A stretch of 41,514 nucleotides of DNA from positions 1 to 41,514 of the forward strand of contig CAIMWE010000091.1 of assembly GCA_903845115.1 (NCBI GenBank). The letters run 5' to 3'. Origin of the DNA: an uncultured Acidobacteriota bacterium (GTDB lineage Bacteria > Acidobacteriota > Thermoanaerobaculia > UBA5066). The translations under genes were made by a program, and so were the position numbers. Within the stretch, counting starts at the first letter, position 1. Every line of letters starts with the position of its first letter. This document shows, piece by piece, positions 1 through 41,514 of this stretch. Under the pieces are notes generated by a model that worked only from the letters and a program-made list of their open reading frames with translations, was not told the origin of the DNA and searched no databases.

Positions 1-195
1 ATTCGAACTCCACGCGAGAATATTACGCTACCAGTTCCTGGATGCTTCCTCTCGGATTTCCTTCCCAGTCGCTCCTCGACCTGCTTGGCGAACGAGTGGG
101 CGAGGAGCAGGGTGGTGAAGCCCTGGAGCGAGCTGCTGGCGCTGGTCAGGTTCCCGACCAGCCGCCGCCCGACCGGGGCGATGGAAGTAAGGTCG

Positions 196-307
196 CCGCC
201 GTTTGTAACCTTCAACCTCAAGACCTGACCCCGTCTACCTCCGCCGTTTGTAACCTTCAACCTCAAGACCTGACCCCGTCTACCCGCAAGACCTGACCCC
301 GTCTACC
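196..307. repeat. Tandem 45-bp repeat with GGTCAGGTCTTG core
   Basis: Two head-to-tail 45-bp units (196-240 and 241-285) differ only at their last base. A partial third unit carrying AAGACCTGACCCCGTCTACC ends at 307. On the minus strand the core reads ACGGGGTCAGGTCTTG. The array interrupts the frame of the adjacent DrmD-like remnant: the minus-strand TAG at 303-305 lies in the repeat. The same GGTCAGGTCT core forms the ends of the dead Y1-transposase element at 40791-41146, so the array is probably a REP-like or transposase-recognised sequence. That link is inference from the shared motif. Confidence 0.85.
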
Positions 308-945
308 GGCGCCGGGCCACCCGGCGCTCCAGGTGCAGCTGGACGACGGTGTCGTTCGATGTGGTCGGGGGACTGGAAGACGACCGGGCGGATCTCCTGG
401 CGGCGCCACTCCCATTCGGGCTGCTCCTTCGCCCGGCGGGGACGCAGGGTGTCGAGCGTGGTGGACCAGGTGGGGTCGGCGCCGGACTTCTTGTCCAGGG
501 CGGGGAAGGCGAAGGCGGGGGGGCGACCGTCCACACTGGCGACCTGGGCGAGGGGTTCGGCCCCGTGCAGCTCCAGCGAGCAGGAGAGGGCGTCGCGGAA
601 GGCCTCCTCGGAGAAGCCGACGGCCTCCTTGGAGTCCTCCATCAGGGTGCGGAGTCGGTCCAGCTGCTTCTCCATGTGCTCTTTCCGGATGCGGGTGTCG
701 TCCAGCTCGGCGTCGACTTCCCGCTCCCACGGGACGTCCAGGTGCTCGCCCTGGGCGTCGTCGTCCAGGTAGGAGAGGCGGACGAGGGACTGCTGGCCGG
801 GAGCGGGAGGCTCCACGACATCGTTCACGAGCCACCGGCGAGCCCGCACCTTCACGAGCTGGCCGACTCGCGGCAGCGAACTGGCTGTGGTCGGAACCAA
901 GGCTTCCAGGACCTCCCGTCGCTCAGCCTGCCGTGACTGGATCGA
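303..945 (-). pseudogene. Remnant of a DISARM DrmD-like SNF2 helicase
   Basis: The open part begins near 945 (usable TTG at 900) with VGQLVKVRARRWLV and continues to LVRLSYLDDDAQG and WEREVDAEL, which resembles the N-terminus of DISARM DrmD-type SNF2 helicases. It then jumps straight to a segment like the C-terminal part of these proteins (FSEEAFRDALSCSLELHG, PALDKKSGADPTW, IRPVVFQSPD), so the roughly 600-residue helicase core is absent. A frameshift near 354-358 moves the conserved NDTVVQLHLERRV segment into another frame, which stops at 303 inside the repeat array. The same frame then continues open to the left window edge with no family recognised (SIAPVGRRLVGNL, LLLAHSFAKQVEERLG). The family assignment rests on recalled similarity; the loss of the core is clear from the length. 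No other DISARM gene is visible. Confidence 0.6.
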
Positions 946-981
946 GGGGAGGATAGCCCTTGTGGTCGGACGTCTCCGCCG

Positions 982-1614
982 CTACTGCAGGACCGTCGGG
1001 GTGTAGGTCCACACCCAGTTGCCGGCGCCCTTGATCGAGAAGCTCTTCCTGTCGGCCGAAACGGAGATCGGGCCATCCTTGGTGATCGGCATGCCCAGGC
1101 CCTCCGGTCCGGCTCCCGCCACCCAAAGGATCGCCTCTTCCTTGCCGCCGGGAATCGCCCGCATGGAGCAGCCCCCCGGGTAGTTGGAGACGTTCGCCGG
1201 CGGATAGGTCCGCGTGCCCTTGATCTGGATCTGACCGGCGGAGGTCATCGAATTCGACACGCTCTGGAAGTGCTCGTACTCCCCCTTCAGCTGCGGCGGG
1301 GGGCAGTCGGTGCCGTCGGACCTGATGTCGCTGAGCTGGGACTTCCCGTCTGCCACCGATACCGGCCCGATGATCTTGCCCTTCTTGACGTCCCACGAGA
1401 ACTCGACCGTGAGGCGGTCGATCACCTCCGCCTTGCCCTCGTAGTCACCGTACACCACGGACTCACGCCCGCTGTGCACGCCTTCCACTCGATACTTGAC
1501 GATCTTGGCCGACGCCCATTTCTGCGCCACGGCCATGTCCATGCCGCCAGCCTGCGGAACCAGCAAGCCGACGAGAGAGGCGACGATCGGAAGCAGGTTG
1601 TTCATGACGGGCAC
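982..1614 (-). CDS. Exported protein of unknown function
   Basis: A 210-residue protein, or 207 residues if the ATG at 1605 is used. The N-terminus (NNLLPIVASLVGLLVPQAGG) looks like a signal peptide, so export is likely. The rest is soluble, beta-rich in appearance, with three cysteines (one in DCPPP, one in GGCSMR, none in a haem or cluster motif). No family is recognised. It lies downstream of the Ntn hydrolase gene on the same strand with a gap of about 90 bases and may be co-transcribed with it. The frame is intact and its codon use matches its neighbours. Confidence 0.7.
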   Translation of the reverse strand: MPVMNNLLPIVASLVGLLVPQAGGMDMAVAQKWASAKIVKYRVEGVHSGRESVVYGDYEGKAEVIDRLTVEFSWDVKKGKIIGPVSVADGKSQLSDIRSDGTDCPPPQLKGEYEHFQSVSNSMTSAGQIQIKGTRTYPPANVSNYPGGCSMRAIPGGKEEAILWVAGAGPEGLGMPITKDGPISVSADRKSFSIKGAGNWVWTYTPTVLQ

Positions 1615-1706
1615 GCTGGCACGGCCGCGGCTTGAGAGTCAAGCTCAAGTGAACGGCGCCAGCTCCTCCCTGGCCGGCGAGGGAACCTCCGTTCTCCAGG
1701 CTCGCC

Positions 1707-2444
1707 CTACGGGCAGGGCGGCTTTCGGGAGAGCCAGGCCACACCGCTGCTGCGCAGCCTAAGGACCTGGACGGGCCCGCCGATGTCGTCGTGACGGTGG
1801 GAGACCTCCCGGCGGACGAAGGCCGAGGCGATGCTCGAGGGGTCGCGGGTCCAGTAGCCGGGGTGGCTCGCCTTGAAATCGCTGACGTCTTCCGCGGGGC
1901 CGACGAAGATCGCCGTCACGCCGGTCGGGCAGTCCGCCCCGGGGCAGGACCGGACCTCCGCCCTTATGCTGAAGCTGCCGGCGGCGTCCGAGACGCTGAA
2001 CCGGATGTAGGAGATCGCCGGACGCCCGTGCTCGATCCGGGCCAGGAGCACGCCGGCGGGAGCCTTGCCGGCCACGTATCGCTCGAACGTCCGGGGAGCG
2101 CTGGACCGGAGGTCCGACACGGCGGCGCGAATCGGCCCGGTGGCGCGCGAGACGACGCCGCCGGAGGCGGTTCGCAAGTCCGGAGCGAACGCAACCACGT
2201 CCGTCACCAGGGCGAAGAGGTCGAGGCCGGCCGGATGCGCGGACATGCCGTGGATGGCGAAGACGGTGTCGTCCACGATCCGGACCTTGCACGTGTCGGG
2301 GAGACGGCGCCCGTGCTCGTCGACCACGCGGCTGTCGGCGGCGATCACCAGCTCGGACGGCGTGCGAATGGCGGCGATCGCGGTCCCGTGCGAGAGGTGC
2401 GCCGCGACCGGCGCCGCCAGGAGGAAAGCTGCGAGAAGCGGCAT
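1707..2444 (-). CDS. Exported proteasome-like Ntn hydrolase
   Basis: A 245-residue protein beginning with a short hydrophobic leader (residues 1-15), then HLSHG and Thr21. The segment GTAIAAI..ELVIAADSR..CK matches the start of a proteasome beta subunit. With Thr21 as Thr1, an Asp falls at 17 (Asp37 in ADSR) and a Lys at 33 (Lys53), the spacing of the catalytic Thr1/Asp17/Lys33 triad. Thr21 follows His-Gly, as at the self-cleavage site of beta-subunit propeptides. This suggests an autoprocessed Thr peptidase of the 20S proteasome superfamily (MEROPS T1-like). The export leader is inferred and is unusual for this fold. No partner subunit or ATPase gene is nearby. Confidence 0.7.
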   Translation of the reverse strand: MPLLAAFLLAAPVAAHLSHGTAIAAIRTPSELVIAADSRVVDEHGRRLPDTCKVRIVDDTVFAIHGMSAHPAGLDLFALVTDVVAFAPDLRTASGGVVSRATGPIRAAVSDLRSSAPRTFERYVAGKAPAGVLLARIEHGRPAISYIRFSVSDAAGSFSIRAEVRSCPGADCPTGVTAIFVGPAEDVSDFKASHPGYWTRDPSSIASAFVRREVSHRHDDIGGPVQVLRLRSSGVAWLSRKPPCP

Positions 2445-2453
2445 GGGTGGCAG

Positions 2454-2467
2454 GACGTCCGGACGTC
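2454..2467. promoter_or_regulatory. 14-bp perfect palindrome before the Ntn hydrolase start
   Basis: GACGTCCGGACGTC reads the same on both strands and ends 10 bases upstream of the ATG at 2444, in the short gap to the upstream gene. It could be an operator or a small hairpin affecting translation. No regulator is identified, and in GC-rich DNA a chance palindrome is possible. Confidence 0.3.
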
Positions 2468-2489
2468 GGCTCTTTTCGGCCCGGAGGGC

Positions 2490-3287
2490 CTACCTGATGC
2501 GGTCGATGCGGGCCGCCGGGATGGAGGTGCCGTCGTTCGACTGGTTGTTCACGTTCACGGCGTAGCAATAGGTCCCGTGCGGGTTCTCCGCGGCGGTCAG
2601 CTGCCAGAAGAAGATCCGGATGTTCTCCCCCGTGACCGGGACGGACGTCTGGGCCCATCCGCTCCCGGGGAGGTCCAGGACCAGCTGGGCGGCGGGCACC
2701 GTGGCGCTGCTCTCGTTGTAGACGTCGGCGCGTACCTGGGCCGCCGCGTAGTACATGTTCACGCAGCCCACGTTCGCCCGGTTCGAGGCGTTGACGCGGA
2801 CCCCCGCGGCCAGGGAGTAGCCCGTGTCCTTGTTCGCGAGATTCACGACGCGGTCGGCGATCCCCATCCCGAACAGCGACGTGCTGAAGCGCCCGTTCGC
2901 GTTCTCGGCCCACACCTCGGCGCTCGCGTAGAACGGCCTCGTCTCGGTGACCTCCATGAGGCCCACTCCGCCCCCGCCGGTATACGCGAAGACGTCCTGC
3001 AGGAAGTTTTCGTAGACCCTCGTCTCTCCCACCTCCAGGATGATCGTCTTGATTCCGGCGCTCCCCGTCTGCGTGTCCAGGACCGCGGCGAGGAGGATCC
3101 TCGTGGTGTGGGGGTTCGTGAGGACCATCCGGGTCTTGAAGTAGGCCCCGTTCGCCCCAGGGGCATTTGCCGTGGAGGGGAAGACGTAGCCGAGGCCCAC
3201 GAGGCTCTCCGGCTCCGGGGAGGGGAGCTCGGCCCCGAGGAGGGTCGACGAAAGGAGGAGGATTCCGAGGACCGCCGATTTCTTCAC
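2490..3287 (-). CDS. Exported protein of unknown function (265 aa)
   Basis: Starting at GTG 3287 gives a signal peptide (KKSAVLGILLLSSTLLGAE). GGGAG, eight bases upstream, is a plausible ribosome binding site; the frame stays open to 3479 but that extension is arginine- and proline-rich and looks non-coding. The mature protein is beta-rich: it has segments such as FKTRMVLTNPHTT, a GGGG turn in the middle and a C-terminal Asn-rich stretch near VNVNNQSND. It resembles the hypothetical exported proteins common in Acidobacteriota, but no specific family is recognised. It is co-directional with the TonB receptor gene upstream, with a 257-base gap and its own putative promoter. Confidence 0.75.
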   Translation of the reverse strand: MKKSAVLGILLLSSTLLGAELPSPEPESLVGLGYVFPSTANAPGANGAYFKTRMVLTNPHTTRILLAAVLDTQTGSAGIKTIILEVGETRVYENFLQDVFAYTGGGGVGLMEVTETRPFYASAEVWAENANGRFSTSLFGMGIADRVVNLANKDTGYSLAAGVRVNASNRANVGCVNMYYAAAQVRADVYNESSATVPAAQLVLDLPGSGWAQTSVPVTGENIRIFFWQLTAAENPHGTYCYAVNVNNQSNDGTSIPAARIDRIR

Positions 3288-3377
3288 TCTGTTCACTCCC
3301 GGTTCCCGTTGTCTTTCCGCCCCGGCGGGATCCCGAACTCGCAGGGAACCTGAATCCAGCATTCGATGCCGCGGTTC

Positions 3378-3383
3378 AAGATA
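3378..3383 (-). promoter_or_regulatory. Putative -10 element (TATCTT)
   Basis: In the 257-base gap between the exported protein (start 3287) and the TonB receptor (end 3545) the minus strand reads TTTGCTATCTTGAACC. The hexamer would give a leader of roughly 85 bases. The same nonamer TGCTATCTT lies before the ferredoxin gene at 30139. No clear -35 is seen; the rest of the gap shows nothing recognisable. Confidence 0.35.
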
Positions 3384-3544
3384 GCAAAGCGGGTGCCACG
3401 GAACGGAGCGAGGGATGCCGCTGATCGAGCGGTGTCGGGTGCCGGGGAGGCGGCGGGGGAGTCTCACGTCGTGTGCCACGAGACTCGAAATGGGACCGGG
3501 CGAGCGCCCTGACCCTGGGAAGTTGCCCTGGAGTTCTCAGGGAT

Positions 3545-6529
3545 TCAGAAGCGGACGCCGACCGACAGCCGGAAGGTGCGGGGGGTCTGGTAGGCGAGGG
3601 CGTTGTTCGCCTGGCCGAAGGTCGGACCCAGCTGCCACTGGGCGCCCATGGCGTTGCACGTGGCGGCGTCGGCGTCTCGTGGGCACTCCACCAGCGCATC
3701 GTGGTTCTGCGTGAAGGGATCGAACCTCGCGAGGTAGCTCCTGTTCAGGTTGGTGTAGACCGCCGTGCTGATGTACGAGTTGCTCGCGATGTGCTGGGTG
3801 TTGAACACGTTGAGCACCTGCGGCTGGGCGAAGAGTTCGACCGGCCCGATCCTGTAAGAGTAGTTGAGGGCAAGGTCGAGCTGGTACCAGGCCTCGGTCG
3901 TGAAGGCGCCCCGGGGACTGAAGGAGTAGTCGCTGTTGGATGGCGGGACCGCGTAGCCGGGGTTCGTCACGTACGAGGAGACGTCGACCGTGCCGACGGC
4001 GCTGTAGGGTGTGCCACTGTTGGCCTGGAAGATCGCGCTCACCCCGAGGTTCCCGACCGCCTTCGGGAGCGGGAGGTCGTACGACCCGAAGAGGCGGACC
4101 CGGTGCCGCTGGTCCTGGGGGAGCTCGCCGACGGGAGCGAACCAGGAGGCCCGATGGTATTCGGGGTAGTAGTTGAGGCCGCCGGCGGTAGGGCCGCTGG
4201 CGGCGTACTCGCCGGGGAGGTTGCCGTAGGTGTGCGACCAGGTCCAGTTGCCGCCCAGGCTCAACCGGTCGGCGGGCCGCCACGCGAACTGCGCCGCGAG
4301 GCCGTAGTAGGTCCGCCGGTACTCGCTGCCGCCGTTCCTCGTCACGTTGAGGTCGTAGACGTTTCCGGCCGGGTCGGTCACCTGGCCGGTCGACATGTCG
4401 GTGACGGACTCGATGAAGCCGCCTCCCTTGCGGTAGGTGCCGTCCAGGCGGTAGGTCAGGCGGGGGCCGACGGCCCCCGCGACGCCGAGGACGATCTCGT
4501 CGGTGTGCGGCGATTGCATCCCTTCGCCGATCGTCCAGTTGAGGCCCGGATACCCGGCTGCGGCCAGGCTGTCCTGGTTGAGAGCGGGGAACATGTCCGA
4601 CCGGTTGATGCCCCACCAGCCGAAGAACCTCGTCAGCGCGTCCGCGGCGCTGAGCCACGGGGCGGCGCCCGTGTTGATGTCGTCCCCGCCGTAGAGGTAG
4701 TAGTAGTAGGCGGGGTTGCCGGACGCCGAGGCGCCGCCGGCGAAGCTCTCCTGGACGGCCGACACGTACCGGGCGTAGGAGGCGTTGAAGCGCAGCCTGC
4801 CGTCCCCCCTCGGGTCGACGGTCACGCCGAGCCGCGGGCTCCACGCGCTGTCCTCCTGCCGCAGGACGCCGCCCATGTCGACCGCGTGGTTCTTGTCGTA
4901 CCGGAGGCCGAGGTTGAACGAGAAGTGGTTGTCGAGCTTCCAGGTGTCGTTCAGGAAGGCCGACCGGGTCCGCATGTCGGACGGCACGGCCGGCTTGTAG
5001 ACCGGGAAATAGGCCAGGTAGGCGAGGCCCGGGGTGAACTGCGGGTAGGCCGCCTCGCCGGCGAAGTGCGTGTCGTCGGACCACGCGATGTACTGGCTGC
5101 CTGACTGGTACATGTTCGAAAGGTGGTGCCCGCGGAACTGGTCGACGCCGACGAGGATGTTGTGGCTCCCGGCCGACGGCGTCGAGAGGAAGTAGGTCGC
5201 CTTTGCGAAGATGTCGCTGTTGTTCCGCTCCTCGGCGTTCCCGGGGCAGATCGCGCAGAAGGGGGGCGAGTTCCAGATCGCGGAATTCGTGAAGTCGAAG
5301 ATCGGCGTCCCCGCGAGGAGGTCGAGGGTGTGGGTGCCGGAGTTCTCGAAGGTGAAGTGCTTCTCCGAGTACTGGGCCTCGACGAAGAACTGGCCCGTCA
5401 GGACGCCGTTGTAGTTCACGACGGCGATGTTGCTCGGGAGGGTCCGGTCGTAGAAGCTGACGAGGTCGTACGTCGCGTAGGGCGAGTAGTAGTAGTTCAG
5501 CTGGTCGCGGGTCCAGTTCAGGTACGAGCCGGTCAGGGTGTGGTTCTGGAATGGCGAGAGCGTCAGCTTCCCCTCGAAGCGCTGGTCCTTGTTCGTCTGG
5601 TTGACGGAGATCAGGGTCTGCGGCGTCGTGTAGGTGTTGCTCAGCTGGGAATACCGTCCCGACGCGAAGAACCAGATCCTGTCCCTCAGGATCGGCCCGC
5701 CGAACGTCGCCTCGTAGGTCTCGTCGACCTCCTGGAGGCCGGGCGAGCCGAGCGGCGGGACGGCCACCCAGGCCGGGCTGTCGAATGTGGTGCGGAACGA
5801 GCCGCTGAAGGCGTTGCCGCCGGACTTCGTGATCGTGTTGATGACGCCGCCCGCGAACCGGCCGTACTCGGCCGAGATGCCGCCGGTGGAGGTCGTCGTC
5901 TCCTGGATGGCGTCCTCGACGAAGAGGTTGAGCGGCGTGCCGCGGATGCTGTCCATGATGTTCGCGCCGTTGACCAGGTAGAGGTTGTCGTACGACGTCG
6001 CGCCCGAGATGGTGATGGCGCCGTTCGGGCCATTCTGGTTCAGGCCGGGCGCCAGGGCGACGGCGGAGAGGATGTTCCGCGCCACCGGGAGCTTGTTCAG
6101 GACCTCGGCGGTGAAGGTCGTCGCCGCCTGGGGCGTCACGGAGACCTGCTCGCTGGCGCCCGTCACCTCCACGTTCGCCGAGACGGCCTCGAGTTTCAGG
6201 GAGAAATGGAGTTGCTGCCGCTGGGAGGCCCCGAGGGGGACCCCCTTCCGGGCGCCCGTCTGGAAGCCGTTCAGCTGGACTCCGACCTCGTACTCGCCGG
6301 GGGGGAGGTTCGGGATGATGAAGTCCCCGTTGACGGCCGTGATCGCCTGTCTCACCCCCTGCAACGCCGGCGAACTGGCGGTCACGGTGGCCGCGGGGAG
6401 AGGCAGCCCGTCGGGGGCGCTCGTCACGGAACCGGCGATCGAGCCGTTGGGCAGGCCCTGGGCGAGAAGTGACGGTGACATCAGGAACAGAAGAACACCA
6501 AGGATCGGGGGCAGAACACCCCTTCCCAT
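3545..6529 (-). CDS. TonB-dependent receptor with carboxypeptidase-regulatory N-terminus
   Basis: A 994-residue outer-membrane protein. A signal peptide (about 1-23, ending LLAQG) is followed by a carboxypeptidase-D regulatory-like beta-sandwich (about 28-110: GSIAGSVTS, then DFIIPNLPPGEYEV). A plug domain follows (about 125-245, including LYLVNGANIMDS and SAEYGRFAGGVINTITKSG), then a long beta-barrel rich in Tyr and Asn ending in a terminal Phe (RLSVGVRF), as expected for BAM-inserted barrels. This architecture is typical of the Oar/SusC-like receptors expanded in Acidobacteriota, which import large ligands such as oligosaccharides or peptides using TonB energy. The substrate cannot be told from sequence. 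GGAGGTGG lies upstream of the ATG at 6529. No SusD or TonB gene is adjacent. Confidence 0.93.
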   Translation of the reverse strand: MGRGVLPPILGVLLFLMSPSLLAQGLPNGSIAGSVTSAPDGLPLPAATVTASSPALQGVRQAITAVNGDFIIPNLPPGEYEVGVQLNGFQTGARKGVPLGASQRQQLHFSLKLEAVSANVEVTGASEQVSVTPQAATTFTAEVLNKLPVARNILSAVALAPGLNQNGPNGAITISGATSYDNLYLVNGANIMDSIRGTPLNLFVEDAIQETTTSTGGISAEYGRFAGGVINTITKSGGNAFSGSFRTTFDSPAWVAVPPLGSPGLQEVDETYEATFGGPILRDRIWFFASGRYSQLSNTYTTPQTLISVNQTNKDQRFEGKLTLSPFQNHTLTGSYLNWTRDQLNYYYSPYATYDLVSFYDRTLPSNIAVVNYNGVLTGQFFVEAQYSEKHFTFENSGTHTLDLLAGTPIFDFTNSAIWNSPPFCAICPGNAEERNNSDIFAKATYFLSTPSAGSHNILVGVDQFRGHHLSNMYQSGSQYIAWSDDTHFAGEAAYPQFTPGLAYLAYFPVYKPAVPSDMRTRSAFLNDTWKLDNHFSFNLGLRYDKNHAVDMGGVLRQEDSAWSPRLGVTVDPRGDGRLRFNASYARYVSAVQESFAGGASASGNPAYYYYLYGGDDINTGAAPWLSAADALTRFFGWWGINRSDMFPALNQDSLAAAGYPGLNWTIGEGMQSPHTDEIVLGVAGAVGPRLTYRLDGTYRKGGGFIESVTDMSTGQVTDPAGNVYDLNVTRNGGSEYRRTYYGLAAQFAWRPADRLSLGGNWTWSHTYGNLPGEYAASGPTAGGLNYYPEYHRASWFAPVGELPQDQRHRVRLFGSYDLPLPKAVGNLGVSAIFQANSGTPYSAVGTVDVSSYVTNPGYAVPPSNSDYSFSPRGAFTTEAWYQLDLALNYSYRIGPVELFAQPQVLNVFNTQHIASNSYISTAVYTNLNRSYLARFDPFTQNHDALVECPRDADAATCNAMGAQWQLGPTFGQANNALAYQTPRTFRLSVGVRF

Positions 6530-6682
6530 GAACCACCTCCACGCTGTACGAGGAGCGGAGCAACACTCTCCCCGATCTCACAATATGGTTTCCACCCGGC
6601 CAGGGCGCAAGGGAGTGAACGATTTGTTGTGCAGCCGGTTGGATGAACGGTTCCCCGGAGGCCCGGACGCCGCGCGAGAGCG

Positions 6683-6730
6683 TAGACTTTCTCTCGAAGT
6701 ACCGGCCACGGCGAGAGCGGAGGAGCCTCC
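6683..6730 (+). promoter_or_regulatory. Shared upstream element of kinase 1 (GCGTAGACT)
   Basis: GCGTAGACT starts 51 bases before the ATG at 6731, and TAGACT could be a -10. Nearly the whole stretch to the start codon (CGAAGTACCGGCCACGGCGA and GAGCGGAGGAGCCTCC) recurs before kinase 2 with the same spacing. The remaining divergent region back to 6530 holds the 5' side of the TonB receptor gene, including an AT-richer CATATTGTGAG on the minus strand that could be its promoter. Confidence 0.5.
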
Positions 6731-9370
6731 ATGAGCCTCGCTCCGGGCGAGAGACTCGGTCCTTACGAGGTCGTCGCGCCCCTCGGCGCGGGAGGGATGG
6801 GCGAGGTCTGGCGGGCTCGCGACACCCGCCTTGGCCGGGACGTCGCGATCAAGGTCCTGGCAGCGGAGGGCGCGGGGGACCTGAAGGCGCTTTCACGGTT
6901 CCAGCAGGAGGCGAGATCGGTCGCCGCCCTGTCGCATCCCAATATCCTCGAGATCTTCGACATCGGAGAGGAGAGGGGCGTCCCATTCGCCGTGACGGAG
7001 CTCCTCGACGGGGAGAGCCTCCGGGCCCGGCTGCGGGGCGGACCGCTCTCCGTGGCCGAGGCGCTCTCCTGCGCCCGGCAGATTACGGCGGGCCTCGCCG
7101 CCGCTCACGCGAAGGGGATCGTCCACCGCGACCTGAAGCCCGAGAACCTCTTCGTCACCAAGGACGGCATCCTGAAGATCCTCGACTTCGGCCTCGCCCG
7201 CCGCGTCATTCCGTCGGCCGGCAACGACACCGAGAACGAGACCGAGGAACGCCTGACCGGCCCCGGCAGCGTCGTGGGGACCGTGGGGTACATGTCGCCC
7301 GAGCAGGCCCGCGGCCTTCCGGTGGACCACCGGTCCGACCTCTTCTCGTTCGGGGCCGTGCTCTACGAGCTCCTCTCCGGCGCGAGCGCCTTCCGGCGCG
7401 CGTCGAACGCCGATACGCTGTCGGCGATCCTCAACGAGGAGCCGCCGCCGCTCGAGGAGTCGGGTCGTCCCGTCCCTGCCGAGCTCGACCGCGTCGTCCG
7501 GCACTGTCTGGAGAAGCGGCCGGAGAAGCGCTTCCAGTCCGCCCACGACGTCGCCCTTGCCCTGGAAGACGTGAACGAGGCCTCGCGCCCTTCCAGGGCA
7601 ATGCCGGTGGCGAGGGCAACACTGCCACGGAGGAACCCTGCCCTGCTCGCCGGGATTGCGGTGGTTCTCCTGGTCGCCGCGGGGGCCTTCGTCGTCTGGA
7701 GGAGCCGAAATGCCGGGACGCCAGCAACCGGTGCCGTGAAGCGGATCGCCGTCCTCCCGTTCGAGAACCTCGGGCCGGCGGACGACGACTATTTCGCAGA
7801 CGGCATCGCCGACGAGGTGCGGGGGAAGCTCACGGCCGTCCCGGGCCTGGAGGTGATCGCCCGGACCAGCTCGAACATCTACCGCAAGAGCCCGAAGCCG
7901 CTGAAGGAGATCGCCGAGGAGCTCGGCGTGCGGTACCTCCTCTCAGCCACGGTCCGTCGCCAGAAGGAGGCGAGCCGTCTCCGCATATCCCCCGAGCTGG
8001 TCGAGGTGACGTCGGCTCCCGGCCCGGCGTCACGCTGGCAGCAGCAGTTCGAGACGGCGGTCGACGATGTCCTCCAGGTTCAATCCGACCTCGCGACGCG
8101 TGTCGTCGAGCAGCTCGGGGTGGCGCTGGGCGCCGGTACCGAGAAAAGACTGACCGACAAGCCGACCCGGAATCTCGCGGCCTACGAGGCTTTCCTCCGG
8201 GGCCAGAAAGTCGCGAGTGAGCTGATGAACGACCCGTCGGCCGGCCGCCAGGCCCTCTCGTTCTTCGAGCAGACGGTGGCCCTCGACGCGGCATTCGCGG
8301 AGGCGTGGGCGGCGCTGTCGGCCATCGCCAGCAAGCTCTACTACAACCAGGTCCACGATCCGGCTCTGGTGGGACGCGCCCGCGAGGCGGCCGAGCGGGC
8401 GCTCGCCCTGGCGCCGGGGCGGCCCGAACCGTACCTCGCTCTTGGCCTGTACCACACGCTGGTGGCAGGCGACCCGAGGCGCGGGTTCGAGTTCCTCCGG
8501 ACGGGACTCGGGGTGGCGCCCGGGGACGTCCGCCTTCTAGCGGAAATCGGCAGTACGGAGCGGAACCTCGGCCGGTGGGACGAAGCGCTGGGTCACCTGC
8601 GGCAGGTTCTGCGGCTCGACCCGAAGTCGAGAGGCGCCATGTTCACGATGGGCATGACGCTGGCCTGGATGCGGCGCTTTCCGGAGGCGAGGCAGCTCGT
8701 CGAACGCGCTCTCGCGATGAACCCGTCCGACCTGAACACGATCGTCGAGCTGGCCCAGATCCACATCGGAGAGGGGGACCTCCAGGGGGCCCGGAGCGTC
8801 CTCCGCGCTGTCCCGAAAGAGGTCTCGCCCGTGGAACTCGTCGTCTACGTCACCAGGTACTACGGCGCCTTCATCCTGGACGACGAGCAGCGGGACCTCC
8901 TCCTCCGTCTGCCGCCGAGCGCCTTCGGGGATGACCGCGGCCAACGTGCGGCGTGTCTGGCCGACGCCTGCGCCTTGAAGGGGGACGAGGAAGGCAAGCG
9001 CCGCTACGCGGAGGAGGCGAGGGAGAGCTACGCGGCAAAGGTCGCGGCGAACCCAAACGAACCCGTGCTGCACGTACAGCTCGGGGTCGCTCTCGCGGCC
9101 CTTGGCCGCGGCGCGGAGGCGATCCAGGAAGGAGAACGGGGGCTGTCCCTCAAGCCTCGCTCCGTGGACGCGTGGAGCGCGTCGTTCTCGGAAGCTAGCG
9201 TGGCGGAGATCTACAGCGTCGTCGGGGAACACGAGAAGGCGCTCGACCTGCTCGAAGTCATTCTCCGATCTCCTGGCGTCCTTTCGGCGGGCTCCATCAC
9301 GCTCATCCCCGAGTTCGCTCCGCTCCGGTCCTACCCTCGATACCGGAAGCTGATCGAGCAGGGGCGCTGA
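6731..9370 (+). CDS. Membrane Ser/Thr protein kinase with TPR C-terminus
   Basis: An 879-residue Hanks-type (PknB-like) kinase. The catalytic domain covers about 10-280: glycine loop [13 protein letters not shown] (19-31), ATP-anchoring Lys41, catalytic Asp134 in HRDLKPEN, metal-binding Asp152 in LDFGLAR, and activation segment [13 protein letters not shown]. All catalytic residues are present. One transmembrane helix (about 303-325) separates the cytoplasmic kinase from an output region. That region begins with a segment like the TolB/FlgO N-terminal domain often paired with TPRs ([24 protein letters not shown], about 337-450), then several TPRs to the C-terminus. Probably a signalling or scaffold kinase with an extracytoplasmic sensor. 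It is the tandem paralogue of the next gene. The ATG follows GGAGGAG. Confidence 0.93.
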
Positions 9371-9380
9371 GTACTGAGGC

Positions 9381-9408
9381 CTCGGCCAGGCGGTACCGCC
9401 GGGCCGAG
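9381..9408. terminator. Large hairpin after kinase 1
   Basis: A 28-bp inverted repeat begins 10 bases after the kinase 1 stop: CTCGGCC (9381-9387) pairs with GGCCGAG (9402-9408), and between them GGCGGTACCGCC is itself a palindrome. Thirteen of fourteen pairs match. There is no T-run, so it may be a Rho-independent-like pause or an mRNA-stabilising stem rather than a classic terminator. Confidence 0.45.
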
Positions 9409-9448
9409 ACCGCCCGGCTCGACGGCCGCCGGTCTTGTTTCCAGGGCG

Positions 9449-9496
9449 TAAACTGATGGCCGAAGTTCCGGCCACGGTGAGAGCGGAGGAGCTTCC
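9449..9496 (+). promoter_or_regulatory. Shared upstream element of kinase 2 (GCGTAAACT)
   Basis: GCGTAAACT starts 51 bases before the ATG at 9497. TAAACT is the putative -10, and CGAAGTTCCGGCCACGG and GAGCGGAGGAGCTTCC follow. Sequence and spacing match the region before kinase 1, so both kinases probably kept the promoter and leader of a common duplicated ancestor. Confidence 0.5.
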
Positions 9497-12160
9497 ATGG
9501 GTCTCGCTCCGGGCAAGAGACTTGGACCGTACGAGGTGATCGCGCCCCTGGGCGCGGGCGGCATGGGGGAGGTCTATCGGGCTCGCGACACGAAGCTGGC
9601 CCGGGACGTCGCGCTGAAGGTCCTCCCTGACCAGCTCTCGTACGACCCGAAGGCCCTGGCCCGGTTCGAGAACGAGGCGAAGGCGGTCGCGGCGCTCTCC
9701 CACCCGCACATCCTGGCCATCCACGACTTCGGCCGGATCGACGGGGTCTCTTTCGCCGTCACCGAGCTGCTGGAAGGGGAGACCCTGCGCGCGCTGCTCC
9801 AGCGGGGTCCTCTCCCCGTCCGCCGCGCCCTCGAGATTGCCGGGCAGGTCGCGGACGCCCTCGCCGCCGCCCACGAGAAGGGGATCGTCCACCGGGACGT
9901 CAAGCCCGAGAACGTGATCGTCTCGAAGGAGGGGAACGTCAAGCTCCTCGACTTCGGGCTGGCCCGCCAGTCGGTCCTCCCGTCCGACTCCGCCTTCACG
10001 AACACCCCTACCGGGGATCTCCTCACCGCCGCGGGAGCGATCGTGGGGACGGTGGCCTACATGTCGCCCGAGCAGGCGCAGGGGCTGGCCGTCGACCACC
10101 GCTCGGACCAGTTCTCGCTCGGGACGGTCCTGTACGAGATGCTGACCGGGAAGAAGCCGTTCCGGGGAGCGTCGACCGCCGAGACTCTGACCTCGATCAT
10201 TCGCGACGAGCCGGAACCGCTGGAGACGGGGGCACCAAACGTCCCCGCCCCAGTGCGCTGGCTCGTCGAGAGGCTGCTGGCGAAGGAGACGGGCGGCCGG
10301 TACGCGGCGACCCAGGACCTGGCGCAGGAGCTGATCTCCCTGCGCGCGCATCTCTCCGAAGCAGCCAGCGCGACGGGCGTGGCGCCTGGGGAAACATCCC
10401 GCATCCGCCGGCAGGTCCCTGTCTGGGCGCTGCCAGCCGTCGCCGCCCTCGCCGCCTTGCTCGGTCTCTTCGCGGGCCTTCGGTCGGCTCGCGTCGGATC
10501 CTCTCCGGCTTCCCTCAGGCTGGCGATCTCCTTCCCGGTCGACGCCGAGCCGGGCACGGTGAACCACAACCCGTTCGTCCTCTCCCCGGACGGGAGGACC
10601 CTCGTCTTCTCGGGCACGAAGCTCTTCGTCCGTCGGCTCGACGGCGACGAGATCAGGGCGATCCCGGGAACCGAAGGGGGTTACTTTTTCTCCCCGTTCA
10701 TCTCCCCGGACGGTCTCGAGATCGGCTTCTTCTCCGGGGGGAAGCTGAAGAAGGTTTCCCTCGCCGGAGGCTCCCCGATCACTCTCTGCGACGGCGGCTC
10801 CGCGGGCGGGAGCTGGGGAGCCGACGGAACGATCGTTTTCGCGAGAGCCATTCCGGGGAAGCCGCCGGGCCTCTGGCGCATCCCGGGGTCGGGTGGGGAT
10901 GCCAGGGTGGTGGCAGCCTCGGATGCCGCGAAGGGCCAGTTCTTCAGGTTCCCGCAGATCCTCCCGGACGGAGAGCACGTCCTCTTTGTGATCAAGGAGG
11001 GCGATGGGGCGATGCGGGCGGCCGTGGTGTCGCTCCGGACGGGCGAAAGGCGAGTCGTCGTGGAGGACGCCTCGTACGCCCGGTACCTCCCGACGGGACA
11101 CCTCGTCTTCACTCGCCCGGGGTCGCTCTTCGCCGTCGCGTTCGGCCTGAAGCGCCTCGAGACCGTCGGGTCTCCTGTTCCGCTTCTCGACGATCTCGTG
11201 ACGAATACGGACTTCTCACAAGCTGCCGCGTACACGTTCTCGCAAGAAGGGACGCTCGTCTACGCACCGAGGCCGAGGCTCCAGCGGACCCTCGTCTGGG
11301 TCGATCGCAAGGGCGCGGTCGAGAGGGTGCCCCTTCCGCCGGGGGGATACCACGCCGTGGCCCTCTCCCCGGATGGAGGGCGGCTCGCGGCGATCACCCA
11401 TGAGAAGGGCGAAACGTTCTCCTTGATGATCGGCGACCTCGCGCGGGGGACTTTCAGCCGATCCAAGGTGGAAGGTAAGTACCAGAGCCTGGCCTGGGTG
11501 CCGGACGGGAAACGGATCGCATTCGGATTCGGAACGGGAGGGAAGAACCATGCCGCGTTCTGGCAGAGCGCCGATGGAAGCGGACTGCCCGAGCGCCTCA
11601 CGAGCGAGGCCGGGATCGAGCACGAGGTCCCGAGTTCGTTCTCTCCCGATGGCAACCTCCTCCTGGTCACCGTGGGGAGCGGAGCTCGGGCGGGCGTTTT
11701 CGCCCTTCCGATCGGCGGGGAGAGGACGCTGCAGCCGGTCCTGCCCCAGCCCGGAGGTGATGTCCAGTTCTCGCCCGACGGCCGATGGATGGCGTACGGA
11801 GCGGACGGCGGAATAGACGTCGAGCCCTTTCCGGGCACCGGCCCGAAATGGAAGATCTCGAACGAAGGGGCGAGCGAGTTCCACTGGTCCCGGAGCGGCC
11901 GCGAGCTCTTCTACCGGAACGAGAACAAGATGATGGTCGTCGACATCGAGATGAAGTCGGTGTTTCGCTCCGGGCGGCCCCGGCTACTCTTCGAGGAACG
12001 CTATCTCGACGTCGGGGACCAGAATGCCTTCGACGTGTCGGCCGACGGGACGCGCTTCCTCATGATCAGGGAGGACCCGGCCGAGCTCGGGTCCGCCCAC
12101 GCCAACGTCGTCCTGAACTGGTTCGACGAGGTGAAGAGGCGGGTCCCGGGCGCGAAGTGA
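9497..12160 (+). CDS. Membrane Ser/Thr protein kinase with PD40 beta-propeller
   Basis: An 887-residue Hanks-type kinase, closely similar to kinase 1 over the catalytic domain: [13 protein letters not shown] (19-31), Lys41, Asp134 in HRDVKPEN, Asp152 in LDFGLAR and YMSPEQAQG. A transmembrane helix (about 310-330, ALPAVAALAALLGLFAGL) follows. The C-terminal half (about 345-880) is a TolB/WD40-like propeller with repeated PD40-type blades, seen in LSPDGRTLVFSG, ISPDGLEIGFFSG, LSPDGGRLAAI, FSPDGNLLLV and FSPDGRWMAYG. Propellers of this kind are expected to bind protein or ligand outside the membrane. No catalytic residue is missing. It stands alone as a transcription unit and is convergent with the DUF4388 gene. 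Confidence 0.93.
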   Translation: MGLAPGKRLGPYEVIAPLGAGGMGEVYRARDTKLARDVALKVLPDQLSYDPKALARFENEAKAVAALSHPHILAIHDFGRIDGVSFAVTELLEGETLRALLQRGPLPVRRALEIAGQVADALAAAHEKGIVHRDVKPENVIVSKEGNVKLLDFGLARQSVLPSDSAFTNTPTGDLLTAAGAIVGTVAYMSPEQAQGLAVDHRSDQFSLGTVLYEMLTGKKPFRGASTAETLTSIIRDEPEPLETGAPNVPAPVRWLVERLLAKETGGRYAATQDLAQELISLRAHLSEAASATGVAPGETSRIRRQVPVWALPAVAALAALLGLFAGLRSARVGSSPASLRLAISFPVDAEPGTVNHNPFVLSPDGRTLVFSGTKLFVRRLDGDEIRAIPGTEGGYFFSPFISPDGLEIGFFSGGKLKKVSLAGGSPITLCDGGSAGGSWGADGTIVFARAIPGKPPGLWRIPGSGGDARVVAASDAAKGQFFRFPQILPDGEHVLFVIKEGDGAMRAAVVSLRTGERRVVVEDASYARYLPTGHLVFTRPGSLFAVAFGLKRLETVGSPVPLLDDLVTNTDFSQAAAYTFSQEGTLVYAPRPRLQRTLVWVDRKGAVERVPLPPGGYHAVALSPDGGRLAAITHEKGETFSLMIGDLARGTFSRSKVEGKYQSLAWVPDGKRIAFGFGTGGKNHAAFWQSADGSGLPERLTSEAGIEHEVPSSFSPDGNLLLVTVGSGARAGVFALPIGGERTLQPVLPQPGGDVQFSPDGRWMAYGADGGIDVEPFPGTGPKWKISNEGASEFHWSRSGRELFYRNENKMMVVDIEMKSVFRSGRPRLLFEERYLDVGDQNAFDVSADGTRFLMIREDPAELGSAHANVVLNWFDEVKRRVPGAK

Positions 12161-12177
12161 GGCTCTCCGCGGCGCCT

Positions 12178-12197
12178 ACCGGCTGCGGCTGGCCGGT
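12178..12197. terminator. Small hairpin between convergent genes
   Basis: ACCGGC (12178-12183) pairs with GCCGGT (12192-12197) around an 8-base loop, in the 41-base gap between kinase 2 and the DUF4388 gene. It has no T-run. It may serve as a bidirectional terminator, but the stem is short for such GC-rich DNA. Confidence 0.3.
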
Positions 12198-12201
12198 CCC
12201 G

Positions 12202-14703
12202 TCAGCCAGGCCTCGGGCCCCCGGCCGCGATCCGGAGGGAGCCTTCCGAGACCCAGTGAGCGAGGAGCCGGCGCACCCGGAAGGCATCGACCGGCGCCGC
12301 CGTCTCGCACTCCGAAGCCGTCGCACCCGTGAGGACCCTCTCCCAGCAAGCCTTCAGGATCGCTCCGTCGTTGTCTTCCGGGTGTGCCGTCGGCCGCGTG
12401 CCGGTGGGGACGAGCCGGGCACCGTCGGCGACGAGGGCCGTGGCGCGGCGAAGCTCGTCGTGCCTCGTCATCCCCTCCATCAGGAGCGGGATGATCTCTC
12501 GCGTCTTCTCGAGCGCCGCGTCCTCGGGGCCCGAAAGCGCCCGTGTCGCGAACCGGAAGGTCCCGGCGGAGGGCCTCTGGAGGATCTGGTAGAACGCCTC
12601 GACGCCACGCAGGCCCGCGGCCGTGCAGGCCCGGAGCTTCCCGTCCTCGAGGTGGACCGCCGCCATCTCCTCGCCCGAGCGGCCGCGCAGGGTCAGGAGG
12701 CCCGTGGAGCGGGACTGCTGGAGGGTCTGGACGAGCGTCGGAAAGCCGAAGACGTCGAGATCCCCGGAGAGGCTCGACTCGCCTCCCTTCTCGGAGGCGT
12801 CCCTCGGGGGAGCGTCGAACGCCGCGAGGGCCGACGCGGCGGCCTGGCCGTAGTCGACGTCCGGGAAGCGGCGTGCCACCAGGACGAGGAGCTTCCGCAC
12901 CGCCGGCGTCGGCGTCCCCGAGAGAGCCGTGACGAGCGGGAGCAGCTTCGCCTTCGTGGTCTGGATGAGGAAGCTGAGGACGCGGAGCGGGAGGGCCGCG
13001 CGGAGCTCTTCCACGAGGAGCCCGACCGCCACCTCGTCGACGGAGAGGTCCGTACCGGAGAGCTGGGAGAGCCGGCCCCGGGTGTCCCCGAGGAAGGGGC
13101 TCGTCCTCAACCCGTGCTCCACGACCCCCCTCAGCCCCTTCGGCGACCCCTGTCGTACGAGCGCCGCCACCGTTCTCTCGAGGATTCCCTCGGTCTCCGA
13201 CCTCTTCTCCGGGGAGAGGCCCGTTTGCCCGAGCTCCGCCTCCAGCTGGCCGAGACGGAGGAGGAGGGCCGACGCCGCCTCTTCGCTCCGGATCATCCCG
13301 AGGGTGGCGATGGCCTCCTTTACGAGAGCGGGGGGGAGCGTCGTCTCGGACAGGCGGGAGACGCAGTCGGTCTCGAAGGGCGAGATCTCGAGGATCCCTT
13401 CCTGCGCCCGGCGGGCGACGTAGAGGAGGTTCCTCAGGTACTGCCACCCGGACCCGGCGTCCTCGTGCTGGAGCGCCTGCTCGATCGCCTCGAACGCCGC
13501 CTCTCGCGCGGCGGCCCCGTGGACCGTGAGAAGGGCGAGGAGGAGCCGCCGTCCCTCTCTGCTCTGCTCGTCCCGGAGAGAGGCGAGGAGCCCCTTCGGC
13601 GAGAAGGCCGGGAAGAAGTCGAGGACCCGGCGGAGGAGGACGTGCTGGTCGGGCTTCTCGGCGAAGGCCTTGAGCCGTGCAGGGGAGAGGGCGCGCTGCG
13701 TCTGCTCCTTGACGGACACCACGATGGCCGCCGGGATCTTCTCCTTGCGGACGATCCGGTCGGCCACGTCGAAGACCGTCACGGAGCGGGGCAGGGAGCC
13801 CTCCTCGAAGAACTCGACCGCCGCCTGCACCATCTCGTGGAACCGGCGGGCCCCCTCTTCGGGAGTCCCCGCCAGGGAGACGAGCCGGCCCATCGCGCCG
13901 ACGAGGCTCTGGGGCCCCTCGCCGGTCACCCCCTCGGGCACCTCCGGTCCGAGGAGAACCCCCCATTCCGGGAGGGCGTCCCCGAGGGTCCGCATCAGCT
14001 TCTCGCGCGGGACGTCGAACCCCGCCCCCTTCAGGCGCTGGAGGTACCCTTCCAGCTCGGCGACGGTATGGGCCGTGGTCGCCGCGGTGGCGAGGAGCTC
14101 CCCCTCCAGGGTCTGCCGCTGGGGACCTTGGACGGCGCGCGCAGAGCCCTGCGGCCCGGAGATCCGCCCGAGGAGGGTGTTGAAGCGCTTCAGGGCGTGA
14201 GTCAGCTCTCCCGGGTCGACCTCGTCGCCCCCGCCCCCTCCGGCCTCGCCGCGGACGGAGCGTTGCGCGCCAGGTTGGTCGGGCCCGGCCTGCCGGTAGA
14301 GCGTCTCGACGGGGGCGGACGCCGCGACCATCCGCGCCTCCCCGAGGCGCGCGACGCTCGCCCGGAGCGCCGTCCTCTCCTCCTCGGGGCAGAAGGTCTC
14401 GAGGGCGTGGGCGACCGCCGCGAGCCGGGGGAGGAGAACCAGGGGTTGGATGAGGCCGAACTCGGTGAGGAGGTGGATCTTTTTCAGGGCGTGGAAGAGG
14501 TAGTCGGAGACCGGAATAGAGCTCCCCGTCCCCTGATACTGCGCGGAGGTCCAGGCCTCGATCTCCCTTGCCACGACCTCGGCCGGACCGTGGAGGAGCG
14601 TCTCCACCGCCTCCACGGCCAGCATCGGTGCTTCCCGGTCGGACAGATAGAGCTGGAACTCCAGCACCACCTCGTCGAGACCGGATCCGCCGGTTCCGTC
14701 CAC
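12202..14703 (-). CDS. DUF4388 domain protein, large helical N-terminus
   Basis: About 833 residues. The C-terminal part (about 610-740) is a DUF4388 domain, recognised by SLSGDLDVFGFPTLVQTLQ then STGLLTLRG and AAVHLEDGKL. This domain is common in Myxococcota and Acidobacteriota regulators and gliding-related proteins, but its role is unknown. The long N-terminal part is alpha-helical and repeat-like (HEAT-type in feel), with no transmembrane segment. The frame is open to a TTG at 14733, but a TAGAAT hexamer covers that codon. GTG 14703, preceded eight bases upstream by AGGGAGG, is therefore preferred. It is probably a cytoplasmic scaffold or regulator; no partner is obvious. Confidence 0.75.
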   Translation of the reverse strand: MDGTGGSGLDEVVLEFQLYLSDREAPMLAVEAVETLLHGPAEVVAREIEAWTSAQYQGTGSSIPVSDYLFHALKKIHLLTEFGLIQPLVLLPRLAAVAHALETFCPEEERTALRASVARLGEARMVAASAPVETLYRQAGPDQPGAQRSVRGEAGGGGGDEVDPGELTHALKRFNTLLGRISGPQGSARAVQGPQRQTLEGELLATAATTAHTVAELEGYLQRLKGAGFDVPREKLMRTLGDALPEWGVLLGPEVPEGVTGEGPQSLVGAMGRLVSLAGTPEEGARRFHEMVQAAVEFFEEGSLPRSVTVFDVADRIVRKEKIPAAIVVSVKEQTQRALSPARLKAFAEKPDQHVLLRRVLDFFPAFSPKGLLASLRDEQSREGRRLLLALLTVHGAAAREAAFEAIEQALQHEDAGSGWQYLRNLLYVARRAQEGILEISPFETDCVSRLSETTLPPALVKEAIATLGMIRSEEAASALLLRLGQLEAELGQTGLSPEKRSETEGILERTVAALVRQGSPKGLRGVVEHGLRTSPFLGDTRGRLSQLSGTDLSVDEVAVGLLVEELRAALPLRVLSFLIQTTKAKLLPLVTALSGTPTPAVRKLLVLVARRFPDVDYGQAAASALAAFDAPPRDASEKGGESSLSGDLDVFGFPTLVQTLQQSRSTGLLTLRGRSGEEMAAVHLEDGKLRACTAAGLRGVEAFYQILQRPSAGTFRFATRALSGPEDAALEKTREIIPLLMEGMTRHDELRRATALVADGARLVPTGTRPTAHPEDNDGAILKACWERVLTGATASECETAAPVDAFRVRRLLAHWVSEGSLRIAAGGPRPG

Positions 14704-14732
14704 CTGCACTTCCTCCCTGCTGTCAGAGGCCA

Positions 14733-14738
14733 ATTCTA
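14733..14738 (-). promoter_or_regulatory. Putative -10 element (TAGAAT) of the DUF4388 gene
   Basis: The minus strand reads GCTAGAATTGG. A transcript starting 6-8 bases further on would have a leader of roughly 23 bases containing AGGGAGG before GTG 14703. This supports the shorter start. No -35 is evident. Confidence 0.4.
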
Positions 14739-14799
14739 GCGTCCGGACGGGATAACTCCAGGCCTATCGGGAGCCGGGGGTGCGGGCGAAGGGGCCGAA

Positions 14800-16023
14800 T
14801 CACTCGCCCAGGGTCTGGTGAGCCAGGAACGCGCGAGCCTGGCGCTTCCCCTTGACCTCGCCGGCCGCGAGGGCGAGGTCGAGCGCGGCGAGCGCCCGCC
14901 CGAGGCGGGGGCCCGAGATCCCTCCGAGCCATCGGGCGATCTCTTCCGCCGGCGCCGGCCTCGCGGGGGCGAGGACCCGCCGCAGGGCCGCCGCTCTCCC
15001 CGCGGTCTTCTGGAGCGCCTCGACGAACGGGGCAGAGGAAGAACTTCCCGTCGCCGCCAGGTACGCGATGGCCTCGTGGACGAACGGGTCGGCCTCGCGG
15101 AGAAAGGTGGCCACCTGCCGCCTCGTCGGGACCTCCCGCCGCGAGGCGAACGGGAGCGACCGGAGGCGGAGGGCGAGGCGGCGCTCCCTCCGGGGGACCT
15201 TCCACTCCTCCAGAATCGCCTCGGCGCGCTCCTCGTCGAGCGCCGAGAGGAAGAGGGCCCTGGCGACGGCGGGATCGGGAGACCGGAGCCGGCGAACGAG
15301 CCCGATCCCTCGGCGCCGCTCCTCGGGGGTGGTCATCGGGAGGAGCCGGCCCAGGACCCCCCACGACTCGAGACGGGCGAACGCCGCGCCCCCGGCGGGA
15401 TTCGGCACGCCGAGGATGCGGTCCATCTCGGCGAGGCGGCGCTCCGCGGGGGTGGCGGAGAGGAGCGAGGCCGCGGACCGGACCTCGGCGAGGGCGGTCG
15501 GGACCAGCCGGAAGCCCGGCAGCTCCGCCTCGAAGCGCGCGGCGCGGAGGACGCGGACCGGGTCCTCCAGGAAGACGTTCTGGCGAGGGGGCCGGAGCCG
15601 TCCGGAGGCGAGGTCGTCGAGGGCTCCCGGGAGAGCCTCCAGGACGAGCCCGGGCAGGAGGAGCTGGAGCGCGTTGACGGTGAAGTCGCGGCGCAGGAGG
15701 TCGTCCTCGGCCGACCCGCTCCGCTCCCACACGTCGATCTCGCCGCCCGGGGAGGCGATCTTGAAGATCCGGCGGGGCGAGCGGCCCAGGGTGAGGACAC
15801 GGCTCGAGAGGAGCGACGCCAGCGTTCCCGCCAGCTGCTCCGCGCCGCCGCCCGCGGCGGTCAGGTCGAGGTCGCCGCCGCGCCGGCGGAGGAACGCGTC
15901 GCGGATCGCGCCGCCCACGATCGCCGCCTCGACTCCCGAGGCGGCGACCGCCTTCCGGACGGTCCGGACGTCGCTTCGCCTCGCGAGCGACACGATGGCG
16001 GCGCCAGGGCTCCTCGGCTCCAT
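14800..16023 (-). CDS. CCA-adding-type tRNA nucleotidyltransferase / poly(A) polymerase
   Basis: A 407-residue class II nucleotidyltransferase. The N-terminal head carries EAAIVGGAIRDAFL and the catalytic pair GGDLDL, then IDVWERSGSAEDDLLRRDFTVNAL and the RPPRQNVFLEDPVRVLRAARFEAEL signature, all classic for the CCA/PAP family. The C-terminal part is the helical RNA-binding body. It would add or repair the CCA end of tRNAs, or act as a poly(A) polymerase; the two cannot be told apart here. No HD domain is seen. ATG 16023 is preferred: the frame stays open to 16599, but that stretch lies antisense over gatC/gatA and past the divergent start. It diverges from gatC across only 23 bases. Confidence 0.9.
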   Translation of the reverse strand: MEPRSPGAAIVSLARRSDVRTVRKAVAASGVEAAIVGGAIRDAFLRRRGGDLDLTAAGGGAEQLAGTLASLLSSRVLTLGRSPRRIFKIASPGGEIDVWERSGSAEDDLLRRDFTVNALQLLLPGLVLEALPGALDDLASGRLRPPRQNVFLEDPVRVLRAARFEAELPGFRLVPTALAEVRSAASLLSATPAERRLAEMDRILGVPNPAGGAAFARLESWGVLGRLLPMTTPEERRRGIGLVRRLRSPDPAVARALFLSALDEERAEAILEEWKVPRRERRLALRLRSLPFASRREVPTRRQVATFLREADPFVHEAIAYLAATGSSSSAPFVEALQKTAGRAAALRRVLAPARPAPAEEIARWLGGISGPRLGRALAALDLALAAGEVKGKRQARAFLAHQTLGE

Positions 16024-16046
16024 CCGACCGAATATACTTGGATGCG
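16024..16046. promoter_or_regulatory. Compact divergent promoter, CCA enzyme / gatC
   Basis: The 23-base gap contains AATATACTTG. On the plus strand TATACT (16033-16038) lies eight bases before ATG 16047; on the minus strand TATATT (16036-16031) lies seven bases before ATG 16023. If these are -10 elements, they overlap and both transcripts would be leaderless. There is no room for ribosome binding sites. Confidence 0.45.
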
Positions 16047-16337
16047 ATGAAGATCGACGCGGTTCTCGTCTCGAAAGTGGCTCGCCTCGCCTCGCTCGAG
16101 ATCTCGCCCGAGGAGACGGAGGAGCTGGCCGGCCAGCTGACGAGGATCGTGGAGCACTTCGAGGAGCTCCGGAAGATCCCCGACGAGGAGCTGCCGGGCG
16201 CCCCGGACCGGCCGTCCACCCCCCTGCGCCTCGACCGCGCCGTCGCCGGGAGGGACCTCTCGTTCGCCGAGGGGAACGCCCCCGAGTTCGCGCACGAGCA
16301 CTTCGTGGTCCCGCGCGTCGTGTCGCGGAACGATTGA
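16047..16337 (+). CDS. gatC: Asp-tRNA(Asn)/Glu-tRNA(Gln) amidotransferase subunit C
   Basis: A 96-residue GatC: VSKVARLASLEISPEETEELAGQLTRIVEHFEEL is the helical belt region that wraps GatA, and the C-terminal part has the usual LRLDRA and APEFAHEHFVVPRVV. GatC stabilises the GatCAB complex, which amidates mischarged Glu-tRNA(Gln) or Asp-tRNA(Asn). The length is normal. The ATG at 16047 is chosen; a TTG three codons earlier is in frame but lies within the putative promoter. gatA follows after four bases. gatB is not in this window. Confidence 0.95.
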   Translation: MKIDAVLVSKVARLASLEISPEETEELAGQLTRIVEHFEELRKIPDEELPGAPDRPSTPLRLDRAVAGRDLSFAEGNAPEFAHEHFVVPRVVSRND

Positions 16338-16341
16338 CTCG

Positions 16342-17817
16342 ATGAGCGCCGTCGATCGACTCCTGGACGGACCGGCTGCAGATCTGGCCCGGGCGGTCCG
16401 CGAACGGGAGGTGACGGCGGTCGCGGTGGCCGAGAAGGCGCTGGGCCGGGTCCGCGCGGCGGCCGACCGCCACGGCTCGTACCTCTGGTTCGCCGAGGAC
16501 CTGGCGCTCGCGCAGGCCGCCGAGGTGGACCGGCTCGTGGAGCACGGGGAGAACTTCCCCCTGGCCGGCGTGCCGCTCGCGGTGAAGGACAACATCCACG
16601 TGGAGACCCTCCCGTCCACGGCCGGCTCGAAAATCCTGGCCGGGTTCGTGGCGGCGGAGAGCGCCACGTGCGTGAGGCGGCTGGTCGCGGCCGGCGCCGT
16701 CGTCGTGGGGAAGACGAACTGCGACGAGTTCGGGATGGGGTCGTCGAACGAGAGCTCGGCCTACCGCCCGGTGAAGAACCCCTGGGATCCCGAACGGGTC
16801 CCCGGCGGCTCCTCGGGCGGGTCGGCGGCGGCGGTGGCCGCGCGCTCGGCGCCCCTGGCGATCGGGACGGACACGGGAGGCTCGGTCCGGCAGCCGGCGA
16901 GCCTCTGCGGCCTCGTCGGGTGGAAGCCGACGTACGGACGGGTCTCCCGGTACGGCCTCATCGCCTTCGCCTCCTCGCTCGACCAGGCCGGGGCGTTCGC
17001 CCGGACGGTCGAGGACGCGGCCCTGGCATTCCGGGAGATGGCGGGGGAGGACCCGCGGGATTCGACCTCGCTCCGGACCCCGGTGCCGGACGTCCTGGGA
17101 AGGATGAAGAAGGGGGTCGAGGGCCTCCGGGTCGGTCTACTCCTGGAGGCGGAGGCGGAGGGAGGCCTGGCTCCGGACGTCCGGAAGTCGTTCGAGGGGA
17201 CGGCCGAGCTCCTCCGGAAAGCGGGCGCGACGATCGTCGAAGTGTCGGTCCCGCGCGTCCCGATGGCCGTCCCTGTCTACTACCTCGTGGCGACCGCGGA
17301 GGCCTCCTCCAACCTGGCGCGGTTCGACGGGATCCGGTACGGCGCGCGCCGGGGCGACGGCGACCTGGCGTCCGTCTACACCGGGACCCGTTCCGCCGGA
17401 TTCGGACCCGAGGTGAAGCGGCGGATCCTCCTGGGAACGTTCGCCCTCTCGGCCGGCTACCAGGACGCCTACTACGGCCGGGCCGAGCGGGTCCGCGCTC
17501 TCCTGCGCCGCGACTTCGACGCCGCATTCCTGAAAGTGGACGCGATCCTCTGCCCGACGTCGCCGGAGACGGCGTTCCGCTTCGGGGCGAAGACCGCCGA
17601 CCCCCTGCAGATGTACCTCGCCGACGTCTTCACGGTCCCGGCGAGCCTCGCGGGATTGCCGGCCCTCTCGGTCCCCTCCGGGCTCTCGTCCGAAGGGCTC
17701 CCGATCGGGATGCAATTCATCGGCCCGGTCGATTCCGAGCCGGTCCTCTTCGCCCTCGCGCGCTCGGTGGAGGAAGGCGCGGGCGTGTGGACGCTGAAGC
17801 CGCCGGACGCCCTTTGA
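16342..17817 (+). CDS. gatA: Asp-tRNA(Asn)/Glu-tRNA(Gln) amidotransferase subunit A
   Basis: A 491-residue amidase-signature enzyme. The Ser-cisSer-Lys triad is complete: Lys82 in PLAVKDN, cis-Ser157 in PGGSSGGS and nucleophile Ser181 in GTDTGGSVRQPASLCG. The spacing matches GatA of other bacteria. GatA hydrolyses glutamine (or asparagine) and delivers ammonia to GatB. The DEFGMGSS motif that marks GatA among amidases is present. Start and spacing fit an operon with gatC. The amidase gene that follows starts at a TTG overlapping its stop codon. Confidence 0.96.
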   Translation: MSAVDRLLDGPAADLARAVREREVTAVAVAEKALGRVRAAADRHGSYLWFAEDLALAQAAEVDRLVEHGENFPLAGVPLAVKDNIHVETLPSTAGSKILAGFVAAESATCVRRLVAAGAVVVGKTNCDEFGMGSSNESSAYRPVKNPWDPERVPGGSSGGSAAAVAARSAPLAIGTDTGGSVRQPASLCGLVGWKPTYGRVSRYGLIAFASSLDQAGAFARTVEDAALAFREMAGEDPRDSTSLRTPVPDVLGRMKKGVEGLRVGLLLEAEAEGGLAPDVRKSFEGTAELLRKAGATIVEVSVPRVPMAVPVYYLVATAEASSNLARFDGIRYGARRGDGDLASVYTGTRSAGFGPEVKRRILLGTFALSAGYQDAYYGRAERVRALLRRDFDAAFLKVDAILCPTSPETAFRFGAKTADPLQMYLADVFTVPASLAGLPALSVPSGLSSEGLPIGMQFIGPVDSEPVLFALARSVEEGAGVWTLKPPDAL

Positions 17818-19730
17818 GGCGGCCTTTCCGTCCGCTCCCCTTCGCCCTCCCGGTCCTCGTCCTCTCGATGGCCGTGTTCGCGGCGGAAGCCCCCCCGAAG
17901 GAGCAGCGCCGGGTCCGGGTCTCGGACGAGCTGACGGCCGTCCTCGTGGGAGGGGAGATCGTCGTCGAGGCGAGGCCGTTCGAGGGGGAGTCGCCGCCGG
18001 AGTTCGCGAAACGGTTGACCCGGGACGAGTCGATGGCGCGCGCGATCCAGGAGCGGCCGGCTTCGGCTCTGGAGGCCCCGGTCACCCTCCCGTTCCGGGC
18101 GCTCTCGCCGGAGGCGCAGCTGGCCGCGGTCCGCGCCCTGTTTCCGGGGGACGTGAGGTCGAGCGCGGGCTGGATCCACCAGGCCGTCGAAGACGAGAGC
18201 GTCGCGACGGTCGCGGCCTGGTTCACCGGACGGCCCGAGAAGACGGCCGAGCTGGCGAAGGCGAACGGCCTGGCGGGGGGGGTGGTCCTGAAGGGGACGG
18301 CGTTCCGGGTGCCGGCGGAGTTCCTCTCCCCGCCGTTCCGGGACGCCGAGGCGATCCCGGAGTCGGAGCCGGTGTCGCTGGAATTCGGGGAGGACGCCAG
18401 GGGCAAGTTCGCGCTCTACCGGATCCGGAAAGGGGAGGCCCTCTACTCGGCCGTGGTGGTCCGCTTCACCGGGAGGCTCTTCGCGGAGGACGTGATCCAG
18501 CTCGCCCTGGAGATCGCGGAGCGCTCCGGCATCGAGGACGTGCACGCGATCCCGGTCGGCTACCCCGTGAAGATCCCGGTCGCTGCCCTCTCGGCGGAGT
18601 TCCTCCCGAAGGAGGACCCGCGGGCCCGGGCGCTCGCCCACGAGAAGGCGGAGGCGTCGCAGTTCGGCGCGCCTCTGCCCGCCAGCGGGCTGGCCGGAGT
18701 ACGGGTCGTCGTGGACGCCGGCCACGGGGGCCGGGACGCGGGGACGATTCACCGGGGAGTCTGGGAGTCGACCTACGCCTACGACGTGGCGTGCCGGCTC
18801 CGGAAGGTGCTGCTGGAGAGGACGAAAGCCGAGGTCGTCATGACCACGAGGGATGCCTCGGGGTGGGACGCCCCGGACAGGGACCGGCTGCGGGACTCGA
18901 AGCAGCGGACCCTCCTGACCGATCCCCCTCTCCTCCTCGACGACCCGATCACGGGGGTGAACCTCCGGTGGTATATGGCGAACAGCGTCCTTCGCCGCCC
19001 GGGAGCCGACCGGAAGCCGGTCCCACCCGAGCGGACGGTCTTCATCTCCCTCCACGCCGATTCGCTCCACCCGTCCGTCCGCGGCGCCATGGCCTACGTG
19101 CCGGGCGAGAGGTTCCTCCGGGAGCGGTTCGGGAAGAAGGGGGCCGCGTACGCCGCCTACCGGGAGTGGAGGGACGAGCCGGTCGTGTCGTTCACGAAGC
19201 GGGACCGCGTGGCGGCCGAAGGGGTCTCGACGCGGCTCGCCCAGCGGATCCTGGAGGCGATCCGGGGGAACGGCCTTCCGGTCCACCTCTTCTCGCCGGT
19301 CAGGACGCACGTGATCCGCGGGGGGCGCGAGTGGGTGCCGGCGGTGCTGCGGTACAACCGGATCCCGAACCGGGTCCTGCTGGAGATCTCGAACCTGGCG
19401 AACGACGAGGACCGGGAGCTGACGCTGAAGAGGGAGTTCCGGCAGAAGATGGCCGAGTCGATCGCCGCCGGCCTCCTCGACTTCTTCGGGAGCGGCCCGG
19501 GGAAGCTCCCCCCCGAGGCGGTCCGGGCGGTCCCGGCCCCGGTCGCGTCCGTCGGCCGCGCGACGAGACCGGCTCCGGCGGGTACGCCCCGCGAGCCGAT
19601 CGGCCCGCTGCCGGAAGCCGTGGGGCCCTGGCCCGAGCCGGCCGGTCCCCGGCCCGAAGCCGTCGGACCGGCTTTGCCGACGCCCACCCCCGGCAGGCCC
19701 GCCCCACGAGGGACGAAGAGGACCCCGTAG
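17814..19730 (+). CDS. Exported N-acetylmuramoyl-L-alanine amidase (Amidase_3)
   Basis: A 638-residue protein starting at TTG 17814, which overlaps the gatA stop by four bases and gives a clear signal peptide (RPLPFALPVLVLSMAVFAAE). The N-terminal half is periplasmic with no firm match; one stretch (AKANGLAGG, then GTAFRVP) hints at a LysM-like fold. The Amidase_3 domain (about 300-565) opens with VVVDAGHGGRDAG (Zn His), then the Glu in WESTYAYDV, FISLHADS (Zn His) and a catalytic Glu in LLEISNLAN. It should cleave the lactyl-amide bond of peptidoglycan, as AmiC-type enzymes do in cell separation. The tail is Pro-rich, with GPxPEAVGP repeats. Both a gatA operon and an independent transcript are possible. 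Confidence 0.92.
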   Translation: MRRPFRPLPFALPVLVLSMAVFAAEAPPKEQRRVRVSDELTAVLVGGEIVVEARPFEGESPPEFAKRLTRDESMARAIQERPASALEAPVTLPFRALSPEAQLAAVRALFPGDVRSSAGWIHQAVEDESVATVAAWFTGRPEKTAELAKANGLAGGVVLKGTAFRVPAEFLSPPFRDAEAIPESEPVSLEFGEDARGKFALYRIRKGEALYSAVVVRFTGRLFAEDVIQLALEIAERSGIEDVHAIPVGYPVKIPVAALSAEFLPKEDPRARALAHEKAEASQFGAPLPASGLAGVRVVVDAGHGGRDAGTIHRGVWESTYAYDVACRLRKVLLERTKAEVVMTTRDASGWDAPDRDRLRDSKQRTLLTDPPLLLDDPITGVNLRWYMANSVLRRPGADRKPVPPERTVFISLHADSLHPSVRGAMAYVPGERFLRERFGKKGAAYAAYREWRDEPVVSFTKRDRVAAEGVSTRLAQRILEAIRGNGLPVHLFSPVRTHVIRGGREWVPAVLRYNRIPNRVLLEISNLANDEDRELTLKREFRQKMAESIAAGLLDFFGSGPGKLPPEAVRAVPAPVASVGRATRPAPAGTPREPIGPLPEAVGPWPEPAGPRPEAVGPALPTPTPGRPAPRGTKRTP

Positions 19731-19762
19731 GGTCGGAGGGGCGGCAGGGACGATTCCCGTGC

Positions 19763-19768
19763 TAGCAT
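19763..19768 (+). promoter_or_regulatory. Putative -10 element (TAGCAT) of the Gld-like operon
   Basis: GTGCTAGCATCG lies about 80 bases before ATG 19844 in the 113-base gap after the amidase gene. It would give a leader of roughly 70 bases. No -35 or operator is evident. It is the only candidate promoter seen for the four-gene ABC operon. Confidence 0.35.
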
Positions 19769-19843
19769 CGCCCCTGCTTTCCGGGCCGTACTGAGACGCG
19801 GGCTCAGTCGTTCAAGGCCCAGACACGGAGGGCGTTCGAGACG

Positions 19844-20857
19844 ATGCTGGAAGTTCAAGGCCTCAGTAAGTCATTCTTCGGCACGCCGGCCGTCGAGGAC
19901 GTCTCCTTTCAGGTCGGGAGCGGCGAGATCCTGGGCTTCCTCGGCCCGAATGGCGCGGGGAAGACGACGACGATGCGGATGATCACCGGGTTCCTCCCCC
20001 CGACGGCGGGGACGGTGACGCTCGACGGGATCGACATCTCGGAGCACGCCATCGAGGCGAAGAGGCAGCTGGGATACCTCCCGGAATCGCTGGCCCTCTA
20101 CCCCGAGATGCGGGTGCGGGAGTACGTCCGCTTCCGGGCCGAGCTCTGCGGCGTGCCGCGGCGGGACGCGGCCGCCAGGACCCGCGAGGCCCTCGCGACG
20201 TGCTTCGTGGACGACGTGGCCGACCGGCCGATCTCGAACCTGTCGAAGGGCTACCGGCAGCGCGTGGGGCTGGCGGGAGCGCTCGTCCACCGGCCCAAGG
20301 TGCTGGTCCTCGACGAGCCGACCGTCGGGCTCGACCCGAGGCAGATCATGAAGGTGCGGGAGCTGATCCGGAACCTCCGGAAGGACCACACCATCCTCCT
20401 CTCCACCCACATCCTTCCGGAGGTCGAGCTGGTCTGCGACCGCGTCCTGATCATCGACCGGGGACGGATCGTGGCCAGCGGCACTCCCGAGACCCTCCGG
20501 CAGGAGATGGCCCAGACGCCGGGGCTGACGGTCGCGCTCAAGGGAGAGCTGACCGACGCGGACTCCGTGATCCGCCAGCTTCCGGGAGTGGTCCGGGCCG
20601 CCAGGATCGGGGCCGGAGGGGAGACCCGGGTCGTCCTGGAGACGGTGCAGGGCGCCGACGTGCGGGAGGCGATCTTCCGCGAGGTCGTCGCCCGGAGCTG
20701 GACCCTCCTCGAGATGACTCCCCGCCAGGCCTCCCTCGAGGACATCTTCGTCCGCCTCGTCTCCGCGGAGAACCGGCCGGGAGCGGAGGCCGAAGGCGAG
20801 CACCCGCCGGCCGTCGAGGCCGCCGGGCAGCCGGGATCGGAGGCGCACCGGGCATGA
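19844..20857 (+). CDS. ABC transporter ATP-binding protein (GldA-like)
   Basis: A 337-residue ATPase: Walker A GPNGAGKTTT (34-43), a Q-loop region, signature LSKGYRQRV, Walker B VLVLDEPTVGLDP and switch His in LLSTHILPEVE. A C-terminal accessory domain (about 220-310) is typical of GldA/CcmA/NatA-type exporters. It overlaps the permease gene by ATGA. Together with the next three genes it forms the GldA/GldF/GldG-like set first described in flavobacterial gliding and widespread in non-gliding bacteria. The substrate is unknown. Confident as an ABC ATPase, less so about function. Confidence 0.93.
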   Translation: MLEVQGLSKSFFGTPAVEDVSFQVGSGEILGFLGPNGAGKTTTMRMITGFLPPTAGTVTLDGIDISEHAIEAKRQLGYLPESLALYPEMRVREYVRFRAELCGVPRRDAAARTREALATCFVDDVADRPISNLSKGYRQRVGLAGALVHRPKVLVLDEPTVGLDPRQIMKVRELIRNLRKDHTILLSTHILPEVELVCDRVLIIDRGRIVASGTPETLRQEMAQTPGLTVALKGELTDADSVIRQLPGVVRAARIGAGGETRVVLETVQGADVREAIFREVVARSWTLLEMTPRQASLEDIFVRLVSAENRPGAEAEGEHPPAVEAAGQPGSEAHRA

Positions 20858-21591
20858 GAGCGTTCGTCGCCATCTTGAGGCGCGAGTTCTTCGCGTACTT
20901 CTTCTCGCCGCTGGCGTGGGTCGTCCTGACGGCGTTCCTCCTGATCAACGGGGTTCTCTTCAACGGGATCCTCCAGGCGCTGAACCAGCCGGAGACGCCG
21001 CGGACGGCGTTCCTGTCGCTCTTCTTCAACAACGTCTTCTACTGGATCTTCATGATGCTGGTCTCGTCGGTCATCGCGATGCGGCTGCTCTCGGAGGAGA
21101 GGAAGTCGGGCTCGATCGAGACGCTGCTGACGGCGCCGGTGACCGAGGTGACCGTCGTCGCGGCGAAGTTCGTCGCCGGGTGGGCCTTCTTCCTCTTCCT
21201 GTGGCTCCCCACGGTGCTCTACCCGGTCATGCTGTCGTCGCACGGGAAGCTGGACGCCGGACCGGTCGCCGGCGGCTACCTGGGGATCGCGCTGATCGGC
21301 GCGCTCTTCATCTCCGCCGGCACGCTGGCCTCGGCGCTCACGAAGAACCAGATCGTCGCCGCCGTGACCGGGTTCGGCTTCATCATCTGCGTCTTCTTCA
21401 TCGGGGTCTTCAAGGAGTTCGTCACCGACCCGTCCCTGCGGGAAGCGCTCGCCTACCTGAACCTCCTCGAGCACATGGACGACTTCTCGCGCGGGATCAT
21501 CGACACCCGCCGGCTCGTCTACGTGGCGTCGACGGTCGTCTTCTTCCTGTTCCTCTCGTCGAAGGCGCTGGAAGCGAACAAGGGAAGGTGA
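20854..21591 (+). CDS. ABC transporter permease (GldF-like)
   Basis: A 245-residue integral membrane protein with about six helices: FFAYFFSPLAWVVLTAFLL near the start, IFMMLVSSVIAMRLL, FLFLWLPTVLYPVM, and a C-terminal helix (LVYVASTVVFFLFL). The GSIETLLTAPVT motif is characteristic of ABC-2 type permeases of the GldF/NosY group. ATG 20854 overlaps the stop of the ATPase gene and the next gene follows after four bases, so coupling is expected. It should be the membrane partner of the upstream ATPase. Confidence 0.92.
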   Translation: MRAFVAILRREFFAYFFSPLAWVVLTAFLLINGVLFNGILQALNQPETPRTAFLSLFFNNVFYWIFMMLVSSVIAMRLLSEERKSGSIETLLTAPVTEVTVVAAKFVAGWAFFLFLWLPTVLYPVMLSSHGKLDAGPVAGGYLGIALIGALFISAGTLASALTKNQIVAAVTGFGFIICVFFIGVFKEFVTDPSLREALAYLNLLEHMDDFSRGIIDTRRLVYVASTVVFFLFLSSKALEANKGR

Positions 21592-21595
21592 GGAG

Positions 21596-23032
21596 ATGAA
21601 GAACCGGACCGTCTACAAGACCACGATCGGCCTGGCCGTCGTCCTCGGCCTCGGCATCCTCGTCCTCGTGAACTGGCTCGGCTCGCGGCACTACCGGCGG
21701 TTCGACTGGACCCGCGCCGGCCTCTACACGCTCTCCGACAAGACGGTGAAGGTCCTGAAGGAGCTGAAGGCGCCCGTCAACGTGACGGTGTTCATGACCG
21801 AGGGGAGCCAGCTCTTCCCGGAGACGCAGGAGCTCCTGAAGCGGTACAAGGCGGCCTCGCCCCAGGTGATCGTGGAGACGCTCGACCCGTCCCGCAGCCG
21901 GGCGCGGGCCGAGGCGCTCGTGAAGGACTTCGGGGTGAGCGGGCCGTCCGTCGTCTTCAAGTCGGGGGACCGGAAGAAGTACGTCACGGTCGACCAGCTC
22001 GCCGAGCTCGACTTCTCCCGCGCCCGCTTCGGCGGTGAGCCGTCGATCAAGAGCTTCAAGGGCGAGCAGGAGTTCACGTCGGCCATCCTCACGGTGACCG
22101 AGTCGAAGACGCCGAGGGTCCTCTTCACGACGGGGCACGGCGAGCGGAAGACCGAAGACCGCTCCAGGGACGGGTTCTGGGGCGTGGCCGAGACCTTCCG
22201 GAGGGACAACTGCAAGGTCGAGGAGTGGCCGAGCCTGGGGGCGGGCGACGTCCCGGCCGGGGCGGACCTCCTCGTCATCGCGGGGCCCAAGTCGTCCTTC
22301 ACCGAGGCCGAGCGCGACGCCGTGAAGAAGTTCCTGGACGCCGGGGGCCGGGCGCTGATCTTCGCCGACGTCGAGTTCGTGCCGGGAAAGACGTCGGCCA
22401 TGCTCGACTTCGGGCTGAGGCCGCTCCTGGAGGTGTACGGGGTCGTCCTGGACGACGACATCGTCATCGACCCGAAGAACCGGGTGCCCCTGATGGGCCC
22501 CGAGACGGTGTTCGCCAACTCGTTCCGGCCGCACCCGATCACGAAGCTCCTCGAGGGCTCGGCCGTGGTCTTCCCCCTCGCGCGTTCCGTGCGCCTCGCC
22601 GAGAAGCTGCCCGACGGCCTCACGGGGACCGCCCTCGTCGAGACCTCGGCCGAGGGGTGGGGCGAGACCGACCTGAAGGACCCGGAGGTCCGGAAGGGCG
22701 ACAAGGACCTGAAGGGCCCCCTCTCCCTGGCCGTGGCGATCGAGACGGTCGGCAAGGCCGAGAAGAAGACGCGGCTGGTGGTCTTCGGGGACGCCGACTT
22801 CGCGTCGAACGGCGGGGTCGCGAACGCGGCGAACTCCTACCTGATGGCGGGCTCCGCGAACTGGGCGCTCGAACGCGAGGCGCTGATCGCGATCCCGCCC
22901 CGGGCGACCGACCAGGTAGCCGTGACGATGACCCGGGGGGACATCGGGACGATGACCCTGGTGGCGATCCTCCTGCTGCCGTTCCTCGCCATCTCGGCCG
23001 GAATCGCCGTCTACCTGCGTCGCCGGCGCTGA
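21596..23032 (+). CDS. GldG-like periplasmic protein
   Basis: 478 residues with one N-terminal helix (about 8-28) and one C-terminal helix (about 455-473), the topology of GldG-like proteins. The start of the soluble domain has the family pattern RRFDWTRAGLYTLSDKTVKVLKEL, then VTVFM and a thioredoxin-like region. A DUF4350/IFT52-like part follows (LFTTGHGER, LLVIAGPKSSF, FLDAGGRALIFAD). It is probably the periplasmic component acting with the two upstream ABC genes. GGTGAGGAG precedes the ATG. Confidence 0.88.
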   Translation: MKNRTVYKTTIGLAVVLGLGILVLVNWLGSRHYRRFDWTRAGLYTLSDKTVKVLKELKAPVNVTVFMTEGSQLFPETQELLKRYKAASPQVIVETLDPSRSRARAEALVKDFGVSGPSVVFKSGDRKKYVTVDQLAELDFSRARFGGEPSIKSFKGEQEFTSAILTVTESKTPRVLFTTGHGERKTEDRSRDGFWGVAETFRRDNCKVEEWPSLGAGDVPAGADLLVIAGPKSSFTEAERDAVKKFLDAGGRALIFADVEFVPGKTSAMLDFGLRPLLEVYGVVLDDDIVIDPKNRVPLMGPETVFANSFRPHPITKLLEGSAVVFPLARSVRLAEKLPDGLTGTALVETSAEGWGETDLKDPEVRKGDKDLKGPLSLAVAIETVGKAEKKTRLVVFGDADFASNGGVANAANSYLMAGSANWALEREALIAIPPRATDQVAVTMTRGDIGTMTLVAILLLPFLAISAGIAVYLRRRR

Positions 23033-23048
23033 TCCCCCGGAGGCCGCC

Positions 23049-24458
23049 ATGTCCACGAAGAAGCTCCTGATCCTCACCGCGGTGTTCCTGGCGCTGCTGG
23101 GGTTCGTCGTCTTCTACGAGCGCTTCCAGCCCACCTCGGAAGAGGCGGCGAAGGCGCGCAAGAAGCTGGTCGACTTCAAGGAGGAGACCATCTCGGCGAT
23201 CACCATCGAGCGACCGGACCTCCCCAGGGTCGACCTGACGAGGGCGGGGAAGGACCGGTGGCTCCTGGCCGGGGAGCCGGCGGACGCCGGGGTCGTCTCG
23301 GGGGTCGTCGCGGACCTCGGGCGCCTCGACCTCGTCGGTGAGACGAGGACCTCGTTCGACCCGATGGAATTCGGCCTGGACTCCCCGCGGGCGAAGGTGA
23401 CGCTGGCTTTCACCGGCGGACCGAAGGCGGCGATCCTCTTCGGCAAGCAGATCCCGGGGACGGACACGACGGCGGCCTCTTCCGAGGGGCGGTTCGGGGC
23501 CGTCCGGTTCGCGCCCGTCGCCTCGCTGTCCAAACCGCTCGACGACTTCCGGTCGAAGGTCCTCTTCGACACGCCTGCCTCGGAGATCACACGGGTGACG
23601 GTGGCTCGCGGGCCCTCGCGGATCGTGGTCGCAAAGAGCCCGTCGCCGGACGCCGGCAAGCTCCCGGAGTGGCGGATCGAAGAGCCGGTGCGCGATCTTG
23701 CGTCGAGGACCTTCGTCGACCAGATGCTCGCGGACCTCTCCGGCGCCCGGATCAGCGAGTTCCCACCCACGACCGCAGCCGACCTGGCCCGGATCGGCCT
23801 GCAGCCTCCGATCGTGACGGTGGAGCTCCAGAAGGGGAGCGAGGCCGTCGTCTCGCTGGCGTTCGGCGCGGCCAGGGCGGACGCCACCGGGAAGCTCTAC
23901 GCACGGCGGGGCAAGTCGGTCGTCGTGGTCGACGACCGCATCCAGGAGAACCTCTCCAAGGAGCTGACGGCGTACCGCGAGAAGCGGGTCTGCCCGGTGG
24001 ACGCCTGGTCGACCGCGCGGTTCTCCGTCGATGCCGGGAGCGTGAAGGTGGGGGCCGAGAAGGTGGAAGGGGCCTGGCTCTCCGCGGGGAAAGCGGTCCC
24101 GGCCTCGGCCGTGGAGGACCTCCTGGAGCGGATCGGCCGCACCGAGTCGGCGGCCTTCGTCGCTAGGAAGGACTTCCCGGCGGTCGGCCTCCCGGCGGCA
24201 GGCCGCAAGCTCCCGCCCCCAGCGGTGCTCCTCGAGGTGACGCCGAAGGGGGAGTCCCCTCGCACCGTCCGGCTCTGGGAGGCCTCGGACCAGGGAGGCA
24301 GGGGACGGTACGTGGCGGACGTCACCGGGCGGGCGGACGGCATGATCGTCGAGAAGGCGGCCGTCGACGAGATCCGGTCGCTGGCGGCGAAGGTCGGGGC
24401 CGAGCCGAAGGCCGCGCCGCCCACGAAGACTCCGGCGAAACCACCGACGAAGCCGTAG
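23049..24458 (+). CDS. DUF4340 domain protein of the Gld-like operon
   Basis: A 469-residue protein with an N-terminal helix (KKLLILTAVFLALLGFVVFYER) and a long periplasmic region of beta-rich DUF4340-type repeats. Typical pieces are TIERPDLPRVDLTRAGKDRW, DPMEFGLDSPRAKVTL and FRSKVLFD. DUF4340 genes regularly follow gldG homologues, so it is likely an auxiliary subunit of this ABC system. It ends in a Lys/Pro/Thr-rich tail (KTPAKPPTKP). GGAGGCCGCC precedes the ATG. The frame is intact. Confidence 0.88.
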   Translation: MSTKKLLILTAVFLALLGFVVFYERFQPTSEEAAKARKKLVDFKEETISAITIERPDLPRVDLTRAGKDRWLLAGEPADAGVVSGVVADLGRLDLVGETRTSFDPMEFGLDSPRAKVTLAFTGGPKAAILFGKQIPGTDTTAASSEGRFGAVRFAPVASLSKPLDDFRSKVLFDTPASEITRVTVARGPSRIVVAKSPSPDAGKLPEWRIEEPVRDLASRTFVDQMLADLSGARISEFPPTTAADLARIGLQPPIVTVELQKGSEAVVSLAFGAARADATGKLYARRGKSVVVVDDRIQENLSKELTAYREKRVCPVDAWSTARFSVDAGSVKVGAEKVEGAWLSAGKAVPASAVEDLLERIGRTESAAFVARKDFPAVGLPAAGRKLPPPAVLLEVTPKGESPRTVRLWEASDQGGRGRYVADVTGRADGMIVEKAAVDEIRSLAAKVGAEPKAAPPTKTPAKPPTKP

Positions 24459-24616
24459 GCGCAGCCCCAGGCGCCATCGCGCCCCCCAGACCCGCGTCAA
24501 TGCACCGCTCGGGCGTGGAGTTGTCGCGCACGCATCGCACGGGAAACCGTCCGACGTCACCGATGGAACCTCCGGAAGGATGGATCCCTGAGCGGCCGGA
24601 AGGGTCGCTGGGTTTC

Positions 24617-26068
24617 CTACGAGCTGGGCCCAGCCCCGTAGCTGTCGAGCAGTTCGTCCCTGGCCTCGGGAGATTCGAGGATAGCGGCGTTCCAGAGCTG
24701 GTAAGCGGCCGTCCGGGCTCCCACGCCGTAGACGGACATCAGCTCCTCGAAGCAGGCCGGGTCGCTCGCCTTCCGGGAGCCGAGGTATTTTCGAACCCCT
24801 GATTCGGGCATCAGGAACTCTGCAGCGAATGCTCCGGAACGGCGACGGCGAGGTCCGGAGCTCACCTGAGACGATCCCGCCCCTAGCGCCCCGGCCTTAG
24901 TCATCCCGTCGAGGAGGAGATGGCCCGCTGCCCGGGCCAGCTCCATCCGTTTTACCCACTCGTGGTTCATCCGTTCGTTGTGGAAGAGGACGATGATGGC
25001 CCCGCCATCCTTGCGCGCCCCGACGGCCGATCGATTCGAGTCGATCCCCGCGGTACTTGTCTCGAGCTGAGCCAATGTCTCGACGTGTCGAAAGAGATCG
25101 GCCGTGGAGATGGGGTCACCGTCGAGCCCGAACCTGTTCCGCGTCCATATCGCGGCGTCCCTCCCCTGCTCTTCGTGCGTACACGAATTCGCAGCCTGGA
25201 GAATGAGCGCTCGTTCCTCGCCGAGGCCGCGCCCGGGCTCAGAGCGCGTGGCCTCTTCCAGCGTGCGAAGCGCCGATTCGAGCCCCGGTGAAGAGCCCAC
25301 CTCGAGGTCCCTCAAAGCCTGGAGGGCGACACTCTCTGCCGCCGGGCGCGACTCGTCGAATTGAAGCTGCCGCACGAGCGGAAACGCCTCTGGAAACACG
25401 AGCTCGACGAATTGCGCGACGGTCGCCTCCCCGGAAGTTTCCAGGGGCCGGCTGGCGGCCTCCCATCCCTCGGGAACTAGCCCGGCCCGAGGGATCTCCC
25501 GTGCGACAAATTCCACGAAGTCGCCGATCGATGACCATGCTTCCTCGAACGGAAAAGACCTGACTCCTGGGGCGGCGACGAATCGAGGCCTCCGTGCACC
25601 GGCGACCACCGGCGGTCGCCAGCTCACCCAGAGCCGGTCATCGGACCTGACGAACGCCACGTCGGGCAGGAGGGCGCCTTCGGCGCCCGCCAACAGGAAG
25701 TGGCGCCCGTACCAGGCGTAGCGTTCTTCCTCCCAGGAATCCACCGAGATTTCCCTGGTCGGTTCCTTGCGGTTCCAGCTGTCGAGGCTCTTGTGCAGCT
25801 CGACGTCTGTCCTACCCATGCGCGAGGCTTCCTCGTCCAGGATCGCGCGTGCGTTTCTGACAAACCAGTCGGCCAACGGGCGAAGAGGGACCGCGACCCA
25901 CCCTCGAACCCTGTCGGAGCCGTCGTCGACGACTTCCGTGAGGCACTGCCCACCTGCATAGAGGCTTAACCTCGCCCAGGGTCCACGTTCGCTTCTCGAC
26001 CGCCGATCCCATCCCGGCTCGAGGGGTTCCACTTCGATGGCCAGGCCATTCAGGTTTCCGAATCTCAT
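24617..26068 (-). CDS. ImmA/IrrE-like protein with degenerate HExxH
   Basis: A 483-residue protein. The C-terminal third resembles COG2856 (ImmA/IrrE) metallopeptidases: RMELARAAGHLLLDG occupies the HExxH position, and SGAFAAEFLMPES is the usual second motif. The first His and catalytic Glu are replaced by Arg and Ala, so standard zinc catalysis is unlikely. The N-terminal 200 residues, including VPLRPLADWFVRN, form a conserved-looking domain I do not recognise. ATG 26068 overlaps the stop of the small upstream gene, indicating coupling. ImmA-like proteins often relieve repressors or act with toxins and antitoxins; no Xre-type HTH regulator is seen here. Flanking genes are housekeeping-like, so this is probably an inserted accessory pair. 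Confidence 0.75.
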   Translation of the reverse strand: MRFGNLNGLAIEVEPLEPGWDRRSRSERGPWARLSLYAGGQCLTEVVDDGSDRVRGWVAVPLRPLADWFVRNARAILDEEASRMGRTDVELHKSLDSWNRKEPTREISVDSWEEERYAWYGRHFLLAGAEGALLPDVAFVRSDDRLWVSWRPPVVAGARRPRFVAAPGVRSFPFEEAWSSIGDFVEFVAREIPRAGLVPEGWEAASRPLETSGEATVAQFVELVFPEAFPLVRQLQFDESRPAAESVALQALRDLEVGSSPGLESALRTLEEATRSEPGRGLGEERALILQAANSCTHEEQGRDAAIWTRNRFGLDGDPISTADLFRHVETLAQLETSTAGIDSNRSAVGARKDGGAIIVLFHNERMNHEWVKRMELARAAGHLLLDGMTKAGALGAGSSQVSSGPRRRRSGAFAAEFLMPESGVRKYLGSRKASDPACFEELMSVYGVGARTAAYQLWNAAILESPEARDELLDSYGAGPSS

Positions 26069-26301
26069 CTGCGGACTACGCTCTTGTATTCGAGGGACGT
26101 TATCCGACCAGAATCCCTCAGACGGCGCAGGACCGCGGGCGGCACTTTGGGGCACCCCGGCGCGAACGGGTATCCGTGGATCTCGATCGCACCGTCAACA
26201 TGCTCGACGGTCAGCCGCGTGACGAACCACTCGAGGCCATCCGCGCCTCTCCGGATCGCGTAGCGAACCGGGCAAAAGGGATCCGCCGGGTCCTCCGGCA
26301 C
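26065..26301 (-). CDS. Small protein coupled to the ImmA-like gene
   Basis: A 78-residue protein if it starts at GTG 26301. It contains FCPVRYAIRRGADGLEWFV, TRLTVEHVDGAIEIHGYPF and a C-terminal PAVLRRLRDSGRIT. No family is recognised. The frame stays protein-like for about 15 codons further upstream (LSLAEREQLLSD) before a TGA, without ATG or GTG. The start may therefore be a rarer codon, or the 5' end may be damaged. Its stop overlaps the ATG of the ImmA-like gene (ATGA), so they are probably made together; an immunity or adaptor role is a guess from position only. Confidence 0.6.
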   Translation of the reverse strand: MPEDPADPFCPVRYAIRRGADGLEWFVTRLTVEHVDGAIEIHGYPFAPGCPKVPPAVLRRLRDSGRITSLEYKSVVRR

Positions 26302-26654
26302 GCTGTCCGAGAGAAGCTGTTCCCGCTCCGCCAGCGAGAGGTCATTGGGTCAGGCAGATTTGTCGGGATGCCACCGAGGTGGTCCAGCCTCCGAAGTCGC
26401 CGTCTTGTGCGCTGGACTGGGTACATAGTCCAGCCTGCGTGTTCGCGTATTCTCTCCGGGTCCGGCCATCGAGTCAGCAGTTTATCAGTTCTGTGTCAGT
26501 GACTTAAGGTCAGGGGCTCGACGTCATGGTGGCCTATGAAGACGCGGTTCGGACGTGCTCCGGCTCTCGAGATAGGAGGGGAACGCCACGAACGCGTTTC
26601 TCTTCCCCTCCTCGGAGGGAGCCGCGCCGGCGCTCGGCTCCGACAGCCCCGGCG
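26302..26654. other. Non-coding gap with a palindrome
   Basis: About 350 bases without a convincing gene. GCTGGACT (26411-26418) and AGTCCAGC (26427-26434) form a perfect 8-bp inverted repeat around an 8-base spacer (GGGTACAT), about 110 bases upstream of the small gene at 26301, and could be a regulator site. An AT-rich patch lies at 26475-26510. A strong GC stem (26618-26641: GGAGCCG...CGGCTCC with a self-complementary centre) lies just downstream of the pentapeptide gene and could end its transcript. Confidence 0.5.
26618..26641 (-). terminator. Hairpin downstream of the pentapeptide gene
   Basis: GGAGCCG pairs with CGGCTCC around a 10-base centre (CGCCGGCGCT) that is largely self-complementary. 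It lies 14 bases past the stop of the minus-strand pentapeptide gene. No T-run follows, so efficiency is uncertain. Confidence 0.4.
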
Positions 26655-28151
26655 TCACTCCTTCCCGGGGGGGGGCTGCCGATCCCGGGTTCCCGAGGCG
26701 GTCGGGTCGTCGGATCGGCCGGCGACGGAGCGGTCCCGCGGGGCCGCGTCCTTCTCCAGCTGAGCGATCCGCGCCTTCCGCTCCGCCTCTTTCCTGTCTT
26801 CCATCACCTCGACCTTCTTCTTGGAGGAGCCGAGGAGGGCGCCGGCGGCGAGCACCAGCTTGAGGTGGAGCTGCCCGGTGAATTTCGCGCCCTCTCCGCG
26901 GGCGCCCACGAAGGACGACCCGCCCATCTTCGCTTCGGAGAAGTCCGCGTGGGCGACGAGGGCGTCCTTGAACGAGGCGTTGACGAGCAACGCCCCGACG
27001 AGGCGGGAGAACCGGAAGTCCCCGCCCGTGAACGTGGCCCCCTCGCACTCGGCCCCGACCAGGTTCGTGCCGGAGAAATCGCACTTCTCGGCGATGGCGT
27101 TGGAGAGGCGAGCGTGCTTGAGGTTCGCCTTGCGGAAGTTCGCCCCGGTCAGCTTCGCCCGGATCAGCGTTCCCCCCTCGAGATTCGACTCCGACAGGTC
27201 GGCGTTTCCGAGGTCGGCCTCGGTGAAGTTGCAGCCCCGGAGGTTGGCGCCGACGCCGATCGCGTTCTGCAGCTTGACCCCCGTGAAGTTCGTCAGCTTC
27301 AGCTTGGGGGTCCTGAGATCCAGCTTGTCGAAGGTCGCCCCCTGGAAGTCCGTCTCCTCGAGGATCGCGCCGAGGAAGACCGATTTCCGGAAGTCCCCCT
27401 GGCGGCAGAACGTCTTCTTCATCGTGGCGTCGCTGAAGTTCGCGGCCTGGGCGATCACCCGCTCGAGGTCCGACTCCGAGAGGTCGGCTCCCGTGAAGTT
27501 CGCCCCCACCATGATCGCTCCGCGCATCGTGGCGCGCCGGATGACGGCCCCCTTGAAGCTCGAGAGGGAGAGGTTGGCGTCCCGGAAGAAGGCGAGCGAG
27601 AGGTTCGCCTTGTCGAAGTTCATCTCCTTCAGCGTCATACCGTCGAAGCTGGCCTGCTGCATGTCCGCCCCGTCGAACCGGCAGCCCATGAGCCCCGCGT
27701 TCCGGAAGTTCACGCCGTGGACCCGTCCGAAGGAGAAGACCGACCGGGCGAACTCGGTCGCGTCCACCTTCGCTCCCGTCAGGTCGGCGGCGGTCAGGTT
27801 CGCGTCCCGGACCGACGCGTTTCCGAGGTCCGCCTCCCTCAGCCGCGCTCCGACGAGAGAGAGTCCGTCGAGGTTCTGGTACGTGAGGTCGGTCTCCGAC
27901 AGATCGGCGCGGTCGAGCACTGCGCGCCTGAACGAGGCTCCGGAGAAGATCGCGCGGAGAAGCGAGGCGCCCTCCAGGCGACAGCCGTCCAGCTTGGTGC
28001 GGGAGAGGTCCGCCCCGGTCAGGTTCCGCCCCGACAGGTCGGCACCGGACAGGTCGGCGTCGGTCAGGTCGGGGGCGAGCCCGGGGGTCTCGCCGCGCCA
28101 GGCATTCCAGTCCGGCCTCTTCAGTCGCTCGAGCTGTTCCTCGTTTGCCAC
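26655..28151 (-). CDS. Pentapeptide-repeat protein
   Basis: A 498-residue protein. The N-terminus has EEQLERLKRPDWNAWRG and then PDLTDADLSGADL, a common lead-in to pentapeptide repeats. A(D/N)LxX-type repeats cover about residues 30-450 (for example NLTGADLSR, TDLTYQNLDG, GANFTGADLSESDL), predicting a long right-handed beta-helix. The C-terminal 50 residues are charged (KKKVEVMEDRKEAERKARI) and probably helical. Such proteins mimic DNA or bind topoisomerases in some cases and are structural in others; no function can be assigned. GTG 28151 is chosen because a TAGAAT hexamer lies eight bases upstream; the frame stays open antisense through the next gene, but that is not coding. It diverges from the AAA ATPase gene. 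Confidence 0.85.
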   Translation of the reverse strand: MANEEQLERLKRPDWNAWRGETPGLAPDLTDADLSGADLSGRNLTGADLSRTKLDGCRLEGASLLRAIFSGASFRRAVLDRADLSETDLTYQNLDGLSLVGARLREADLGNASVRDANLTAADLTGAKVDATEFARSVFSFGRVHGVNFRNAGLMGCRFDGADMQQASFDGMTLKEMNFDKANLSLAFFRDANLSLSSFKGAVIRRATMRGAIMVGANFTGADLSESDLERVIAQAANFSDATMKKTFCRQGDFRKSVFLGAILEETDFQGATFDKLDLRTPKLKLTNFTGVKLQNAIGVGANLRGCNFTEADLGNADLSESNLEGGTLIRAKLTGANFRKANLKHARLSNAIAEKCDFSGTNLVGAECEGATFTGGDFRFSRLVGALLVNASFKDALVAHADFSEAKMGGSSFVGARGEGAKFTGQLHLKLVLAAGALLGSSKKKVEVMEDRKEAERKARIAQLEKDAAPRDRSVAGRSDDPTASGTRDRQPPPGKE

Positions 28152-28159
28152 GAGACGTG

Positions 28160-28165
28160 ATTCTA
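28160..28165 (-). promoter_or_regulatory. Putative -10 element (TAGAAT) of the pentapeptide gene
   Basis: GGCTAGAATCACG on the minus strand, eight bases before GTG 28151. The transcript would start at or next to the start codon (leaderless). It lies in the short region shared with the divergent AAA ATPase gene. Confidence 0.4.
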
Positions 28166-28216
28166 GCCGGGTTCTCGTGCGCGACTGAATAGGCTCCGAA
28201 TTCTTCGTGCCGACAC

Positions 28217-28222
28217 TAGAAT
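28217..28222 (+). promoter_or_regulatory. Putative -10 element (TAGAAT) of the AAA ATPase gene
   Basis: CACTAGAATGG overlaps the upstream ATG at 28221. The second ATG at 28230 lies about where a transcript would begin, which favours that start and a leaderless message. The TAGAAT hexamer is identical to the one serving the divergent pentapeptide gene 50 bases away. Confidence 0.4.
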
Positions 28223-28229
28223 GGAGCGG

Positions 28230-29726
28230 ATGAGCGCAACCGTGGCACCCCGTGGCCCCGAGCGGATCAGGCGTGCCCTCTCGGGGGGATACCCGATCGT
28301 CTACATCCGGTCGTGGGAGGAGGGAAGGGTCGAGCGGGCCGTGAGCTCCCTCGCCCAGAAGTACTTCGACCGGGCGGTTCCGTTCGGCGTCTGGACCTGC
28401 GTCGACGGCCTCCGGGTGGGGGAGGAGCGCTGGGCCGAGACCACCGATCCGCTCCGGGCGCTGGAAGCCGTCCTGGAGTCGCCGGGCCCCGGCTTCTACC
28501 TGATGAAGGACCTGCCGGCTGCCATGCCGGGCCGGCCCGACGTCGTCCGGCGCCTCCGCGACCTCTACCGGCAGATCCGGGGAAGGGGGAAGTTCGTCTT
28601 TCTCCTCTCGCCCCGGCTGATCCTGCCCGAAGACCTGAAGAAGGAGGTCTACCTCATCGACTTCGACCTTCCCGACGACGCGGAGATCCTCTTCATCCTC
28701 GGCCTCCTCGGGAAGCGCCTGGGCGGGGAGGCCGGGATCCCCGAAGCCGATGCGAAGCGGTTCGCGACGGCGCTCAAGGGCCTCACGTCGGACGAGATCG
28801 AGCACGTCGTCACCAAGGTCTTCTCGCGGCGGGGCGCCTTCGACGAGTCGGCGTACGACGACATCCTCCTCGAGAAGGAGCAGGCGTCCCGGAAGGAAGG
28901 GGTGCTGGAGTTCATCCCTCCGCGCATCACCCTGGAAGACATAGGCGGACTCGAGAACCTGAAGGATTGGCTCCGGAAGCGTCAGAGTCTCTTCACCCGC
29001 GAGGCGGTCGAGGCCGGCATGCCGGTCCCGAAGGGACTCCTGATGATGGGAATGTCGGGGTGTGGAAAATCGCTCTCGGTCAAGGCGATCTCCACCCTCT
29101 GGAACCTGCCGCTCTTCCGGCTGGACATGAACCTGGTCTTCGGGACGGAGAACCCCGAGGCGACGTTCCACCGCGCGCTCACGTCCGTGGAAGGCCTCTC
29201 TCCGGCGCTCCTCTGGATCGACGAGATCGAGATGGCGATCACGGGCGGGCGCGAGGCGGGAGGGGGAGATCCGGCGCTCGGGCGGATCTTCTCGACCTTC
29301 CTGACCTGGATGCAGGAGAAGGACGCGCTGGTCTTCGTCGCTGCCACGGCGAACCGGATCCAGCTCCTGCCGGCCGAGTTCATCCGGAAGGGGAGGTTCG
29401 ACCAGGTCTTCTTCCTCGACCTGCCGAACGAGGTCGAGCGGAAGGCGGTCTTCACCGTCTACCTCAGGAAGCGGAAGGCGGACATGAACAAGTTCGACGT
29501 CGTCTTCCTCTCCAAGGCGACGAAGGGCTTCAACGGCGCCGAGATCGAGTCGGTGGTCCAGTCCGCGGCGATCGAGGCCTTCGCGGAGAAGCGGGCCATG
29601 ACGGAGGAGGACGTGAGCCGGCTCATCACGAACACGGTCCCCCTCTCCCGGACGATGGACGAGCAGATCAAGGCGATCAAGAGCTGGGCGCACGACCGCG
29701 CCCTGTCGGCGTCGAAGGCCGTCTGA
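28230..29726 (+). CDS. AAA ATPase, Ycf46-like
   Basis: About 498 residues. An N-terminal Rossmann-like region (about 1-230) precedes the AAA module: Walker A MGMSGCGKS, Walker B LLWIDEIEMAI, sensor 1 FVAATAN, arginine finger region FIRKGRFDQVFFLDLP, and the C-terminal helical lid (GFNGAEIESVV). This matches the Ycf46/COG0464 group found in cyanobacteria and plastids, whose role is unclear. The substrate is unknown. ATG 28230 is preferred because the -10 overlaps ATG 28221. It is divergent from a pentapeptide-repeat gene and convergent with a cytochrome gene 9 bases away. Confidence 0.88.
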   Translation: MSATVAPRGPERIRRALSGGYPIVYIRSWEEGRVERAVSSLAQKYFDRAVPFGVWTCVDGLRVGEERWAETTDPLRALEAVLESPGPGFYLMKDLPAAMPGRPDVVRRLRDLYRQIRGRGKFVFLLSPRLILPEDLKKEVYLIDFDLPDDAEILFILGLLGKRLGGEAGIPEADAKRFATALKGLTSDEIEHVVTKVFSRRGAFDESAYDDILLEKEQASRKEGVLEFIPPRITLEDIGGLENLKDWLRKRQSLFTREAVEAGMPVPKGLLMMGMSGCGKSLSVKAISTLWNLPLFRLDMNLVFGTENPEATFHRALTSVEGLSPALLWIDEIEMAITGGREAGGGDPALGRIFSTFLTWMQEKDALVFVAATANRIQLLPAEFIRKGRFDQVFFLDLPNEVERKAVFTVYLRKRKADMNKFDVVFLSKATKGFNGAEIESVVQSAAIEAFAEKRAMTEEDVSRLITNTVPLSRTMDEQIKAIKSWAHDRALSASKAV

Positions 29727-29735
29727 CCGCGCGGG

Positions 29736-30113
29736 CTACCTCGCTCCGGCCGGAGCGGGCGGCGGGGGGACCTCCGCTCCCGGGCCGGCGACCCTGAGGA
29801 CGTAGTCGACGGAGAGGTCGATCTCCCCGGGCGTGAGCCGGTCCCCGAACGCCGGCATCGGGCTCCCGGGGTCGCCGTCCGCCACCAGCCTGCGGATCGA
29901 GGCTCGGTCGCCGCCGTGCTTCCACTTCCCGTCGGTCAGGTCGGCGTAGGGGCGGCCCTCGGCGAATCTGGTCCGGCCTTTTCCGTCCATCCCGTGGCAG
30001 GCCGCGCACCGGCGGTAGAAGACCTTCGCCGCCGGCTCGGAGGGACCGCACGCCACGAGGATCCCGGGAACGAGGACGGCGAGGGCGAGCGTCGGGCGGC
30101 CGGCAGTCTTCAC
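29736..30113 (-). CDS. Cytochrome c lipoprotein, single haem
   Basis: A 125-residue protein. The N-terminal helix ends in a lipobox-like LVAC (Cys about 22), so membrane anchoring by lipid is likely. One haem site, CAACH, follows in FYRRCAACHGMDGKG, and the C-terminal SPMPAFGDRLT supplies the axial Met of a class I cytochrome c. A Pro-rich tail ends the protein. It would carry single electrons in the periplasm. GTG 30113 has AAGGGG upstream. It diverges from the small ferredoxin gene. Confidence 0.9.
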   Translation of the reverse strand: MKTAGRPTLALAVLVPGILVACGPSEPAAKVFYRRCAACHGMDGKGRTRFAEGRPYADLTDGKWKHGGDRASIRRLVADGDPGSPMPAFGDRLTPGEIDLSVDYVLRVAGPGAEVPPPPAPAGAR

Positions 30114-30136
30114 GTCATTCCCCTTCCGGGGTCCGC

Positions 30137-30146
30137 ATGCTATCTT
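30137..30146. promoter_or_regulatory. Overlapping divergent -10 elements, cytochrome c / ferredoxin
   Basis: TATCTT (30141-30146, plus) precedes the ferredoxin ATG by eight bases, giving a leaderless transcript. TAGCAT (30142-30137, minus) would serve the cytochrome gene with a leader of about 17 bases that contains AAGGGG. The two hexamers overlap by two bases. Confidence 0.4.
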
Positions 30147-30154
30147 TCGCGGCG

Positions 30155-30388
30155 ATGGCCAACAAAGACGACAAGTACACCGAAAACGCTCCCGGCAAGT
30201 TCTACGTCGATTCCCAGTGCATCGACTGCGACGTCTGTCGCGTCACCGCCCCGAGCAACTTCGGGCGGCAAGAGGAGAAGGGGTACTCGTACGTCTCCAA
30301 GGCGGCCGAGACGCCCGAGGAGGAAGCCCAGTGCCAGGAGGCGATGGATTCCTGCCCCGTCGAGGCGATCGGCAACGACGGTACCTAG
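30155..30388 (+). CDS. Small [4Fe-4S] ferredoxin
   Basis: A 77-residue single-cluster ferredoxin: CIDCDVC supplies three ligands and SCPVEAIG the fourth, the pattern of monocluster ferredoxins that carry low-potential electrons. The ATG at 30155 is chosen; an earlier in-frame ATG at 30137 lies in the promoter. Its TAG stop shares CTAG (30385-30388) with the stop of lipA on the other strand, so the two genes overlap tail to tail. A ferredoxin next to radical-SAM genes (lipA, queE) could supply their electrons; that is inference. Confidence 0.9.
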
Positions 30389-31272
30389 TTTCCGCTCTGA
30401 GCCAGGGCGCTCCGGGCGTGGTAGCTCGAGCGGACGAGCGGCGCTGATTCCACCCGGCTGAAACCGAGCCTCTCCCCCTCCGCTCGGAGAAAGCGGAATT
30501 CGTCCGGGGTGTAGTAGCGCTCGGCTCTCAGGCGGCGCTCGTGCGGCGGGAGGTATTGCCCGACCGTCAGGACGTCCGTCCCCGCGGCGCGGATGTCCCG
30601 CATCGCGACGAGAATCTCGTCGAGGGTCTCGCCGAGACCGACCATGAGCCCGCTCTTCACCTTCATGGACGGGTCGCGGCGGTCCCGGAATTCCGAGGCC
30701 CGCCGGAGAAGCTCGAGCGACCGCGGGTACCGGGCGTCGGGGCGGACCCTCCGGTAGAGGCGCTCCACGGTCTCGGTGTTGTGGTTGAGGACCTCGGGCC
30801 GGGCGTGGAGGACGGCGGCGAGGGCCTCCTCGCTTCCCAGGAAATCGGGCACGAGGACCTCCACCGTGACTCCCGGAGCGAGCCCCCGGATCTCTCCGAT
30901 CGTGGCGGCGAAATGGGCGGCTCCGCCGTCGGCCAGCTCGTCCCGGTTGACCGACGTGACGACGGCGTGCCGGACGCCGAGGGCCACCACCGCCTCGGCG
31001 ACGTGCCTCGGCTCCTCGGGGTCGAGGGGCTTGCCGGTTCCCTGCGCGACCGCGCAGAAGCCGCAGTGGCGGGTGCAGACGTCTCCCATCAGCATGAACG
31101 TGGCGGTCCTCTCCACCCCCCAGCACTCGAAGATGTTCGGGCAGCGGGCCTCCTGGCACACGGTGTGGAGGTTCTTCCGCTCCATGAGCGCCGCGACCGC
31201 CCGGGACGACTCGTTGTCGACGACCCGGACCTTCAGCCACTCCGGGCGGCGGGAGGGGAGGACGGCCGTCAC
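30385..31272 (-). CDS. lipA: Lipoyl synthase
   Basis: A 295-residue radical-SAM enzyme. It has both cluster motifs: the auxiliary CX4CX5C in [12 protein letters not shown] and the SAM-binding CX3CX2C in CTRHCGFC. The conserved C-terminal RSSYHA is present, as are TGKP and NHNTETV. It inserts two sulfurs into octanoylated lipoyl domains. GTG 31272 overlaps the lipB stop by four bases. It is the last gene of the queC-queE-lipB-lipA operon. Length is normal for the family. Confidence 0.96.
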
Positions 31273-31949
31273 GCCGCCTCCCGGAGCCGCCGGCCGAAGA
31301 GCTGGCCGAAGTGGCGGGTGAAGGCGGCGGCGACCGCGACGACCGAGGGGGCGGCCTCGGGCCCGAGCAGCCGGGCCAGCGAGGTGACGCCGCCGTCGAC
31401 GATCCCGCACGGGACGATGAGCGAGAAGCGGGAGAGGTCGGTCCGGACGTTCAGGGCGGCCCCGTGCGTCGTCACCCACCGGGAGAGGTGGACGCCGATC
31501 GCGGCCAGCTTGTCGTTCCCCACCCAGATCGAGGACCACCTCCCCGGCTCGGCGCTGCGGGCGGCCTCCACGCCGAATTCCGCGGCCGTCCGGATCAGCG
31601 TCTCCTCGAGGTTCCGGATGTAGCGGCGGACGTCCGTCTCCCCCGGCGCCAGGTTCAGGACCGGGTAGGCGACCAGCTGTCCCGGCCCGTGAAAGGTCAG
31701 CTTTCCCCCCCGGTCGGACGGTCGGACGTCGATTCCCTGCCGCGCGAGGAGGTCGTCGGAGGCGAGAAGGTCGCCCCGGCCCGCGTTGCGGCCGATCGTG
31801 ATGACGTCGGTGTGCTCGAGGAGGAACAGCGTCTCAGGCCCTCCCTCCGTCACCCTCGCCGCGGCCTCGTCCTGGAGGCCCAGCACCTCGTCGTAGGGAC
31901 GGGGTCCCCTGGAGAGGAGGGAGACGACCTCCACGGGGGCGCGGCTCAC
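31269..31949 (-). CDS. lipB: Octanoyl-[ACP]-protein N-octanoyltransferase
   Basis: A 226-residue LipB. The signature [17 protein letters not shown], the catalytic Lys in [11 protein letters not shown] and the catalytic Cys in LIVPCGI are all present. It transfers octanoate from ACP to lipoyl domains, providing the substrate of LipA, whose gene follows with a four-base overlap. GTG 31949 is chosen because it overlaps the queE stop; the longer frame to 32009 would run into queE. Confidence 0.96.
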
Positions 31950-32587
31950 GGGAGGCCCGCCAGCTTGTGCATCTGGAGGGAGAGGCGCCACTCCGGGTGC
32001 GCGAGGCAATACGAGGCCGCCAGCCGCGTGCTCTGGCCCCGGTCGGGCCCGTCCATCGGCTGGAGGAAGAAGTGCCGGAACCGGAGCGCCGAGAAGGACG
32101 CGGGGTCGAGGCCTTCCTGGGGAAAGACCAGCTTCAGCTCGTCGCCCTCCGTCACCGCGAGGCCGGCGCCGGCCTTCGGGCTCACGGTGACCCAGTCGAC
32201 GCCGGGCGGAACGGGCCGCGTCCCGTTCGTCTCCACCGCGACCTCGAACCCGGCCGCGTGGAAGGCGCCCACGAGGCGGACGTCCAGCTGCAGCAGCGGC
32301 TCGCCGCCGGTGGAGACGAGCAGGGGCCTTCCCGAGAGCGGCCAGGGACCGTCCCAGGCGCGGCGCGCCGCGGAGGCCAGGGCCGCCGGGTCGTCGTAGC
32401 GGCCGCCGCCCGGCCCGTCGGTGCCGGCGAAATCCGTGTCGCAGAAACGGCAGACGGCGCCAGCCCGGTCCTCCTCCCGCCCCGTCCAGAGATTGCAGCC
32501 CGAGAAGCGGCAGAAGACCGCCGCGGTTCCTGTCCGCGCCCCTTCGCCCTGGAGGGTGTAGAAGATCTCCTTGACGGCCCAGATCAT
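31946..32587 (-). CDS. queE: 7-carboxy-7-deazaguanine synthase
   Basis: A 213-residue radical-SAM enzyme with the QueE-specific CX14CX2C motif, running from the Cys of GCNLWTG to CRFCDTDF. The N-terminal [23 protein letters not shown] and ETNGT motifs are typical. It rearranges 6-carboxytetrahydropterin to 7-carboxy-7-deazaguanine in the pathway to preQ0 and queuosine. ATG 32587 overlaps the queC stop. The 3' end overlaps lipB by four bases. Confidence 0.95.
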
Positions 32588-33288
32588 TTCGCCGGGTCCG
32601 CCAGCCCCGCCTCGAGGAATCCCCTGGCCCGGAGGAGACACGAGTCGCAGCCGCCGCACGGGCGCCCGGTCGGCCCGGGGTCGTAGCAGGAGAAGGTGAG
32701 GCCGTAGTCCACGCCCAGCGAGGTCCCCTGGCGGATGATCTCCGCCTTCGTCAGGCGGATCAACGGCGTGTGGATCGTCGGGACCAGCCCCCCCTCGGTC
32801 CCGGCCTTCGTGCCGAGGGCAGCCGCGCGGGTGAACGCCTCGATGAACTCCGGACGGCAGTCGGGGTACCCGGAGTAGTCGAGGGCGTTGACGCCGATGA
32901 ACACGTCCGTCGAGCCCAGGACCTCTGCCCACGCCACGGCGAACGACAGGAAGATGAGGTTCCTGGCGGGGACGTAGGTGACCGGAATCCCGGCTCCGAT
33001 CTCCTCGGCCGAACGGCTCTTCGGAACGGCGATCTCCGACGTGAGGGCGGAGCCCCCGAAGAGGCGGAGGTCGATCTCCAGGACGACGTGACGAGCAGCT
33101 CCGAGGGACCGGGCCACCCGCCCCGCCGCCTCCAGCTCGCAGGAGTGCCGCTGGCCGTAGCGGAAGCTGAGGGCGTAGGCCTCGTAGCCCTCGGCCTGGG
33201 CGAGAGCGAGGACCGTGGCGGAGTCGAGCCCCCCGCTGAGGAGGACGACCGCTTTCGGGAACGGGGGTGATGCGCTTGTATCAGTCAC
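32584..33288 (-). CDS. queC: 7-cyano-7-deazaguanine synthase
   Basis: A 234-residue ATP-dependent ligase with the PP-loop [13 protein letters not shown] and a C-terminal zinc site made of Cys in FSCYDPG and CGGCDSC. It converts carboxydeazaguanine to preQ0 using ATP and ammonia. GTG 33288 gives the N-terminus; a nearer ATG at 33295 is out of frame. queD, queF and tgt are not in this window. It is the first gene of the four-gene operon and diverges from the cytochrome genes. Confidence 0.95.
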
Positions 33289-33302
33289 GGTGCATCGTTT
33301 GC

Positions 33303-33308
33303 ACTATA
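33303..33308 (-). promoter_or_regulatory. Putative -10 element (TATAGT) of queC
   Basis: The minus strand reads CGCTATAGTGCAAACG, 14 bases before GTG 33288; the leader would be roughly seven bases without a Shine-Dalgarno sequence. The divergent gap to 33387 also contains CCAATAATCC, which could serve the plus-strand operon, but no clear promoter is evident there. Confidence 0.35.
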
Positions 33309-33386
33309 GCGTGGACCCGCGTCGACTCCAATAATCCCGCCAATCCACCCGACCGGGGAGCGAGTCTTGGGCAAGGAGCGGGCTGA

Positions 33387-33878
33387 ATGCGGCATCTCAT
33401 GAAGGACAAAGAGCACCTGTTCCGGATGGCGGCTCTGTTCGTGGGCGGGATCGTCTTGTTCGTGATCGTCCGCGCCGTCATGCTTCCGAAGGACTTCGGG
33501 AAGCTCGGCCACTACAGGCCCGGGGCTCTCGAGGACAACGCGAAGAGGGTCCCCGTCTTCGCGGGGAAACCCGCCTGCCTCGAATGCCACACCGACATGA
33601 TCGAGAGGCAGAAGGGGAGCAAGCACGCGGCGATCAACTGCGAGGCGTGCCACTGGGCGCTGAGCAAGCACGCCGCGGACCCGTCGGTGAAGCCGGTCCG
33701 GCCGGACGCGAAGGCGATCTGCCTCGTCTGCCACACCGCGAACGTGGCGAAGCCGAAGAAGTTCCCCCAGATCGACCCGAAGACTCACATGGAGGGTGGC
33801 CCCTGCAACGAGTGCCACCAGCCCCACCACCCGGAGAAGGGGCCCGAGAAGCCGGCGGTCCAGGAGGCCAAGAAATGA
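33387..33878 (+). CDS. Membrane-anchored tetraheme cytochrome c
   Basis: A 163-residue protein with an N-terminal membrane helix (about 14-32) and four haem sites: CLECH, CEACH, CLVCH and CNECH. The Lys/Glu-rich tail is flexible. It resembles NrfH/NapC-like or multiheme electron-transfer subunits, but no NapC family signature is obvious. It likely passes electrons between the quinone-linked NrfD subunit and periplasmic partners. It overlaps the FeS gene by ATGA. GGAGCGGG precedes the ATG. Confidence 0.9.
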   Translation: MRHLMKDKEHLFRMAALFVGGIVLFVIVRAVMLPKDFGKLGHYRPGALEDNAKRVPVFAGKPACLECHTDMIERQKGSKHAAINCEACHWALSKHAADPSVKPVRPDAKAICLVCHTANVAKPKKFPQIDPKTHMEGGPCNECHQPHHPEKGPEKPAVQEAKK

Positions 33879-34642
33879 GCGAGACGAAATCGAACCGGCG
33901 GGAATTTCTCGCCACCGGGACCCAGCTCGTGCTCCTGACGGGGGCGGCGGCCGTGGCGTGGGAGCACGTGATGGCCGGGTCGCCGGAGAAGGCCCCGAAC
34001 TACAAGACGACCGAGCACTGGTGGGCGATGACCATCGACATCGAGAAGTGCATCGGATGCGGGAACTGCGTCCGGGCCTGCAAGACGGAGAACGACGTGA
34101 AGGAGGAGTTCTTCCGCACGTGGGTCGAGCGCTATCACGTCGAGGGGACGGAGATGGAGCGTCCCGAGGTCGACTCGCCGAACGGCGGGTTCGACGGCTT
34201 CCGGGAGAAGTACAAGGCGGGGGAGAACTCCAAGAACTTCTTCGTCCCCAAGCTCTGCAACCACTGCTCCCATTCGCCCTGCACGCAGGTCTGTCCGGTC
34301 GGGGCGACGTTCGAGAGCCCCGACGGGGTCGTCCTGGCCGACAAGACCTACTGCGTTGGCTGCCGCTACTGCGTCCAGGCGTGCCCGTACGGCTGCCGGT
34401 ACATCGACCCGCGGACCGAGACGGTCGACAAGTGCTCGCTCTGCTACCACCGGATCACGAAGGGGCTGACGACCGCTTGCTGCGAGACGTGCCCGACCGG
34501 GACCCGGAAGCTCGGCGACCTGAAGAACCCGGCGGACCCGATCCACGAGTTCCTCCAGTCCCACAAGGTGCAGGTCCTGAAGCCCCAGATGGCGACCGGC
34601 TCGAAGCTCTACTACAACGGGCTCGACGGATCGGTCCGGTAA
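33875..34642 (+). CDS. Tat-exported four-cluster ferredoxin (NrfC/PsrB-like)
   Basis: A 255-residue FeS protein. A twin-arginine signal (RREFL at 8-12, then a hydrophobic stretch) sends it to the periplasm. Four cysteine groups follow: CIGCGNCVRAC, CNHCSHSPCTQVC, CVGCRYCVQAC, and a fourth made of CSLC with CCETC. This is the pattern of NrfC, PsrB and HybA-type electron-transfer subunits with four [4Fe-4S] clusters. It should link the NrfD quinone site to the tetraheme cytochrome. Confidence 0.93.
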   Translation: MSETKSNRREFLATGTQLVLLTGAAAVAWEHVMAGSPEKAPNYKTTEHWWAMTIDIEKCIGCGNCVRACKTENDVKEEFFRTWVERYHVEGTEMERPEVDSPNGGFDGFREKYKAGENSKNFFVPKLCNHCSHSPCTQVCPVGATFESPDGVVLADKTYCVGCRYCVQACPYGCRYIDPRTETVDKCSLCYHRITKGLTTACCETCPTGTRKLGDLKNPADPIHEFLQSHKVQVLKPQMATGSKLYYNGLDGSVR

Positions 34643-34652
34643 GGAGGAGCAG

Positions 34653-35843
34653 ATGGAACACATTCTTGCCGGCGTCGAAGGCTTCATGTACCCGAACGAG
34701 GTGGAGCTTCAGTGGAGCATCCTCATCGTTCTCTACCCCTACCTGACCGGCCTGGTGGCGGGCGCCTTCATCCTCGCCTCGCTGGAGCGGGTCTTCAACG
34801 TGGAGGCGGTCAAGCCGACCTACCGCCTCGCCCTCCTCACCGCCCTCTCGTTCATGATCGTCGCCCCGCTCCCGCTCCAGCTGCACCTCGGGCACCCCGA
34901 GCGCTCCCTGGAGATGATGATGACGCCGCACCTTACGTCGGCGATGGCGATGTTCGGGTTCGTCTACCTCTGGTACCTGATGGTCGTCCTCGTCCTCGAG
35001 ATCTGGCTGGACTACCGGAAGGAGATCGTCCTGAAGGCCCGGAGCACCACCGGGGCGCTGCGGCTCGTCTACAAGGCGATGTCGCTCGGCGTCGACAACA
35101 TCTCGGAAGAGTCGCTCGCGATCGACCACAAGGTGGGGACGTTCCTGACGATCGTCGGCATCCCGTCCGCCTTCCTCCTCCACGGGTACGTCGGGTTCAT
35201 CTTCGGGTCGATCAAGGCGAACCCGTGGTGGTCGACGCCGCTCATGCCGATCGTCTTCCTCTTCTCGGCGATCGTCTCCGGGATCGCGACGGTCATGTTG
35301 ATCTACATGGCCATCACGGCGGTCCGGGGCGGGAAGATCGACATGCGGTGCGTGGACACGATCGCCCGCTACCTGATGTACGCCTTCATCGTCGACTTCT
35401 CGCTCGAGATGCTCGACCTGATCCACCGGATCTACGAGGCCGACGAGTCGTTCAAGAGCCTGGACTTCATGGTCCACACGCGCCTCTACACGTCGCAGGT
35501 CATCCTCCAGATCGTCATCGGGACCCTCATCCCGATCGGGCTCCTGGTGATGGCCCAGCTGGTCAAGCTGACCGACGGCGCCCGGAAGGGGCTCTACTCG
35601 CTCACGGGCGTCCTGACTCTCGTGGGGATCTTCTCGATGCGCTGGAACGTCGTCATCGGCGGCCAGCTCTTCTCCAAGAGCTTCCTCGGCTACACCACCT
35701 ACAAGATGGGCTTCGCGACGAAGGAAGGGCTGCTGCCCGCGATCATCCTGATGGTCCTGCCGTTCGTGATCCTGTGGGTCCTCGTGAAGCTCCTCCCGCC
35801 GTGGGAGGAGGAAGCGGCCGCCGGGCCGGGAGAAGGGATCTAG
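34653..35843 (+). CDS. NrfD/PsrC-type quinone-interacting membrane subunit
   Basis: A 396-residue integral membrane protein with about nine to ten helices. The N-terminal half has WSILIVLYPYLTGLVAGAFI and LQLHLGHPERSLEMM, typical of the NrfD/HybB family that oxidises or reduces quinones. The DFSLEMLDLIHRI segment and the Met-rich helix 7 region also fit. It is separated from the FeS gene by 10 bases and AAGGAGG precedes its ATG. With the two upstream genes it makes a cytochrome-FeS-NrfD module. No molybdopterin or other catalytic subunit is adjacent, so the electron acceptor or donor is unknown. Confidence 0.92.
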   Translation: MEHILAGVEGFMYPNEVELQWSILIVLYPYLTGLVAGAFILASLERVFNVEAVKPTYRLALLTALSFMIVAPLPLQLHLGHPERSLEMMMTPHLTSAMAMFGFVYLWYLMVVLVLEIWLDYRKEIVLKARSTTGALRLVYKAMSLGVDNISEESLAIDHKVGTFLTIVGIPSAFLLHGYVGFIFGSIKANPWWSTPLMPIVFLFSAIVSGIATVMLIYMAITAVRGGKIDMRCVDTIARYLMYAFIVDFSLEMLDLIHRIYEADESFKSLDFMVHTRLYTSQVILQIVIGTLIPIGLLVMAQLVKLTDGARKGLYSLTGVLTLVGIFSMRWNVVIGGQLFSKSFLGYTTYKMGFATKEGLLPAIILMVLPFVILWVLVKLLPPWEEEAAAGPGEGI

Positions 35844-35871
35844 CCCCTTACCGGGAGGAGCGGAGGCGGCG

Positions 35872-37650
35872 ATGGAAGAGAGACTCGCGGAGCTGGAAGC
35901 GAGGCTCGCTTCCCTCGCCGGCACCGTGCGGGCCCTCGAGGCGCGGCTGACGGCCCTCGACGGCCGCGCCGGGGCGGCGGTCTCCGACCTCCCCGCCGCG
36001 GCTGAGGCCGCGGCGAGCGCCGCGACGGCGACGGTCCTCCCTTCCGGCCAGGAGGTCATCGAGGGAGGGACCGCCCTCCTCCCGCTCGTCGGGCGGACGT
36101 TCCTGGTCCTGGGGGGCGGGTTCCTCTTCCGGGCCCTCACCGACGAGCGAATGCTCCCGCCGGCGGCGGGCGTCGTCCTGGGGCTCCTCTATGCCGTCGT
36201 CATCGGCGTCCTGGCCGACCGGGCGAAGGGCGCGGCCGCCCGGACGAGCGCCTCGTTCCACGGGCTGGCCGCCGCGATGATCGGCATGCCGCTCCTCTTC
36301 GAGGCGACCACCCGCTTCAAGGTCCTCTCCCCGATGGCAGCCTCGGCGCTCCTCGCGGCCTTCGCCGTCTTCCTGGTCGCGGTGGCGTGGAGGCGGGACG
36401 TCCAGTTCGTGGCGTGGGTCGCCGCCGCGGGCTCCGTGGCGACCGCCCTCGCCCTCCTCCTGGCGACCCACGCCGTGGCGACCGTCTCGGTCCTCCTCCT
36501 CGCGCTCGGGACCGGTTCGCTCTGGCTCACGTACGGCCGGCGCTGGCACGCCCTGCGGTGGCCCTTCGCCCTCGCCGTGGACGTCTCCGTCTTTCTGATG
36601 ACCCAGGTCGCGGCGAACCCGGGAGGCCTCCCCGAGGGCTACACCGACCTCTCGATCCCCGCTGTCCTCGCGATCGCGCTGGCGCTGCCGGTCCTCTACC
36701 TCGGCAGCTTCTCGATCCGTACGCTGACCCAGCAGCGGGGCGTGAACGCCTTCGAGGTGGTCCAGACCGTGATCGCGCTCGTCGCCGGCTTCGGCGGGGC
36801 CGTCCGCGTCGAGCGGGCGGCCGGATGGGGCTCGACCTGGCTCGGGATCGCGGCGCTCGCCGTCGCCGCGGCCTGCTACTTCGTCGCCTTCGAGTTCGTG
36901 GAGCGGCGCCTGGAGTTCCGGAACAACTTCCTCTTCTTCTCGTCGCTGGCGGTCGTCCTCACGCTCGCCTCGAGCCTCCTCGTCTTCGGCGTGAACGGCC
37001 TGGTCCTCTTCTGGTGCGGCATGGCCGTCGTCGCGGCGATCCTCGGCTTCCGCCTGGGCCGGCTGGCCCTCGCGTGGCACGCCGCCGCGTACGTCCTGGC
37101 GTCCGGCCTCGCGGGCGGGCTCTTCGGCGCGGCGTTACAGTCCTTCCTGGGCGGGGCGGACCGGGCGTTCTCGGCCCCGGGCCGGGACCTGCTCGTGGTG
37201 GTGGCGGCGGCCGTCGCCTCTTACACCGCTCTCTCCGTCGAGGAGGCGCGCCGGAAGGGAGAGCGTCGGACGGTCGACCGGATCCCGATCGCGATCCTCG
37301 GCGTGGTGGCGGTCCTCGGGATCGGGGCCGGGATCGTCGACCTGGTCCTGCTGGCCTTCGGCGGCCCGGCGGCGGCGGGCGCCGCGAAGCTGGCGGTCGT
37401 CCGGACGGCGGTCCTCGCCGTCGCCGCGATCGGGCTCGCCTGGACCCGCCGGCGGATGGAGTTCTTCACCGACGTGTCGTGGCTCGCCTACCCGCTCCTC
37501 GTCGCCGGGGGGATGAAGCTCCTCCTGGAGGACCTGAGGGTCGGGGGACCCGCGGCGCTGGTGGTGGCGTTCGGCTTCTTCGGGGCGGCGCTGATCCTCG
37601 TGCCGAGGCTCCAGCGAGCGGCCGAGGCGCCGGCGCCCCCCGCCCCGTAA
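35872..37650 (+). CDS. DUF2339 polytopic membrane protein
   Basis: A 592-residue protein. A coiled-coil-like N-terminus (ERLAELEARLASLAGTVRAL) is followed by roughly 15 hydrophobic segments, typical of DUF2339 proteins. No catalytic motif is visible. The function of this family is unknown. GGGAGGAGCGGAGG precedes the ATG. It follows the NrfD gene on the same strand after 28 bases and could be co-transcribed, but a link to respiration is only suggested by position. Confidence 0.8.
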   Translation: MEERLAELEARLASLAGTVRALEARLTALDGRAGAAVSDLPAAAEAAASAATATVLPSGQEVIEGGTALLPLVGRTFLVLGGGFLFRALTDERMLPPAAGVVLGLLYAVVIGVLADRAKGAAARTSASFHGLAAAMIGMPLLFEATTRFKVLSPMAASALLAAFAVFLVAVAWRRDVQFVAWVAAAGSVATALALLLATHAVATVSVLLLALGTGSLWLTYGRRWHALRWPFALAVDVSVFLMTQVAANPGGLPEGYTDLSIPAVLAIALALPVLYLGSFSIRTLTQQRGVNAFEVVQTVIALVAGFGGAVRVERAAGWGSTWLGIAALAVAAACYFVAFEFVERRLEFRNNFLFFSSLAVVLTLASSLLVFGVNGLVLFWCGMAVVAAILGFRLGRLALAWHAAAYVLASGLAGGLFGAALQSFLGGADRAFSAPGRDLLVVVAAAVASYTALSVEEARRKGERRTVDRIPIAILGVVAVLGIGAGIVDLVLLAFGGPAAAGAAKLAVVRTAVLAVAAIGLAWTRRRMEFFTDVSWLAYPLLVAGGMKLLLEDLRVGGPAALVVAFGFFGAALILVPRLQRAAEAPAPPAP

Positions 37651-37662
37651 GATCCTGGCCCC

Positions 37663-39162
37663 GTGCGTTTCCCACTCCTGACCGGGGCTCTGGTCCTGGC
37701 CGCGGCTTCCGCGGCGGCGGCGCCTCCGCCCGCCGAGCTCCGCTGGGGGGCCGATGCCGAAGGGGGGGCCCCGTTCGTCGAGGCCGACCCGGCGGACCCG
37801 TCGGCGGTCCGCGGGTTCGACGTGGAGATCGCCGGCGAGGTGGCCGTCCGGCTCGGGCGCGTTCCGCGCTTCGTCCAGGTGGCCTTCACCTCGATCGACG
37901 CGTCCGTGTCGCGGGGCGACTTCGACCTCGGACTCGGCGGCGTCGAGGAGGTCCCGGCCCGGAAGGCGGCCTTCGCCGTCACCCTGCCGTACTACGAGTT
38001 CCGGGAGGTGCTGGCCGTCCGCGGCCCGGACCGGGAGAGGTTCGGGTCTCTCTCCGCCCTCCGGGGCCGCCGGGTCGGCACCCTCGCCGGGACGATCGCG
38101 TGGGAGATCCTCTCTGCCTCGGGCGCGCGAGACGGCGTCCTGCCGGTCTCCTACGACGACGACGTCCACCCGTACGAGGACCTCGCGAACGGAAGGCTGG
38201 ACGCCGTCCTCCTCGACCACGTCATCGCGGCCCGGGCCCTGGGCCGGGTGCCGGGGCTCGCGATCTCCGCTCCCTCCGTCGCCGTCGGCCACTACGTCGG
38301 TGTCCTCGCGCCGTCGCGCGCCGCGCTTCGGGACCAGGTGGACGGCGCCCTCCGGTCGATGATGGCCGACGGCACGCTGGAGCGGATCTTCCGCAAGTGG
38401 CGCGTCTGGGACGACGGGCAGCGACTCCACTTCGAGGAGGTCCTCGCGGGTGCGGCGGCGGGGAAGCGGGAGGCGCCAGGGGAGCCAGGGGCGCCAGGGT
38501 CCCGCCGCGATCCCGCCTCCGCCCAGGTGGTCCGTTACCTCCCGTCCTTCCTCGGCGCGGCCGCGGTGACCCTCGTCCTGTCGTGCCTGTCGATGGTCCT
38601 GGCGGTCACGGTCGGCGGGGCGGTGGCGGCGGGGCGGATCTACGGCGGTGCTTGGCTCCGGGGCGCGCTGACGGCGTGGGTGGAGGTGACGCGGGGCACG
38701 CCGGTCCTCCTCCAGCTCTTCGTCCTCTACTACGGGCTCGCCTCCGTGGTGCGGCTCGACGCCTTCGTCGCCGCGCTGCTCGGGCTCGGCCTGAACTACG
38801 CCGCGTACGAGAGCGAGATCTGGCGGGGCGCGCTGGAGGGCGTCTCGCCGGGGCAGCTCGAGTCGGCGCGGGCGCTCGGGCTCACCGAGGGGCAGGTCCT
38901 CCGGTTCGTGAGGGGGCCGCAGGCGCTCCGCGCAGCCCTCGCGCCGATGACGAACGACTTCGTGGCCCTGCTGAAGGACTCGTCCCTCGTCTCGGTGATC
39001 ACCGTCGTGGAGCTGACGAAGCAGACGGCGATCTTCGCGTCGAACGTCGGGAGCTGGGTGGTGCCCGGGCTCCTGTCGGCCGCGATGTACCTCGCGATGT
39101 CGCTGCCGCTCGCCCGGCTCGCGCGGAGGCTCGAGGGCCGCTGGGCGCGGAGGAGCGGGTGA
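37663..39162 (+). CDS. ABC importer: binding protein fused to permease (amino-acid type)
   Basis: A 499-residue fusion. A signal peptide (ALVLAAASAAAA) precedes a periplasmic-binding domain of the family 3 type (about 25-265: VRGFDVEIAGEVAVRLGR, FDLGLGGVEE, LRGRRVGTLAGT and FRKWRVWDDG near its end). An ABC permease domain (about 290-495) follows: helices VTLVLSCLSMVLAVTVGGAV and AWVEVTRGTPVLLQLF, plus an EAA-like loop (SARALGLTEGQVLRF) that docks the ATPase. It should import a polar amino acid or similar ligand. Fusions of binding protein and permease are known in this family. GTG 37663 is used. The ATPase gene overlaps its stop by GTGA. Confidence 0.92.
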   Translation: MRFPLLTGALVLAAASAAAAPPPAELRWGADAEGGAPFVEADPADPSAVRGFDVEIAGEVAVRLGRVPRFVQVAFTSIDASVSRGDFDLGLGGVEEVPARKAAFAVTLPYYEFREVLAVRGPDRERFGSLSALRGRRVGTLAGTIAWEILSASGARDGVLPVSYDDDVHPYEDLANGRLDAVLLDHVIAARALGRVPGLAISAPSVAVGHYVGVLAPSRAALRDQVDGALRSMMADGTLERIFRKWRVWDDGQRLHFEEVLAGAAAGKREAPGEPGAPGSRRDPASAQVVRYLPSFLGAAAVTLVLSCLSMVLAVTVGGAVAAGRIYGGAWLRGALTAWVEVTRGTPVLLQLFVLYYGLASVVRLDAFVAALLGLGLNYAAYESEIWRGALEGVSPGQLESARALGLTEGQVLRFVRGPQALRAALAPMTNDFVALLKDSSLVSVITVVELTKQTAIFASNVGSWVVPGLLSAAMYLAMSLPLARLARRLEGRWARRSG

Positions 39163-39845
39163 ACCCGGTTCTGGCGGTCGACCGCCTCGTCCTCCGCCGG
39201 GGAGAGCGGACGGTGCTCGGCGGGGTCGGGCTCTCGCTCGAGCGAGGGGAGTTCCTCGGGCTGCTCGGGAAGTCGGGGAGCGGCAAGACCACCCTGCTCC
39301 GGGCGATCGCCGGGCTCGTCGCCTTCGACGGCGGGACGATCGACGTGGACGGCGTCCCGCTCCGGCCGGGCCCGGTCCCGTCGGGCGCCTCCGCCCGGGG
39401 GCTGAGACGGAAAGTGGGCCTGGTCTTCCAGAGCGCGAACCTGTTCGACCACCTGGACGCGGCGGCGAACGTGACGCTCGCCCCGGTCCACGTCCTGGGC
39501 CTGTCGGTTCCGGAGGCGGAGAGGCGAGCCCGGACGCTCCTCGAGCTCCTCGGAGTCGGGGACCGCGCGGGGGCCTTCCCGGCGGAGCTCTCCGGAGGCG
39601 AGGCCCAGCGGGTCGCGATCGCACGGGCGCTCGCGTTGGAGCCCCCGATCCTGCTGATGGACGAGCCGACGGCCTCTCTCGACCCGGGACGCCGCCAGGA
39701 GCTGGGCGGTCTCCTCCGGGAGCTGAACCGGCGCGGCACGACCCTCCTCGTCGTCACCCACGACCTCGACTTCGCGAGCTCCTTCGCGGCGCGCACCGTC
39801 TCGCTCTCCGACGGCGGTCTCGCCCGGGAGAGCGAGACCGTCTGA
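39159..39845 (+). CDS. Amino-acid-type ABC importer ATP-binding protein
   Basis: A 228-residue ATPase: Walker A LLGKSGSGKTTLL, Q-loop VGLVFQSANLF, signature LSGGEAQRVAIARAL, Walker B ILLMDEPTASLDP and switch His in LVVTHDLDF. The Q-loop and signature are typical of GlnQ-type importers. It begins at GTG 39159 within the stop of the permease gene and is clearly the partner of that fusion protein. It is shorter than exporter ATPases and has no accessory domain. Confidence 0.94.
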   Translation: MNPVLAVDRLVLRRGERTVLGGVGLSLERGEFLGLLGKSGSGKTTLLRAIAGLVAFDGGTIDVDGVPLRPGPVPSGASARGLRRKVGLVFQSANLFDHLDAAANVTLAPVHVLGLSVPEAERRARTLLELLGVGDRAGAFPAELSGGEAQRVAIARALALEPPILLMDEPTASLDPGRRQELGGLLRELNRRGTTLLVVTHDLDFASSFAARTVSLSDGGLARESETV

Positions 39846-39950
39846 GCGGGCGGTGGCGGGGGAGATCGAGGGCGCCGTCCGGCGCCACGGCGCCGTTCCC
39901 GGCGAGGCGGGCCGTGGCGAAGTCGATCGAGATTCGAGGCGGAATAGAGG

Positions 39951-39956
39951 TAGATT
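39951..39956 (+). promoter_or_regulatory. Putative -10 element (TAGATT) of the aminotransferase gene
   Basis: GGTAGATTCGAG lies 17 bases before ATG 39973, with AGAGGTGA between them as ribosome binding site. The gap after the ABC genes also holds several GGCGCC palindromes (39870-39895), of unknown meaning. Confidence 0.35.
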
Positions 39957-39972
39957 CGAGCCAGAGGTGAAG

Positions 39973-40761
39973 ATGCACGAGATCGCGCCGGTCCCAGCGG
40001 ACTCTCCCGTCGTCGAGCGGGGCGTCGGATTCTTCGAGACCGTCCTCTGCCTCGGGCGCCGGGCCGTCCTGTGGGAAGGCCACCTCGCCAGGCTCTTCGG
40101 CTCGGTGGCGGAATTCGACTTCCCCCTCCCGGACCGCGCCCTCGTCGAGCGCGAGGCCGCCGGGAGGCTGGACGCGAGCCCCGCTGCCGCCGGAGAGGAA
40201 CGGAGCCTCCGCGTCTCGTGGATCGCGGTTGCGGCCGACCTCGAGTCGCCGGCCTCGTGGCGGCTGGACGTCGTCCTCCGCGCGATTCCCGACGCGACGC
40301 TTCGCCGCCGGGCGGGCGCGAGCGCGATCACCCTCCCGGCGACGTTCCGGAGGGACTCGGCGACCGTCAAGTCGACCAGCTACTTTGCGGCGGTGGTGGG
40401 GCTGCGCCACGCCAGGCGCGCCGGCGGGGACGAGGGGCTCTTCCGGGAGCTGGACGGCAGCTATCTCGAGGGGACGTCGACGGCGCTCGTCTGCTGGAAC
40501 GACGGCAACCCGGTCTTCTCGGCCGGCCCGATCCTCCCGAGCGTCACCCGGACCGCCTTCCTGGGCGCCCGGACCGACCGGAGGGCGCTGACCCGGAGCC
40601 TGGTCCGGGGCGGCTCGCTCCTCCTCGGCTCGCTCACGATCGCCACCCCGATCGTCCGCCTGGACGGCGAGGAGTGCCGCGTCCCGGAGGGGCTGGCGAA
40701 GGCGGCCACGGAGTTCAACGCGCGCCTCGGCTCCGACCCGGCGCTCGGCACGAACCTGTAG
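39973..40761 (+). CDS. Class IV PLP aminotransferase (BCAT/ADC-lyase-like)
   Basis: A 262-residue fold-type IV PLP enzyme: VGFFETVLCLGRRAVLWEGHLARL near the start, catalytic Lys in VKSTSYFAAVVGLRHA, and LDGSYLEGTSTALV, which binds the cofactor phosphate and carries the family Glu. Branched-chain aminotransferases, D-amino-acid aminotransferases and aminodeoxychorismate lyases share this fold, so the reaction is unresolved. ATG 39973 is chosen over 39853 because AGAGGTGA precedes it and the extra N-terminus is not family-like. Confidence 0.85.
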   Translation: MHEIAPVPADSPVVERGVGFFETVLCLGRRAVLWEGHLARLFGSVAEFDFPLPDRALVEREAAGRLDASPAAAGEERSLRVSWIAVAADLESPASWRLDVVLRAIPDATLRRRAGASAITLPATFRRDSATVKSTSYFAAVVGLRHARRAGGDEGLFRELDGSYLEGTSTALVCWNDGNPVFSAGPILPSVTRTAFLGARTDRRALTRSLVRGGSLLLGSLTIATPIVRLDGEECRVPEGLAKAATEFNARLGSDPALGTNL

Positions 40762-40764
40762 GGG

Positions 40765-40796
40765 CAAGCGGAGGGGGGGTCAAGCGGAGGGGGGGT
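40765..40796. repeat. Two tandem 16-bp units beside the Y1 element
   Basis: CAAGCGGAGGGGGGGT occurs at 40765-40780 and again at 40781-40796, directly against the left inverted repeat. It may be a small duplication from insertion or slippage at the element edge. Confidence 0.7.
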
Positions 40797-41146
40797 CAGG
40801 TCTCTACTCTGTGATTTTCGAAGGGCTCGGGCGGAAGCGCTTGCGGACCGCCTCGGCTTTCCGGGCGAAATCACGATCCTCTCGCTGAAGCGTCTCGCCG
40901 CATCGGCGTCCACGAACTCCCGGTAGCGCCGCCCCGGGCCGGCCAGCACCGGGTTCAGCGCCACGTACCGGATCAGGATCCCACCTTCCCCAGCAGCGCA
41001 AGAAACCGTCCCCGGTCCTCGTCGTCCACGAAGATCGAGTGGGGCTCGTTCCCGCGGGAGGTGAGGTGCCGATTGGCGCCCGGAATCTCAGGCCTGAGGG
41101 GTCGGCTCACTCGGTAGCAATATCACAGTGTTGAGACCTGACCCCC
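40791..41146. mobile_element. Degenerate REP-associated element with 28-bp inverted ends
   Basis: The ends at 40791-40818 and 41119-41146 are inverted copies, 25 of 28 bases matching, with core GGGGGTCAGGTCTC and then CTGTGAT. They enclose a dead Y1 (REP-associated tyrosine) transposase. The core is shared with the tandem repeat at 196-307. Elements like this are mobilised by TnpA_REP-type enzymes acting on palindromic ends; a functional copy may exist elsewhere. Target-site duplications are not apparent. Confidence 0.65.
40804..41110 (-). pseudogene. Remnant of a REP-associated Y1 transposase
   Basis: The minus frame from GTG 41110 reads SRPLRPEIPGA then HLTSRGNEPHSIFVDDEDR and LALLGKVGS before a TGA at 40973. 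This matches the N-terminus of Transposase_17 / TnpA_REP proteins (usually HVTSRGN..). A second frame just after it carries ALNPVLAG, from the later ALNPVRAG region. About 70-80 codons with the catalytic HUH and Tyr are missing. The last frame ends at a TAG inside the left inverted repeat. Clearly non-functional. Confidence 0.75.
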
Positions 41147-41154
41147 GTTTCCTC

Positions 41155-41496
41155 CTACGGGTTGAGGGGATTCCGCCAGCGGAGACCGGGGAACCGGGCG
41201 AAATCTCCATCGGCGGAGCAGAGCAAGAGGCCATGCTCGATGGCCAGTGCCGCCAGGTGGGCATCGGGGACGAGGTTCGCGTGAACGCCGGTGGCCGCGA
41301 GAAGGGTTCCCAGAATGCCCGCGTGCCGGACGGTCGCCTCGGGAATCCACACGGCCTCGGCGTCGAGCCATGCGCCGACCTGGCGCCTCGCCCCGGCGAT
41401 GGACTCGGGTTGCTGGAACACCCGCGGGTTCGTGACGAGGCGCATGAAGGCGATGAGGCTCGGCCACGGAATGCCAACCGGCGTCCCCTGGCTCAG
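41155..41496 (-). pseudogene. VapC-like PIN domain, 5' end lost or broken
   Basis: The frame runs from CTG 41496 (LSQGTPVGIPWPSLIAFMRLVTNPRVF) to the end with PDAHLAALAIEHGLLLCSADGDFARFPGLRW, the C-terminal half of a type II toxin ribonuclease of the PIN family. An ATG at 41445 gives 96 residues. A TAG at 41497 cuts off the N-terminal part, which would hold the first catalytic Asp, so the gene is probably inactive unless a frameshift rejoins sequence to the right of the window. No VapB antitoxin is visible within the window. Confidence 0.6.
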
Positions 41497-41514
41497 CTAG
41501 CGCGATGGGGGCCA

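What the first reader, a model, noticed from the sequence alone, without database searches (positions are those of the whole stretch)
1707..2444. Exported proteasome-like Thr peptidase with intact Thr1/Asp17/Lys33 spacing
Aligning ADSR and CK to proteasome beta subunits puts Thr21 at Thr1, Asp37 at 17 and Lys53 at 33, and Thr21 follows His-Gly, the usual self-cleavage site. A hydrophobic leader precedes it, so the enzyme may act outside the cytoplasm. Proteasomes in bacteria are cytoplasmic and normally occur with alpha subunits and ATPases, none of which are here.
Basis: partly seen in the sequence, partly recalled or inferred. Interest (0 to 1): 0.72.

Follow-up and report, generated by a model that had tools for sequence, protein, structure and literature searches.

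The report
Exported proteasome-like threonine hydrolase
This Acidobacteriota gene encodes a lone proteasome-like enzyme that seems to be exported from the cytoplasm yet keeps the exact active-site residues of the cell's protein shredder, and it belongs to a small scattered family in which, for most members, the export-signal cutter itself would free the catalytic threonine.

Summary
The 245-aa ORF (2444..1707, minus strand) has Thr21, Asp37 and Lys53 at exact 1/17/33 spacing after a hydrophobic 20-residue leader ending His-Gly. It is too diverged for Pfam (PF00227, 13.6 bits; cut-off 22.4), but it is a real family: 16 aligned full-length homologues in Acidobacteriota (19-30% identity) keep Thr1, Asp17, Lys33 and a Gly near position 47 invariant. 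AlphaFold models of this protein and of a homologue superpose on 20S beta subunits (Z 18.6 and 20.4), with the proposed Thr1 on residue 1. The genome has its own HslV and no detected 20S proteasome, so this is a separate paralogue. Most members have signal-peptide-like leaders. In 13 intact members Thr1 directly follows Ala in a signal-peptidase-like motif; a second set, including this protein, has Gly|Thr. An invariant Cys32 and a C-terminal Cys co-occur, suggesting a disulfide outside the cytoplasm. Inference: an extracytoplasmic Ntn hydrolase whose Thr1 is exposed by signal peptidase or self-cleavage. Activity, substrate and oligomeric state are unknown. It is a new exported variant of the proteasome-like family; the main text of the 2021 catalogue of 22 new proteasome homologues does not mention export.

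The parts
1707..2444 (-). gene for exported proteasome-like (T1-type) Ntn hydrolase, 245 aa, stop included
   Evidence: ORF and codon bias; homologues over the full length; fold
2385..2444 (-). leader MPLLAAFLLAAPVAAHLSHG, signal-peptide-like, ends Ser-His-Gly before Thr21
   Evidence: hydrophobic peak 2.53 (11-residue Kyte-Doolittle mean), 7 residues before Thr; no K/R in n-region; homologues mostly have stronger leaders; pLDDT about 50 in the model
2382..2384 (-). Thr21 codon (Thr1 nucleophile)
   Evidence: invariant in A4; structural alignments put model residue 21 on residue 1 of 20S beta
2334..2336 (-). Asp37 codon (Asp17)
   Evidence: invariant
2286..2288 (-). Lys53 codon (Lys33)
   Evidence: invariant
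2289..2291 (-). Cys52 codon (position 32), next to the catalytic Lys
   Evidence: invariant in A4; absent from HslV and from the leaderless cousins L016, L030, L048
2247..2249 (-). Gly66 codon (oxyanion-hole region, about Gly47)
   Evidence: invariant; role by analogy with the proteasome
1929..1946 (-). Cys167-Pro-Gly-Ala-Asp-Cys172 loop, a second candidate Cys pair
   Evidence: CxxxC or CxxxxC present in 11 of 17 A4 members
1713..1715 (-). Cys244 codon, C-terminal conserved Cys (W-x6-C)
   Evidence: in 16 of 17 A4 members; co-occurs with Cys32

Best explanation
It is a single-gene, extracytoplasmic Ntn hydrolase of the proteasome-like superfamily. Steps inferred: (1) the Sec pathway exports the precursor, led by the N-terminal 20 residues; (2) the leader is removed at Gly20|Thr21, either by signal peptidase I (Ser at -3, Gly at -1 is allowed though less common) or by cleavage a few residues upstream followed by self-cleavage at Gly|Thr as in 20S beta subunits, while most homologues have Ala|Thr and would need signal peptidase only; (3) the free Thr1, activated by Lys33 and Asp17 with a Gly-based oxyanion hole, attacks an amide bond in the periplasm or outside the cell; (4) a Cys32 to C-terminal Cys disulfide braces the active-site strand. 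No ATPase is encoded nearby. Shown by computation: homology, fold, invariant catalytic residues, leader pattern in the family. Inferred: export, processing route, disulfide, catalysis. Most likely reaction: limited peptide or other amide hydrolysis; assembly into a barrel is possible but untested.
For: Fold: AF2 model pLDDT 83.7, pTM 0.82; Foldseek best E 1.8e-10, Mtb 20S; Z 18.6, rmsd 2.9, 176 residues, with residue 21 on residue 1 of many beta chains. Homologue model pLDDT 88.4, Z 20.4; Anbu 5lox Z 19.0 over 190 residues. Sequence: all 50 PDB sequences found by the family profile at E<=1 are proteasome, HslV or BPH chains; PF00227 is the only Pfam family hit at E<=0.1 over the alignment, 7 of 17 members, best 7.3e-4; hhalign to Acidobacteriota HslV 86.5%. 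Catalytic residues invariant. Leaders: hydrophobic segment ending 2-9 residues before Ala|Thr in 13 intact members plus one broken copy. Cys32 and C-terminal Cys: 19 both, 8 neither, 1 mixed.
Against: This protein's own leader lacks a positive n-region, and no trained signal-peptide predictor was available. Two relatives (L071, L072) have no leader yet keep Thr1 and Cys32, so Cys32 is not strictly tied to export. No biochemistry exists. The D166/S169-type supporting residues of 20S beta are not evidently conserved (reading of the alignment). Rows in the Cys test are related, so its p-value is not a true probability.
Confidence: 0.72

Rival explanations
1. A cytoplasmic proteasome-like enzyme: the hydrophobic 20 residues are a short propeptide, not a signal peptide, removed by self-cleavage at His-Gly|Thr, perhaps on ring assembly.
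For: His-Gly|Thr is also the junction in M. tuberculosis 20S beta (phmmer alignment); no K/R in the leader; relatives L071 (KHG|T) and L072 (LSG|T) lack any leader.
Against: Most homologues carry clear signal-peptide-like leaders with small-X-Ala|Thr; conserved Cys pairs fit an oxidising compartment.
Confidence: 0.17
2. An exported proteasome fold that is no longer a general peptidase but an amidase, acylase or transpeptidase on a small or specific substrate (as connectase became a ligase). This is compatible with the best explanation and concerns the substrate only.
For: Lone gene, patchy distribution (9 of 396 sampled genomes of the phylum for the core family, about 13 with distant exported cousins), no neighbours conserved across families, high divergence; connectase precedent (PMC8665760).
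Against: No substrate clue of any kind; no connectase-type insertion between strands 3 and 4 (E54-57 is followed directly by E60-66 in the model).
Confidence: 0.35
3. A catalytically dead or decaying relic.
For: Weak similarity to anything named; a broken second copy exists in one relative (G587, L078).
Against: Catalytic residues invariant at 19-30% identity; codon bias normal.
Confidence: 0.05
4. A false ORF, the real gene being the overlapping 520-aa ORF on the + strand (1791-3353).
For: That ORF is long in this G+C-rich DNA, and a simple length-weighted picker chose it.
Against: Homologues over the whole 245 aa in the minus frame, E down to 2e-24; high G+C at the third position in the minus frame.
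Confidence: 0.01

Closest known systems
20S proteasome beta subunit (MEROPS T1A)
   Same: Fold; Thr1/Asp17/Lys33 spacing; Gly|Thr junction in this protein; best structural match
   Different: Lone gene, no alpha subunit or ATPase; leader is signal-peptide-like; Cys32 and C-terminal Cys; about 15% identity; below the Pfam cut-off
HslV (MEROPS T1B)
   Same: Thr1 with Asp17 and Lys; same clan; hhalign 86.5% over the N-terminal part
   Different: The genome has a separate true HslV with an HslU-like neighbour; this protein is about 50 aa longer after Thr1, leader-bearing, not next to hslU
Anbu
   Same: Homologue model aligns over 190 residues, Z 19.0; a lone non-HslV bacterial T1 homologue
   Different: These models end in a strand and short tail without Anbu's long C-terminal helix; no leader is described in Anbu; Anbu was not in the 50 rows shown for this protein's own model
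BPH and the 22 new proteasome homologues of Fuchs, Alva and Lupas 2021 (PMC8665760)
   Same: Diverged single-gene Thr1/Asp17/Lys33 proteins of bacteria found by low-scoring searches; no informative context
   Different: The main text names no signal peptide, secretion, periplasm or Acidobacteria and says propeptides occur only in most 20S beta and HslV; their alignments could not be compared here, so identity with one of their groups is not excluded

Membership tests
Proteasome-like (T1) Ntn hydrolase superfamily | alpha-beta-beta-alpha Ntn fold of proteasome type | tested here: met
Proteasome-like (T1) Ntn hydrolase superfamily | Thr1, Asp17, Lys33 and a Gly near 47 | tested here: met
   exact spacing in this protein; invariant in the 17-row alignment
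Proteasome-like (T1) Ntn hydrolase superfamily | Pfam PF00227 over its gathering score | tested here: not met
   13.6 of 22.4 bits; 7 of 17 members hit it, best 19.7 bits. A sensitivity limit of the model, not a defining biochemical trait
20S proteasome | alpha and beta subunits in the same genome | tested here: not met
   only HslV and this gene match PF00227 in G000 (genome 96% complete)
HslV | close HslV sequence and adjacent hslU | tested here: not met
   genuine HslV with HslU-like neighbour is on contig C41; no such gene beside this one
BPH / Anbu / WPH / PMI and other groups of PMC8665760 | clusters with that group's sequences | not testable with these tools
   their alignments are not held; BPH 5ovu is hit at E 0.008 by the family profile, no closer than 20S chains
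Sec-exported protein | signal peptide with signal peptidase I site | tested here: inconclusive
   heuristic only: hydrophobic core and -3 Ser/-1 Gly present, no positive n-region in this protein; strong in most homologues
Active Ntn hydrolase | free N-terminal Thr and Thr-dependent activity | not testable with these tools
   needs mass spectrometry and assay

The most novel reading that the evidence does not exclude
A proteasome-like family that works outside the cytoplasm and whose activation is coupled to export: signal peptidase I cuts at Ala|Thr1, so the membrane protease both releases the enzyme and creates its N-terminal nucleophile, replacing the assembly-dependent self-cleavage of proteasome beta subunits, with Gly|Thr members such as this one as an intermediate or ancestral state.
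Probability: 0.5. Interest if true: 0.78.

Novelty: new variant of a known kind. Interest (0 to 1): 0.6.

Why it matters
Proteasomes and their known bacterial relatives are cytoplasmic, and the best known are caged and ATPase-fed. A relative sent through the membrane would show that the proteasome active site can be used without ATP, unfoldase or (perhaps) cage, and it gives a simple, testable way for Thr1 to be exposed: by signal peptidase. It also bears on how the proteasome fold diversified. It is cheap to test, with one gene and proteasome inhibitors at hand.

Tried and rejected
Genome-contig scan with this protein alone: no confirmed relative. The first weak hits in relatives (L002-L005) are short matches, three of them in frames of 765-787 aa, and were not used. 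Hits L027, L031 and L032 lie on or opposite other genes and were dropped. L017, L046 and L047 are HslV-like. No relatives in plasmids or phages by tblastn; viral structure matches are few and include HslV-like phage proteins. Genomic context: no neighbour shared across families; only the Vicinamibacterales-type set shares a PAS/response-regulator gene and a PQQ dehydrogenase. The direct neighbours of the window gene have no Pfam hit and are multi-copy or sporadic in the host's family. The tree leaves the window protein unplaced. Literature searches for secreted proteasome homologues gave nothing relevant.

Full report
What is there. The minus-strand ORF 2444..1707 codes for 245 aa. Its codon-position G+C (0.69/0.56/0.91) matches the neighbouring genes, while the overlapping + strand ORF has the mirrored pattern. 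ATG at 2444 is the only usual start in the frame, and the gene begins 45 bases after the stop of the upstream gene (2490-3479). Thr21, Asp37 and Lys53 are spaced exactly as Thr1, Asp17 and Lys33 of proteasome beta subunits, and Thr21 follows Ser-His-Gly.

Is it a proteasome relative? By single-sequence tools it is barely visible: Pfam PF00227 13.6 bits against a cut-off of 22.4, and one weak PDB hit, the M. tuberculosis 20S beta subunit, aligned in the right register. Three further tests make it firm. First, homologues: a search of 396 genomes of the phylum found full-length relatives (E down to 2e-24), and a profile search found more. In a 17-row alignment, at 19-30% identity to the window protein, the invariant mature positions are Thr21, Asp37, Ser38, Cys52, Lys53, Gly66, Gly182, Gly222 and Trp237; the four expected catalytic sites are all in that set (hypergeometric about 1e-6). 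Second, a profile of the family searched against the PDB returns 50 sequences at E<=1, all of them proteasome, HslV or BPH chains, with the profile's Thr on residue 1 of mature HslV. Third, the AF2 model (pLDDT 83.7, pTM 0.82) matches 20S beta subunits (Foldseek E 1.8e-10; Z 18.6, rmsd 2.9 over 176 residues), with model residue 21 opposite residue 1; a model of homologue L067 does so even better (pLDDT 88.4, Z 20.4, and Anbu Z 19.0 over 190 residues).

Where it lives. The family is patchy: 9 of 396 sampled genomes have a core member, about 13 if the more distant exported cousins are counted, and no other genome of the window's own taxonomic family has a convincing one. The host genome has a separate HslV with an HslU-like neighbour on contig C41 and no detected 20S proteasome, so this is an additional paralogue. 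No relatives were found in plasmids or phages.

Export and processing. Leaders were read from all members. Most have a positively charged start, a hydrophobic core and a short polar stretch. Two junction types appear. In 13 intact members, and in one broken copy, Thr1 directly follows Ala, mostly with a small or aliphatic residue at -3 (AEA|TT, ATA|TT, ARA|TT, VHA|TT, VRA|TT, APA|TM), 2-9 residues after the hydrophobic core: the signal peptidase I pattern (established knowledge). L083 was scored one residue off by the script because of a one-residue insertion; its junction is VHA|TT. In the second type Thr1 follows Gly: this protein (SHG|T, 7 residues after the core), L074, L070, and the more distant exported cousins L043 and L049 with longer spacers; L071 (KHG|T) and L072 (LSG|T) have no leader at all. 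L073 (YGQ|T) and L086 (VWC|T) fit neither type. Gly|Thr is the self-cleavage junction of 20S beta subunits (established knowledge). So, as inference, the family seems to hold two ways of exposing Thr1, signal peptidase and self-cleavage, and this protein could use either. Its leader lacks Lys and Arg, which is the main weakness of the export claim for this single protein.

Cysteines. Cys52 (position 32, next to catalytic Lys33) is invariant, and a C-terminal Cys seven residues after the invariant Trp is present in 16 of 17. Over 28 proteins the two occur together in 19, neither in 8 (three HslV, BPH-like L016, leaderless L030 and L048, and exported L043 and L049), and one alone in L072. Eleven of 17 members have two further Cys in a CxxxC or CxxxxC loop. 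This suggests disulfides formed outside the cytoplasm, one of them bracing the active-site strand.

Function. No neighbour is shared across taxonomic families. In the window the directly flanking genes encode leader-bearing proteins without a Pfam family; the upstream one has several further matches in this genome. No ATPase partner is near. The best-supported reading is an ATP-independent extracytoplasmic Thr hydrolase; whether the substrate is peptides, another amide, or a specific ligation is open, as connectase shows for this fold.

Known or new. Fuchs, Alva and Lupas (PMC8665760) described 22 new proteasome homologues in 2021 and predicted many more. Their main text has no mention of signal peptides, secretion, periplasm or Acidobacteria, and states that propeptides occur only in most 20S beta and HslV subunits. 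Their alignments are not held here, so overlap with one of their groups cannot be excluded. Exported Ntn hydrolases of other families exist (for example penicillin G acylase; from memory), so export of an Ntn hydrolase is not new in itself; export of a proteasome-type one appears to be undescribed in what could be searched.

Noticed in passing
L043 1219-2040 (-) and L049 1345-2409 (+): A second, more distant exported T1-like branch (ERG|TLVVAVP, KRG|TLVVAIP, ADK instead of ADS, no Cys32) with a 12-26 residue spacer between hydrophobic core and Thr1.
   Followed up: partly
L085 5668-6582 (+) and L045 802-1746 (-): Another exported T1-like pair (APA|TMIVVI, VWC|TAIVVI) with Cys before Lys and a C-terminal Cys but longer chains (287 and 273 aa after Thr1).
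   Followed up: partly
L048 1483-2220 (-): Leaderless proteasome-like protein starting Met-Ser (SLVITVYVPEGIVMASDS), so the nucleophile would be Ser1.
   Followed up: no
L016 4681-5298 (+), G004 C32: BPH-like cytoplasmic T1 protein (MTTLVAVRK, 24.1 bits to PF00227) in a member of the window's own taxonomic family.
   Followed up: no
L042/L075, G368 C15: The family member here lies near a recombinase-like gene and small genes of phage or mobile-element type.
   Followed up: no
L078 about 5950-6800 of the reverse strand, G587 C113: Second family copy in this genome is broken (frame change and internal stop) while the other copy (L076) is intact.
   Followed up: no
window 2490-3479 (-): Upstream neighbour is a leader-bearing protein without Pfam family, with 7 matches in the same genome, one 55% identical within a 679-aa frame.
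   Followed up: partly
window 6731-9370 and 9497-12160 (+): Two tandem Ser/Thr protein kinase-like genes with very similar N-termini.
   Followed up: no
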